A stretch of 64,000 bases of DNA, taken from the NCBI GenBank assembly GCA_016208115.1, contig JACQYR010000022.1, positions 1 through 64,000 of the forward strand, written 5' to 3'. Numbering within the stretch: position 1 is the first letter of the stretch; each line of letters begins with the position of its first letter. Source of the DNA: Desulfarculus sp. GTDB lineage: Bacteria; Desulfobacterota; Desulfarculia; Desulfarculales; Desulfarculaceae. Shown one piece after another: positions 1 through 64,000 of this stretch. The notes under the pieces are model-generated. The model had not been told where the DNA came from. It ran no database searches and was given only the letters and a program-made list of their open reading frames with translations. The position numbers and the translations under genes were made by a program.

Positions 1-199
1 TGGTCTCCACGGCCTGCTTGGCCGCGGCGATGCGGGTCTCACCCGAGGGCAGGCGGCCCTTCATGCTGCCCGAGCAGTCCAGGATCACCTCCACCATCTT
101 GGTTTTGGCGGCGGCCCGGGCCTCCAGGGGCGCCATGGCCAAGAAAACCGTCAGCGCCAAGGCCAGCCCCGCGATCAGCATCACGCGCCGAGTATGCAT
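1..199 (-). CDS. VWA-domain protein, N-terminal part only (runs off window start)
   Basis: Minus-strand translation MHTRRVMLIAGLALALTVFLAMAPLEARAAAKTKMVEVILDCSGSMKGRLPSGETRIAAAKQAVET: signal peptide followed by a MIDAS-like DCSGSM motif. Confidence 0.75.
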   Translation of the reverse strand, partial: MHTRRVMLIAGLALALTVFLAMAPLEARAAAKTKMVEVILDCSGSMKGRLPSGETRIAAAKQAVET

Positions 200-381
200 G
201 CTCTTCACTCCAGTGTGGCGTTGAGGCCCAGCCCCCCGGAATTCACAGGCTGTCATCAATTTAGTACAAGCACCGGGGCAGGCACAAGCGCCGCCATTTG
301 CCTGGAGCGCCGGCAGCGGGGTTGTGGCAAAATTGAGGGCAGGCCGCCAGCCACCGGCGGCCATCACCTTGGGGAGCCGCC

Positions 382-1176
382 ATGCTGGATGCCAACGCCG
401 CCCTGATCCGCCTGTTGATCTTCGGGGGCGGGCTGCTCTTCTTCCTGGCCTGTGAACTCATGGCCCCCTACCGGCCGGCCACGCTCTCCAAGCCCCGGCG
501 CTGGGCGGTGAACCTGGGGCTCACGGCCCTCAACTCGCTCTTGCTGGCGGCGCTCTTTGGCACGGCCAAGCTGGCCCTGGCCCAGCACGTCACCCAGCAC
601 AACCTGGGCCTCTTGAACGCCCACCCCCTGCCTTACGGCCTCAAGCTGCTCATCGCCGTGGCCTTCCTGGACTTCATGCTCTACGTCTGGCACCTGTTGA
701 ACCACGAGGTGCCGCTGTTGTGGCGCTTCCACCGCGTGCACCACAGCGACCTGAACATGGACGTCTCCACGGCCACCCGCTTCCACATCGGCGAGCTGGC
801 CGTCTCGGCCCTGATAACCCTGGGCTTGATCTACCTCATCGGCGCCGATCCCTTGAGCGTCATTGTCTTCGAGGCCGGCCTGGGGCTCTGCGCCCAGTTC
901 CAGCACAGCAGCCTCAAGGTGCCGGCCTGGCTGGAGGGCCTGTGGTGGACGCTCTTGGTGCCGCCTTCCATGCACCGCATCCACCACTCGGTAAGGATCA
1001 AGGAACGCAACAGCAACTACGGCACCATCTTCTCGCTGTGGGACCGCGCCCTGGGCACCCTGGTGCGGCATGTGGACCAGGCCGGCATCAGGATCGGCGT
1101 GGGCGGCCATTTCGATTCGGCCAGGCTGGGCCTGGGCCGGCTCTTGATAATGCCCTTCACCCGCTACGTGCGCTAA
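382..1176 (+). CDS. Sterol desaturase / fatty acid hydroxylase superfamily membrane protein
   Basis: His-box motifs (HLLNH, HRVHHSD, HRIHHS) in a hydrophobic protein. Confidence 0.85.
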   Translation: MLDANAALIRLLIFGGGLLFFLACELMAPYRPATLSKPRRWAVNLGLTALNSLLLAALFGTAKLALAQHVTQHNLGLLNAHPLPYGLKLLIAVAFLDFMLYVWHLLNHEVPLLWRFHRVHHSDLNMDVSTATRFHIGELAVSALITLGLIYLIGADPLSVIVFEAGLGLCAQFQHSSLKVPAWLEGLWWTLLVPPSMHRIHHSVRIKERNSNYGTIFSLWDRALGTLVRHVDQAGIRIGVGGHFDSARLGLGRLLIMPFTRYVR

Positions 1177-1224
1177 GGCCCCCGGGCGGCGCGGGTCGCT
1201 GACCAGCTAATAAGGAGCGCCTTT

Positions 1225-2082
1225 ATGATGCTCAAGGCCTTGTTCAGCGCCTCCCGCGACCTGAGCCCCCAGGAGGTCCGCCAGTTCATGGAGGCCCGCC
1301 GGCCCGACCAATACACCCTCTTGGACGTGCGCCAGCCCGCCGAGTACAAGCGCGGCCATATCCCCGGGGCCAGGCTCATCCCCCTGCCCGACCTGAGTGA
1401 GCGCCTCGGTGAACTGGATCCCCACAAGCCCACCATTGTCTATTGAGCCATGGGCGGACGCAGCCGGGCGGCTGCCGAGATGCTGGGGCACCGGGGCTTC
1501 GAGGAGGTCTACTCCCTGGCCGGGGGCATCATGGCCTGGGACGGGCTCACCGCCCCGGGCACCGCCACCCAGGGCCTGGGGCTGGTCAGCGGGCGGGAGG
1601 ACAAGGCCCGGCTGTTGGTCATCGCCCTGGGCCTGGAGGCCGGCCTGGGCGCCTTCTATGCCCAGGCCCAGGCCCGGGCCAGGGACCAACGCGCCCGCGA
1701 TTTATGCCAGCGCCTAGCCCAGGTGGAACAGCGCCATTGTGACCAGGTCTACGCCCTGTACCTGTGGGAGAGGCCCGACGGCCCCAATCTGGAGGACTTG
1801 TTGGGCCAGGCCCACGACCTAATGATGGAGGGCGGCGAAAAAGTGGAGCAGGCCCTGGAGAGGCTTCTTCCCCAGGGTTTCGGCGAGCAGGCGCTCTTGG
1901 AGACGGCCATGGGCATCGAGGCCCAGGCCCTGGACCTCTACCTGCGCATGAGCCACAAGCTGGCCCAGGACCAGGCCCGCCAGGCCCTCTTTGACCTGGC
2001 CCAGGAAGAGAAGGCCCACCTCAAGGCCCTGGGGGCGCTATTGGAGCAGATCAGCCAGGAGGCCGGCGCCCAGGCCGGGTAA
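1225..2082 (+). CDS. Candidate selenoprotein: rhodanese domain with Sec (UGA 1444-1446) fused to a rubrerythrin/ferritin-like domain
   Basis: ORFs 1225-1446 and 1450-2082 share a frame; reading through TGA gives HKPTIVY-U-AMGGRSRAAAEMLGHRGFEEVYSLAGGIMAWDG, a canonical rhodanese active-site loop with U replacing the catalytic Cys; C-terminal part carries Glu/His ferritin-like helices. Confidence 0.85.
1444..1482 (+). promoter_or_regulatory. Candidate bacterial SECIS hairpin downstream of UGA
   Basis: 6-bp stem GCAGCC (1460-1465) / GGCTGC (1470-1475) with loop GGGC, about 19 nt after the UGA. Confidence 0.55.
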
Positions 2083-2122
2083 CACCGGCTGCCGGCCCCA
2101 AGGCGGCGCGCGCTGCCCGCCG

Positions 2123-3139
2123 TCAACCCATGCGCAGCTTGGGGCAGGCGTGGCAGCCCGGCGGCGGAGAGCCCCGGCCCAGGCTGTGGCGGAAGGCCCG
2201 GTATTCGCGCCCGCGCCAGATGTCCTCCAGCAATTCCTGGTTGACGTCTCCGAATCGCTCCTGCCGCCAGGGCCGCATGCCGCCCTCTTGCCAGGCCAGG
2301 GGCCGGGGCGCGGACAGGTTGTGGAAGACGCAAGGCATGATCTGACCCGCCGCGCTGACCACCATGGCCTTGTCCAGGTTCTCCGTGCAGGGTCCCAGCG
2401 CTCCCCCCGGCGGGCGGGCCAACTGGTGGTGCCAGGCCAGGCCGGCCTGGGCCGCCCCCTGGGCCGCTCCTTCCAGTATGGCGGCCACCCGCTCGTATTC
2501 GGCCTGGTCCCGGGGCCAGAGGGCCTCGGCGGCCAACTCGGGGCTGGTGACCAGGTCCAGGGTGCTCACCACCACCGCCGCCACCCCCCGGTCCTTGAGC
2601 AGCCCCGGCAGGCGCGTTACATCCTCCAGGCGGGAGCGCAGGGCCAGGTAGGCCACGTGGACGGCTGGAAGGTCGCTCCCGGCCTGGGCCTTGGCCTGGG
2701 CCAGGTGTTCCATGGCCCCCAGCACCTGGGCCAGGCTGGTCCCCCGGCGAATCTCGTCGTTACGCTCGTCAACTCCGGCCAGGGACAAACCCACCACCTC
2801 CAGGCCCTCGGCCACCATGCGCCGGGCCGCCTCGGCGTCCAGGAGGGTGGCGTTGGTGGTGGTCCCCACCTGGCAGCCCTGGCCCCGGGCCAGGCGGACC
2901 ATGGTCCAGAAGCCGGGGTTGAGCAAGGGCTCGCCCCAACCCTGGAGGTGGACCAGGCGGGCGCGCCTTAGGGAAGGCAACAGGCGCCGGAAGGTATCCA
3001 GGCTCATCAGCCGGCCCTGCCAGTCCGGGGCCAGGGTGGTGTGGGGGCAGTAGAGGCAGCGGGCGTTGCACAGGGAGCTGACCTCCACCTGCACCCAATC
3101 CCATCGCCGCCCCCAGCCGGGCAGGAGCCATTTGAGCAT
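2123..3139 (-). CDS. Radical SAM / SPASM-like protein
   Basis: CNARCLYC (CxxxCxxC-type) motif, GWGEPLLNP, C-terminal Cys residues. Confidence 0.85.
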   Translation of the reverse strand: MLKWLLPGWGRRWDWVQVEVSSLCNARCLYCPHTTLAPDWQGRLMSLDTFRRLLPSLRRARLVHLQGWGEPLLNPGFWTMVRLARGQGCQVGTTTNATLLDAEAARRMVAEGLEVVGLSLAGVDERNDEIRRGTSLAQVLGAMEHLAQAKAQAGSDLPAVHVAYLALRSRLEDVTRLPGLLKDRGVAAVVVSTLDLVTSPELAAEALWPRDQAEYERVAAILEGAAQGAAQAGLAWHHQLARPPGGALGPCTENLDKAMVVSAAGQIMPCVFHNLSAPRPLAWQEGGMRPWRQERFGDVNQELLEDIWRGREYRAFRHSLGRGSPPPGCHACPKLRMG

Positions 3140-3202
3140 GCCGCTTCCTCGTAAAGCGGCTCCCGCCGCCGGTTGGGCGGCGAGAGCCGGGAAGGGCCGG
3201 TC

Positions 3203-4747
3203 CTACATCTTGGGCGGGGGAAACAGGACGCCGCCGAAGATCAGGTAGGCCAGGATGAGGGTCCAGATGATGTTGACACTCTGGGCGATCACGAAGGCCA
3301 CGGCCGGCCGGCCGCCGCCCATCTTGGCCAGGTCGCCGAAGTGGGTTTCCAGGCCGATGCAGGTGAAGGCCAGGGCGAACCACCAGGTGCGCATGCCTCC
3401 CAAGGGTCCCTTGACCACCTTGATGGTGTCGGGCGAGAGCAGGAAGGAGAAGACCAGGGAGGAGATCATGAAGCCCAGCACGAACTTGGGAAAGCGGTTC
3501 CATATCTCGATGGCCCCGGGCCGCTCACTCTCGGGCAGGTCGCGGCACTCCTTGTAGGTCCACCAGATGGCCAGGAAGAAAGCGGCGAAGCCGATGAAGA
3601 CGTTCTGGCTCATCTTGACGATTACGCCGGTCTTCATGGCCGTCTCGCTTATCAAGGCCCCGGCGGCCACCACCGAGCCGCTGGTGTCCAGGGTGCCGCC
3701 CAACCAGGCCCCGGCCACCACGTCGGGCATGCCCACCCACTTGGCTATGGCCGGCTGCAAGACCAGCATGGGTATGGCGCAGATCAGGGTTATGGAGGTG
3801 ACGTAGCTCATCTTCTTGGGGTCGGCCTTGATGGCCCCGGCGGTGGCGATGGCCGCCGAGACGCCGCAGATGGACACGGCGCTGCTGAGCAGGGCCGAGA
3901 AGTCCTGGTCAATGCCCATTTTCTTGTGCGAGAGCCAGTAGCAGAAGTACCAGATGACCGCGATGACCAGGGCGGCTTGGACGATGCCGTAGATGCCGGC
4001 CTGCACGATCTCGCCGAAGAGGATGCCCGTGCCCAGGATGACCAGACCGGTCTTGATGTAGAACTCGGTCTGCACCGCCGGTTTGAGCCACTGGGGCAGG
4101 CCGACCACATTGGAGACCACGAGCCCCAGGGCCAGGCACCACAGCACGTATTCCAGGCCCAGTTCGTTGACCGAGAAGTTGCCGGCGATGAATTGAGATA
4201 CCCAGGCGATGATGAAAACCACCGGGAACCCCACGATGAACTGGCCGGCGCTTTGGCCCAGCAGCACCAGGCCTATCAAGGCCAAGACCCCGAAGCCCAC
4301 CAGCAGATAAAGTGACCACAGCAGGTTGTCGGCGGCGAATATCTTCTCCAGGAGCGCCCCGGAATTGGCTGAGAGCTTCTTGGTGATCTCCCCCACCGAC
4401 TTCTTGAAGTCCTTGTCCTTGACCGGCTTTAGCGCCTCGTCCACCTTTTTGGCCGCGTCGCCCACGGCCTTGCGCTCACCCTTGACCATGGCCTGCTGCA
4501 AGGCCCCCAGGGCCGTGGCCGCGCCGGCTTCGCCCTTTTTCTCCGAGAGCTTGGCCAGGGCCTCCACCACAGGCACGTTTTCCTTGATCAGCCCGGCGAA
4601 CTCGCCCTCGGTGGTCCACTTGAACTTGGGCGGCTTGACCGTCAGGCCAGCCAAGACCAGGGCGATGATGAGGAAGCCCAACCAGACGGCCAGCCAGTCC
4701 TCCGTGCGATACAGAATGGATAACCCCTTGTTTTCACCGTTTGCCAT
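3203..4747 (-). CDS. YeiH-type putative sulfate exporter family membrane protein
   Basis: Multi-TM protein with VWCLALGLVVSNVVGLP, KTGLVILGTGILFGEIV, SICGVSAAIA; start reassigned to MANGENKG. Confidence 0.75.
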   Translation of the reverse strand: MANGENKGLSILYRTEDWLAVWLGFLIIALVLAGLTVKPPKFKWTTEGEFAGLIKENVPVVEALAKLSEKKGEAGAATALGALQQAMVKGERKAVGDAAKKVDEALKPVKDKDFKKSVGEITKKLSANSGALLEKIFAADNLLWSLYLLVGFGVLALIGLVLLGQSAGQFIVGFPVVFIIAWVSQFIAGNFSVNELGLEYVLWCLALGLVVSNVVGLPQWLKPAVQTEFYIKTGLVILGTGILFGEIVQAGIYGIVQAALVIAVIWYFCYWLSHKKMGIDQDFSALLSSAVSICGVSAAIATAGAIKADPKKMSYVTSITLICAIPMLVLQPAIAKWVGMPDVVAGAWLGGTLDTSGSVVAAGALISETAMKTGVIVKMSQNVFIGFAAFFLAIWWTYKECRDLPESERPGAIEIWNRFPKFVLGFMISSLVFSFLLSPDTIKVVKGPLGGMRTWWFALAFTCIGLETHFGDLAKMGGGRPAVAFVIAQSVNIIWTLILAYLIFGGVLFPPPKM

Positions 4748-5138
4748 GACCGAGCACCTCCTTTTAGTGGTGTCACCAAAGAAGCGGCTCTGGGCTGGGG
4801 TTGGTGGTGAAGGCCCAAAGGTTGGATTTCCCCAGCAGGGTCGCTGTACCGGAAAAACCTCGCCGCGCATCCTCCTTGTTTGAATCCACAATCTTGCCCA
4901 ATTCCAGGCCAACGGGGCTACTATCCATTTGGCTTGCCTGGCCCGCCAGCGGCGCTTCCCTGGCGGATTAACCTTATACGCAAAAAATATTAATCCACTT
5001 CCAGCTTGCTGGTCAATCTAGTTTGAGAGAATGTGAAAATTGCGAAGGGCCGGGAAGAAAGGCGGTCAGGCGGGGGCTCGTTCCGGTCCTGGTCATTGGG
5101 GGTTGACCAGCGCCAACGCAAGAGCGCGCCTTCTGGCG

Positions 5139-6641
5139 CTAGGCCCCACCCAGGCCGGCCAGGAGACGGGCGTGCAGGTTGTCGAAGCCGCCGTTGCTCA
5201 TCACCAGGCACAGGTCGCCGGGCTTGAGCTCTTTCAGCAAGGCGGCCAGCAGGGCGTCGCTGTCGGTAAAGGCCCGGGCCGGGACCCCCCGCGCTTCCAG
5301 GTCGGCGGCCAGGCGGGCCGAGGAGAAGCGCTCGGCGGCGGGCAAGTCTTGCACGCCCGGAGGCTCGCGCAGGAAGACCAGGTCGGCGCGGTCAAAGGCC
5401 AGGGCGTATTCCTCCTGAAAAAATGCCCGCTTGGAGGTATTGGTGCGCGGCTCAAAGACCGCCACCAGCCGTCCCTGGCCCGGCCGCCAGCCCGGCAGGC
5501 CGAAGCCCTTGACCGCAGCCACGGTCTCGCGCACCGCCGTGGGGTGGTGGGCGAAGTCATCCACCACCACCACCCCGCTGGCCAGCCCGCGCACCTCCTG
5601 GCGGCGGCGCACCCCGCCAAAGCCGGCCTGGAGCGCGGCTGCCCGCGCGGGTTCCAGCCCGGCGGCCACCAGGGCCGCGCAGGCCGCTGTGGTGTTCAGG
5701 GCGTTGTGCAGGCCGGCCAGGGGCGAGAGGAAGTCCAACTCCAGGCCCGTTGGCGTGCGCACCCGCAGTTGGGCGCCCCCCGCCGGGGCCGGCCGCGCCG
5801 AGATCAGGCGCCAGGCGCAGTCCTGGCCCTGGCCGTAGGTCAGCACCGGGCAGGGGGCCTGCTGGACCCGGGCCAGCACCTCGGGGCTGTCGCCCCAGGC
5901 CAGGATGGTGCCGCCGGGCGGTAGGGCGCCCACCAGGAGGTCAAAGGCCCGGCGCACGGCGTTCAGGTCGGCGTAGATGTCGGCGTGGTCGAACTCGCAA
6001 GAGGTCAGAATGGCGATGCGGGGCCGATAGTGCACGAACTTGGGCCGCTTATCAAAAAAGGCCGTGTCGTACTCGTCGCCCTCCACCACGAAATGGGGGC
6101 CAGCGCCGTCGGCGAAGTTCTGGCCGCCCTCCAGCATGATGCCGCCCACCAGAAAGCCGGGGTCCAGGCCGGCGCGCATCAGCGCGCTGGCCATGATGGC
6201 CGTGGTGGTGGTCTTGCCGTGGGTGCCGGCGGCCACGATGCTCAGGCGCTCCCTTATGAAGAAGCGGGCCAGGGCCTGGGGCAGCGACAGGTAGGGGATG
6301 CCGGATTGGGCCAGGGCCAGGGCTTCGGGGTTGTCGCGGCGGATGACGTTGCCCACGATGACCAGGTCGGGCCGGGGCTCCAGGTTATGGGCGGCGTAGC
6401 CCCCGGACACGGATATGCCCAAGCCGGCGCCCATGGCCACGCCGCCGATGCCCATGAGGTGCACGGAGGAGATGGCGTCGGGGGCGGTGTTGAGGGCGGG
6501 GTCTAGGGATGGCTGGTGGGTCATGGTATCACCGGATGATGTAATGATGTCATGGCGGTCTTCGTTAAAACCCCAGCAGCGGCCAGGCCTCCCGGTGCAC
6601 CAGCCGGCGGAAGGCCTTGATCTGGTCGTTGCCGCGTCCAT
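5139..6641 (-). CDS. mpl: Mpl-like UDP-N-acetylmuramate:L-alanyl-gamma-D-glutamyl-meso-diaminopimelate ligase, with apparent in-frame internal deletion
   Basis: AGTHGKTTTTAIMAS, EGDEYDTAFFDKRPKFVHY, EFDHADIYADL, DDFAHHPTAVRET; N-terminal region shortened (see findings); true start likely MTHQPSLD. Confidence 0.8.
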   Translation of the reverse strand: MDAATTRSRPSAGWCTGRPGRCWGFNEDRHDIITSSGDTMTHQPSLDPALNTAPDAISSVHLMGIGGVAMGAGLGISVSGGYAAHNLEPRPDLVIVGNVIRRDNPEALALAQSGIPYLSLPQALARFFIRERLSIVAAGTHGKTTTTAIMASALMRAGLDPGFLVGGIMLEGGQNFADGAGPHFVVEGDEYDTAFFDKRPKFVHYRPRIAILTSCEFDHADIYADLNAVRRAFDLLVGALPPGGTILAWGDSPEVLARVQQAPCPVLTYGQGQDCAWRLISARPAPAGGAQLRVRTPTGLELDFLSPLAGLHNALNTTAACAALVAAGLEPARAAALQAGFGGVRRRQEVRGLASGVVVVDDFAHHPTAVRETVAAVKGFGLPGWRPGQGRLVAVFEPRTNTSKRAFFQEEYALAFDRADLVFLREPPGVQDLPAAERFSSARLAADLEARGVPARAFTDSDALLAALLKELKPGDLCLVMSNGGFDNLHARLLAGLGGA

Positions 6642-7635
6642 AAGCCACGCGGTTGGTGAGTAGCACCAGGCCGCGGTTGGTCGCCGGGTGCCACCACAGG
6701 CTCACACCGGTGAAGCCCAGGTGGCCCACGCAGCCGGGGGGAGCATTGCCGCCGGCCTGGCTCTCGGCGCCACTGGGGGTGTCGAAGCCCGGAGTGCGGC
6801 TGGAGCCGGGCGTGGAGCGGTCAAGCTCGAAGAGCCGCCGCACCCGCTCGGCGGGCCAGGGGCCGTCGCCCTGGGCGGCGCGGCACAGGGCGTCCATGAC
6901 CCGGGCCACCTCCAGGGCGCCGCCGAAGAGACCGGCGTGGCCGGCCACCCCGCCCAGGCTATAAGCGTTCTCGTCCTCCACCTGGCCGTGGATGAGTGGC
7001 CGGCCGGGCAGGGGGCCGCAGGGCGCGATGCGCGCGGGCGACAGGGGGGGCTCCTGGGCCAGGGGGAAATAGCAAGGGCCGTCCACTCCCAGGGCGGCGT
7101 GGATACGCCCCAGCAGGGCCTCCAGGGGCGCCCCGGCCAGGCGCTCCAGGATCAGGCCCAGGAGCATGTAGCCAAGGTCGCCGTACAGGGCCTGGTGGCC
7201 GGGAGGATGGGCCAGGGGCTCGTTCATGAGCATGGCCAGCAAAAGCCCCCGGCGCATGGCCGGCGGGTTGCTGTCCAGCACTTGGTGGAAGGGCTGATAG
7301 GGGGCGAAGCCCGCCGCGTGGGTCAGTAGTTGCTGAATGGTGATGGCGGCCTTGTCCACGGGCACCGGCCGGCCCAAGAAATCGCCCAGCTTGGCCTTCC
7401 AGGGCAGGCGACCCTGGCAGGCCTGGTCCAGGGCCAAGAGCGCCGTGGCCAGGGGCTTGGTCAGCGAGGCCAGATCAAACCAGGTGTCGGGTTGGGCCGC
7501 GCCGGCGGCGTGCAGGAAGGCCGGAGCGCTATCCCGCCAGGCCAGGAAGACCATGGCCGGGGCCACGCCCTGCTCCACGCCCTGGTCCAAAAGCCCGGCC
7601 AGGCGGGGCCACTCAGGCAAGGCCCAGCCCCACGG
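6565..7635 (-). CDS. Beta-lactamase-family serine hydrolase
   Basis: SLTKP (SxxK) motif, LLTHAAGF, YGDLGYMLLG; start uncertain, overlaps end of the LD-carboxypeptidase gene. Confidence 0.8.
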   Translation of the reverse strand, partial: PWGWALPEWPRLAGLLDQGVEQGVAPAMVFLAWRDSAPAFLHAAGAAQPDTWFDLASLTKPLATALLALDQACQGRLPWKAKLGDFLGRPVPVDKAAITIQQLLTHAAGFAPYQPFHQVLDSNPPAMRRGLLLAMLMNEPLAHPPGHQALYGDLGYMLLGLILERLAGAPLEALLGRIHAALGVDGPCYFPLAQEPPLSPARIAPCGPLPGRPLIHGQVEDENAYSLGGVAGHAGLFGGALEVARVMDALCRAAQGDGPWPAERVRRLFELDRSTPGSSRTPGFDTPSGAESQAGGNAPPGCVGHLGFTGVSLWWHPATNRGLVLLTNRVAYGRGNDQIKAFRRLVHREAWPLLGF

Positions 7636-8548
7636 TGAGCCGGCCGGCCTGGCCGTCAATCTCGGCCAGGGCCCCCAGGGGCAGCAGGCGGTTGGCGCTG
7701 CCGTGGCCAAAGGGCAGGCCCCTGACCACCGGCACGCTCAGACCGGCCAGGCGGCGCAGCACGGCCTGCTCCAATTGGGGCGGGGGCGTGGCGTCCTCGC
7801 TGAGCCAGCCCACGGCCACTCCCGCCACCTGGCCGAGCACGCCGGCCAACTCCAGTTGGGTGAGCAGGCGGTCCAGGCGATAGGCGGCCTCGCCGGTGTC
7901 CTCCAGGAGCAGGATGGCGCCCTTCAGCGGCGGGAACCAGGGGGTGCCCAGCAGGTGGCAGAGCAGGGTGAGGTTGCCGCCCATGAGCGGGCCGGCGGCA
8001 AGCCCGGGGCCCAGGCCGACGCCGGCCAGGCTCAGGGGCCAGGGCCGGCGGCCCGCCAAAAGGGTGGCCAGGTCGTGGCGGCTGGGCCCGTCCAGGCGGG
8101 GCAGTTGGGTGAGCACCGGGCCGTGCAGGGCCACCAGGCCCTGGCTGGCCAGGGCGTTGAGCAGGCAGGTGAGGTCGGAGAAGCCCAGCAGGCAGCCGCC
8201 GGCTTGCGCGCAGGCCGCCAGGTCCATGAGCGGCAGGAGCCGGCTGCACCCGAAGCCGCCGCGCACGGCCATGACCAGGCCCAACTCGGGGTCGGTCAGG
8301 AGCGCCTGCAAATGGCCGGCGCGCTCTTGGTCGTTGCCGGCGAAGTAGCCGTCGCGGCCGGCCAGCTCCTGGCCGGCGCGCACGGTGAGCACTGGGGCCA
8401 GCTCCTGGAGCGCCTCCAGCCCGGCCTGAAGGGCCTCGGGCGCGAAGGCCCCGGCCGGCGCGGCCAGGGCCAGGGGCTGGCCGGGCCGGGGCCAGCGGGG
8501 GGGGCGGGCCAGGGCTGGGGCCTGGTCGGGTGGCGCGGGGTGGCCCAT
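7613..8548 (-). CDS. LD-carboxypeptidase (peptidase S66 family)
   Basis: VRGGFGCSRLLPLMD, LLGFSDLTCLLNAL, LLLEDTGEAAYRLDRLLTQL. Confidence 0.85.
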   Translation of the reverse strand: MGHPAPPDQAPALARPPRWPRPGQPLALAAPAGAFAPEALQAGLEALQELAPVLTVRAGQELAGRDGYFAGNDQERAGHLQALLTDPELGLVMAVRGGFGCSRLLPLMDLAACAQAGGCLLGFSDLTCLLNALASQGLVALHGPVLTQLPRLDGPSRHDLATLLAGRRPWPLSLAGVGLGPGLAAGPLMGGNLTLLCHLLGTPWFPPLKGAILLLEDTGEAAYRLDRLLTQLELAGVLGQVAGVAVGWLSEDATPPPQLEQAVLRRLAGLSVPVVRGLPFGHGSANRLLPLGALAEIDGQAGRLTVGLGLA

Positions 8549-8563
8549 GAACTTGGCCGGTGC

Positions 8564-9331
<768 letters not shown>

Positions 9332-9407
9332 TTTGCTAACCCCGCGTATGATTCAATCAGCCTGCCCGCTTTGGGCACCCGACTTCTGACTGCCTTATGC
9401 TCTGCTA

Positions 9408-9512
9408 CCCTGCAACGGGAGCCGCCAGCCCTGGCCGGAGAGAGGGCGCCACGCGACCCGTTTGTGCCCAGCGGGTGGCACCCCTCTATGCCCCGCCGGG
9501 GGCACTCGGCCC
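9408..9512 (+). repeat. Dispersed extragenic repeat family 2, copy 1 (3' end of glmM)
   Basis: CTGCAACGGGAGCCGCCAGCCCTGGCCGG...GCGACCCGTTTGTGCCC...GGGGGCA shared with 18632-18746 and 19205-19290. Confidence 0.6.
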
Positions 9513-10889
9513 TTGCCCGCACCATGCTCGACGACCCCTCACCGGGAGCTGGCGAGCCTGGGCCACGTCGTTCATCAGGTCCTGGTCCAAGGCCTCCACC
9601 ATGATGCGCAACAGGGGCTCGGTGCCCGAGTAGCGCACCAGGATGCGGCCGTTCTCGCCCAGGCGCTCCTCCTGCTGGCGCATGGCCTTGACCATGCCCG
9701 GCACCTCCGACAGCGGTGGACGGCCGCCCACGCGTAGGTTGATGAGCACTTGGGGCATGCGGGTCATGATGCGCTTGAGTTCGCACAGGGGCTTGCCGGT
9801 GAGCACCATGATGGACAGCACCTGCAGGGCCGAGAGCACGCCGTCACCGGTGGTGTTGTGGTCCAAAAAGATCAGGTGGCCGCTCTGCTCGCCGCCCAGG
9901 TTGTAACCGCCCTTGACCATGGCCTCCACCACGTAGCGGTCGCCCACCTTGGTGCGCAAGAGGCGGATGCCGCGGTCGCGCAGGCAGAGTTCCAGGCCCA
10001 GGTTGCTCATCACCGTGGCCACCACGGTGGCTTTTTTAAGCGAGCCGCGGCCTATCATGTCGTCGGCGCAGATGGCCATGATCTGGTCGCCGTCTATGAT
10101 CTCGCCCTCCTCGTCCACCATTATCAGGCGGTCGCCGTCGCCGTCAAAGGCCACGCCCATGTCGGCCTGGCCGCTTTTCACCATCTGCTGGAGGCGCTCG
10201 GGGTAGAGCGAGCCCACGCCGGCGTTGATGTTGGTGCCGTCGGGGTCCACGCCTATGAGCCTTAGCTGGGCGCCCAGCTCCCCCAGCACCGCCGGGGCCA
10301 CCTTGTAGGTGGCGCCGTTGGCGCAGTCGCAGGCTATGGTCAGGCCATCCAGGGTGTATTCGCCGGGGAAGCTGTTCTTCAAAAAGACTATGTAGCGGCC
10401 CAGGGCGTCGTCAATGCGCTTGGCCTTGCCCACGGCCTGGGCGGTGGGCCGCGGCGCCGTGCCGGTCTGGTCGCGCAGGTTGTTGACGTACTCCTCGATC
10501 TGGGCCTCCATGGCATCCGGCAGCTTGAAGCCGTTCTTGGCGAAGAGCTTGATGCCGTTGTCCTGGTAGGGGTTGTGGCTGGCGCTGATGACGATGCCGG
10601 CGTCGGCGCGCATGTTGCGGGTCAAAAAGGCGATGGCCGGCGTGGGCAGAGGCCCCACCAACAGGGCGTCCACGCCCATGGAGCAGATGCCGGCCACCAG
10701 GGCGTTCTCCAGCATGTAGCCCGAGAGCCGGGTGTCCTTGCCGATCATGATCTTGTGGCGGCTGGAGTGGCTTCGTAGCACGTTGGCCACGCCCTGGCCG
10801 ATGCCCATGGCCATCTCCACGGTCATGGGGTGGACGTTGGCCACGCCGCGCACGCCATCGGTGCCGAAGATATTGCGTTGGGTTGCCAT
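9486..10889 (-). CDS. glmM: Phosphoglucosamine mutase
   Basis: [41 protein letters not shown]-terminal tail encoded by a dispersed repeat. Confidence 0.95.
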
Positions 10890-10900
10890 TGCGATTCTCT

Positions 10901-11590
10901 CTATTTGGGGGCCTTGCCCGCCGGGGCCGGCGCGGGCGTCGGCTGTTTGCCGGGGGCGATCTTGACCTGGGCCACCACTTCCACCTGATTGACGCGCACG
11001 GTGCGGCCCGGGGGCAGCCTGAGTTGCACGGTCTGGTTGAAGCTGTCGTGGCGGTCGGTCAGGTCTATGGGCACGGTCCAGATCCAGTCCAGATCACCTA
11101 GGTCCTCCTTGCGTCCCCAGACCACCACCTTCTCGGGCTTGAAGGTGACCTCGGCCACCTCGAAGCCGGCCTGGGGGTGGCCGCGAAAGACCGGGCGCAC
11201 CTGCACGTCGCGGGTGATGCGCTTGGCCAGGGTGAGGGTGAAGCTGCCCGGACTGATGCGGATAACCCGCACCCCCGGGGGCAGGCGCAGGTCCTCGGGC
11301 AGCACCTGGAAGACGTGCTCGCCCAGGCCCATGCCCGACAGATCCACCACCTTGACCAGGCGCTCGGAGGCCACTCGGCGGATCAGCGAGCGCGGCCCGT
11401 AGACGCGCACGTCCACCTCGCCGGGATGGTCCTCGACCACCAGGAGTTCGGGGGGCAGGTTGGTTATCTCCACCGCCACCCGCACGCCGATCTCGCTCTT
11501 CTCCTGCCCCACCACGAAGACCCACATGGCCGTGGCGATGGCCAGGGCCAAGAGCTTGAGCGACCAGTTGTGGGTGATGCGCTCAAGCAC
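10901..11590 (-). CDS. YbbR-like domain protein
   Basis: Position between cdaA and glmM; N-terminal TM helix and YbbR-type repeats ([21 protein letters not shown]). Confidence 0.85.
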
Positions 11591-12386
11591 TGGACTTGCC
11601 CCATTTGAACAGTCCGCGCCGCCGGCCCTCGCCCACCTCGAACAACTCGAAGAGCAGGTTGCGCAGGGCCACGGCGTCCAGGTCGGGGGTGAGCTTGCCG
11701 CCCACGGCCACGCTGACGCGGCCGCGTTCCTCGCTGATGACCACGCAGACCGCGTCGGTCTCCTCGCTTAGCCCCAGGGCGGCGCGGTGGCGGGTGCCCA
11801 GGTGGCGGCCCAGGGCGGGGTTGGCCGACAAGGGCAGCACGCAGCGGGCGGCCAGGATGCGGTCGCCGCTGATGATGACCGCGCCGTCGTGCAAGGGGCC
11901 GCTGGTCTGGAATATCTGGACGAGGAGTTCGCGGCTGACCTTGGACTCGATGGGCGTGCCCACCTCCACGTAGTCGCCCAGGCCGATGTGGCGCTCCAGC
12001 ACCATCAGGCCGCCGGTCATGCGCGAGGCCAGGCCCACGGCCGTGCGCACCACCTCCTCCAGGGTGGAGGCGGGGTCGCGCTCCGGCCCGAAGAAGGGGC
12101 CGCGCCCCATGCGGGCCAAGGCCCGGCGGATGTCGTGCTGGAAGATGATGATGACCACCAGGATCAGGGAGGACAGGAAGCTGTTGATGATCCAGTTGAT
12201 GGTAAGAAGGCCCAGTATCTGGCTGACCACCAGGGTGACGAAGACCACGCCCAGGCCCAGCAGCATGTGCATGGCCCTGGTGCCCTTGACCAAGAGAATG
12301 GTCTGGTAGACCACGAAGGTCACCAGGGCGATGTCCAGGGCGTCGCGCCAGGTGATCTGGGTGAAGAGGATCAAGAGGTCGTTCAT
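11583..12386 (-). CDS. cdaA: Diadenylate cyclase (DisA_N domain), CdaA type
   Basis: LHDGAVIISGDRILAARCVLPLS, GTRHRAALGLSEETDAVCVVISEERG; N-terminal TM helices. Confidence 0.93.
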   Translation of the reverse strand: MNDLLILFTQITWRDALDIALVTFVVYQTILLVKGTRAMHMLLGLGVVFVTLVVSQILGLLTINWIINSFLSSLILVVIIIFQHDIRRALARMGRGPFFGPERDPASTLEEVVRTAVGLASRMTGGLMVLERHIGLGDYVEVGTPIESKVSRELLVQIFQTSGPLHDGAVIISGDRILAARCVLPLSANPALGRHLGTRHRAALGLSEETDAVCVVISEERGRVSVAVGGKLTPDLDAVALRNLLFELFEVGEGRRRGLFKWGKSSA

Positions 12387-13282
12387 GGCCACACCGGCGC
12401 GGCCATCACCGCGTCCGCCACTTGCAGCGCCTCCCTGAGCGGCGCCACGTCGTGCACCCGCACCATGTCGGCCCCCAGGGCGGCGGCCAGCACGTGCGCC
12501 CCCACGGTGCCCCACAGGCGCTCGCCGGGCTTGTCGCGGCCGGTGAGCCGGCCGATGAAGGCCTTGCGGCTGGCCCCCAACAGCACCGGGTAGCCCAATT
12601 GGGCCAGGGCCGGCAGGTTGCGGATCAGGGCCAGGTTGTGATCGAGCGTCTTGCCGAAGCCGATGCCCGGGTCCACGACGATGGCCTGCCCGTCCACGCC
12701 GGCCTGTATGGCCACCCGGGCCTGGCCGGCCAGGAAGTCCCTCACCTCGGCCACCACGTCGCCGTATTGGGGGTCCTGTTGCATGGTGCGGGGGCTGCCC
12801 AGCATGTGCATCAGCACCAGGGCCACGCCGCTCTTGGCGCAGAGTCCGGCCATGGCCGGGTCGCCCTTCAGGGCCGTGACGTCGTTGACCATGGCCGCGC
12901 CGGCCTCTATGGCGGCCTCGGCCACCGGGGCCTTGTAGGTGTCTATGCTGATGACCGCGTGGCAGCGCTCCTTGAGTTCGCGCACTACCGGCAGCACCCG
13001 GTCCAGCTCCACCTCCAGGGGGGTGGGGTCCGAGCCGGGGCGGGTGGATTCGCCGCCGATATCCAGGATGGCCGCGCCCTGGCGGGCCAGGGCGAGCCCC
13101 TGCTCCACCGCCGCCTGGCGGTCAACAAAGAGGCCGCCGTCGGAAAAGGAGTCTGGGGTGACGTTGACCACCCCCATGATGAGGGTGGCGCCGCCCAGAG
13201 ACATCTGCCCGCCGGGCAGCTTGAGCCGGCGCGCTCCCGGCTTAGCAGGATGTTGAAAAAGTCCGTCCATGGACTTTTTCAA
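12383..13282 (-). CDS. folP: Dihydropteroate synthase
   Basis: LIMGVVNVTPDSFSDGG, DIGGESTRPGS; first ~13 codons of the ORF lie in a MITE-like element, alternative start at 13204. Confidence 0.93.
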   Translation of the reverse strand: MKKSMDGLFQHPAKPGARRLKLPGGQMSLGGATLIMGVVNVTPDSFSDGGLFVDRQAAVEQGLALARQGAAILDIGGESTRPGSDPTPLEVELDRVLPVVRELKERCHAVISIDTYKAPVAEAAIEAGAAMVNDVTALKGDPAMAGLCAKSGVALVLMHMLGSPRTMQQDPQYGDVVAEVRDFLAGQARVAIQAGVDGQAIVVDPGIGFGKTLDHNLALIRNLPALAQLGYPVLLGASRKAFIGRLTGRDKPGERLWGTVGAHVLAAALGADMVRVHDVAPLREALQVADAVMAAPVWP

Positions 13283-13438
13283 CTCGAGTTAGCCGAAGTG
13301 AATTCGGCTAACTCTCCCAAAAAGCTTGGCGCTTGGCGCTCGCGCTTTTTGGCGGGCCATCCCCTGGGGTCCCCAAGCAAATGCAGTTTGCTCGGGGTGG
13401 GTTCCTGGCCCGCCAGCAGGCTGTTTTTCAACAGCCTG

Positions 13439-13442
<4 letters not shown>
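13242..13442. mobile_element. MITE-like non-coding element with 19-bp terminal inverted repeats
   Basis: TTAGCAGGATGTTGAAAAA (13242-13260) versus reverse complement of TTTTTCAACAGCCTGCTAA (13424-13442), 18/19 match; internal hairpins TGAAAAAGTCC/GGACTTTTTCA and GAGTTAGCCGAA/TTCGGCTAACTC; no ORF. Confidence 0.75.
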
Positions 13443-15127
<1,685 letters not shown>

Positions 15128-15131
<4 letters not shown>

Positions 15132-16615
15132 GGGTCATCTCCAGGTTTCACGGCCTTGCCGGTGGCTGCGCCGTCTAGGCCCTTGTTCAAAGGGGCATTC
15201 TTGAAAAATCTAGTATATGCGGGGGGGTCAATGGTGTCAACGAGGCACAGCCGCAACCAGGGGCCGGAGGAGCGGTTTTGCCTGGCCCGGTCGGCCAGGG
15301 ACCAGGGGGCCGCCCACCATAATCCTTCCTGATCCTCGACCATTACCGTGCGAGGCCGCCACCAGGCCGGCACCTTGCGGTCCAGCAGTACGCGGCCAAG
15401 GCGTTTTTTGCCCGGGGCGCCCAGGGGATGGAAGACCTCGCCCCGGCGGGGTGGCCGCACCATCAGCGGCCAGGCCACGGCCTTGGCCGGCAGCCAGGCC
15501 TCCGGCCCCCGGGCGGCCAAGAGCGGCGGCCCGGGGCACTCCTCCACCTGTAGCCAGCCCCGCAAATGGGGCAGCCACAGCCAGCCCGGGCCATGCATTT
15601 GGGCCTGGAAATCGGCCGGCGGGCCGGCCCAGTAGAGGCGCAGGCAGCCATGCTCCCGGGCCGCCTCCAGGCCGCCGGGCAGGGTCAGCCGGCGCCCCGG
15701 GGGGCCGCCCAGCAGATCGAGCACCTGAGCTACGTGCAGGCTGAGCAGGTGCTGCCCGGCCCCAGTGAGCCGGCCGGCCAGAAAGCGCACCAGGCGGCCC
15801 TGGGCGGCCATGGGCAGGCCCTCCAGGAAGCCCAGTTCCAGGCACAGGCTGTCGCCCTGGGCTCGGCCGGCGGCGGTCCATTGCTGGCCGCACCACCAGA
15901 CCCAGAAATCCTCCTCCTGGGCGCAGATATGGGCCAGGCGACCCAAGGCCTGGTCAGCGCGAGGGTTTATGGCCTGGCGCGTCAGGGGCAGGAGCTGTTG
16001 GCGCACGCGGTTGCGCAGGGGCTCCAGGCCCTGGTTGCTGGGGTCGCTACGCCAGGCCTGGCCCAGGCCACGCAGATAATCACGCAAATCCTGGCGGCTG
16101 GCGGCCAGCAGGGGCCGCCACCAGGGGAGGCCCAAAGGCCGCATGCCGGCCAGGCCGCTGGGGCCGCTGCCGGTGAGCGCCCGGGCCAGCACGGTCTCGG
16201 CCTGGTCGTCCAGGCTGTGGGCCAGGGCGATGACCCCGGCGCCAGCCTCCGTCGCCATCTCCAGCAGGGCCGCGCGCCGGGCCAGGCGGGCCGCCTCCTC
16301 GGGCGAGCGGCCCTGGACCCGCACCGCCACCCGCCGCTCCAGGCAGGGCAGGCCCAGGGAGGCGGCCAGGCCGCGCACAAAGCTGGCATCGTCGGCCGAA
16401 TCAGGGCGCAGGCCGTGGTCCACGTGGGCCACCGTGAGCAGCCAGCCCAGGCCAGGAGCCAGGTGGTGAAGGAGCCGCAGGAGGGCCACCGAGTCGCCGC
16501 CGCCGCTCACTGCCGCCAGGATATTACCCGGCCCCGGCGCCAGGCCTAGCACCTGCCGGCACAGCCCCAAGGCCAGCCCGGGCTTGACGCCCGCCGGAGG
16601 GGGTACTAAGCTCAA
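15128..16615 (-). CDS. tilS: tRNA(Ile)-lysidine synthase
   Basis: AAVSGGGDSVALLRLL PP-loop motif, VDHGLRPDSADDASFVRGLA, LAHSLDDQAETVL; start approximate because the upstream ORF extension is antisense to the MOSC gene. Confidence 0.9.
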
Positions 16616-16646
16616 ATCAATGGACCTATCTAGGAAAGCAATCACC

Positions 16647-17345
16647 ATGCCCCCAGAGCAAGCGGCCGTGGGCCACATCGTATCAGTCAATATTAGTGAA
16701 ACCAAGGGCGTGCGCAAGACCCCCCTGCCCCAGGGAGAGTTGGCCCCCGATGTGGGCCTCAAGGGCGACGCCCACTCCGGCACCTGGCACCGCCAGTTGT
16801 CGCTGTTGGCTTTAGAGTCCATCGAATACATGCGCGGCCTGGGCCTGGACGTGCACCCCGGCGATTTCGCCGAGAACGTCACCACCCAGGGTCTATCCCT
16901 GCACACCCTGCCCATCGGCTCACGCCTGATGCTGGGCGCGGTGGAGGTGGAGGTGACCCAGATCGGCAAGGAGTGCCACACCCGCTGTGCCATCTTTCAC
17001 CAGGCCGGTGACTGTGTCATGCCCAAGGAAGGGATCTTTGCCAAGGTGATCAGGCCGGGCAGCATCAGGCCGGGAGACCGGATAGCAACTGTTGCGGCGC
17101 CGATCCGGGTTGAATGGCGACACTATGACAAGGCCGGTGCAACCCGCCGGGTGGTGATCCAAAAGAACATCACGGCCATCAACCGCATAACCTGTCCGGG
17201 CTTCGTGCCGGCCCGGGGCGACGGCCCCCTGTGCGTGCACCAGCACCTGGTCTACTGCCTGCTCCTCCTGCCCCAGTGCCCGGGCCGCTGCGAGCACTAC
17301 TGGCGGCGCAAGCGGGAGAACGAGTCCGCGCGGGGCCGGCCGTGA
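16647..17345 (+). CDS. MOSC-domain protein with Cys-containing C-terminal extension
   Basis: LKGDAHSGTWHRQLSLL, PGDFAENVTTQGL, QIGKECH; C-terminal extension with CPGF, CVHQHLVYC, CPGRC. Confidence 0.85.
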   Translation: MPPEQAAVGHIVSVNISETKGVRKTPLPQGELAPDVGLKGDAHSGTWHRQLSLLALESIEYMRGLGLDVHPGDFAENVTTQGLSLHTLPIGSRLMLGAVEVEVTQIGKECHTRCAIFHQAGDCVMPKEGIFAKVIRPGSIRPGDRIATVAAPIRVEWRHYDKAGATRRVVIQKNITAINRITCPGFVPARGDGPLCVHQHLVYCLLLLPQCPGRCEHYWRRKRENESARGRP

Positions 17346-17824
17346 AGGAGCGCCTGACCTGCCCGGCCTGCGGAGCGCTGGTGGAGCGCTTTTCCAATCC
17401 CTTTCCCACCGTGGACGTGGTGATCGAGCTCATGGGCCGGGGTGGCCCGCCGCCCATCGTGATCATCGAGCGCCGTAACCCTCCCCGGGGCTGGGCCTTG
17501 CCCGGCGGTTTCGTGGACTACGGCGAGACCCTGGAGCAGGCCGCCCGGCGCGAGGCCCACGAGGAAACCGGCCTGGAGGTTGAGCTGGTGGCCCTGTTGG
17601 GCGTGTACTCCGATCCCCGGCGGGACCCGCGCCAGCACAACCTTTCGGCGGTCTACGTGGCCCGGGCCACGGGCCTGCCCCAGGCCGGCGACGACGCCGC
17701 CGGGCTGGGGGCCTTCGACGCCGAGGCGCCGCCCCGGCCCCTGTGCTTTGACCACGAACTGATCCTGCGCCACTACCTGGCCTGGCGGCGCGGAGAGAGG
17801 CCGGCGGCGCCGGTGCAGGATTAG
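17342..17824 (+). CDS. NUDIX hydrolase
   Basis: Nudix box GGFVDYGETLEQAARREAHEETGLEV; GTG start overlapping the MOSC stop. Confidence 0.92.
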   Translation: MKERLTCPACGALVERFSNPFPTVDVVIELMGRGGPPPIVIIERRNPPRGWALPGGFVDYGETLEQAARREAHEETGLEVELVALLGVYSDPRRDPRQHNLSAVYVARATGLPQAGDDAAGLGAFDAEAPPRPLCFDHELILRHYLAWRRGERPAAPVQD

Positions 17825-17848
17825 CCGACCCTAACCCTGGAGACGAGC

Positions 17849-18427
17849 ATGGCAGACGAGCGCGACCTGACCGTGGAGGAGCAAAAGCGGCTGTTGGCCG
17901 TGGCGCGCCAGACCATCGAGGCCCTGGTGCGCGGCCAGCGCCCGCCCGCCCAGGCGGCGGACCTGGAGGCGCTCACCTTCCAGCGGGGGGCCTTCGTGAC
18001 CATCCACCGCCGGGGGCAACTGCGCGGCTGCATCGGCAACTTCACCTCGCCCCACGACCTGGTCACCACCGTGGGCGAGATGGCCCAGGCCGCCGCCACC
18101 CAGGACCCGCGCTTCATGCCCGTGCGGCCCATGGAGCTCGGCGAGATTGACCTGGAGATCAGCGTGCTCTCGCCGCTACGGCCCATCCAGGACGTCAACG
18201 AGATAGAGGTGGGCCGCCACGGCATCTACATCATCGCCCCCCGGGGCCGGGGGGTGCTCTTGCCCCAGGTGGCCACCGAGCAAGGCTGGGACCGCGACAC
18301 CTTCCTGGAGCACACCTGCCTCAAGGCCGGCCTCAACCCCGGCTGCTGGCGCGACCCCCAGACCCAGGTGCTGATCTTCTCGGCCCAGGTCTTCGGCGAA
18401 CGGGATTTGCTGGGCCGGGCGGAATGA
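17849..18427 (+). CDS. AMMECR1-domain protein (AmmeMemoRadiSam protein A-like)
   Basis: RGAFVTIHRRGQLRGCIGN, DLEISVLSPLRPI, VGRHGIYI. Confidence 0.9.
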   Translation: MADERDLTVEEQKRLLAVARQTIEALVRGQRPPAQAADLEALTFQRGAFVTIHRRGQLRGCIGNFTSPHDLVTTVGEMAQAAATQDPRFMPVRPMELGEIDLEISVLSPLRPIQDVNEIEVGRHGIYIIAPRGRGVLLPQVATEQGWDRDTFLEHTCLKAGLNPGCWRDPQTQVLIFSAQVFGERDLLGRAE

Positions 18428-18500
18428 AGCGGAATGAAGATGTTGGGTGACGGGGCAAGAGCCCCTAACCCAACCTACAAGGCTTGGCTCTTGATGTAGG

Positions 18501-18615
18501 GGCGGGGGTAGAGTGCCTCGACTCCCAATGCGGGTCGGGAGACGCTCTCCCGTAACCAACCCCGTTTGCTCCCGTAGTGGCCATGTTGAACATGCAAGGG
18601 GCGGGGTTTATCCCC
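18501..18615 (+). repeat. 115-bp dispersed intergenic repeat, copy A
   Basis: Ungapped match to reverse complement of 32696-32810 with 7 differences (~94% identity). Confidence 0.85.
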
Positions 18616-18630
18616 GCCCCTGTATTTTTT
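18597..18630 (+). terminator. Hairpin plus T-tract (AGGGGCGGGG-TTTAT-CCCCGCCCCT-GTATTTTTT)
   Basis: Perfect 10-bp stem followed by TATTTTTT. Confidence 0.75.
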
Positions 18631-18631
18631 C

Positions 18632-18746
18632 GGCAACCCCGCAACGGGAGCCGCCAGCCTCGGTCAGGCCGCAAGGCCACCCGACCCGTATATGCCCGCG
18701 GGGGCACCCCGCCGGCCCGTATTTGCCCCGCGGGGGGCACCCCGCC
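18632..18746 (+). repeat. Dispersed extragenic repeat family 2, copy 2
   Basis: GCAACGGGAGCCGCCAGCCTCGGTC...CCACCCGACCCGTATATGCCCGCGGGGGCACCCC; abuts stop of the minus-strand SCP2 gene. Confidence 0.6.
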
Positions 18747-19159
18747 TAGGCTTTTAGGCCCTTCTCGGCCAGCACCGCAAGGTAGATGGGCGCGATCATC
18801 TTGAGCACCGGCGCCAGCTTCAAGAGGGCCGCCGTGGAGCCCTTGGCCTTGATGCGCCCCGTGGCCATGGCCACCACCGGGTTGAGCTGGTTGGACCAGG
18901 CCTGGTGCCCCACATCCACCCCGGCCAGGATGGTCACGTCGGGGCGGCCCGAGGGAGCGCCGGCCCCCACCTCTATGACCTGCTCCCGGGCGTCCACGAA
19001 AAAGGAAATCTGTGGGTCGTCCTGGGTGTAATCGAAGTAGACCATTTGCTTTAACTTCCCCACGACTCCGGCGATCTGGGGGTCGGCCGCCGCCCGGCGG
19101 AAGGTCTCCACAAAGGCCTCCACCGCCTGGGACGGATCGTTGAAGTATTTGGATTTCAT
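18746..19159 (-). CDS. SCP2 sterol-binding domain protein
   Basis: PDVTILAGVDVGHQAWSNQLNPVVAMATGRIKAKGS, SCP2-like fold region. Confidence 0.75.
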   Translation of the reverse strand: MKSKYFNDPSQAVEAFVETFRRAAADPQIAGVVGKLKQMVYFDYTQDDPQISFFVDAREQVIEVGAGAPSGRPDVTILAGVDVGHQAWSNQLNPVVAMATGRIKAKGSTAALLKLAPVLKMIAPIYLAVLAEKGLKA

Positions 19160-19204
19160 GGTGCAATCCTTATATTTAATGTTATTCTGTTCGCTTTTCT
19201 TCTG

Positions 19205-19290
19205 CCCGCAACCTGCGGCGGGAGCCGCCAGCGCTGGTCGGGGCCACCCACTCACCCGACCAGTTAATGCCCCATGGGGGGCACCCCATT
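19205..19290 (+). repeat. Dispersed extragenic repeat family 2, copy 3
   Basis: GCAACCTGCGGCGGGAGCCGCCAGCGCTGGTCGG...CACCCGACCAGTTAATGCCCCATGGGGGGCACCCC. Confidence 0.6.
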
Positions 19291-21949
19291 ACCAGGCCAG
19301 TTCGAAGACCTCGTAGACCTGGCCGGGATCGGTGACCGGCCGGGGGTTGAAGATGCAGGCCGGGTCGGCCACGGCGTGGGCCGCGGCCTCGAACAGGGCC
19401 TCCTCGGGCACGCCCAGGTCCCTGAGCCGCCGGGGGTGGCCGATGCGCTCCATCAGGTCGTCCACGGCGGTGGCCGCCGCCAGGGCCGCCTGGTCCTCGG
19501 CCAGTCCGGCGGTATGCACCCCCAGGGCCTGGGCCGCCTGGACCAGGGCCGGGGCGCAGAACTCGGCGTTGAAGCGCATCACCTGGGGCAGCACCACCCC
19601 GCAGGCGCTGCCGTGGGGTACCCCGTACAGGGCGCCCACGGTGTGAGCCATGGCGTGGGCCAGGGCCACCTGGGCGGTGCAGAAGGCCCAGCCGGCCAGG
19701 GCGGCGGCCACCTGCATGTTGGAGCGGGCCGTGAGGTCGCCGCCGTTTTCCACGCAGACCGGCAGGTTCTGGGCGATGAGCCGGATGGCGTGCAGGGCGA
19801 GCGCGTCGCAGACCGGGTTGCTGCGCAGGCTCATCAGGGCCTCCAGGGCGTGGGTCAGGGCGTCCAGGCCGGTGCCGGCGGTGAGCCCCGGGGGCAGCCC
19901 TTGTACGAACTGGGGGTCCAGGATGGCCACCCGAGGGAAGATGGCGTTCTCCAGGACGTAGACCTTGCGCCCCACGGCGTGGTTCTTGATGACCGCCACG
20001 TTGGTGACCTCGCTGCCGGTGCCCGCCGTGGTGGGCACGGCGATGTGGGGCGTGGCCGGGCGGTTGAGCCTGAGCACCGCCACGTGGTCAATGGCCTGGC
20101 CGCCCTCGCTCAAGAGCACGGCCAAGGCCTTGGCCGTGTCCATGACGCTGCCTCCGCCCACGCTGACCACGGCGTCGGCCCCCATCGCCCGGGCCGCGCT
20201 GGCGGCGGCGTCCACGGTGGCCAGGCCGCTGTCCTGGGGTATGTCGAGGAAGACCCCGGCGCAGTAGCCGCCCAGGGCCTTCTTGGCCTTGTCCACCAGG
20301 CCGGCGGTGGCCACGCCGGGGTCGCTGAGCAATATGGCCCTTTGGCAGCCCAGGGCCTGCATCTCCGCGCCGATGCTGGCGATTGACCCCAGGCCGCTGT
20401 TGAGCTTGGTGGGGCCGGCGTATTGGAAGGTGGCGCTGTGGGGGTAGCTGAACATCATCTGGAAGGCCAGCTTGTTGGCCGGGTCGGCCTCGGCGGCCAC
20501 GTGTACCCGCTTGATCTGGGTGTACTCGGCCAGGCCGTGATAGCCCAGCTCCCGCCCCACGCCCGACTGCTTGTAGCCGCCAAAGGGGCAGTAGTCGCCA
20601 AAGGCGTGGTAGTCGTTGATCCACATGGTGCCGGTGGCCACGCCATGGGCTATTGCCTCGGCCCGGGCGATGTCCTGGGACCACACCCCCCCGGCCAGGC
20701 CGTAGGGGCTGTCGTTGGCGATGGCCACGGCCTCCTCGTCGTCGTGGAAGGGGATGACGCAGACCACCGGCCCGAAGATCTCCTCGCGGGCGATGCGCAT
20801 GGAGTTGTTCACCCCGGCGAAGATGGTGGGCTGGTAGTAGTAGCCGTCCTCCAGGTCGAAGCGCTCCGGTCTTTGGCCACCGCAGACCAGCTCGGCGCCC
20901 TCCTGGCGGCCCAGTTGCACATACTGCTCGGTGGTGGCCAGTTGGCCGGCGCTGACCAGGGGACCCATCTGGGAGGCCGCGTCCAACTGGTAGGCGATGT
21001 GGATGTCACCCACCCTTTTGGCCAGGCGCTCCACGAACTGATCGTAGAGCTTGTCCTGCACCAGGATGCGGGTGCCGGACTCGCAGACCTGGCCGCAGTG
21101 GAAGAAGGTGCCAAACAGCCCGCCGTCTATGGCCAGGTTGAGGTCGGCGTCGTCCAGCACGATGTTGGCGCTCTTGCCGCCCAGCTCCAGGGTCACCTTC
21201 TTGACCGTGTCGGCGGCCATCTTCATGATCTCGCGCCCCACCTGGGTGGAGCCGGTGAAGGCGATCTTGTCCACCATGGGGTGGGTGCACAAGACCCGGC
21301 CCAGCTCGGCCCCCGGGCCGGCGATGATGTTCACCACCCCCGGCGGCACCTGGCTCTCGGCCAGGGCTTCGGCGATGATGAGCGCCGAGACGGGGGTGTG
21401 GCTGGCCGGCTTGAGCACCACGGTGTTGCCCATGATGGCGTCCATGGCGATCTTCCACATGGCCATGCTGAAGGGGAAGTTCCAGGGGATGATGCCCACG
21501 CACACCCCCAGGGGTTCGCGCCGCACGTAGTTGCGCGCCGGGAAGAAGGGGTTGCCCGAGACCGGTATCTCCTCCCGCCAGGGAAAGTCCCTGGCCGCCA
21601 GTTGGGCCAGGTTGCGCACCATAAGAGAGCCCAGGAATATCTCGGTCTTGGTACGGTTGATGATGCCGCCCGAGTCCAGGGACTCGAACATGGCCAGGCG
21701 CACGGCGTGGCGCAGCACCCGGTCGGCGAAATCCATCATGATGCGGGCGCGTTTGGCCGGCTCCAGGCCGGACCAGACGCCGCTGTCAAAGGCCCGGCGG
21801 GCGACCTGGACGGCCGCCTCGGCCTCGGCCGGCCCGGCTTGGGCCACGGTGGCGAAGGCCTGGCCCGTGCCCGGGTCCAGGGTCTCGAAGGCCGCCCCGT
21901 TCTGGGCGTCCACGAACTGGCCGTCAATGTAGAGCTTGAAATGCTCCAT
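19289..21949 (-). CDS. Fusion of NAD(P)-dependent aldehyde dehydrogenase and iron-containing alcohol dehydrogenase
   Basis: N-term VTLELGGKSANIVLDDADL ... CGQVCESGTRILV (classical ALDH); C-term GGGSVMDTAKALAVL, PTTAGTGSEVTNVAVI, DALTHALEA, HAMAHTVGALYGVPHGSACG (Fe-ADH). Confidence 0.93.
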   Translation of the reverse strand: MEHFKLYIDGQFVDAQNGAAFETLDPGTGQAFATVAQAGPAEAEAAVQVARRAFDSGVWSGLEPAKRARIMMDFADRVLRHAVRLAMFESLDSGGIINRTKTEIFLGSLMVRNLAQLAARDFPWREEIPVSGNPFFPARNYVRREPLGVCVGIIPWNFPFSMAMWKIAMDAIMGNTVVLKPASHTPVSALIIAEALAESQVPPGVVNIIAGPGAELGRVLCTHPMVDKIAFTGSTQVGREIMKMAADTVKKVTLELGGKSANIVLDDADLNLAIDGGLFGTFFHCGQVCESGTRILVQDKLYDQFVERLAKRVGDIHIAYQLDAASQMGPLVSAGQLATTEQYVQLGRQEGAELVCGGQRPERFDLEDGYYYQPTIFAGVNNSMRIAREEIFGPVVCVIPFHDDEEAVAIANDSPYGLAGGVWSQDIARAEAIAHGVATGTMWINDYHAFGDYCPFGGYKQSGVGRELGYHGLAEYTQIKRVHVAAEADPANKLAFQMMFSYPHSATFQYAGPTKLNSGLGSIASIGAEMQALGCQRAILLSDPGVATAGLVDKAKKALGGYCAGVFLDIPQDSGLATVDAAASAARAMGADAVVSVGGGSVMDTAKALAVLLSEGGQAIDHVAVLRLNRPATPHIAVPTTAGTGSEVTNVAVIKNHAVGRKVYVLENAIFPRVAILDPQFVQGLPPGLTAGTGLDALTHALEALMSLRSNPVCDALALHAIRLIAQNLPVCVENGGDLTARSNMQVAAALAGWAFCTAQVALAHAMAHTVGALYGVPHGSACGVVLPQVMRFNAEFCAPALVQAAQALGVHTAGLAEDQAALAAATAVDDLMERIGHPRRLRDLGVPEEALFEAAAHAVADPACIFNPRPVTDPGQVYEVFELAW

Positions 21950-22050
21950 GGGAGCCTCCTTGGCGGGGGGCCTGGGGCAAAAAACGTCGGCGGGTATTCA
22001 TGAAATACGCCTTGGGGGTGGGCAAAGTCAAGTGCCGCCTGAATGCGGGC

Positions 22051-22755
22051 TCAGTTGAAGAGGCCGGGCGCGCTGGGCGGTTGCCAGGGCTGGGCCAGCT
22101 CCGGCCCCTCGGCGCCAGCCCGGTTCAGGGCCGGCGAGACGGGGTGGGCCTCCATCAGCTCGGGGGGATAGGGCCTGAGCAGGCCAGCCAGGAGGGCGGG
22201 GTCCCGCTGGGCCGGGGCCAGCCAGGGGGACTCCTGCCCGGGCAGAAGCAGGGCCGGCATGCGCTCGTGGATGGCGGCCACCAGGGCGTTGGCCGGCACG
22301 GTGATGATGCTGAAGCTGTCCAACTCGGCCTGGCCCGGCGGCTGCCAGCGCTCCCACAGGCCGGCCATGGCCAAGGGGCCGCCTTCCCGCAGGCCGAAGC
22401 TGTAGGGCTGCTTGGGGGCGCCCTGGCGCGGCGCCGCGGCCCACTCGTAGAACCCGTCGGCCAGCACCAGGCAGCGCCGGGATTTGTAGGCCCCCCGAAA
22501 GGCCGGCTTGGCGGCCAGGGTCTCGGCGCGGGCGTTTATCATCTTGTAGCCCTGGGCGGGGCTGGCGGCCCAGGGGGGCACCAGGCCCCAGCGCATCAGG
22601 CGCAGGAGGCGCGGCCCCTCTAAAGCCACCACCACCGGGGCCTCCTGGCCGGGGGCCAGGTTGTAGCGCGGGGTCAGGGTGAGGTCCGAGGGTTGAAGGC
22701 CGAAGCGGGCCTCCAGGCTGGCCAGGTCCGAGGTCTGGCGATAGCGGCCGCACAT
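22051..22755 (-). CDS. SRAP domain (YedK/HMCES-like) protein
   Basis: Starts MCGRYRQ with catalytic Cys2; RYNLAPGQ, NARAET, CLVLADGFYEW. Confidence 0.93.
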   Translation of the reverse strand: MCGRYRQTSDLASLEARFGLQPSDLTLTPRYNLAPGQEAPVVVALEGPRLLRLMRWGLVPPWAASPAQGYKMINARAETLAAKPAFRGAYKSRRCLVLADGFYEWAAAPRQGAPKQPYSFGLREGGPLAMAGLWERWQPPGQAELDSFSIITVPANALVAAIHERMPALLLPGQESPWLAPAQRDPALLAGLLRPYPPELMEAHPVSPALNRAGAEGPELAQPWQPPSAPGLFN

Positions 22756-22812
22756 GGCGGGGCCTCCGTGGAGGCCGGGCGGGCCCGCCAAGACCCCGCC
22801 CGGCCAAGGGGT

Positions 22813-23550
22813 TCAGGGTTTCAGGCCGGCGGCGGCCTCCTGGTCCAGGAACCAGAACAGCTCGCCAAAGGGGCGCAGCCGGCTGGCCGGGGTGGCGCCG
22901 TTGCCCGAGCCCTCCTGGGACAGAACTTTTTGCACGGCCTGGCGTTTGCCGGCGCCGGTCACCGCCACCACCACCGTGCGGCCGGCATTGAGCACCGGCC
23001 AGGTCAGGGTGACCCGGGGCACCTCCGGCTGCACGCCCTGGGGCGGCTGCACCGCCGCCACCCAGCCGCTGTCGCCGGCCAGGGCCGGGTCCAGGGGAAA
23101 CAGCGAGGCCAAGTGCCCGTCTTGGCCCAGGCCCAGCAGGATGAAGTCAAAGGCCGGCAGCAGGCCCCCGAAGTGGGTGCGCAGCTCGGCCTGGTAGCGG
23201 GCCGCCGCCTCCTGGGGGTCGTAGATGTCCACGGGCACGGGGTGCACCTAGCCGGATTTCAGCGGGGCCTGCTCTAGCATGATGCGCCGGGCCTGGCCGT
23301 AGTTGCTGCCCGGGCGGTCGTGGGGCAGGGCGCGCTCGTCGCTCCAGAAGAAATGGCAGGCCTGCCAGGGCATTACCTCCAGCAGGGGCGATAGGGCCAA
23401 GGCCCGGTAGATGGGCAGCGGCGTGGCGCCGCCGGCCAGGGCCAGGTTGGCCTGGCCGCGCTCCACGATGGCGCGGGCGGCCCGCACGGCCATGAGGGTG
23501 GCCGTGGCCCGGGCCAGCTCGTCGGCGCTGGAAAATACTCGTATTCTCAT
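22813..23550 (-). pseudogene. pgl: 6-phosphogluconolactonase with in-frame TAG (23248-23250)
   Basis: ORFs 23248-23550 and 22813-23247 share a frame and join as ...LKSG-*-VHPVPVDIYDP...; ALAGGATPLPIYRAL, FFWSDERALPHDRPGSNYGQARRIML, LGLGQDGHLASLFP. Confidence 0.8.
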
Positions 23551-24221
23551 AGGGCGTTTTCGCTTTCGTGCCGAGGTGCGGCAAGGCGGCCCGGCCAGGC
23601 CGCCCAGATTCCCCCCTCCGCCGATATAGTAATACCTGTCAGGCGGCGCGGCTCGTGGACCAGCGGTTTTTATGGTTCAGCCGGGCAATGGCCAGACAAG
23701 GAACTAGAGCTAGGCGGCAGGCCTCGTTTTGAGGTCCAATCAGGTTTTATCCTGATTTAACGACAGCCATATAGTATTAGGGGTTAAATATTTTCCGGGT
23801 AGCACCCTGCGGTCCGCAACGCCCGCCTTCTTCCTCAACCAACCCCCGTGTCCCGCTCTTAGCCCGGCCATTCTTAGGGCACCGGCAGGGGGCTGCTAGG
23901 GGTCAACCCGGCCAAGTATACGGGGCACTGCGGCCCTTGCCTCGCGCCCAGGCCAGCAGGCCAACCCGCGCTGGCTCCCGCACCGGCCAAGCCAGTATGG
24001 CCGGGCGGCTGAGCGGGACACAAAAAGAACCGCTTCGGCTTTATTTAGCAGCCTAAACGGTGCTGCCCATGGCCAGAAAAAACCGGCCAGCAAAACCATA
24101 CGTTTGCCATGAAACATGTATTACTTGTATTTAGGAGCTAATGGCGACAAAAAAGGGCGCCCAGCCTTGACACGGCCCGGCCGGGCGTCCTTGCTGCCTG
24201 AATGCGAAACGGCTTTGGGAC

Positions 24222-26228
<2,007 letters not shown>

Positions 26229-26374
26229 GGAAACCCCCGGCCCGACGGGAAAAAATGAAATAAACTAGCCACTGGCCAACCCGCTCCCGCCACCCCGTGG
26301 CGGGGGCCGCCGCCCCAACTATCGGCCAAACGGCCAGATTTGGCAAGCCCGCCGGCCCGGCCCCTTGCCCCGGC

Positions 26375-26809
26375 CTATTTGTTCGGCCAGAGCATGAGGC
26401 CGGTTTCCTGGTCCCAGGCGCGCTCCAGGGGGCGCTCGGCCTGGTACTCGACGATCTCATACTCGCAGGCGAAGACCTCGCAGCCCTCGGCCAAATGCCC
26501 GCCCAGGGCCTGGCCCTGGGCGTCGCCCAGGGTGACGTGGGCGTGCACGAAGGACCTGCCGTCCTTGAGCGAGACATTGCCCACCAGGGCCAGAATTTCC
26601 AGGTCCTGGTTGAAATCCAGGAAGTTGTACACCCGGGCCGCCTGATCGTAGTAGCCCACCCTGGCCCGGGTCACGGCCCCGATGGCCTGCACCCGGCCCA
26701 TCTGGATGCCGGCGGCCTGGCAGAGTTGGGTCAGGGCCTCCAAGAGGTCGCTGCCCTTGGGCAGGCGGCCCACCAGGACTTTACCTGTGCTCTTGACCGT
26801 TACTTCCAT
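26375..26809 (-). CDS. PPC / DUF296-type domain protein
   Basis: GRLPKGSDLLEAL, GAVTRARVGYYD, HAHVTLGDAQGQALGGHL. Confidence 0.85.
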   Translation of the reverse strand: MEVTVKSTGKVLVGRLPKGSDLLEALTQLCQAAGIQMGRVQAIGAVTRARVGYYDQAARVYNFLDFNQDLEILALVGNVSLKDGRSFVHAHVTLGDAQGQALGGHLAEGCEVFACEYEIVEYQAERPLERAWDQETGLMLWPNK

Positions 26810-26828
26810 GATTTGTCCTCCCGCCAAA

Positions 26829-27953
26829 CTATGGCGCGCGCACGATCTCGATGATGGGCACCTCCGGGGGCGCGGCCACGCGCATGGGCGGCCCCCAGGT
26901 GCCGGTGCCCCGGTTGGTGTACAGGGCCGAGCCCCGGGCCAGGCGGTGCAGCCCCTCCTGCATGGGGTAGATGGCCCCGGTGAGGTAATTGAAGGGATAG
27001 ACCTGGCCCCGGTGGGTGTGCCCCGACAGTTGCAGGTCAAACAGCCCCAGGCTGGTTGGCTCCACGGTGGGCCGGTGCTTGAGCAGCAGGGTGAAGAGCC
27101 CCGGTGGCCCGGACCTCAGGATCGCGGCCTCGTCGGGCGGCGGGCCGGGGATCACCGGGTCGTCCACCCCGGCCACCCGCAAGGCCCCGGCCACCGTCGC
27201 GGCCTGGTTGCGCAGCACCGTGAAGCCGGCGCGCTCCAGGAAGGCCAGGGATTGGCCCAGGCCGGCGTAGAGTTCATGGTTGCCGGTGATGGCGTACTTG
27301 CCCAGGGGCGGCTTCAGGCCCGCCCACAGCTCGTACAGGCCGTCCTCCAGAAATAGATTGCCGTCCACCAGGTCGCCGGTGCTGACCACCAGGTCGGGCT
27401 GGGCGGCCTTGATGCGCTCCACGATGCGCGCCAGGCTCTGCTGGCCGTGGATCAGCCCCAGGTGCACGTCCGAAACCTGGGCGATGACCAGGCGGGGCCG
27501 GTCCGGCGGCAGCTTGGAGCTGGTGAGGGTAAGGCGCTCCAGGGTCAGGGTGCGGGCCTCGATGACCCCGTAACCAGCGGTGAGCACGGCCGCCAAGAGG
27601 GCCAGCCAGGCCAGGGCGCGGCCCAGGCCGGCCGGCGCCACCAGCCAGCCCAGGCGGCCAGCCAGCCAGGCCAGCCCCTGGATGATCCATGACAACAGCG
27701 AGTTGCCAAAGCCCAGGCCGGCCAGGCCCATCCAGCAATAGCCGATCCAGGCGAACAACGCGGCGGCCCACTGGGGGCCATGGCCGCGCTCGATGAGCCG
27801 CGAGGCCACCGGCGCCAGGATCATGGCCAAAAAGAACAGGCCCAGCCAGAGGTTATAGGCTCGCCCCGCCGGCAAGAGGGGCCGGAAGCGCAGCCAGAGC
27901 ACGGCGTGTATGCCGCCGTAAACCAAAAAGAAATACAGCAAGAATTTGGGCAT
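26829..27953 (-). CDS. Membrane-anchored metallophosphoesterase (YkuE/YaeI-like)
   Basis: QVSDVHLG, STGDLVDG, GNHE, LSGHTHRGQVYP. Confidence 0.92.
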   Translation of the reverse strand: MPKFLLYFFLVYGGIHAVLWLRFRPLLPAGRAYNLWLGLFFLAMILAPVASRLIERGHGPQWAAALFAWIGYCWMGLAGLGFGNSLLSWIIQGLAWLAGRLGWLVAPAGLGRALAWLALLAAVLTAGYGVIEARTLTLERLTLTSSKLPPDRPRLVIAQVSDVHLGLIHGQQSLARIVERIKAAQPDLVVSTGDLVDGNLFLEDGLYELWAGLKPPLGKYAITGNHELYAGLGQSLAFLERAGFTVLRNQAATVAGALRVAGVDDPVIPGPPPDEAAILRSGPPGLFTLLLKHRPTVEPTSLGLFDLQLSGHTHRGQVYPFNYLTGAIYPMQEGLHRLARGSALYTNRGTGTWGPPMRVAAPPEVPIIEIVRAP

Positions 27954-28106
27954 GCCCTATTCCAGGCCCAGGAAGCTGGCCATGGGATCCTGGCCCACCA
28001 CCTGGCGGGCATAGGCGATCTGGTCGGGTTTGGTCATGGCGCCGTCTTCGCCCCTAGGGTTGGGGACAAGTTTTTCAGGCCATTATCCCCCAGGCCGCCC
28101 GTGCTG

Positions 28107-29027
28107 TCACGCCCGGTCAGGGGCCTTGGCGCGGGTGGACAGCCAGCGCAGGGGCAACAGCGCCAGGTAGTAGGGCAGCAGGTAGCAGCCGGCCAGCAGC
28201 ACGCTCTGGGTGTCCAGGAAGCGGCCGGCGAAGACCAGGGCCAGCACGTTGTTGATGTAGACCAGGGTCACCTGGCCGGTCAGGGGCTCCAGGCGGCCTC
28301 CGGAAAGGCGGGTGCACAACAGGGCCAGGCCCAGGTAGGCCCCGGCCAGGACAAAGGACAGCAGGGTGGCCACCAGGAACTGGCCCGGCCGCTCCAGCAG
28401 ATGGCCGCCAAAGGGCGCGAAGATGGCGGCGCTGAGCAAGAACATCAGCCCCAGGGAGACCGGGAAGGCCAGACGCTCCAGGGGGCGCAGCAGGACCGGG
28501 GCCAGGCGGCGCACAAGGAGCAGCAGGGCCAGGGGGCTGAAGATAACCAGGGCCAGCAGGCGGAACATCTCCCAGAAGGAGACGGGAATCTCGGCCCCGG
28601 CCAACAGGCGCACCAGGGCCGGCAGGGTGACGGGCAAGAGCAGGGAGGTGGCCACCACCACCATCAGCACCCGCGCCAGGTCGGCGCCCAGCATGACCGC
28701 GAAGAAAGGCCCCGAAACCCCGGCGCTCATGGCGCTCAAGACCAGCACCGGCAGGGCCCACTCCGGTAGCCACCAGGCGGCCAGGCCCCAGAGCAAGAGG
28801 GGCGCGCCCACCAGCTTGACCAACGTCCACAGGGCCACCTCGGCCAGCACCCCGGGGCCGGGATGCAACAGGGCCTTGAGGTCCAGGCGCAGGAAGCTCA
28901 AGAAGAGCAGGCCCATGAGGAAGTAGATCATGGCCGGCCGCAGGCCGCCGGACGCTCCGGGCACGAGCACTCCCGCCAGCACGCCCCCCAGGGTGACCAG
29001 GATCACCAGAATATCGCGGGTCTGCAT
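28107..29027 (-). CDS. AEC/BASS-like membrane transporter
   Basis: ~10 TM helices; VLVLSAMSAGVSGPFFAVMLGADLARVL. Confidence 0.55.
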   Translation of the reverse strand: MQTRDILVILVTLGGVLAGVLVPGASGGLRPAMIYFLMGLLFLSFLRLDLKALLHPGPGVLAEVALWTLVKLVGAPLLLWGLAAWWLPEWALPVLVLSAMSAGVSGPFFAVMLGADLARVLMVVVATSLLLPVTLPALVRLLAGAEIPVSFWEMFRLLALVIFSPLALLLLVRRLAPVLLRPLERLAFPVSLGLMFLLSAAIFAPFGGHLLERPGQFLVATLLSFVLAGAYLGLALLCTRLSGGRLEPLTGQVTLVYINNVLALVFAGRFLDTQSVLLAGCYLLPYYLALLPLRWLSTRAKAPDRA

Positions 29028-29030
29028 GAC

Positions 29031-30044
29031 TCAGGAGGCCTCCCGGCGCGGGGCCAGGGTTTCCTTGAGCAGGAATGAGGCCGCCAGGGCCAGCACGGCC
29101 GCCACCAGGAAGACCGTGAAGGCGGTGCCATAGCCCGCCGGGCTGGCCACGCCCTGCACCCTGTCCTGGCCTTGCAGGATCAGGCCCACCACCGGCTGCA
29201 ACACCGCCCCGCCCGAGAAGGGAAAGAGATTGACCAGGCCGGTGGCCGTGCCGGCGATGCTCACCGGGAACAGCTCCTTGGTGGTGGTGAAGGCGATGAC
29301 CACCACCGAGCTGGTGAAGAGCGAGAAGAGCAGGCACCACGCGTAGAGGCCCGCCAGGCTGAAGGACGTGGGCCAGAAGACCAGGGGCAGCACCAGGAGC
29401 AGCACCAGCGCCGACGAGGCCACCAGCACCTTCTTGCGCGAGTGCAGGACCTTGTCAGACAGCCAGGACAGGCCCGGGCTGCCCAGGATCATGCCCACGG
29501 CGGCCATGTTGAGCACCCCGCCGGCCTGGGCCTTGGTCAGGCCGTGGACGTGCATCAAAAAAGGGCCGCCCCACAGCCCCACGAAGCTGAAGAACATGCC
29601 CGAGGTGCAGAAGAACCAGATGGCGATGGGCCAGAAGCGGGGCTGGGCCAGCACCATCCGCATGCCGGCCCCCAGGCCGATGGACTGGGGCGGCGCGGCC
29701 CCGGCCTGGGGCGTCTCGGCCGGGGGCAGGCCCATGTCCTCGGGGCTGTTGCGCACCAAAAACCAGATGGCCAGGGCCAGGGCCAGGGTCAGGCCGCCGA
29801 TGGCCAGAAAGCTGCCCCGCCAGCCCAGGGCGGCGCTCATATAGGCCAGGGGGCCGGCGGCGCCCAGCACCCCCAGGCCGCCCACGGCCATAAGAAGGCC
29901 CATCATGAAGGCGAACTCCTGCAACCTGAACCAGCGGGTGAGCACCTTGATGGTGGGCACGAAGAGCATGGACACCCCCAGCCCAACCAGCACCCGGGCC
30001 GCCGTAGTGGCTGGATTGTAGCCTCTGGCGGCCCGCCAAGGCAA
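29031..30044 (-). pseudogene. MFS transporter, apparently missing N-terminal helices
   Basis: ARVLVGLGVSMLFVPTIKVLTRWF is MFS mid-N-domain sequence but occurs ~15 residues from the start of the ORF. Confidence 0.6.
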
Positions 30045-30069
30045 GGACGGCGGCTATGGCCTCGGGCGG

Positions 30070-31302
30070 CTACCCCTTTTTGTCCAGGTCGGCCTTGGCG
30101 CCCGCGGATTTCTTGAAGCCCAGGTTTTGCAGGCAGGCGTCCAGGAGCTGTTGGGCGGCGGTGAACTGGGGGTTGATCTCCATGGCCTGGGTGAGAATTT
30201 CGGCGGCCTGCTGCCACTCCTCCATCTCCCAGAAGCAGCGGGCCATGTTGTAGAGCAGGTGCTCGTCGCGGGGGTGGAAGTGCAGGGCCTTCTGGTAGAG
30301 GCTGATGGCCATGTCGAACTTCTGCTGGCGGCGGTAGGCGATGCCCAGGCGGTTGTAGACGTGGGCCAGCTCGGGGTCAATCTCCAGGGCGCGCTGGTAG
30401 TAGCTCTCGGCCTCGGCCAAAAAGCCCTCCTTGACCAGGCTGTCGCCGATGCGCCCCTGCAACGGGGCGTCCTCCGGGGCCTCTTGCACGGCCTTATCGA
30501 ACAGGCCCAGGGCCTGTTGCAGGCGCTTGAGCTGCAACTCGATCTCGCCCATGTAGAAGTAGAGCACCGCCTGCACCGAGCCGGCTTCCTTGACCTTCTT
30601 GGCCGCGTTGACCGCCCCGGCCAGCACCTTGAGGGCATCCTCCAGGCGTCCGCAGGACTGGTAGACCGAGGCCAGGCCCAAAAAGGCGCGCAGGGAGTAG
30701 GGGTTGGCCTTGAGGGCCGCCACGTAGGCCTGCTCGGCCCCCTCCCAATCGCCCAGTTTCTTGAGCACCTTGCCCAGCCCCACCTGGGCCTCCTCGTCCA
30801 CTTTGACCGCCAGGGCGGCGCGGTAGGCCTTCTCGGCCAGGTCCAGGTCGCCGGTGCGGATGGCGCCCCGGGCCAGGTCCATCTGGCGCAGGAACTCCTC
30901 CTCCTTGTCGTCAATCAGGGGCGACAGGGCCTGTTCCACCACCTCCAGGAAATCGCTGGGCTTGATGGGCAGGTCGGCCAGGGCGGTGGCCCCCAGGCCC
31001 TCGGCCTTTTCCTCGATGTGTTTGTCCTTGGGGCTGCGCAGCACCACCACGGGTAAAGAGCGCAGCTTGGGGTCGCGGCGGATCATCTCCAGCAGTTGCA
31101 GGCCGGTGATGGGTTGCAGCTTCCAGTTGGTCACCACCAGGTCGGCCGGCCGCTCGCGCAGCATGTGCATGGCTTCCTCGGCGGTCTTGGCCGCCCAGAT
31201 GCGGTGGAACTGCAAGGGTTCCAGGTGGCCTTCCATGGCGTCGGCGGCCACGGTGGTGGAATCAACCAGCAGCACACTCATGCGGCGGTAGGCGTACTTC
31301 AA
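30070..31302 (-). CDS. Receiver-like domain plus TPR repeats protein
   Basis: N-term CheY-like fold region (LLVDSTTVAADAMEG, ADLVVTNWKLQPITGLQLLEMIR, PIKPSDFLEVV) followed by many TPR units. Confidence 0.85.
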   Translation of the reverse strand: MKYAYRRMSVLLVDSTTVAADAMEGHLEPLQFHRIWAAKTAEEAMHMLRERPADLVVTNWKLQPITGLQLLEMIRRDPKLRSLPVVVLRSPKDKHIEEKAEGLGATALADLPIKPSDFLEVVEQALSPLIDDKEEEFLRQMDLARGAIRTGDLDLAEKAYRAALAVKVDEEAQVGLGKVLKKLGDWEGAEQAYVAALKANPYSLRAFLGLASVYQSCGRLEDALKVLAGAVNAAKKVKEAGSVQAVLYFYMGEIELQLKRLQQALGLFDKAVQEAPEDAPLQGRIGDSLVKEGFLAEAESYYQRALEIDPELAHVYNRLGIAYRRQQKFDMAISLYQKALHFHPRDEHLLYNMARCFWEMEEWQQAAEILTQAMEINPQFTAAQQLLDACLQNLGFKKSAGAKADLDKKG

Positions 31303-31610
31303 GGGGCGCTCCCTGTACAGGCGAGATTACGGAATCTTATCAATATACCGGCAACCCCGCCGGACACAAGTGGTCAGTGGCCATGACCCGTTCGGCCGGG
31401 CCAAACCTAGGAGGGCGCCCCGGTCCTTGACCGCGCCCCCCGGGGAGGCTTATTTTGGAAATAGGACACGGGATTATCCCCGGCCACCCCTTTGGGAGTA
31501 GCCATGGCCCGTCCCCCCGGCCGACACAGCCAGCCCAGACCCTTGCCATCCCCGCCCGTACCCGCGCGGCCCGCCGGCCGCGCCACCGCCCAATGTCAGC
31601 GGAGGAACCC

Positions 31611-32610
31611 ATGATTGACAGCGTGGTCTTGCGTCGCCTGGCCGAACTGGACACCCGTCCGCACTCCACCTTAAGCCTGTACCTGGCCCTGGACCAGCCC
31701 CGGGACGCCCGGTTGTTGTCCCTGGGGCAGATGCTGCGGCGCAAAGAGCAGCAAATCGCCGGCAACGGCGGGGCCGAGTCCTGGAAGGCCCTGGCCCCGG
31801 ACCAGGAGAAGGCCACCCGTTACGTGGAGGAACTGCCCGTGGGTCCCCACCGGGGTCTGGCCCTGTTCAGTTGCGCGGCCAAGGAGTTCTTCGAGGCCTT
31901 CACCCTGCCGGTGAGCGTGCCCGACCTGTTGGAGGTGGGCACCTCGCCCTACATACGCCCCCTGACCGCCCTGGCCAGCGACCATTGCCGGGCGCTGATC
32001 GTGCTCTTGGACCGGCGCAAGGCCCGCTTCTTCGAGGCCTTCCTGGGCCTGGTGGGAGGTGCAGCGCCTGCGCGAGGAGTTCGCCGCCCGCAAATGCCAG
32101 CAGCTTTTGGTGGCCGGCTCGCGGGTGCGGGTGGAGCATTTCCTGCCCCACCTGCACCCCTACCTGGCCCAGAACCTGGCCGGCACCATCACCTGCGACG
32201 TGGGCGCCCCGCTGAGCCAGGTGGCCGAGGAGGCGGCCAAGGCCCAGGTGCTGGCCAGCCGTCAGCGCCAGGAGCGGCGCCTGGCCAACCTGGCCGACAA
32301 CCTGGGTCCCGGCGGCCAAGCCGCCACCGGGCTGAACCAGGTGCTGGCCGCCCTGCACGACGGCCAGGTGCACACCCTCTTGGTGCGCCGGGGTTTCACC
32401 CAGGAGGGCTGGTCCTGCCCGGCCTGCGGACGTCTGCGCTCCGAGGCTGGCGATTGCCCCCTGTGCGGCTCGGCCATGACCCGGGCCGACGACGTGGTCA
32501 ACCTGGCCCTGGCCAAGGCCCTGGACTCGGGCGCGGCCCTGGAGCAGGTGGAAGGCGCCTCGGCCCTGGACAACATGGGAGGCATCGCGGCCCTGTTGCG
32601 CTACGCCTGA
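31611..32610 (+). pseudogene. baeRF (bacterial/archaeal eRF1-like) family protein with internal deletion/frameshift
   Basis: N-term LSLYLALDQPRDAR, RALIVLLDRRKARFFEAFLG in one frame, then VQRLREEFAARKCQQLLVAG...CPACGRLRSEAGDCPLCG in another frame from ~32059. Confidence 0.7.
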
Positions 32611-32695
32611 GGCCGAGCGATAGCCTCATTATTCTTCGTAACAAGCGGCGGGGTTTATCCCCGCCCGTCTTGTTCTTGCGCCTAAGGACACGGGA

Positions 32696-32810
32696 GGGGA
32701 TAAACCCCTCCCCTTGTATGTTCAACATGGCCACTACGGGAGCAAACGGGGTTGGTCGCGGGAGAGCCCCTCCCGACCCGCATTGGGAGTCGAGGCACTC
32801 GACCCCCGCC
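32696..32810 (-). repeat. 115-bp dispersed intergenic repeat, copy B (inverted relative to copy A)
   Basis: Reverse complement matches 18501-18615 without gaps. Confidence 0.85.
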
Positions 32811-32864
32811 CGTCTTTTTGCCTCCGCGCCAGGCCCTTGACAGGCGGTCGCCATCCCAGACATA

Positions 32865-32882
32865 GTTAACTTTAACGTCAAC
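32865..32882 (+). promoter_or_regulatory. Imperfect palindrome upstream of MerR gene, candidate MerR/LiuR-type operator
   Basis: GTTAACTTTAACGTCAAC, 14/18 symmetric; resembles GTTGACGTTAAC-type MerR sites. Confidence 0.45.
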
Positions 32883-32894
32883 TGGAAGTAAGCC

Positions 32895-33320
32895 GTGACC
32901 CCGGATACCCCGCCACCCCTCTTCACCATCTCCGAACTGGCCAGCGAGCTGGACATCAGCACCCGCACCATCCGCTTCTACGAGGAAAAGGGCCTATTAA
33001 GCCCCCGCCGTTCCCCGGGCAACCAGCGCCTGTACAGCCGGCGCGACCGCGCCCGCCTCAAGCTGATCCTGCGCGGCAAGCGCTTCGGCTACAGCCTCAC
33101 CCAGATCGCCGAGATGATCGGCATGGCCGAGGTGGACCTGGACGAGGCCGAGCAGATACGGCGCAGCCTGGCCTACGGCGAGGAGAAGCTGCGGGAGATC
33201 GCCCAGCGCCTGGAGGAGTTGCGCCTGCTGGAGCAGGACATCCTGGCGGTACGGCAAAAGCTCATTGACCGCCTGACCCATCTGGAAGGTAGCTCTTCCC
33301 ATACCCATAGCGAGGACTAG
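32895..33320 (+). CDS. MerR-family transcriptional regulator (acyl-CoA/LiuR-like context)
   Basis: FTISELASELDISTRTIRFYEEKGLLSPRRSPGNQRLYSRRDRARLKLIL. Confidence 0.92.
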   Translation: MTPDTPPPLFTISELASELDISTRTIRFYEEKGLLSPRRSPGNQRLYSRRDRARLKLILRGKRFGYSLTQIAEMIGMAEVDLDEAEQIRRSLAYGEEKLREIAQRLEELRLLEQDILAVRQKLIDRLTHLEGSSSHTHSED

Positions 33321-33321
33321 C

Positions 33322-34566
33322 ATGTTCGATTTTCTGTTGAGCAAGGAGCAACTGGCCCTGCGGGATGAGGTGCGCGAGCTGGTCAAGTGGGTGCCCCGCC
33401 AGATGATCCTGGACATGGATCAAGACAAGGTGCAGTTCCCCAAGGAGTTCCTCCAGGAGGCCGGGCGCCGGGGCCTCATGGGCTGCCGCTACCCCCGCCA
33501 GTGGGGGGGCCGGGGCCTGGACTGGGTGAGCACCTGCATGGTCATGGAGGAGGTGGGGGTGCTGGGCTACATCTTCGCCTGCGTCTTCGGGGTGGGGGCG
33601 GAGTTGGTCTGCGACGCCATCATCCTGCACGGCACGGACGCACAGAAGGAGCGCTACGTCAAGCCGCTGCTCAGGGGCGAGGTCTTCGCCGCCGAGTGCC
33701 TCACCGAGCCCCGGGGGGGCAGCGACTTCTTCGGCACCACCACCCAGGCCGTGGACATGGGCGGCCACTACCTGCTCACCGGCCAGAAGCGCTTCATCGT
33801 GGGGGCGGAGGGGGCCGACTTTTTCCTGGTCTACGCCCGCACCGACCCCCAGGCCCCGCCCCACAAGGGGCTCAGTTGCTTCATCGTGGACCGGGGGCCG
33901 GGAGTGACCACCAAGTACCTCTACGGCCTCATGGGCTGCCGGGGCGGCGGGGCCGGGCGCATCGTCTTCCAGGACGCGAAGGTGCCCAAGCAAAACCTGC
34001 TGGGCAAGCTCAACGGGGCGGTCGAGATCTTCAACACCATGATGATCCCCGAGCGCCTGGGCACCGCGGCCATGACCATCGGCGCCGCCCGGCCGGCCCT
34101 GGAGGTGGCCACCGGCTACACCAGCCGGCGCAAGGCCTTCGGCCAGGTCATCAGCCAGTTCCAGGGCGTGAGCTTCCAGGTGGCGAACGCGGCCCTCCTG
34201 CTGGACCAGGCCCGGGCCAGCGTCTACGTCACCGCCCGGGGGGTGGACGCCGGGCTGCCCCCCAACCAGACCCGGCGCCTGGTCAGCCAGACCAAGAAGT
34301 TCGTCACCGAGTCCTGCCAGCAGGCGGCCCACCATGCCATGCAGGTCATGGGCGGCATCGGCTACACCAGTGTCTATCCCGTGGAGCGCATCGTGCGCGA
34401 TCTCGGCCTGGCCTCCATCTGGACCGGCACCAACGAGGTGATGAGCATGATCGTGGCCAGCGAGTGGTACCGCGAATACGCCGCCGCCCAGGGCGCCGGC
34501 GCCGAGCGCGATTTCGAGGCCGACGCGGCCGGCGCCGATGAGCTGGAGGAGAAGATCTACGAGTAG
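33322..34566 (+). CDS. Acyl-CoA dehydrogenase
   Basis: AECLTEPRGGSDFFGT, ARPALEVATGYTSRRKAFGQ, QVMGGIGYTSVYPVERIVRD. Confidence 0.93.
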   Translation: MFDFLLSKEQLALRDEVRELVKWVPRQMILDMDQDKVQFPKEFLQEAGRRGLMGCRYPRQWGGRGLDWVSTCMVMEEVGVLGYIFACVFGVGAELVCDAIILHGTDAQKERYVKPLLRGEVFAAECLTEPRGGSDFFGTTTQAVDMGGHYLLTGQKRFIVGAEGADFFLVYARTDPQAPPHKGLSCFIVDRGPGVTTKYLYGLMGCRGGGAGRIVFQDAKVPKQNLLGKLNGAVEIFNTMMIPERLGTAAMTIGAARPALEVATGYTSRRKAFGQVISQFQGVSFQVANAALLLDQARASVYVTARGVDAGLPPNQTRRLVSQTKKFVTESCQQAAHHAMQVMGGIGYTSVYPVERIVRDLGLASIWTGTNEVMSMIVASEWYREYAAAQGAGAERDFEADAAGADELEEKIYE

Positions 34567-36179
34567 GGGCCGGACGAGGCCTGGCCGGGCAGGGGTTTGC
34601 CGCGCTTGTGCTCGTACATGCGCTGGTCGGCCTCCCTGAGCAGGTCCTCCAGGGCGCGGGGGGAGCCGGGATCGTAGACCGTGGTGCCCAGGCTCAAGGA
34701 CAGGGGGAAGGGGTGCAGCCCCTGGCGCCGCCAGGCCTGGAGGTTGTGCTCCAGGCGCTGGCTGATGGGTTCGGTGGTCTCCTCCTCGCCCTCCAGGGCC
34801 AGGGCCGCGAACTCGTCGCCGCCCATGCGGGCCACGATGTCCGAGCCGCGGAAGGTGCTTTTCAGCACCTGGCTGGCGGCCACCAGGGCGCGGTCGCCCT
34901 CGGTGTGGCCTAGGCGGTCGTTTATAAGCTTGAGGTCGTCCACGTCAATAAAGAACAGGTGCAGGCGCCGGCCCATGCGCTGGGCGGTCTTGACCTGCTG
35001 GCGGGCCAGGGTGAGGAAGCCTCGGCGGTTGTAGAGACCGGTGAGCTCGTCCACCAGGGACAGGGCCCGCAACTCCTCGCGCAACTGGGCCAGCTCGCTG
35101 ATGTCGCGCAGGGAGGCCAAGAGCGCCGGCTGCCCCTGCCACTTGGTGCGCACCACCCGCATCTCCACCACCACCTTCTGGCCGTCGGCGGCCCTCAGGC
35201 ACATCTCGTGGCGCTGGCCGGTAGCCAGGGGAAAGGCGAAGGGCCGGCCCACCAGGTCCCAGGCCCGCGTGGCCATGATGCGCTCGGCCGCCGGGTTGAC
35301 GAAGAGCACCAAGCCGTCGGCCCCGGCCACGATCAGGCCATCGGCGTTGTCCACGATGAGCTGGCGCAGGTTGGACTCCACCACCTGCAGGGCCTCTTCC
35401 ATGCGCTTGCGCTCGGTGATGTCGCGGCCCACGGCCTGGACCTCCACCAGGTGGCCATCCTGGTCAAAGATGCCCCAGTCGGTCCAGCGCTGCCAGCGCC
35501 GCTCGCCGTCGGGGGTGGTGAAGGTCTGCTCGACGCGGGCGACGGGGTGTTGGGGAGTAAGCTGCGCCAGCAGTTGGCGGGTGACCTGGGCGTCGGCCGG
35601 GGGCAGGTGCTCGAAGATGTTGACCCCCACCATGCGCGCCGCCGGATGGCCGAAATAGCTGGCCAGGGCTTGGTTGGCGAAGGTCAGGGTGCCGCCGGGG
35701 GCGAAACGGCAGATCAGCTCGGTCTGGTGCTCCACGATGGACTGGTAGCGGGCGGCCTGCCCGCGCTCCCTCTCCAGGGCCTGGAGGCGGGCCGGGGCCA
35801 GGGCCAGGGCCAGGGCCAGGCGGGCGGGGTCCAGGCCTTGGCCAGGCAGGCAATCCTGGGCGCCCAGGGCCAGGGCCTGGCCGGCCTCCTCGGGTTGCCA
35901 AGGCTCCAGGATGAGCACCAGGGGCAGGCCCGGCGCCTGGCGGCGCACCTGTTCCACCAGGCTCGCCGCCCCCGGGCCGTCACCGGCCCACAGGGCCAAA
36001 TCGGCGCGCCCCTGGCCGGCCAGGGCCAGAAAATCCTGGCGGCCCTGGGCCAAGTGGGCCTCAAAGGCCTTACCCCCGGTCCGAGACAACAGCTCGACCA
36101 GGCCAGCCGTCCGCTCCTGCCGGTCGGCGGCGATCAACACCTTGCGTGGGACCAAGTTCACCGCGCCCCGCTCGTACAC
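34557..36179 (-). CDS. PAS-domain diguanylate cyclase
   Basis: Two PAS-like domains and DELTGLYNRRGFL...IVARMGGDEFAAL. Confidence 0.93.
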   Translation of the reverse strand: MYERGAVNLVPRKVLIAADRQERTAGLVELLSRTGGKAFEAHLAQGRQDFLALAGQGRADLALWAGDGPGAASLVEQVRRQAPGLPLVLILEPWQPEEAGQALALGAQDCLPGQGLDPARLALALALAPARLQALERERGQAARYQSIVEHQTELICRFAPGGTLTFANQALASYFGHPAARMVGVNIFEHLPPADAQVTRQLLAQLTPQHPVARVEQTFTTPDGERRWQRWTDWGIFDQDGHLVEVQAVGRDITERKRMEEALQVVESNLRQLIVDNADGLIVAGADGLVLFVNPAAERIMATRAWDLVGRPFAFPLATGQRHEMCLRAADGQKVVVEMRVVRTKWQGQPALLASLRDISELAQLREELRALSLVDELTGLYNRRGFLTLARQQVKTAQRMGRRLHLFFIDVDDLKLINDRLGHTEGDRALVAASQVLKSTFRGSDIVARMGGDEFAALALEGEEETTEPISQRLEHNLQAWRRQGLHPFPLSLSLGTTVYDPGSPRALEDLLREADQRMYEHKRGKPLPGQASSGPYS

Positions 36180-36446
36180 GCCGGCCCGGCGCCGGAAACC
36201 AAATCCGCGCCTGGCCGGGAAAACAGCGCTACCATGGCTAACATGTCGAACCTGATTGTACTTTGCGCTTGGGACCGTGGCCTTGCAAGCCCAAAATGAC
36301 GAAGCCTCTTAGGTAGATGGCTTGTTGGCCCTGGCCGCCCCCGGCCGCAAGCACTGCTATCGCCGGGGGCTTGTGGCCGGCCGCCCCTTGGCGTAATCTT
36401 CATCGGCAGGCCAGCCAAGAAACTTAAATGCCCAGACAGCGCGGAG

Positions 36447-37166
36447 GTGACGATGAAGGTCCTGGCCTTGAACGGCAGCGCCCGCGGGGGCAAGGGCGTC
36501 ACGGCGCGCCTGCTGGCCGCTCTTACCAGCGGCCTGACTGGGGGCGGTGCCCAGGTGCGGGTGATGGAGGTGGCCCGCCTCAAGGTGGCTCCCTGCCTGG
36601 CCTGCCTGAAGTGCATGCTCAAGACCCCAGGGGTCTGCGCCCAGCACGACGACATGGAGCAGGTCTACCCGGCGCTCCAGGCCGCCGATCTCTTGGTGCT
36701 GGCCACGCCGGTCTACACCGACAACATGAGCGCCCAGATCAAGGCGGTGATTGACCGCTGCATCTGCACCATGCAGCCCTTCCTGACCCAAGGGCCGGAC
36801 GACCGGGTGCGACACCCCGCCCAGTGGTCCATGCCCGGCCAGATGCTACTTCTAAGCACCTGCAGCTTCCCGGAGCCGGCCACCTTCGCGCCGCTGGTCG
36901 CCACCTTCCGCGCCCAGGCGGCCAACTTCTTCAGCCAGCCCCTGGCCGAGCTGTGCATCCCCGGCTCCATCGCCCTGCAGATGGAGCCCCAGCGCCTGGA
37001 GCCCCACCTGGAGCTCTTGGCCCAGGCCGGTCTGGCCCTGGCCCAGTCAGGGCAAATACCGCCGGCCCTCTTGGAGCAAATCAACCGCCCGCCGTTGAGC
37101 CCGGAGCAATACTTGGAGATCGGCCGGCGCTACGAAGAGGTCTGCCGCCAGCGGCTGGGCGGCTAG
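36447..37166 (+). CDS. Flavodoxin / NADPH-dependent FMN reductase family protein
   Basis: LALNGSARGGKGVTARLL, CLACLKCMLKTPGVCAQHDDM, ATPVYTDNMSAQIKAVIDR. Confidence 0.88.
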   Translation: MTMKVLALNGSARGGKGVTARLLAALTSGLTGGGAQVRVMEVARLKVAPCLACLKCMLKTPGVCAQHDDMEQVYPALQAADLLVLATPVYTDNMSAQIKAVIDRCICTMQPFLTQGPDDRVRHPAQWSMPGQMLLLSTCSFPEPATFAPLVATFRAQAANFFSQPLAELCIPGSIALQMEPQRLEPHLELLAQAGLALAQSGQIPPALLEQINRPPLSPEQYLEIGRRYEEVCRQRLGG

Positions 37167-37278
37167 GGGCCTGGGGCCTTCGTCATCTTCCAACGACAAC
37201 GGCCCGCAAATTTAGTGCTTGCCATCCTGGCCGCTTGGGGCACAATCCTGTTACTCGCGTAGCGCCCCGGAGGCAGGC

Positions 37279-38538
37279 ATGGCCCAGACCCAGAGCCAAA
37301 AGATATTGGCCGCCCACTGCGGCCAGGCCCAGGCGCGCCCCGGCGAGATCGTGGAGGCCCAGGTGGACTTGGTCATGGCCAACGACGTCTCGGCGCCCCT
37401 GGTGATAAGGGCCTTTCACCAGGCCGGCGGCCTGCAGGTCTTCAACCCTCAACGGGTGGTGATGGTGGCCGACCACTTCACCCCCAACAAGGACCTGGCC
37501 GCCGCCCAGACCGCCCGCCAGATGGCCGAGTTCGCCAGCCAGCACGGCCTGGGCCAGCGCTTCGAGGGCGCGCAGGCCGGCGTGGCCCACAGCCTGATCT
37601 GCGAACAGGGCCTGGCCTTGCCCGGCGAGCTGATTATAGGCGCCGACAGCCGGGCCTGCACCTACGGCGCCCTGGGGGCTTTGGCCGTGGGCGTGGGCAG
37701 CAGCGACGCGGCCGCGGCGCTCATCACCGGCCGGGCCTGGTTCAAGGTGCCTCAGTCCATCCGGGTGGTCCTCACGGGCCACCTGCCGCCCTGGGTGGGG
37801 GCCAAGGACCTGGGCCTGGAGATGCTTCGCCGCCTGGGACCCGAGGGCGCCCACTACCAATCCCTGGAGTTCCACGGCCCCCTGCTGGCCGGGCTGGACC
37901 TGGAGGCCCGCCAGGCCATCGCCAGCCTGAGCGTGGACACCGGGGCCAAGGCCGGCCTTTTCCCCGCCGACCAGGTCTGCGCCGACTACCTGGAGGGGCG
38001 GGCGCGGCGGCCCTGGCAGGCGGTCTCGCCCGACGACCAGGCCGAATACAGCCAGGTACTGGAGATAGACGCCAGCCGGCTGTCGCCCCTGGTGGCCCGG
38101 CCCCACAGCCCCCACGACGTGGCCCCGGCCAGCCAGGCCGGCCGCGAGCCCGTGGACCAGGTCTTCATCGGCTCCTGCACCGGTGGGCTCTTGAGCGACC
38201 TGCGGGTGGCCGCCGGCCTGCTGGCCGGCCGCCGGGTGCACCCCCGGGTGCGTATGATGGTCATCCCGGCCACTCCACGCATCCTGCTGGCCGCCCTGCG
38301 CGAGGGCCTGGCCGAGACCCTGCTGGAGGCCGGGGCCATCCTGGGACCGCCCTCCTGCGGCCCCTGCGCCGGCGGGCATTTGGGGGTCTTGGCCGCTGGC
38401 GAGGTGGCCGTCTCCACCAGCAACCGCAACTTCGTGGGGCGCATGGGCCATCCCAAGAGCCGCGTCTACCTGGCCGGTCCGGCGGTGGCCGCCGCCTCGG
38501 CCCTGGCCGGGCGCCTGGCCAGCCCCGAGGAGATATAG
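37279..38538 (+). CDS. Aconitase / 3-isopropylmalate dehydratase large subunit family
   Basis: QGLALPGELIIGADSRACTYGALGAL, FIGSCTGGLLSDLR, GPPSCGPCAGGHLGVL, STSNRNFVGRMG. Confidence 0.9.
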   Translation: MAQTQSQKILAAHCGQAQARPGEIVEAQVDLVMANDVSAPLVIRAFHQAGGLQVFNPQRVVMVADHFTPNKDLAAAQTARQMAEFASQHGLGQRFEGAQAGVAHSLICEQGLALPGELIIGADSRACTYGALGALAVGVGSSDAAAALITGRAWFKVPQSIRVVLTGHLPPWVGAKDLGLEMLRRLGPEGAHYQSLEFHGPLLAGLDLEARQAIASLSVDTGAKAGLFPADQVCADYLEGRARRPWQAVSPDDQAEYSQVLEIDASRLSPLVARPHSPHDVAPASQAGREPVDQVFIGSCTGGLLSDLRVAAGLLAGRRVHPRVRMMVIPATPRILLAALREGLAETLLEAGAILGPPSCGPCAGGHLGVLAAGEVAVSTSNRNFVGRMGHPKSRVYLAGPAVAAASALAGRLASPEEI

Positions 38539-38540
38539 CC

Positions 38541-39044
38541 ATGCTCACCGGCCGGGCCTGGACTTTCGGCGACCACGTGGACTCCGACGCCATCATCGCC
38601 GCCCGCTACCTGGTGCACAACGACTCCCACTTATGGGCCAAGCACGTGCTGGAAGATTTGCGTCCCGAGTTCGCCGGTCAGGTGGGGTTCGGCGATTTTA
38701 TCGTGGCCGGCCGCAATTTCGGCTGCGGCTCGGCCCGCGAGCAGGCGCCCTTGGCGCTGAAGGCCGCCGGAGTGGGCGCGGTCATCGCCCACAGCTTCGC
38801 CCGCCTGTTCTTTCGCAACGCCTTCAACATGGGCCTACTCATCTTTGAGTGCCCCCAGGCCGCCTTGGCCGTGCATGACCGCGACCGCCTGGACCTGGAC
38901 CCTTACAGCGGGCTGATCCGCGACCTTGACCAGGACAAGAGCTTCCAGGCCCAGCCCGTGGACCCCTACCTGGCCCGGCTGGTGAGCCAGGGGGGCCTGT
39001 TGCGCAAGGTGGCCAGGGAACTGCAAGACAGCTACAAGGGCTGA
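38541..39044 (+). CDS. 3-isopropylmalate dehydratase small subunit family
   Basis: GDHVDSDAIIAARYL, VAGRNFGCGSAREQAPLALK, SFARLFFRNAFNMGL. Confidence 0.92.
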   Translation: MLTGRAWTFGDHVDSDAIIAARYLVHNDSHLWAKHVLEDLRPEFAGQVGFGDFIVAGRNFGCGSAREQAPLALKAAGVGAVIAHSFARLFFRNAFNMGLLIFECPQAALAVHDRDRLDLDPYSGLIRDLDQDKSFQAQPVDPYLARLVSQGGLLRKVARELQDSYKG

Positions 39045-39222
39045 GCCGGGCTGGGCCGGCCTCAACCCCGGCCTGGGCAAACCGCACAAAGGATTTGCAA
39101 TTAGGGCGCGGCCCGGCTAAATAAGACCGTTATGACAGGGTGGATGCCCCCCGGCGGCGGCCATCGGGGCCGTGGGCCGGGCCGTTGCCATGCAACCCCA
39201 AGCCTAGAGAAAGTCCCAAGCC

Positions 39223-40242
<1,020 letters not shown>

Positions 40243-40271
40243 GCCCAAGGCCCCCAGGGAGTCCAGGGTAC

Positions 40272-40847
40272 GTGCTCAAGATCACCGGCGGGGCCTTGCG
40301 GGGACGCAACCTCCAGGTCCCGCCGGGGCAGGACACCCGCCCCAGCGGGTCCAAGGTGCGCCAGGCCCTGTTCAACATCCTGGGAGCGCGCATCGCCGGC
40401 GCCCGCCTGGCCGACCTCTATTGCGGGCCGGGCACCCTGGGTATCGAGGGCCTGAGCCGGGGGGCGGCCTGGTGCCTGTTCGTGGAGGAGCGGCGGGCGG
40501 TGGCGCGGGTGCTTGAGGCCAACCTGGCGGCCCTGGGCCTGGAGGGGCGGGCCAAGGTGCTCCTGGCCGACGCCGCCGGCCCGGCCCTGGCCGGCCAGGG
40601 GCCGCTGGAGATCATCCTGGCCGACCCGCCCTACCAGCGGGGACAGGTGGCCCGCCTGCTGGCCCTGTGCGCCAGGCCGGGCCTGTTGGCCCCCGGCGGG
40701 CTCCTGGTCATCGAGCACGCCCCCCAGGAGCCGCCCCCGGAGCAGGCCGGCCTGGAGTTGGTGGACCAACGCCGCTACGGCCAGACCATGCTGAGCTTTT
40801 GGGCGCCGACCCCAGCGCAACCCATCCCAGAAAGGGCCTCATCATGA
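40272..40847 (+). CDS. rsmD: 16S rRNA (guanine966-N2)-methyltransferase RsmD family
   Basis: ITGGALRGRNLQVP, RPSGSKVRQALFNIL, LYCGPGTLGIEGLSRGA, LADPPY; GTG start, overlaps coaD start. Confidence 0.88.
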   Translation: MLKITGGALRGRNLQVPPGQDTRPSGSKVRQALFNILGARIAGARLADLYCGPGTLGIEGLSRGAAWCLFVEERRAVARVLEANLAALGLEGRAKVLLADAAGPALAGQGPLEIILADPPYQRGQVARLLALCARPGLLAPGGLLVIEHAPQEPPPEQAGLELVDQRRYGQTMLSFWAPTPAQPIPERASS

Positions 40848-41377
40848 AAAGCGCGGTCTATCCCGGCTCCTTCGACCCCATCACCAACGGCCACATCTCC
40901 ATCATCCGCCGGGGCCTGGAGATCTTCGACGAGGTCATCGTGGCCGTGGCCCGCAATTCCGAGAAAAAAAGTCTGTTCACCATCCCCGAGCGCCTGGACA
41001 TGATCAGCGAGGCCCTTTCCGACACCAAGGGCGTGCGCGTGGACACCTTCCAGGGCCTGTTGGTGGATTACGTCATCGAGCAGAAGACCAACGCCATCCT
41101 GCGCGGCCTGCGCGCCCTGTCCGACTTTGACTACGAGTTCCAACTGGCCCTGATGAACCGCAAGCTCAGCCGCAAGGTGCAGACCATCTTTTTGATGACC
41201 GACTACAAGTGGCTCTACGTCTCCTCCACCATCGTCAAGGAGGCCGCCAGCCTGGGCGGCGACATCAACGGCCTAGTGCCGCCCATCGCCCGCGAGCGCC
41301 TGGCCGAGAAGTTCCCCCTGCTCAAGGCCCGCCTCACCGCCGGCAAGAACGGCGGAGCGCACACCGCCGGGCGTTAA
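40844..41377 (+). CDS. coaD: Phosphopantetheine adenylyltransferase
   Basis: AVYPGSFDPITNGHISIIRRG, ISSTIVKE-type motif (VSSTIVKEAASLGGD). Confidence 0.95.
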   Translation: MKSAVYPGSFDPITNGHISIIRRGLEIFDEVIVAVARNSEKKSLFTIPERLDMISEALSDTKGVRVDTFQGLLVDYVIEQKTNAILRGLRALSDFDYEFQLALMNRKLSRKVQTIFLMTDYKWLYVSSTIVKEAASLGGDINGLVPPIARERLAEKFPLLKARLTAGKNGGAHTAGR

Positions 41378-41533
41378 CCGGCCCGGTGCCCCGGGCAGGG
41401 CATATACGGGGCCGCGAGCCGCGGCGGGCATTAACAGGTCGGTTAAGAACCTGTCCGCAAATAGAAATGTCCGGGCCTTCCCCCACGACTCGGTATCCTA
41501 TTCCAGGCGGCCAGGTTCTTTCCGCGTAAATAC

Positions 41534-41558
41534 ACGGGCGGGGATAAACCCCGCCCGT
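41534..41558. terminator. Bidirectional GC hairpin ACGGGCGGGG-ATAAA-CCCCGCCCGT between coaD and dnaA
   Basis: Perfect 10-bp stem; same loop family as 18597 and 48760. Confidence 0.7.
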
Positions 41559-41647
41559 CTTCATTTTCAGTACAAACTAAAGCACAAAGTTTAACATGTT
41601 CGGCGAAAGAGCCCATCCCGGCCCGTCAATGGGGGCCAGGCGCGGGA

Positions 41648-42973
41648 TTAGCCGCCCGCCAGGCCCAGGCGCTGCTCCAGATAGGCCAGTTCCTGGGACA
41701 GCTTGGGGTCGCTGCCCAGGCCGCGCTCCACCTGGTCCACGTTGTACATCACCGTGGAGTGGTCGCGGTTGAAGGCGCGCCCCAGGGCCGCGTAGGAGGC
41801 CTCGGTGTGGCGCCGGCAGAGGTACAGGGCCAGGTTGCGGGGCCGGGTCACGGTCTTCTTGCGGCTCCTGCCGGTCAAGAGGCCCCGCTCCAGGCCGTAG
41901 ACCTGGGCCACCAGGCTTAATATCTGCTCCGGCGTGACCCGGCTGAGCTGCAGGTGCATGTGCCCCAGCACCTCGGCGGCCAGGCGCAGGTCCAGGGGCC
42001 GGCCGGTGAGGCTGCCCTTGGCCAGTAGCCCCACCAGGGCCGATTGCAGGCGGCGCACGTCGCCCACCACGTCCTGGGCCAGGTACTCCAGCACGTCCGG
42101 GTTCACGCTCACGCCCTCCTCGCGGCTCAGGTGCTCCAGGATGCGCACCCGGGTGAGGTGGTCGGGCGGCTCGATGGCCGCCGTGAGGCCAGAGCTGAGG
42201 CGGCTGGCCAGGTGACGCTTGAGCCCCTTGATCTGCCCGGCGGGCGTGGCCCCGGTGAAGACCAGGCGCTTGCCGGCGTCCAAGAGGGCGTCCAGGGTGT
42301 AGCCCAACTCGTCCTGGGTCTTGTCCTTGCCGGCCAAAAACTGCACTTCCTCGAGCAGCAGCACGTCACAGCCGCGCCGGTAGCGGTCCTTGAAGGCCTC
42401 GATGCGCTTGTTGCGCAGGGCGGCGATCATCTGGTTGGCGAAGTCCTCGGCGGTTAGGTAGGCCACCCTGGCGCCGGGGTCGCAGGTGAGCACTTGGTGC
42501 CCCACGGCCTGGGTGAGGTGGCTCTTGCCCAGGCCGGTTCCCGAAACCAAGAACAGGGTGTTGGAGAACAGCTTCTGCCCCTGGGCCATGGCCTTGGCCG
42601 CGGCCCAGGCGAACTCGTTGCCCGTGCCGGCCACGAATTTATCGAAGATAAAGCGCTGGTTGAGCCGGGGCCGCCCTTGGGCCACCTGGGGCAGCTCCAA
42701 TTGCTGGGGCGCGGCCTTGGCGGCCGGCTGGGGGGCGGGCAAGACTTCCAGGGCGATCTGCAGGGGCTGACCCAGTTGGGCCAGAATCTCGCGCATGCGC
42801 GGTAGGTGGTTGTCGCGTATCCAGGTGCGGTGAAAGGCGTTGGGGCAGCCCAGGGTCAGGCGCGCGGCGTCCTGGCGCATTAGGCGCAAGGGGGCGATCC
42901 AGACCTGAAACTCCTCGTTGTCCAGGCCGGCGCGCAAGCCGTCATAAAGGGCATTCCAAAGGACCAAGGACAA
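41648..42973 (-). CDS. dnaA: DnaA-family replication initiator (divergent)
   Basis: FIFDKFVAGTGNEFAWAAAKAMA, SGTGLGKSHL, DVLLLEEVQFL, C-terminal RDHSTVMYNV helix-turn-helix. Confidence 0.9.
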   Translation of the reverse strand: MSLVLWNALYDGLRAGLDNEEFQVWIAPLRLMRQDAARLTLGCPNAFHRTWIRDNHLPRMREILAQLGQPLQIALEVLPAPQPAAKAAPQQLELPQVAQGRPRLNQRFIFDKFVAGTGNEFAWAAAKAMAQGQKLFSNTLFLVSGTGLGKSHLTQAVGHQVLTCDPGARVAYLTAEDFANQMIAALRNKRIEAFKDRYRRGCDVLLLEEVQFLAGKDKTQDELGYTLDALLDAGKRLVFTGATPAGQIKGLKRHLASRLSSGLTAAIEPPDHLTRVRILEHLSREEGVSVNPDVLEYLAQDVVGDVRRLQSALVGLLAKGSLTGRPLDLRLAAEVLGHMHLQLSRVTPEQILSLVAQVYGLERGLLTGRSRKKTVTRPRNLALYLCRRHTEASYAALGRAFNRDHSTVMYNVDQVERGLGSDPKLSQELAYLEQRLGLAGG

Positions 42974-43155
42974 AGCATCCTCCGTAGACCAAAAATATGG
43001 TCAGAATACGGGAGTATATTCGTATGTGGACAGGCTTCGCGGGCGTTGCAGATGATGGCCCATTATTTACCGCCTGCCCTGCCGGCCGGTCAACGCCTGC
43101 CTGGCAGGGTGGGCCTTGGGGCCGCCAGTTACTTGTACACAGGGTAATATCCTTG

Positions 43156-43172
43156 AATAATTAAAAATTATT
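43156..43172. other. AT-rich inverted repeat AATAATT-AAA-AATTATT in the dnaA upstream region
   Basis: Perfect 7-bp arms in an AT-rich stretch of a GC-rich window. Confidence 0.5.
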
Positions 43173-43252
43173 GTGCCAAGCCCGCAAGGGGCGGGATTTA
43201 GGTTTTTTTTGCCCCGCCGGGGTAAGCCCGCAAGCCCTTTGGGCTTCCAGGA

Positions 43253-43272
43253 TTAGTCACAATTGTGACTAA
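43253..43272. promoter_or_regulatory. Perfect 20-bp palindrome TTAGTCACAATTGTGACTAA
   Basis: Sequence equals its own reverse complement; lies between dnaA and ald. Confidence 0.65.
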
Positions 43273-43619
43273 AATTGACACACAGCCAATCTTCAAATTT
43301 CTTCAAAAAATTCAAAAAATCGCCGATTTTCATTTTTATTAGGCTAAGAAACCCGCCGGGGGCCTAACCAGCGGTAAAGATGGCGAAAGGGTTGTCCCCC
43401 CGTCGGGGGAGGCACTTCGTGAAAAAATTTCCCTGTCAAAACCGCCCGGCCGGCGGGCCTGGGACCCACCGGCCGGACCGGGTTGTGGGCGGCGGGCCGG
43501 CGCGGCGCCAACCGCGTCCCGCCATGACGGAGGCCGTGTCCCCATCCGCGGGGGAAGGGACCGGCCAGGCGAATCTTACGTCCTCACCCCTCCGGCCGCA
43601 AGCCCGGCCCGTGGCGCCG

Positions 43620-44714
43620 CTACCAGAGGGGCTGGCAGACCGCGCCCAGAGACTGGGCCACCTCGGGATGGGTGAAGGCCCCGGCGTGGGTGTTGAAGCC
43701 CTTGGCCAGGGCGGGGTCGCGCCGGGCGGCTTCCAGGGGGCCGCCGGCCAGGGCCAGCACGTAGGGCAAGGTGACGTTGGTCAGGGCGAAGGTGCTGGTG
43801 CGCGACACCGCCCCGGGCATGTTGGTCACCCCGTAGTGGATCACCCCGTGCAGGGTGTAGATGGGGTCCTCGTGGGTGGTGGGGCGGATGGTGGCCACGC
43901 AGCCGCCCTGGTCCACGGAGACGTCCACGATCACCGAGCCGGGGTTCATGGCCATGACCATCTCCTCGCTCACCAGGCGGGGGGCGCGCGCCCCGGCGAT
44001 CAGCACCGCTCCGATCAAGAGGTCGGCGGCGGCCACGCTGCGGGCCACGGTGTCGGGCAGGGAGATGAGGGTGGTGATGCGCGAGCCGAAGATGTCGTCC
44101 AGATAGGTCAGGCGCCTTAAGTTGCGGTCCAGCACCGTCACCTCGGCACCGATGCCCACGGCGATCTTCAAGGCCGCGGTGCCCACCACCCCGGCCCCCA
44201 GGATGGTCACCCGGCCCCGGCGCACCCCGGGCACCCCGCCCAACAAGAGCCCCCGGCCGCCGGCCTGGCGCTCCAAGTAATGGGCCCCGGCCTGCACCGC
44301 CATGCGGCCGGCCACCTCGCTCATGGGGGTGAGCAGGGGCAGGCTAAAGTCCTCCAGTTGGATGGTCTCGTAGGCCACGGCGGTCACCTGGCGGCTTATA
44401 AGCTCCTGGGCCAACTCGGGCACCGCCGCCAGGTGCAGGTAGGTAAAGAGGGTCAACCCGGGGCGCAGGTACTGGTACTCCTGGGCGATGGGCTCCTTGA
44501 CCTTGACCACCAGGTCGGCGGCCCAGGCCTCCTCGCGGGATACCATCACCGCCCCGGCCTCCAGAAAATCCTGGTCACTCAGGCCCGCCTCCAGGCCGGC
44601 GCCGCTCTGCACCACCACCTGGTGGCCGGCGCCGGTCAGGGCCCGCACCCCCGCCGGCACCAGGGCCACTCGAAACTCGTCAACCTTGACCTCCTTCGGT
44701 ACGCCGATGAGCAT
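43620..44714 (-). CDS. ald: Alanine dehydrogenase
   Basis: [79 protein letters not shown]. Confidence 0.95.
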
Positions 44715-45022
44715 CTGCTCCCCCTTTGGCCAGGATGAGATTGCGCTTCATGCCCGCGGCCGGCCCGCGACGCCGCCGGCCCCGCCGGGCATGGGGTCAT
44801 AAACTAATGATAAACAACCGCCGCCGCCCGCCGCCAGGACCTGCCAGGGGCCGGCCATGGTCCCTGGCCGCCCTGGGCGCTGACAAGGTGGCCAGAACCT
44901 CGGCGTATCTCCAAGCGCCTTGCCAGCGGTCCCCGGGGGGGCCGCCGCCCGGCCTGGTGGGCCGGGCCCACACCCCGGCCGGCCCGGGCCTTCAGTATGC
45001 GCCAAAAAGCCCGTCCTCGGCC

Positions 45023-45525
45023 CTGTTCCACCGCCTCCCCGAGGGCGGCCAGGGGTTTTTGCACGGCCCTGGGCCGGGGCAGCCGGTGCTTTCCACCGCC
45101 GGGGCCAGGCTGGTCCTTATTTTCCCACAGCCGCCCGGGCCTCTGGCCAAGTTTTTCCACCCCGCGCCCCGGCCCTGGGGCAAGTATTGCTCCACCTCGC
45201 CTCCGGGTTTTGCACCGCGTTCAGGGTCGGGTCCGGGTTTTTCCGCCGAGAGCAGTGCCGTATTGCCCCGGCCCGAGCCTGTTTCTCCACCGCCAGGCCG
45301 GGCAGAATCCAGGGAGATAGCCCAGTTTTTCCGCCAAGCCTCCGGGGCTCGGCGAGTTTTCTCCACCCGAGGCCGGAATGTCCCTCCACCGCGCGGGCCA
45401 TGTTTTCCACGACGTTCCCACGATGACCGCGATTAGCCCCACAACCGGGGAGGGCCACACGGGTCTTGCCCAGAAGGGCTCTCCACCGGGCCGGGCGAAA
45501 ATGCGGCGGAGGGGTTTTTCGGTAG
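45023..45525 (+). repeat. Non-coding array of ~16-18 degenerate GTTTTTCCACC motifs with helical-turn spacing (candidate DnaA-box array/oriC)
   Basis: Motif centres read by eye at 45030, 45063, 45095, 45127, 45159, 45194, 45214, 45245, 45268, 45289, 45333, 45365, 45388, 45409, 45420, 45441, 45485; spacings 33,32,32,32,35,20,31,23,21,44,32,23,21,11,21,44; all same strand; no convincing ORF. Confidence 0.65.
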
Positions 45526-45660
45526 CCCATGGGCCGAAATCCCCGGCTTGCTTAGGCCCGGGACATATCCCTTCCTGGTGTGCTACATTATGAAAACGGC
45601 GGGATGGACAACGGCGGACGGTTTTGGGCCGGTCAAGGCATTTCACAATGAATCAAGGCC

Positions 45661-45689
45661 TTACATTGTTTGGCGATTTAGTGTATAAT
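45661..45689 (+). promoter_or_regulatory. Candidate sigma70 promoter for the PAS-GGDEF-EAL gene
   Basis: TTACAT - 17 bp - TATAAT in an AT-rich stretch just upstream of 45726. Confidence 0.5.
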
Positions 45690-45725
45690 ATCTATTCGTT
45701 TTGTAGGATATAACAGGGATACGTC

Positions 45726-48722
45726 ATGCCCCCAGAGCCTCCTGCCCAGGCCCCGGATTTGTTGCGCCAATTGGACGAGGCCCAGCGCCGCGCCGCCCGC
45801 CTGGGGGAGGAACTCAGGGCCAGCCAGGAGCGGCTGGAAACCCTGCGCGACCTGATGGGTCCCGAGGGCCAGGCCAGCCTGGCCCTGGAGCGCCTTCTGC
45901 TCAGGGAGGCCCACTACCGCACCCTCTTCGAGACCGCCAATGACGCCATCCTGATCCTGGCCGACGGCCGCATCCTGGACTGCAACCCCCGCGCCCTGGA
46001 GTTTTTCGCCGCCAACCGCCAGGACCTGGTAGGCTCTTCCCTCGCGGACCTTTCGCCCCCGGAACAGGCCGGGGGCCTGGACTCCCTTGGGGCCGCGCGG
46101 CAACTTACCGGCCAGGCCCTGGCCGGCCATCCCCAGAATTTCACCTGGTGTTTCCAGGGCCTGGGCCAGAACCGCCTCGAGGCCGAGGTGAGCCTTAACC
46201 GTCTGGTGCTCTCGGGCCAGGATTACCTGCTGGCCGTGGTGCGCGACGTGACCCAGCGCCGCCGTACCGAGGAGAACCTGCGCGCCAGCGAGGAGCGCTT
46301 CCGCAATTTGAGCGAGAACGCGCCCGACATTATCTACGCCCTGGGCCAGGACGGGGTCTTCACCTACGTAAACCCGGCCTGGCGGCGCATCCTGGGCCAC
46401 GCCCCCGGCGAGGTGCTGGGGCGCTTCTTCGTGGACTTCGTGTTGCCGGCCGAGCGGCCCTATTTCCGCGAGGCCTTCCGGCGCATCCGCGACCAGCAGG
46501 AGATACTGCGGACCACCCGCTGCCTGCTGCACCAGGACGGCAGCCAGCGCCTGTTCAGCATGAGCGGCTCGCCCAACCTGGACGCCCGGGGGCGGGTCAC
46601 GGGCATGGTGGGCATGCTCAAGGATGTCAGCAAGCGGGCGGCGGCCGAGCAGGCCCTGCGCAAGAGCCAGGCCAGCCTGACCCGCGCCCAGAAGATGGCC
46701 CACCTGGGCAACTGGGAGATGGACCTGGCCACCAACCAGATGACCTGCTCCGAAGAGGTGTTTTGCATCTATGGCATCGGCGGCCCCCAGGTCCCGGTCA
46801 GCCTGAAGAGCTTCATGCTCTCGGTGCACTCCGCCGACCGGGAGCTGGTGCGCCGGCACCTCGACATGGTCCCCGGCATGCAAGGGCCCCTGGGCCTGGA
46901 GCACCGCATCGTGCGCCCCGACGGCCAGACCCGGGTGGTCTACCAGTTGGCCGAGTTGGTGCGCGATGAAAAGGGCCGACCCCAGATGCTGGTGGGGGCC
47001 GTGCAGGACATCACCGAGCGCAAGCGCTCGGAAGAGCACATGAACCTCCTGGCCAGGGTCTTCGAGAACACCGTGGAGGGCATCCTGGTCACCGACCGCC
47101 AGGGCCTCATCCGCATGGTCAACCGTGCCTTCACCACCATCACCGGCTTTGCTCCCGAGGAGGCCATCGGCCAGACCCCGCGCCTGTTGTCCTCCCACCG
47201 CCAGGGGCCGGAATTCTACCAGGCCATGTGGCAAGGCCTGGAGGAGCAGGGGCACTGGCAGGGCGAGATATGGAACCGCCGCAAGAACGGCGAGGCCTAT
47301 CCCGAGTGGCTGACCATCACCGCCATCAGGGACCCCCAGGGCGGCGTCTCCCACTACGTGGGCGTGTTCCACGACATCACCGAGATCAAGCGCAGCGAGG
47401 AGCAGATCAGCTTCCAGGCCTACCACGACGCTCTCACCGGCCTGCCCAATCGCCTGTTGTTCAACGACCGCCTGAACATGGCCCTGGCGCACGCCCAGCG
47501 CCAGAACGATGGCCTGGCCGTGCTGTTTTTGGACCTGGACAACTTCAAGAACATCAACGACAGCCTGGGCCACGCCATGGGCGACCAGCTCTTGCAGGCC
47601 GTGGCGCGGCGCCTGGTGCGCTGGGTGCGCGACGAGGACACCGTGGCCCGCCTGGGCGGCGACGAGTTCATCATGCTGCTCTTGGGCACCCACACCCCGG
47701 ACTACGCCGTGCAGGTGGCCAGCCGCATCCTGGAGACCATGTCCGAGCCCATCCGGGTGCGCGGCCAGGAGTTCTACCTCACGGTCAGCATCGGCATAAC
47801 CCTCTACCCCCACGATGGCGCCGACGCCGAGACCCTGGTGGCCGGCGCCGACACGGCCATGTACCGGGCCAAGGCCGACGGCCGCAACAACTACAAGCTC
47901 TTCACCCCGGCCATGAACCAGCAGGTGGTGCGGCGCATGGACCTGGAGCGCAGCCTGCGCCGGGCCTTGCGCCAGGGCGAGTTCGTAATGCACTACCAGC
48001 CCAAGGTGGAGCTGGCCAGCGGCGAGGTGGTGGGGGTGGAGGCCCTGATACGCTGGCAGCGGCCCGGGGTGGGGCTGGTGCAGCCGGCCGACTTCATCCC
48101 CGTGGCCGAGGAGACCGGGCTGATTGTGCCCATCGGCGAGTGGGTCTTGTTCACCGCCTGCCGCTGCGCCCAGAACTGGCGACAGCAGGGGTTCCCCCAA
48201 CTACGGGTGGCGGTGAACATCTCGCCGCGCCAGTTTCGGCAGCGCAACCTGGTGCAGATGGTGGGCCGCGCCCTGGCCGAGAGCGGCCTGCCGCCCCAGT
48301 GCCTGGAGCTGGAGGTCACCGAGAGCGTGGTCATGCACAGCGTGGAGGAGGCCATCGCCACCCTGGAGCAGCTCAACCGCCTGGGGGTGCAGCTTTTCAT
48401 GGACGACTTCGGCCGGGGCTACTCCTCGCTCTACCACCTCAAGCGCTTCCCCATGCACGCGCTCAAGATTGACCGCTCCTTTGTCAGCGACATCGCCACC
48501 AACCCCGGCGACGCCTCCATCGTGGACACCATCATCTCCATGAGCCGCAGCCTCAACCTCAAGGTGGTGGCCGAGGGCGTGGAGACCGTGGAGCAGCTCA
48601 ACTTCCTCAAGGGCCTGCGCTGCGACCAGATGCAGGGCTTCCTCTTCAGCAAGCCCCTGCCCGCCGAGGAATTGCAGGCCCTGCTCAAGCGGCGCCTGCC
48701 GCGCGACAACGATAAACACTGA
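45726..48722 (+). CDS. Multi-PAS GGDEF-EAL domain protein
   Basis: Several PAS/PAC units, DALTGLPNRLLFNDRL, VARLGGDEFIMLL, VEALIRWQRPGVGLVQPADFIPVAEETGLI, FMDDFGRGYSSLYHLKRFP. Confidence 0.95.
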   Translation: MPPEPPAQAPDLLRQLDEAQRRAARLGEELRASQERLETLRDLMGPEGQASLALERLLLREAHYRTLFETANDAILILADGRILDCNPRALEFFAANRQDLVGSSLADLSPPEQAGGLDSLGAARQLTGQALAGHPQNFTWCFQGLGQNRLEAEVSLNRLVLSGQDYLLAVVRDVTQRRRTEENLRASEERFRNLSENAPDIIYALGQDGVFTYVNPAWRRILGHAPGEVLGRFFVDFVLPAERPYFREAFRRIRDQQEILRTTRCLLHQDGSQRLFSMSGSPNLDARGRVTGMVGMLKDVSKRAAAEQALRKSQASLTRAQKMAHLGNWEMDLATNQMTCSEEVFCIYGIGGPQVPVSLKSFMLSVHSADRELVRRHLDMVPGMQGPLGLEHRIVRPDGQTRVVYQLAELVRDEKGRPQMLVGAVQDITERKRSEEHMNLLARVFENTVEGILVTDRQGLIRMVNRAFTTITGFAPEEAIGQTPRLLSSHRQGPEFYQAMWQGLEEQGHWQGEIWNRRKNGEAYPEWLTITAIRDPQGGVSHYVGVFHDITEIKRSEEQISFQAYHDALTGLPNRLLFNDRLNMALAHAQRQNDGLAVLFLDLDNFKNINDSLGHAMGDQLLQAVARRLVRWVRDEDTVARLGGDEFIMLLLGTHTPDYAVQVASRILETMSEPIRVRGQEFYLTVSIGITLYPHDGADAETLVAGADTAMYRAKADGRNNYKLFTPAMNQQVVRRMDLERSLRRALRQGEFVMHYQPKVELASGEVVGVEALIRWQRPGVGLVQPADFIPVAEETGLIVPIGEWVLFTACRCAQNWRQQGFPQLRVAVNISPRQFRQRNLVQMVGRALAESGLPPQCLELEVTESVVMHSVEEAIATLEQLNRLGVQLFMDDFGRGYSSLYHLKRFPMHALKIDRSFVSDIATNPGDASIVDTIISMSRSLNLKVVAEGVETVEQLNFLKGLRCDQMQGFLFSKPLPAEELQALLKRRLPRDNDKH

Positions 48723-48759
48723 TTTCATGTCAACCATATTGTTTTATCGCTGCAAGCAC

Positions 48760-48784
48760 ACGGGCGGGGTTTATCCCCGCCCGT
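48760..48784. terminator. Hairpin ACGGGCGGGG-TTTAT-CCCCGCCCGT followed by CTTTTCC
   Basis: Perfect 10-bp stem downstream of PAS-GGDEF-EAL gene; member of the same hairpin family. Confidence 0.75.
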
Positions 48785-48826
48785 CTTTTCCATAAGACCA
48801 AATCCTTGACGTTAAACCTGTACAGT

Positions 48827-49567
48827 CTACAGGCGCAGGAAGGGGCCGACCTGGTTGAGCCTTTGCCGGCGCTGACGGCAGTCGGGCATCAGCCCGGCCA
48901 GCAGCCGCCAGAAGCCGGGCGAGTGGTTGGGCTCCACCAGGTGGCAGACCTCGTGGGCGGCCACGTAGTCCAAGAGCTCTGGCGGGGCCATGACCAGCCG
49001 CCAGTTGAGGTGGATCTCTCCCCGGCTGTTGCAGGAGCCCCAGCGCCGCTTCTGGTCGCGCACCCGCACGGCCGGTGGGGCCAGCCCCAAGGCCAGGGCG
49101 AAATGGGCCGCCCGGGGCGGCAGCAGCAGGCCGGCCTGGCGGCGGTACCAGCGGGCCACGGCCCCGGCCACGGCCAGCAGTCTAGTCTCCGGCCCCAGGT
49201 CCTGGCCCAGGGCCACCAATAGGCGCCCTCCCAGAGGCTCCACTCGGGGCCGGCCCCCGGCGCGGCCCCGCAGCAGCGTGAGCACATGGTCCTGGCCCAG
49301 GTAGGGGAAAAGCTCGCCGTCCTGGTAGACGCGGGGCGGGGGCGGCAGCCCCTGGCGGGCCAGGCGCTCCAGGTGTTTGAGTACCCAAGGGGCCTTTCCG
49401 AGCACCAACTCGTCCACCTGCCGGCCGCTAGCACCCAGCGGGGCCCGCGCCACCAACCCCTCCTCGGGGTCCAGGGTGAGCGCCAGGGTGCGGCGGCGGC
49501 TCTTCACCAGCCGAAAGGCTATCTCCCGGCCCTGAAAGCTCACGCTACGCTCTTGGCCCTGCTCCAC
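48827..49567 (-). CDS. YgjP/DUF45-type M48-like metallopeptidase
   Basis: RWGSCNSRGEIHLNWRLVMAPPELLDYVAAHEVCHLVEPNHSPGFW (HExxH-like HEVCH). Confidence 0.9.
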   Translation of the reverse strand: MEQGQERSVSFQGREIAFRLVKSRRRTLALTLDPEEGLVARAPLGASGRQVDELVLGKAPWVLKHLERLARQGLPPPPRVYQDGELFPYLGQDHVLTLLRGRAGGRPRVEPLGGRLLVALGQDLGPETRLLAVAGAVARWYRRQAGLLLPPRAAHFALALGLAPPAVRVRDQKRRWGSCNSRGEIHLNWRLVMAPPELLDYVAAHEVCHLVEPNHSPGFWRLLAGLMPDCRQRRQRLNQVGPFLRL

Positions 49568-49712
49568 CGCTGCTCCCTTGATCCCAACGGGTCATAGGCC
49601 GAGGCCGGCCGCCTCTTGCCTTGCGGGCATTATGACACCCCTGGTAAGCTGCTGCTATACTTGAGTCCGTGGCACTAGCTCAACCTGAACTCCTAGTGGA
49701 GACATAGCCGCC

Positions 49713-51209
49713 ATGCCTCACGAGCGCATACGCTTTGCGCCCTTGCGCGACAAGGTCACCGACCCGGCCAGCGCCGCCCGCCACGTGGCCGACGGCAGCA
49801 ACCTCTTCGTCTCGGGCTTCAGCCCGGTGGGTTACCCCAAGCTGATACCGGCCGAGGTGGCCAAGCGGGCTTTAGCCGGCGAGCATCTGCGCATCAACCT
49901 TTACGCCGGCGCCTCCACCGGCGAGGACCTGGACGACGTGCTGGCCGAGGCCGGGGTGGTGGTCTGGCGGCGGCCCTACATGGCCGCCAAGGCCATGCGC
50001 CAGCGCATCAACCGGGGCGAGATACTCTTCAAGGACGATCACCTCTCCTTCACCTCGGCCCAGGTGCGCTCCGGCGGCCTGGGCAGCGTGGACGTGGCGG
50101 TGGTGGAAGCCTTGGCCATCAACGAGAAGGGCCACCTCATCCCCACCATGAGCGTGGGCAACACCCCCACCTTCGTGCGCCAGGCCGACAAGATCATCAT
50201 CGAGATGACCGACGCCTGCCCCATGGACCTGGAGGGCATCCACGACATCTTCATCCCCGAGGACCCGCCCTACCGCATGCCCATACCCATCTACCGGGCC
50301 AGCGACCGCATCGGCAAGCCCTACATCGAGATGGACCCCCACAAGGTGGTGGCCATCGTCTATTCCCAGGAACGCGACCACTGCCCCATCTTCCCCCCAC
50401 CCGACCAGGGCGCCCACGATATCGCCGCCCACATCCTGGATTTCGTGGAGCACGAGATCAAGGCCGGCCGCATGCCCAAGGGGTTGCCCTGGCAGTCGGG
50501 GGTGGGCGACGTGGCCAACGCCGTGCTCCTGGGATTCTTGGAAAACGACTTCTTCCACGGCCTGGACCTCTACTCCGAGGTGTTGCAGGACGCGGTGCTG
50601 GACCTTTTGGACCTGGGCAAGGTGCGCCACGGCTCGGGCTCGGCGCTGACCTTCTCCACCAGGGGCCAGGACCGCTTCATCAAGGAGCTGTATCGCTACA
50701 AGGAGCGGGTGGTCTTAAGACCGGTGGAGATATCCAACTCGCCGGAGGTGATCCGCCGTCTGGGGGTGTTGTCGGTCAACACCGCCCTGGAGATTGATAT
50801 TTACGGCCACGTCAATTCCACCCACCTGTGGGGCAGCGAGCTGATGAACGGCATCGGCGGCTCGGGCGACTTCGTGCGCAACGCCGCTTTATCCTTCATG
50901 GTCACCCCGGCCACGGGCAAGGGGGGCAAGATATCGCGCATCGTGCCCATGGTGACCCACGTGGACCACTCCGAGCACTCGGTGGACGTGGTGGTCACCG
51001 AGTTCGGCCTGGCCGACCTGCGCAACCTCTCCCCCCGCCAGGCGGCCCGGGCCATCATTGACAACTGCGCCGCCCCGGCCTACCGCGACCTGCTGAGCGA
51101 CTACCTGGCGCGGGCCACGCGACAGGGCGGCCACGAGCCCCATATCCTGGAGGAGGTCTTCAGCTTCCATCAGCGCTTCTTGCAGACCGGCGACATGCGC
51201 CCGGCCTGA
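49713..51209 (+). CDS. Acetyl-CoA hydrolase/transferase (CoA-transferase family)
   Basis: [55 protein letters not shown]. Confidence 0.92.
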
Positions 51210-51277
51210 GGGCAGGCCCCGCGGCTCTTGACCCGGCCGCCAGGCCGGTGATATGCAAGGCCCTCAGGGAATGGGTA

Positions 51278-52012
51278 ATGATCGAGTTCCACGACGTACA
51301 TAAATGGTTCGGCAAGCTGCACGTGCTGGCCGGGGTCAACCTGCGGGTGGAGCCGGGGCAGGTGGTGGTGGTCTGCGGCCCCTCGGGCTCGGGCAAGTCC
51401 ACCCTCATCCGCACGGTCAACCAACTGGAGCGCATAGACCAAGGGCGCCTGGTGGTGGACGGCCAGGACCTGGCCAGCCCAGGGCTGGACCTCAACCGCC
51501 TGCGGGCCGAGGTGGGGTTCGTCTTCCAGCAGTTCAACCTCTACCCCCACCTCACGGCCCTGGAGAACATCACCCTGGCCCCCATCAAGGTGCGCCGGGC
51601 GCCCAAGGTCCAGGCCCGCCAGGAGGCCCTGGACCTCCTGGAGCGGGTGGGGCTGGCCGACAAGGCCGGGCGGTACCCGGCCCAGCTCTCCGGCGGGCAG
51701 CAGCAGCGGGTGGCCATCGCCCGCGCCCTGGCCATGCGCCCCAAGATCATGCTCTTCGACGAGCCCACCTCGGCCCTGGACCCGGAAATGATCGGCGAGG
51801 TGCTGGCGGTGATGGGCGATCTGGCCAGCTCGGGCATGACCATGATGGTGGTGACCCACGAGATGGGATTCGCCCGCCACCTGAGCCACCGCGTGGTCTT
51901 CATCGACCAGGGCCAGATACTGGAGGATGCACCTCCGGAGGAGTTTTTCGCCAATCCCCGGCACCCCCGCACCCAGCAGTTTTTGCGGCAGGTGCTCTCA
52001 CCGCTGCATTGA
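51278..52012 (+). CDS. Polar amino-acid ABC transporter ATP-binding protein
   Basis: [42 protein letters not shown]. Confidence 0.95.
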
Positions 52013-52040
52013 TTACCGGCAACAGACGAGGATCCATGCC

Positions 52041-52853
52041 ATGAAAAAGCTGACTATGATGGTGGCGGCGCTAGGCCTCTGCTTCTTGTGCGCCCAGACG
52101 CCCCTGGCCGGGGACACCCTGGCGACAGTGAAGCAGAAGGGCGTCCTGGTGGCGGGGGTCAAGGACTCGCTGCCGCCCTTTGGCTACGTGGACGAAAAAA
52201 CCCGCGAGATCGTGGGTTATGACATAGATTTCGTTAAGGCCATCGCCCAGCGCCTGGGGGTGCGGCTGGATCTGAAGCCGGTGACCAGCGCCTCGCGCAT
52301 GCCCCAGCTCAGCGAAGGCAACATCGACATCATCGCCGCCACCATGACCAAGACCCCCGAGCGCGCCAAGCAGATAGACTTCTCCCATACCTACTTCGCC
52401 ACCGGGCAGAAATTCCTGGTCAAGAAGGGCACGGTCAAGGGGCTCAAGGACCTGGAGGGCAAGAAGATCGGCACCGCCAAGGGCTCCACCAGCGAGCAGA
52501 ACGCGGCCCAGGCCCTGCCCACGGCCACGGTGCTCTCCTTCGACGACTACCCCCAGGCCTTCCTGGCCCTGCAACAGGGCAAGGTCTTCGCCGTGACCAC
52601 CGACGAGTCCATCCTGGCCGGCATGTTGGCCAAGGCCCCCAACAAGGCCATGTTCGAGATAACCGAGGTGCGCATTTCCGACGAGCCCTACGGCCTGGGT
52701 CTGCGCAAGGGCGACGCGGCGTTCCTGGCCGTGGTCAACCAGGCCCTCCTGGAGATGGAGCGGAGCGGCCAGGCCAAGGCCATCTTCGACAAGTGGTTCG
52801 GGCCCGGGAGCCCCACGCCCATGGCGCGCGGCTTCGTCATCAAGCCCGACTAG
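52041..52853 (+). CDS. Amino-acid ABC transporter substrate-binding protein (SBP family 3)
   Basis: Signal peptide; [35 protein letters not shown]. Confidence 0.95.
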
Positions 52854-52878
52854 ACGGCGCCAGGGCCCGGGACGCGGG

Positions 52879-53586
52879 GTGCTCAAGTACCATTTCGATT
52901 GGGGGACGGTCCTCTCCGGGCGCTACCTGGACTGGCTGCTCTCCGGCGTGGTTGTGACCCTGGAGATATCGGCGCTTTCCCTGGCGCTGGCCATGTTCCT
53001 GGGAGTGTTGGTGGCCATGCTGCGCCTGGGCCCGCTGGGCTTCTTACGCCGCCTGGCCCAGGCCTACCTGGAGTTCTTCCGCAACACGCCGCTTTTGGTG
53101 CAGATATTCTTCTGGTACTTCGGCTCGTACAAGATATTGCCCCAGGCGCTCAACGACTGGCTGGCCACCACCAACTTCGAGTTCGCCGCCGGGGTGGTGG
53201 CCCTGGGCATATACACCTCGGCCTTCATCGCCGAGGACATCCGCTCCGGGGTGCGCGCCATACCCAAGGAGCAGATGGAGGCGGCGCGCTCGGCGGGCTT
53301 CGGCTACCTGGGGGCCATGCGCCACGTCATATTGCCCCAGGCGGTGCGCATAACCATACCGCCCCTGGTCAACCAGTTCCTCAACCTGACCAAGAACTCC
53401 TCCCTGGCCATGACCATCGGCGTGGCCGAGCTGACCTACCAGGCCCGCCAGGTGGAGAGCTACAGCTTCAAGGGCCTGGAGGCCTTCTCGGCGGCGGCCC
53501 TGGCGTATCTGCTTATCAGCCTGTTCATCGCCGGGGCGGTGAACCTCTACACGCGCTGGGTGCTCAGGCCGGCGGCGGGGCGCTAA
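52879..53586 (+). CDS. Amino-acid ABC transporter permease
   Basis: EFFRNTPLLVQIFFWYFG, EAARSAGFGYLGAMRHVILPQAVRI. Confidence 0.93.
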   Translation: MLKYHFDWGTVLSGRYLDWLLSGVVVTLEISALSLALAMFLGVLVAMLRLGPLGFLRRLAQAYLEFFRNTPLLVQIFFWYFGSYKILPQALNDWLATTNFEFAAGVVALGIYTSAFIAEDIRSGVRAIPKEQMEAARSAGFGYLGAMRHVILPQAVRITIPPLVNQFLNLTKNSSLAMTIGVAELTYQARQVESYSFKGLEAFSAAALAYLLISLFIAGAVNLYTRWVLRPAAGR

Positions 53587-53588
53587 CC

Positions 53589-54293
53589 GTGGAACCCGGC
53601 CTGGACTTCGCGGTGGTGTGGGACAACCTCACCTATTTCCTCATCGGCCGCTTCCCCCACGGCCCCTTGGGCGGCCTGGCGCTTACCCTCTATCTGGCCA
53701 GCGTCTCCTGCCTGCTGTCCTTTGTGGGCGGGCTGGCGCTGGGGCTCCTGAGCGTGTGCAAAAACGCGGCTATCTGCTGGGCCACCCTGGTCCTGGTCAA
53801 CCTGCTGCGCGGCGTGCCTCTGCTCATGGTCGTCTTCTGGACCTACTTTTTGCTGCCGGCCCTTTTGGGCCAGACGGTGGCCGAGGCCCACACCGTCATC
53901 ATCGCCCTGACCCTGTTCACCTCGGCCTACATGTGCGGCATCGTGCGCGCCGGCATCGAGGGCGTGCCCCGGGGCCAGAGAGAGGCGGCGCTGTCCACGG
54001 GCCTGGGGCGCTGGCAGGTCATGGCCTTCGTGGTGCTGCCCCAGGGGCTGCGCAACATGGTGCCCTCCCTGGTCAACCAGTTCGTGTCCCTGATCAAGGA
54101 CACCTCCCTGGCCTTCATCGTGGGCGTCTCGGAGCTGACCCATGTGGCCACCCAGGTCAACAACCGCACCATGGTCTTCCCCACCGAGATATTCCTCTTC
54201 GTGGCCCTGGTCTACTTCGTGGTTTGCTGGCTGTTCACCTCGCTTTCGCGCCGCTTGGAGCGCCGGCTGGACCGCGGCAAGTCCCTGGGTTGA
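53589..54293 (+). CDS. Amino-acid ABC transporter permease (GTG start)
   Basis: LLRGVPLLMVVFWTYF, EAALSTGLGRWQVMAFVVLPQGLRNMVPSLVNQ. Confidence 0.92.
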   Translation: MEPGLDFAVVWDNLTYFLIGRFPHGPLGGLALTLYLASVSCLLSFVGGLALGLLSVCKNAAICWATLVLVNLLRGVPLLMVVFWTYFLLPALLGQTVAEAHTVIIALTLFTSAYMCGIVRAGIEGVPRGQREAALSTGLGRWQVMAFVVLPQGLRNMVPSLVNQFVSLIKDTSLAFIVGVSELTHVATQVNNRTMVFPTEIFLFVALVYFVVCWLFTSLSRRLERRLDRGKSLG

Positions 54294-54436
54294 GGGCAGG
54301 GTGCAGGCGCCCTGCCGGCCCGGCGAGAGTGGGCCGTGGCCTCGCCGCCAGCGGCGGCCCATTTGGTTTGCCTGGGGCTGAATCCCTGGTATGTTAAAGT
54401 ATTTGGCAGTGGCCTTGGCAGCAGGGGGACGCATAT

Positions 54437-55144
54437 TTGGAAATACTGGTAGTCATACCCACCTACAACGAGGCCGACAACCTGCCCAGACTGGTGGCGG
54501 CCCTGGCCTCCCTGGGCCTGGACCTGGGTGTGCTGGTGGTGGATGACGCCTCGCCCGATGGCACCGGCCAGTTGGCCTTGGGCTTGCGCCAAACCTATCC
54601 CTGGGTGAACCTGCTGCCGCGCCGGGGCAAGCTGGGCCTGGGCTCGGCCTATGTGGAGGGCTTCCACTGGGCGCTCGAGCACAGCGACGCCAGCCTGGTG
54701 GTGCAGATGGACGCCGACTTCTCCCATGACCCGGCGGCGGTGCCCAGCCTGGTAAAAGCGGCGCGCGGCGGGGCGTTGGCCGTGGGCTCGCGCTACGTGC
54801 CCGGCGGCCAGGTGAAGAACTGGGGCCTGGGCCGGCGCATGCTCAGCCGGGGGGGCAGCCTCTACGCGCGGGCCATCCTGGGTCTGCCTCTGCGCGACGT
54901 CACCGGCGGCTTCAAGTGCTGGCCCCGGGCGGTGCTGGCCAGCCTGGACCTGAGCCGGCTGGTCAGCGGCGGCTACGCCTTCCAGGTGGAGATGAACTAC
55001 CGCGCCCACCGGGGCGGGCACCGCCTGGTGGAGGTGCCCATCTGCTTCGAGGACCGCCGGGTGGGGCACTCCAAGATGACGCTGGGCATCGGCCTGGAGG
55101 CCCTGGTGGTGGTCTGGCGGCTAAGGCTCGCCAGGGGCATCTGA
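54437..55144 (+). CDS. Polyprenol monophosphomannose synthase-like GT2 glycosyltransferase
   Basis: VVIPTYNEADNLPRLVAAL, VVDDASPDGTGQLA, QMDADFSHDPAAVPSL. Confidence 0.92.
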   Translation: MEILVVIPTYNEADNLPRLVAALASLGLDLGVLVVDDASPDGTGQLALGLRQTYPWVNLLPRRGKLGLGSAYVEGFHWALEHSDASLVVQMDADFSHDPAAVPSLVKAARGGALAVGSRYVPGGQVKNWGLGRRMLSRGGSLYARAILGLPLRDVTGGFKCWPRAVLASLDLSRLVSGGYAFQVEMNYRAHRGGHRLVEVPICFEDRRVGHSKMTLGIGLEALVVVWRLRLARGI

Positions 55145-55377
55145 GAGCGGCCCAGTACCTGCCGGCTAGGTCCCCTAAGAACGGTGCTGATCTCCCGCCT
55201 TAAATCACCGCCGCGAGGCCAAGCCTTTAGGCCCGGTTCGAAGCGGGTGACAAGGCCAGCGGGCGCATTCACCAAAATGCCGAGACGAGGTGCTGGCCCA
55301 GGTGCCTGGCAACGTTGTTGCGCGGCAGGGCGGTCCGTGGTATTTTTCAATTAGACGTTTATCGAAATGAGAAAATC

Positions 55378-55686
55378 ATGGACGCGCGGCAAGCCGCCAA
55401 AATCCTCAAAGCCCTGTCCCACGAGAACCGCTTGACGCTGTTCCTGGAGATACTTAAGGTTTCCGAGGCCACCTTCGAGGCGCAAGAAGATTTCCTTGTT
55501 TGCCAAGTTGCCGAAAAATTGGGACTATGTGCCCCCACCCTATCCCATCATCTCAAGGAGCTGGTCAATGCCGGCCTCATCAGCACCGAGAGGCGGGGTA
55601 AATTCCTGGTTGCACGGACCGTACCCGGACCCTTGGAGGAGGTCTGCCAGTTGTTGGGGATCAAACCTCCGGGGAGGCAGACCTGA
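55378..55686 (+). CDS. ArsR-family transcriptional regulator
   Basis: AAKILKALSHENRLTLFLEIL, VAEKLGLCAPTLSHHLKELVNAGLISTERRGKF. Confidence 0.9.
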   Translation: MDARQAAKILKALSHENRLTLFLEILKVSEATFEAQEDFLVCQVAEKLGLCAPTLSHHLKELVNAGLISTERRGKFLVARTVPGPLEEVCQLLGIKPPGRQT

Positions 55687-55768
55687 AAGCCGGCACCCGG
55701 CATCTTTTTTTTGGGCTAACAGTTAGACAAATGTAAAATTAAGAAAACAAAAAAACGTAGAGGCTGTC

Positions 55769-56599
55769 ATGAACACGAAAATGGACTTCACCCTGATCAC
55801 CGGCGCCAGCGGTGGCATAGGCGCCGCCCTGGCCCGGGAATTCGCCAGCCGGCAACATCCGCTGATCCTTGTGGCCCGGCGCCAGGCCGAGATGGAGGAC
55901 CTGGCCGCCGAGCTGCGCCAAAGCCACGGCATCGAGGTGGTGGTCATGCCCTGCGATCTGTCCCAACCCCGCCAAGTGGACAACCTGTTGGCCGGCTTGA
56001 GCCGACAAGGACTGGCGGTGGATATCCTGGTCAACAACGCCGGTTTCAGCGCGGCGGGGGAGTATCTCCATACCAAAGCCCAGTGGCAAGAAGAAATGCT
56101 GGCGGTCAACTTGGCGGCCCTGAATCGCCTCACGCGGGCGCTCCTGCCCCACATGGTGCGCCGAGGGCGGGGTGGAGTCATCAACCTGGCCTCCACCGGG
56201 TCTTTCGTGGCCGGACCCAACAACGCTTTGTACTGTGCCTCCAAGGCCTTTGTCCTGTCCTTCACCGAAGCGCTGCACCATGAGCTGAAAGGCAGCGGGG
56301 TCACCGCCAGCGCCCTATGCCCCGGCGCCACGGATACCGGCTTCGCGGCCAGGGCCGGCCTGCAAGACACCCCCATTTTCCGAGGTCCCCTGCTCACCTC
56401 CCAGCAAGTGGCCCGCGCCGGCCTGCGCGCCTTCCTGGGCAAGAAGAGCAAGGTGGTGGTGGGTCTTGGCAACCGGTTGCTGGTCCTGCTGTTGCGCTTA
56501 ACTCCCCGCCAGATGGCCACGGCCATCAGTGGCCGGCTGACTCGGCACGAGGTCTTCAGGAATCAAGGGAGCATCATGCGCCATCGAGGCGGCGTTTGA
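55769..56599 (+). CDS. Short-chain dehydrogenase/reductase
   Basis: [35 protein letters not shown]. Confidence 0.93.
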
Positions 56600-56671
56600 G
56601 TTGTCGGCGTCCTAACTGTCCTGCAAGGTGGCCCTGCCCGGCGCTGGCCGGCAGCCTGACGGGAGAACTTC

Positions 56672-57622
56672 ATGCTCAACAGAAGAGAGGTGTTGAAGCT
56701 GGCGGCGGTTTCGGCGGTTGCCCTGACCGTGCCAGCCTGTGGCCTGTCTTATCAGGAACGGCCGCGGGTGCCGTTTTCAGCACGGGTGGTCAAGAATGGC
56801 CTGGTGCTCAGTTACAGCCAAACGGGTAACACCCGCAGGATTGGGCGTTTGATAGCGGCGGTGTGGCGCCGGCTGGGCGTTGAGGTCCAGGAGGCGGAGT
56901 TGCGCGACTTCCATCCCGGCCAGGCGTTGGGATTTGATCTCATTGCCGTGGGGGGGCCGGTCAATCACTACGACGCGCCGCAATACCTGAAGGATTGGCT
57001 GGGCAGACTGCCCCCCCTGGCCCAGACCCCTGTGGCGGCCTATGTCACCCATGGGCTACCGCCCAGCAACCAGCACAACACGGCTTGCGCCATCCTTGAG
57101 ATACTGGCCCAGCGGGGCGGCGCCCCTGTGGGGTTGGAGACCTTCGGCAACCTGGGCACCTACCCACCGGCCTGGGCCTTTTTCCCCGAGAAGTCCCTGG
57201 CGGCCAGGGTATTTCCCAATCATGAAACATATGAAAAGGTGCGCGCCTTCGCCATGCGGCTGCTGGCCGCGGCCAGGGACGGAAAAGCCTTGGCCTTTTC
57301 GCGGGAAATGGGCATGGGCGACGTGAAGAAATCCTTGGCGCCCATCCGGTTCAGCAAGTTGATCACCAATACCCACGAGATAGACACCGCGCGCTGCCGG
57401 GGGTGCGGGACCTGCGCGCGTCTTTGCCCCACGGGGGCCATAGATCCCCTGCGGGGCACGGTGGACAAGAGGCGCTGCGTGGATTGCATGGGCTGTATAA
57501 ACAATTGCCCCGCCGAAGCCGTGCGCATGGTGTATTGGGGCAAACCACTGACGGGATACTTCCAATTCCTCAGAGAGAACCAAATTAAAATCCAAGAGCC
57601 GCCGGAACTGCTGGAAGGATGA
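56672..57622 (+). CDS. Flavodoxin-ferredoxin fusion (EFR1-like) with N-terminal Tat/lipoprotein-like signal
   Basis: MLNRREVLKLAAVSAVALTVPAC signal; SYSQTGNTRRIGRLI flavodoxin motif; CRGCGTCARLCPTGAI and CVDCMGCINNCPAEAV 4Fe-4S motifs. Confidence 0.88.
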   Translation: MLNRREVLKLAAVSAVALTVPACGLSYQERPRVPFSARVVKNGLVLSYSQTGNTRRIGRLIAAVWRRLGVEVQEAELRDFHPGQALGFDLIAVGGPVNHYDAPQYLKDWLGRLPPLAQTPVAAYVTHGLPPSNQHNTACAILEILAQRGGAPVGLETFGNLGTYPPAWAFFPEKSLAARVFPNHETYEKVRAFAMRLLAAARDGKALAFSREMGMGDVKKSLAPIRFSKLITNTHEIDTARCRGCGTCARLCPTGAIDPLRGTVDKRRCVDCMGCINNCPAEAVRMVYWGKPLTGYFQFLRENQIKIQEPPELLEG

Positions 57623-57689
57623 TTGTGACCAGCCATGGCCAGGGCCACAACCCCTCTGGCCCGGTTGCGCCCAGCCCGGGGCACCGGGC

Positions 57690-58916
57690 CTACTCGTAGC
57701 GCAGGGCGTCTATGGGGTTGAGGCGGGCGGCGGTGCGGGCGGGGTAGAAGCCGAAGAACACCCCCACGCCGGCGGAGAAGAGGAAGGCCGCCAGGATGGC
57801 CTGGGGAGAGATGAAGGTGGGCCAATCCAGGAGCTTGGAGACGATGAAGGCCCCGGCCATGCCCAGGATCATGCCGATGACCCCGCCGAAGAGGGTGAGC
57901 AGCACGGCCTCGGTGAGGAACTGCAAGAGGATGTTGCGCTGCTTGGCGCCGATGGCCATGCGGATGCCGATCTCGCGGGTGCGCTCGGTGACCGAGACCA
58001 GCATGATGTTCATGATGCCGATGCCGCCCACCACCAGGGAGATGGAGGCCACGGCGCCCAACAAGAGCGACATCACCTGGGCCGACTGCTGGGACACGGC
58101 CAGAATCTCGGTGAGGTTGCGCAGGATGTAGTCGCGCTCCTTGTTGGGGCCCACGCGGTGGCGCTGGTCCAGAAGGGCGGTCACCTCCTCCTCGGCCTGG
58201 GCCAGCACCTCCTCGCTGCGGGCCTGGATGAGCATGGCGCCCACGGTGTTGGGAAAGGGGTTGCCCAGTATCTTACGCTGGGCGGTGGTGATGGGCAGCA
58301 TGATGAGGTAGTCCTGGTCGTCGCCCCGGGGCGACTGGCCCTTGCTCTCCAACACCCCCACCACGGTGAAGGGTACCTTCTTGATGCGCACGATTTTGCC
58401 CACCGGGTCCTCGGCGCCGAAGAGGTTCTCGGCCACGCTGGCCCCCAACAGGCAGTTCTTGAGCGCGCTCTCCACGTCGGTGGCGGTCAGCCCGCGGCCG
58501 GCGGCGATCCTCCACTCGCGCACGTCGAGCATCTCGGGGGTGCAGCCCTGTATCTGGGTCCACCAGTTCATGTTGCCGTAGACCACCTGGGCGCTGCCGC
58601 GCACCGTGGGCGCCACTCTTTCCACGGCGGGGCACTCGGTCTGGATGGCTTTCACATCGTCGTAGGTGATGGTGGGCACGGTGCCGGCGCCGGAGCGCAG
58701 GCCCCCAGCGGTGGATGAGCCGGGCACCACCAAGAGCAGGTTGCTGCCCATGGAGGCGATCTGGTCGGCGATGACCTTGCTGGCCCCGGCGCCGATGGCG
58801 ATCATGACGATCACCGCCCCGATGCCGATGATGATGCCCAGCATGGTCAAGAAGGAGCGCATCTTGTTGACCGCCAGGGCGCGCAGGGCGATCTTGAGCG
58901 CCAGGAAGAGTTCCAT
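57690..58916 (-). CDS. MacB-like ABC transporter permease
   Basis: MRSFLTMLGIIIGIGAVIVMIAIGAGAS, SISLVVGGIGIMNIMLVSVTERTREIGIRMAIGAK. Confidence 0.93.
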   Translation of the reverse strand: MELFLALKIALRALAVNKMRSFLTMLGIIIGIGAVIVMIAIGAGASKVIADQIASMGSNLLLVVPGSSTAGGLRSGAGTVPTITYDDVKAIQTECPAVERVAPTVRGSAQVVYGNMNWWTQIQGCTPEMLDVREWRIAAGRGLTATDVESALKNCLLGASVAENLFGAEDPVGKIVRIKKVPFTVVGVLESKGQSPRGDDQDYLIMLPITTAQRKILGNPFPNTVGAMLIQARSEEVLAQAEEEVTALLDQRHRVGPNKERDYILRNLTEILAVSQQSAQVMSLLLGAVASISLVVGGIGIMNIMLVSVTERTREIGIRMAIGAKQRNILLQFLTEAVLLTLFGGVIGMILGMAGAFIVSKLLDWPTFISPQAILAAFLFSAGVGVFFGFYPARTAARLNPIDALRYE

Positions 58917-59632
58917 CACCGGCCCCCCGGCCCGGCCCAGCCGCTGTCCTGGCGGTGGCGGTCGGAGATGATCTGGCCGTCCTTGAAGGTGAGCACCCGC
59001 CGGGCGTGGGCGGCCACGTCGGCCTCGTGGGTGACCATGATGATGGTTATGCCCTGGGCGTGGAGCTTCTCGAAGACCTCCATGATCTCCTCGCTGGTCT
59101 TGGAGTCCAGGTTGCCGGTGGGCTCGTCGGCCAGGATGAGGGTGGGTTGGCCGGCCAGGGCGCGGGCGATGGCCACCCGCTGCTGCTGACCGCCGGAGAG
59201 CTGGTTGCTGTAGTGCTCGGCCCGCCGGGCCAGGCCGACCATCTCCAAGGCGGCCAGGGCCTTCTGGCGGCGCTCCTTGGTGGGCACGCCGGCGTAGATC
59301 AGGGGCAGCTCCACGTTCTCGCGGGCGGTGGTGCGGTTGAGCAGGTTGAAGCCCTGGAAGACGAAGCCCAGCTTCTTGTTGCGCACCTCGGCCAACTGGT
59401 TCTTGGACAGGCGCTCCACGTTGACCCCCTCCAGGGCGTAGGAGCCGGTGGAGGGGGTGTCCAGGCAACCCAGGATGTGCATGCAGGTGCTCTTGCCGCT
59501 GCCCGAGGAGCCCATGATGGCCACGAAGTCGCCGGCCTGAATCTCCATGGTGACGCCCCTCAGGGCCTCCACCATCTCCTGCCCCATGCGGTAGGTCTTA
59601 GTGATGTCGCGCAAGCTGACCACGCAGGCCAT
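58916..59632 (-). CDS. MacB-like ABC transporter ATP-binding protein
   Basis: [51 protein letters not shown]. Confidence 0.95.
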
Positions 59633-60838
59633 CTAGAACCTAGGCCCCCGCCCCGAGCCCGTGGCCACCGCCGGCTTCTTGCTGCCCACCTGCTCGATTA
59701 TCACCTCGTCGCCTTCCCTGAGCTCGCCCTCGGTCAACTCGACGGCGTTGCCATCGCCTATGCCGGTCTTGACCGGCACCGGCTGGAGGGTGCCGTCGGG
59801 CCCCAGCACGTAGACCCGCCGGGCCACCGGGGCCTTGCTCTCGGCCGGGGGCTGGCCGGGGGGCGCGGCCCCGGGCGCGCCGAGCGTCTTGGGCTTGAAG
59901 CGCAGGGCGGCGGTGGGCAGCCTGAGCACGCCGGAGCGGTGGTCCACCTCCAGGGTGACGTTGGCGGTCATGCCCGGCTTGAGCTTCAGTTCGCGGTTGT
60001 CCACACCGATCACCACCACGTAGGTCACCACGTTCTGGCTGACCACCGGGGCGCTGCGCACCTGGGTGACCTGGCCCTCGAAGCGAATCTCGGGGTAGGA
60101 GTCCACGGTGAAATAGGCCGTTTGGCCTTCCTTGACCCGGCTGATGTCGGCCTCGTCCACGCTGGTATCTATCTCCATGCGCGTGAGGTCCTGGGCGATG
60201 TTGAACAGGGTGGGGGTCTGGAAGGAGGCGGCCACGGTCTGGCCCACGTCCACGTTGCGCGAGACCACGGTGCCGTCCACGGGAGAGCGGATGGTGGAGT
60301 AGGCCAGGTTGGTGCGGGCCTGGTTCAGGGCACCCCGGGTCTGGACCACCGCCGCCTCGGCGGCCTGCAAGGCGGCCAGGGCGGCGTCATGGGCGGTCTG
60401 GGCGCTGTCAAGCTCGGCCCGGGCGATGAAGTCGCCGGCGATCAGCTCGCGGTTGCGCCCCAGGGTGCGCCGGGTGTCGGCCACCGTGACCTTGGCCTTC
60501 TGCACGCCCGCCAGGGCCGCCTGGTAGTTGCCTTCGGCCTGCTCCACCTGGGCCTCGAAGATGGCGGGGTCAATCTGGGCGATGGGCTGGCCCTGCTTGA
60601 CCGGCGAGTTGTAGTCCACGTAGATCTTGCGGATGGTGCCCGAAACCTGGGTGCCCACCTGCACGTTGACCACCGCCGCCAGGTTGCCGGTGGCCGAGAC
60701 GGTGGAGATGATGTCGCCTTTTTTGAGCTTGACGGTCTTGTAGACCGCGGGCTCCGGCCGCCCGAAGAGCAGATACAACCCCCCGGCCAGGGCCAAGAGC
60801 AGCAAGCCGGACAGGGCCAGGATGATCTTCTTATTCAT
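59633..60838 (-). CDS. HlyD/MacA-like periplasmic adaptor (RND/MFP family)
   Basis: KKGDIISTVSATGNLAAVVNVQVGTQVSGTIRKIYVDYNSPVKQGQPIAQID. Confidence 0.93.
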   Translation of the reverse strand: MNKKIILALSGLLLLALAGGLYLLFGRPEPAVYKTVKLKKGDIISTVSATGNLAAVVNVQVGTQVSGTIRKIYVDYNSPVKQGQPIAQIDPAIFEAQVEQAEGNYQAALAGVQKAKVTVADTRRTLGRNRELIAGDFIARAELDSAQTAHDAALAALQAAEAAVVQTRGALNQARTNLAYSTIRSPVDGTVVSRNVDVGQTVAASFQTPTLFNIAQDLTRMEIDTSVDEADISRVKEGQTAYFTVDSYPEIRFEGQVTQVRSAPVVSQNVVTYVVVIGVDNRELKLKPGMTANVTLEVDHRSGVLRLPTAALRFKPKTLGAPGAAPPGQPPAESKAPVARRVYVLGPDGTLQPVPVKTGIGDGNAVELTEGELREGDEVIIEQVGSKKPAVATGSGRGPRF

Positions 60839-60873
60839 GAATTGGCCCCGGTTCTCTGGACACGAGTTTGTCA

Positions 60874-61760
60874 TTAGGCGGCCATTCTGGTCAAGTAGGC
60901 CTGCCGGTATTCCAGAGGGTTCATGTAACCCAGTCTTTCCAGGCGCCAAGAGCGGTTGTAGGACTCGACGAAGTGGGCCACTGCCTGCCTGACCTCCTCG
61001 GCGTTCTTAAAGACGCGGCCGTATATGACCTGCTCCTTGAGAGTCCGGAAGAACCGCTCGGGCACGCCGTTGGTCTGGGGTTGCTCGATGAAGGCGTAGC
61101 TGGGGGCGAGGCCCAGAACCTGATCTGGTTGCGGAAGTCGTCGGCGGTGTACTGGGAGCCGTTATCCATCCTCAGCTTCAGCCCCCTGGCCACGTCGAAG
61201 TCCACCCCGCCCAACACCTCGTTGAGGGCCATGGCGATTGGCTCCAGGGCCTGGAACCTGGTCCCGGCCTTGGAGACGTGCCAGCCCATACACTCGGAGT
61301 TCCAATGCTCCAATGCGGCGAAGAGCCAGACCCAGCCCTCATCAACGGTCAGGATTTTGCTGCCGTCGGTGCCCCACATCAGATTGGGCTCGTCGGTGAT
61401 GATCTCGCCCTTATGGCCCGAGGCCGTCTTGGCACGTGGCCGATGGGGAGAGAGCAGGTTGTTTTCCCTCATGACCCTGAGAGTACGCTTGCGGCTGACC
61501 CTGACCCCGTCCATGATCCGCAAGCGCGCCCACACCTTGCGGTGCCCCTCGCCATGGAACTCGGAGCGGGCAAGGTCATGAATGATAAAGTCCAGGAGTT
61601 GATCGTCAGACCACTGGGGCTTGGGGCCTCTCTTGCCGCCAGCTCTGGCCGCAGGGGCGGTCTGGCCGGCGTGGAAGGAGGAGCGCGCGAAGGACAAGAC
61701 CGCACAGGCCCTCCTCACCCCATAGGGCTTGCCGGTGGCCGGGGAGACCGCCTGACTCAC
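60874..61760 (-). pseudogene. IS3-like transposase orfB (rve integrase domain), frameshifted near 61110
   Basis: GTDGSKILTVDEGWVWLFAALEHWNSECMGWHVS ... then continuation MPERFFRTLKEQVIYGRVFKNAEEVRQAVAHFVESYN in another frame. Confidence 0.8.
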
Positions 61761-62161
61761 TTGCGCGACCTCCCCTTGCCGAAAGGGCTTTGCTTTTCCA
61801 CCCGCATCCGCAAAAGCTCATTCTCCATGCTCAGCTCACCGATCCGCTTCATTGCCTGGTCCAGATCCTTCTTCAGCGGATCGCCCTCGCGCTCCTTCAG
61901 GGCCGTCTCAATTCCCACCAGCGCTTTGCTCCGCCACTGCTCCAGGCGATATATCTCGACGCCCAGTTCCCTGGACAGCAATTGCACCGACTCGCCACGA
62001 AGCAGGCGCAGCACCACCTCACGCTTGCGCCTCATGCTCCAACGCTCGTCCGGCTTCAGGGGGCCGACCTGGCCGCCGGTCGTGTGCTTTCCTCCAGTCG
62101 CCCTACGGGCTCCTTCCGTCAAGCCCACGACCTCTCCCATCTCCCGCTTCTCCTCTGCCAT
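61757..62161 (-). CDS. IS3-like transposase orfA (helix-turn-helix)
   Basis: RRKREVVLRLLRGESVQLLSRELGVEIYRLEQWRSKAL ... coiled-coil MKRIGELSMENELLRMRVE. Confidence 0.88.
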   Translation of the reverse strand: MAEEKREMGEVVGLTEGARRATGGKHTTGGQVGPLKPDERWSMRRKREVVLRLLRGESVQLLSRELGVEIYRLEQWRSKALVGIETALKEREGDPLKKDLDQAMKRIGELSMENELLRMRVEKQSPFGKGRSRK

Positions 62162-62362
62162 CCCAAAGCCTCCTTGTACACGTCTCGGGTCTGTTTATCC
62201 CAATTCCGTGTCCAAAGAAACCGGGGGCACCTCAGGCCAAGCCCATATGGATTCTCCTTTCTTCTTTTTCCCCATGCCTATGCAAGAGTCAGACCGAACA
62301 TCAAGGTGGTGCTGAACCCTTCCGGGCCGGCCGCGAGCCGGCCCGGAAGGGCGGCGTGGCGG

Positions 62363-62989
62363 CTAGTGCCGATGTTCCTTCTTGGCCCCCTGCTCTGGTT
62401 GCTCGGCGTGGTGGCCGCCGCCCGAGGCCATCATGTCCAGCTTCTCCACGTAGTGGGTGAACTCGACATAGGCAGCCACGAACTTGCGGCCCGCCTCCAC
62501 GCTTTCCTCGGCGTGCTTCTTGGCCTCATAGGTTTGGGCAAAGCGCTGGCCGATCCCCTGGGCGACCGCCTCGCCGATCTCGTGGGCCAGGTGGTCACCC
62601 TTGCCGCTGTCCAGGGCCTTGTCCGCCACCGCTACCGCTGGCTCCACGGGTCCTGCCTTTAGCCCGGTGAAGGGAGCGCCCTCCCCGGCTCGGTGCAGCC
62701 TCACCAAGGTCTCGAAGAAGTAGTGGTCTGCCAGCTCCCGTGCCTCTGACCCCTTGGCCCTGACCGCCAAGGTTTTCTTGAATGCCTCCTTGATGGCGGA
62801 CTCATCCCCAGGCCTGACCCATTTGAGCACCGGAGTAGCGTCGCCCTTGGCCAGGGCTGTCTTGGCTGCGGCCACCACCGGCCCGTCAAGGGTGTCGCAG
62901 TGGGCCGAGGCCGGCGGTGGGCTCCAGGCCACCCCAAGGAACATCCAAACCACCAACCCCACCACACCGGCAATGTGCTTCCCTTTCAT
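62363..62989 (-). CDS. Secreted DUF6448-like protein with His-rich C-terminus
   Basis: Signal peptide ending ASAHCDTLDGPVVAAAKTALAKGD...; C-term GGGHHAEQPEQGAKKEHRH. Confidence 0.75.
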   Translation of the reverse strand: MKGKHIAGVVGLVVWMFLGVAWSPPPASAHCDTLDGPVVAAAKTALAKGDATPVLKWVRPGDESAIKEAFKKTLAVRAKGSEARELADHYFFETLVRLHRAGEGAPFTGLKAGPVEPAVAVADKALDSGKGDHLAHEIGEAVAQGIGQRFAQTYEAKKHAEESVEAGRKFVAAYVEFTHYVEKLDMMASGGGHHAEQPEQGAKKEHRH

Positions 62990-63209
62990 GTTAACCTCCT
63001 TTTGCTTGATCGCGGTCGCAGGTAACGGCTAGTTCAACTGCCTTCTTTAATGGCTGGGAAAGATGTCAACTGGTCATTGAATTAGCCTTTTCTTCTTATT
63101 CATCGTCTACCTCGGACTTCACGGACCGGCCGCCGGGTGATGGTTATCCCAGATTATTGCAGCATGAGCCGTGCCAAGACCCCCGGGGAGTATAACGCCG
63201 CAACCCATA

Positions 63210-63325
63210 ATTCTTACACGTTTTTATGCGCCCGGTCCCCGGCGTGGCCGCCGGGAGGTGGCCGGGGACGCATAAAAATTATGCGTCCAGCCGGAGCAAT
63301 GCAAAATTTTTATGCACCAGGACCT
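63210..63325. repeat. Short inverted-repeat cluster with TTTTTATGC / GCATAAAAA motifs
   Basis: Three occurrences of TTTTTATGC or its complement within ~100 bp, paired with GTCCCC/GGGGAC arms. Confidence 0.45.
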
Positions 63326-63386
63326 GTCCCCAGGCGCGCGCCCAGCTTCGCCTAGGAGCCTGTCTAGGGACTACTCCGACAGGCCC

Positions 63387-64000
63387 CTAGCGGGCGGACA
63401 AGTCCCGCAGGGCGCTGAAACCGGCCAGGCTTCTGGCGGCGGCCACGCCGCGCATGATGGCGCGGGTAAAGCAGTCGGCCGCGGCCCGGCCCAGCTCGTT
63501 GAGGGCCGGGGCCTGGGCGCCCACAAAGAAGCCCGGGGCCTGGGGCAGGGGCCGCTTGCCGGTGGCCAGGCAGAAGATGGTGTCGCCGTCAAACATGGTA
63601 TGGGCCGGCCGGATGGCCCGGGCCAGGCCGTCGTGGGCCATCTGGGCCAGCTTCTGGGCCTGGGCCTTGGTCAGGATGGCGTCGGTGGCTACCACCCCGA
63701 TGGTGGTATGGCGGGCGGTCTGGCCCTGGCCCGGGCCGGGCAGGCGCACCCCGCGCCGGCCCAACTCGCCCAGTTCGCCGTCCATCTCCCGGCGCCCCTC
63801 CCCGAATAGCCCGCTGGCCGGGTCCAGCACCGAGCCCAGACAGTTGACCACCACCAGGGCCGCCACGGTCAGGCCCAGGTCCAGGACCTCGCTGGCGCTG
63901 CCCAGCCCGCCCTTGAGGCCCCCGGCCACGGCGCTGAGGCCGGCGCCGGCGTTGCCCAGGGCCAGGGCGCCGTCCTGGGCCGCCTGGCAGGCCTTGGCCC
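63387..64000 (-). CDS. DmpA/P1-family (S58) peptidase, C-terminal part; runs off window end
   Basis: VVVNCLGSVLDPASG, TTIGVVATDAILTKAQAQKLAQMAHDGLARAIRPAHTMFDGDTIFCLATG. Confidence 0.85.
   Translation of the reverse strand, partial: AKACQAAQDGALALGNAGAGLSAVAGGLKGGLGSASEVLDLGLTVAALVVVNCLGSVLDPASGLFGEGRREMDGELGELGRRGVRLPGPGQGQTARHTTIGVVATDAILTKAQAQKLAQMAHDGLARAIRPAHTMFDGDTIFCLATGKRPLPQAPGFFVGAQAPALNELGRAAADCFTRAIMRGVAAARSLAGFSALRDLSAR

Follow-up and report, generated by a model that had tools for sequence, protein, structure and literature searches.

Bacterial chromosomes are usually considered to carry one DnaA initiator and one origin of replication. The regulatory sites datA and DARS require partner factors, such as IHF or Fis, and iteron-type plasmid origins consist of same-orientation repeats spaced by whole helical turns near the initiator gene. 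In the DnaA oligomerisation region of bacterial oriC, several boxes are present, and both their orientation and their helical spacing matter (PMC4285127, PMC10316083). The sites datA and DARS, together with titration sites, provide the basis of analogy for control of initiation outside oriC (PMC4585315, PMC5010248, PMC12371093). In E. coli, datA and DARS keep a conserved relative distance to oriC (PMC4585315), and chromosomal DnaA boxes titrate DnaA (PMC12371093).

The 64-kb stretch of DNA analysed here (the window) contains an array of DnaA-type boxes near a second, divergent dnaA gene, dnaA2 (Table 1). No description of this arrangement of dnaA2 and a phased box array was found in the open-access literature. 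The locus suggests a separate site for initiator assembly and control, located near a divergent dnaA copy and not at the main origin.

Table 1. Coordinates of the array and of neighbouring features in the window
Feature	Position	Strand	Remark
dnaA2, divergent second DnaA paralogue, 441 aa	41648..42973	-	DnaA_N, AAA+ and box-binding domains
AT-rich non-coding DNA upstream of dnaA2	42974..43400		family-conserved
Perfect 20-bp palindrome TTAGTCACAATTGTGACTAA upstream of dnaA2	43253..43272		
ald, alanine dehydrogenase	43620..44714	-	gene name from the first-pass annotation, consistent with its conservation
DnaA-type box array, helically phased	45021..45526	+	consensus G-TTTTTCCACC-GC
Clear box 9-mer starts (1)	45024, 45057, 45089, 45121, 45153, 45188, 45208	+	45024, first box
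Clear box 9-mer starts (2)	45239, 45283, 45327, 45359, 45382, 45403, 45479	+	45479, last clear box
Weak box 9-mer starts	45262, 45435, 45464, 45516	+	
Point where sister G002 has ~104 bp more	45433..45434		AT-rich stretch and further TTTTCCACC boxes
PAS-GGDEF-EAL gene	45726-48722	+	right flank of array

Box content, helical phasing and identity of the array

The array is located in a GC-rich non-coding stretch between ald (minus strand) and the PAS-GGDEF-EAL gene (plus strand). A matrix search of 45021-45526 revealed 12-13 clear and several weak copies of the consensus on the plus strand, corresponding to approximately 12-16 degenerate TTTTCCACC boxes, with all strong ones on that strand. When up to two mismatches to TTTTCCACC were allowed, 14 sites could be counted in 45000-45540, whereas 2000 dinucleotide shuffles gave 3.0 on average and at most 9, none reaching 14. 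At the same threshold, the best other 541-bp segment of the 64 kb contained 7 matches, and the opposite strand never exceeded 3 per 541-bp segment. The motif array therefore lies where the first-pass annotation had put it, but the 16-18 copies reported there take in several weak sites. The matrix-derived spacings were 33, 32, 32, 32, 35, 20, 31, 44, 44, 32, 44 and 76, some of the gaps between called boxes being filled by weaker sites, and the spacing list previously measured by hand was close to these values.

Helical phasing was evaluated out of sample: the matrix and the period came from genus g4 alone and were then applied to the window. Ten sites of the window array were phased with R=0.94 at 10.82 bp (p=5e-5), so that the periodicity proposed earlier exceeds random placement and was not by-eye luck; the null was random non-overlapping placement, which is not an evolutionary null. 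The same test was also significant in G009, G002 and M71 (p 0.0008-0.0026), fell short of significance in G006 (0.065) and G010 (0.18), and relied on three sites only in G007 (p 0.01). Across 13 related genomes a common box period of 10.85 bp was obtained, and each genome singly outperformed random placement (fraction at most 0.023); the matrix used here was trained on those same genomes, and the g4-trained test is the cleaner one.

Clusters of the same TTTTCCACC box were present at the 3' end of the canonical dnaA gene, dnaA1, before dnaN, in G014, G017, G012 and G008, and the dnaA1 contig of the window genome carries weaker boxes at the same place, adjoining AT-rich DNA. An exact pair search in 16 genomes returned 39 pairs, by our count 7 at dnaA1, 8 at the dnaA2 array and the others scattered, oriC and the dnaA2 array being the two recurrent places. 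Within genus g4 the boxes were conserved and the spacers divergent. Judging from sequence, the array boxes are very probably DnaA boxes, since they agree with the ones present at the dnaA1-dnaN origin in relatives. With the array also kept and phased across the family, the earlier description of a DnaA-binding array is well supported at this level.

The dnaA2 gene and its linkage to the array

The window genome encodes three Bac_DnaA proteins, namely those of dnaA1, which is close to dnaN on contig C186, the dnaA2 of the window, and a third gene on contig C189. DnaA2 has the DnaA_N, AAA+ and Bac_DnaA_C domains, the Walker A motif and the DHSTV box-binding signature of the DnaA family; the window protein departs from the family in Walker B, where EE replaces DD, and in sensor 1, where SD has become GA. 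The nearby dnaA of the first-pass annotation is this divergent paralogue, and the canonical gene is on another contig. Canonical and divergent DnaA were both present in 14 of the 16 family genomes searched, while G003 gave no canonical match and G015 only a fragment of the canonical protein; a second full-length DnaA occurred in nearly every family genome with enough sequence. In phylogenetic trees, the DnaA2 clade (100/99) also took in the DnaA of the sister family f4 and of many further families of Desulfobacterota, in which no other DnaA was found; several deep branches of these trees were long, some genomes were drafts and the root was not fixed. By its placement, DnaA2 is a member of an old Desulfobacterota clade. 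Phylum-wide, DnaA scores were bimodal, some families having a single type, canonical or divergent, and others both, which suggests an old duplication with differential loss.

The third, DnaA2-like paralogue (contig C189; L005 7355-8794, L042) was located among phage-like genes (primase, methyltransferases), and no box array could be found near it. A phage origin of DnaA2 was rejected, given no relative in the viral-contig scan and less than 35% identity among the phage-record matches listed. In G014, two dozen near-identical weak Bac_DnaA/IstB-like matches (263-268 aa) probably represent a multiplied insertion sequence.

The array accompanied dnaA2 in six of seven genera (g1-g6; weakly in g3), located on the upstream side of dnaA2 and pointing away from that gene; G011 has dnaA2, and the array was not found. 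The ald gene lies between the two in genera g1 and g4 only and is therefore probably not part of the array/dnaA2 system. In G006, G009 and G010, ald was elsewhere with the array still by dnaA2, at 0.5-2.6 kb, which ruled out the array as part of ald. The genes on the far side of the array differed between relatives, and no array was found near dnaA-type genes of the other families examined, including DnaA2-only families. The gene polarity noted previously (minus strand to the left, plus strand to the right) was not clean because plus-strand genes occur directly left of dnaA2.

The AT-rich element directly upstream of dnaA2, with the palindrome core TCACAnnTGTG, recurred in the family genera examined, except in G010, and was absent upstream of dnaA2-type genes of the other families examined; the palindrome is a possible operator. 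The AT-rich segment 45590-45720, to which the first-pass annotation had drawn attention, was not conserved as such in relatives and was thereby ruled out as an unwinding element. The AT-richest 30-mer (77-93% AT) was followed by only one or two boxes in 12 of 17 arrays, and it often lay in a 44-bp box gap. Most such stretches were not significant against composition-matched shuffles, so an AT-rich stretch near the far end of the array is suggestive only. The window species has none inside its array, and the extra ~104 bp of G002 gave no match in the genome of the window in a search run without a positive control.

Position relative to oriC and proposed function

The array contains a DnaA-box cluster, as a chromosomal oriC does. 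Skew profiles were taken from 20-kb samples of two complete relatives, G014 and G007, the genome of the window being a draft, and in both the GC skew switch was at or near dnaA1 and not at the array or dnaA2. In G014, the skew was mostly negative from ~2.3 to 4.44 Mb and switched at dnaA1 (record start), and the array is at 4.104 Mb, 375 kb from dnaA1. In G007, the switch occurred between ~200 and 262 kb with dnaA1 located at 273 kb; the record starts at dnaA2 and its weak array, about 274 kb from dnaA1. The distances correspond to ~8.4 and 7.5 percent of the chromosome, respectively. No cumulative-skew minimum was present at the array within the window, and the dnaA1, dnaN and origin-like boxes of the window genome sit on another contig. 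The array as main oriC was accordingly rejected, and the earlier proposal of a candidate origin is not supported in the sense of the chromosomal oriC.

Skew samples from G042 were noisy, and those from G095 were at odds with this pattern. Skew turning from plus to minus is the usual terminus pattern; in G095:C1, a divergent-type dnaA was seen at ~87.5 kb where coarse samples turn in this way. The complete record of G007 (G007:C1:1-1664) begins beside dnaA2, ~200-273 kb from the skew switch and dnaA1, and has probably been numbered from the wrong dnaA.

Our preferred reading, held tentatively and at slightly less than even confidence, is that this DnaA-box cluster, which lies outside oriC, is an element of the dnaA2 locus and controls initiation rather than starting it. 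Since the boxes are on one strand and almost on one helix face (~10.8 bp per turn), DnaA1, DnaA2 or both could line up side by side on them and grow into a one-directional filament. Replicated not long after oriC, the array would take up DnaA or switch it, in the manner of datA, DARS and the titration clusters of E. coli, and the nearby DnaA2 may supply or modulate the array-bound protein. The ancestor of the array may have been an origin at which DnaA2 formerly acted. Two observations count against the control reading: in relatives, the AT-rich stretch close to the far end of the array looks more origin-like than titration-like, and in G011 the array is missing beside dnaA2.

The main rival is an accessory or former chromosomal origin of DnaA2, unlikely in our estimate, in which the array would be the oligomerisation region, unwinding would take place either in the AT-rich stretch close to the distal end of the array or in the AT-rich region preceding dnaA2, and firing would be rare, conditional or lost. 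DnaA2-clade proteins are presumably able to initiate, since no other DnaA was found in f4 and many further families, and some known origins are bipartite with a gene as spacer (PMC4285127); the position of the AT-richest 30-mer in the 12 arrays also fits. However, neither G014 nor G007 has a skew switch at the array, the AT-rich stretches are mostly non-significant and missing from the window species, and DnaA2-only families have no such array near dnaA. The stronger proposal, that Desulfarculaceae have two DnaA initiators and two origins per chromosome, dnaA1 going with oriC and dnaA2 with its phased array as a second, conditional origin, is a long shot.

Next, and less likely again, comes a transcriptional control element, through which array-bound DnaA would regulate ald, dnaA2 or the divergent gene. 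That DnaA can act as a transcription factor is established, and the genus g4 array begins ~33 bp from the ald start codon; however, the array stays with dnaA2 where ald is elsewhere, at 0.5-2.6 kb from dnaA2, its far-side genes are not conserved and a dozen boxes are many for one promoter. It is very improbable that the sites, instead of being DnaA boxes, are phased T-tracts that curve the DNA or are bound by some unrelated protein. T runs repeated at ~10.8 bp would bend DNA, but the most informative matrix position was a C of CCAC (1.69 bits), with constraint at least that of the T-run, and relatives carry this 9-mer at oriC.

Comparison with known systems

With a second DnaA and its own phased array, it becomes directly testable how two initiators evolved and divide their labour, and the array offers a natural template for how DnaA oligomers read helical phase. 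Similar to iteron-type plasmid origins, it consists of same-orientation repeats near an initiator gene with whole-turn spacing; it differs in being chromosomal, in having DnaA boxes instead of Rep sites and in its irregular spacing of 1-7 turns. It resembles the oriC oligomerisation region of E. coli, T. maritima and H. pylori in its several helically spaced boxes, and the oriC of its own family in the box itself, but it is neither at the GC-skew switch nor adjoining dnaN and, in the window species, lacks a conserved unwinding element. As a non-coding DnaA-box cluster away from oriC, by 375 kb in G014 and about 274 kb in G007, it is comparable to datA, DARS1, DARS2 and the titration sites of E. 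coli. It differs from datA, which has five boxes, in having 12-16, and from all of these sites in that its boxes are on one strand, helically phased and near a second dnaA gene.
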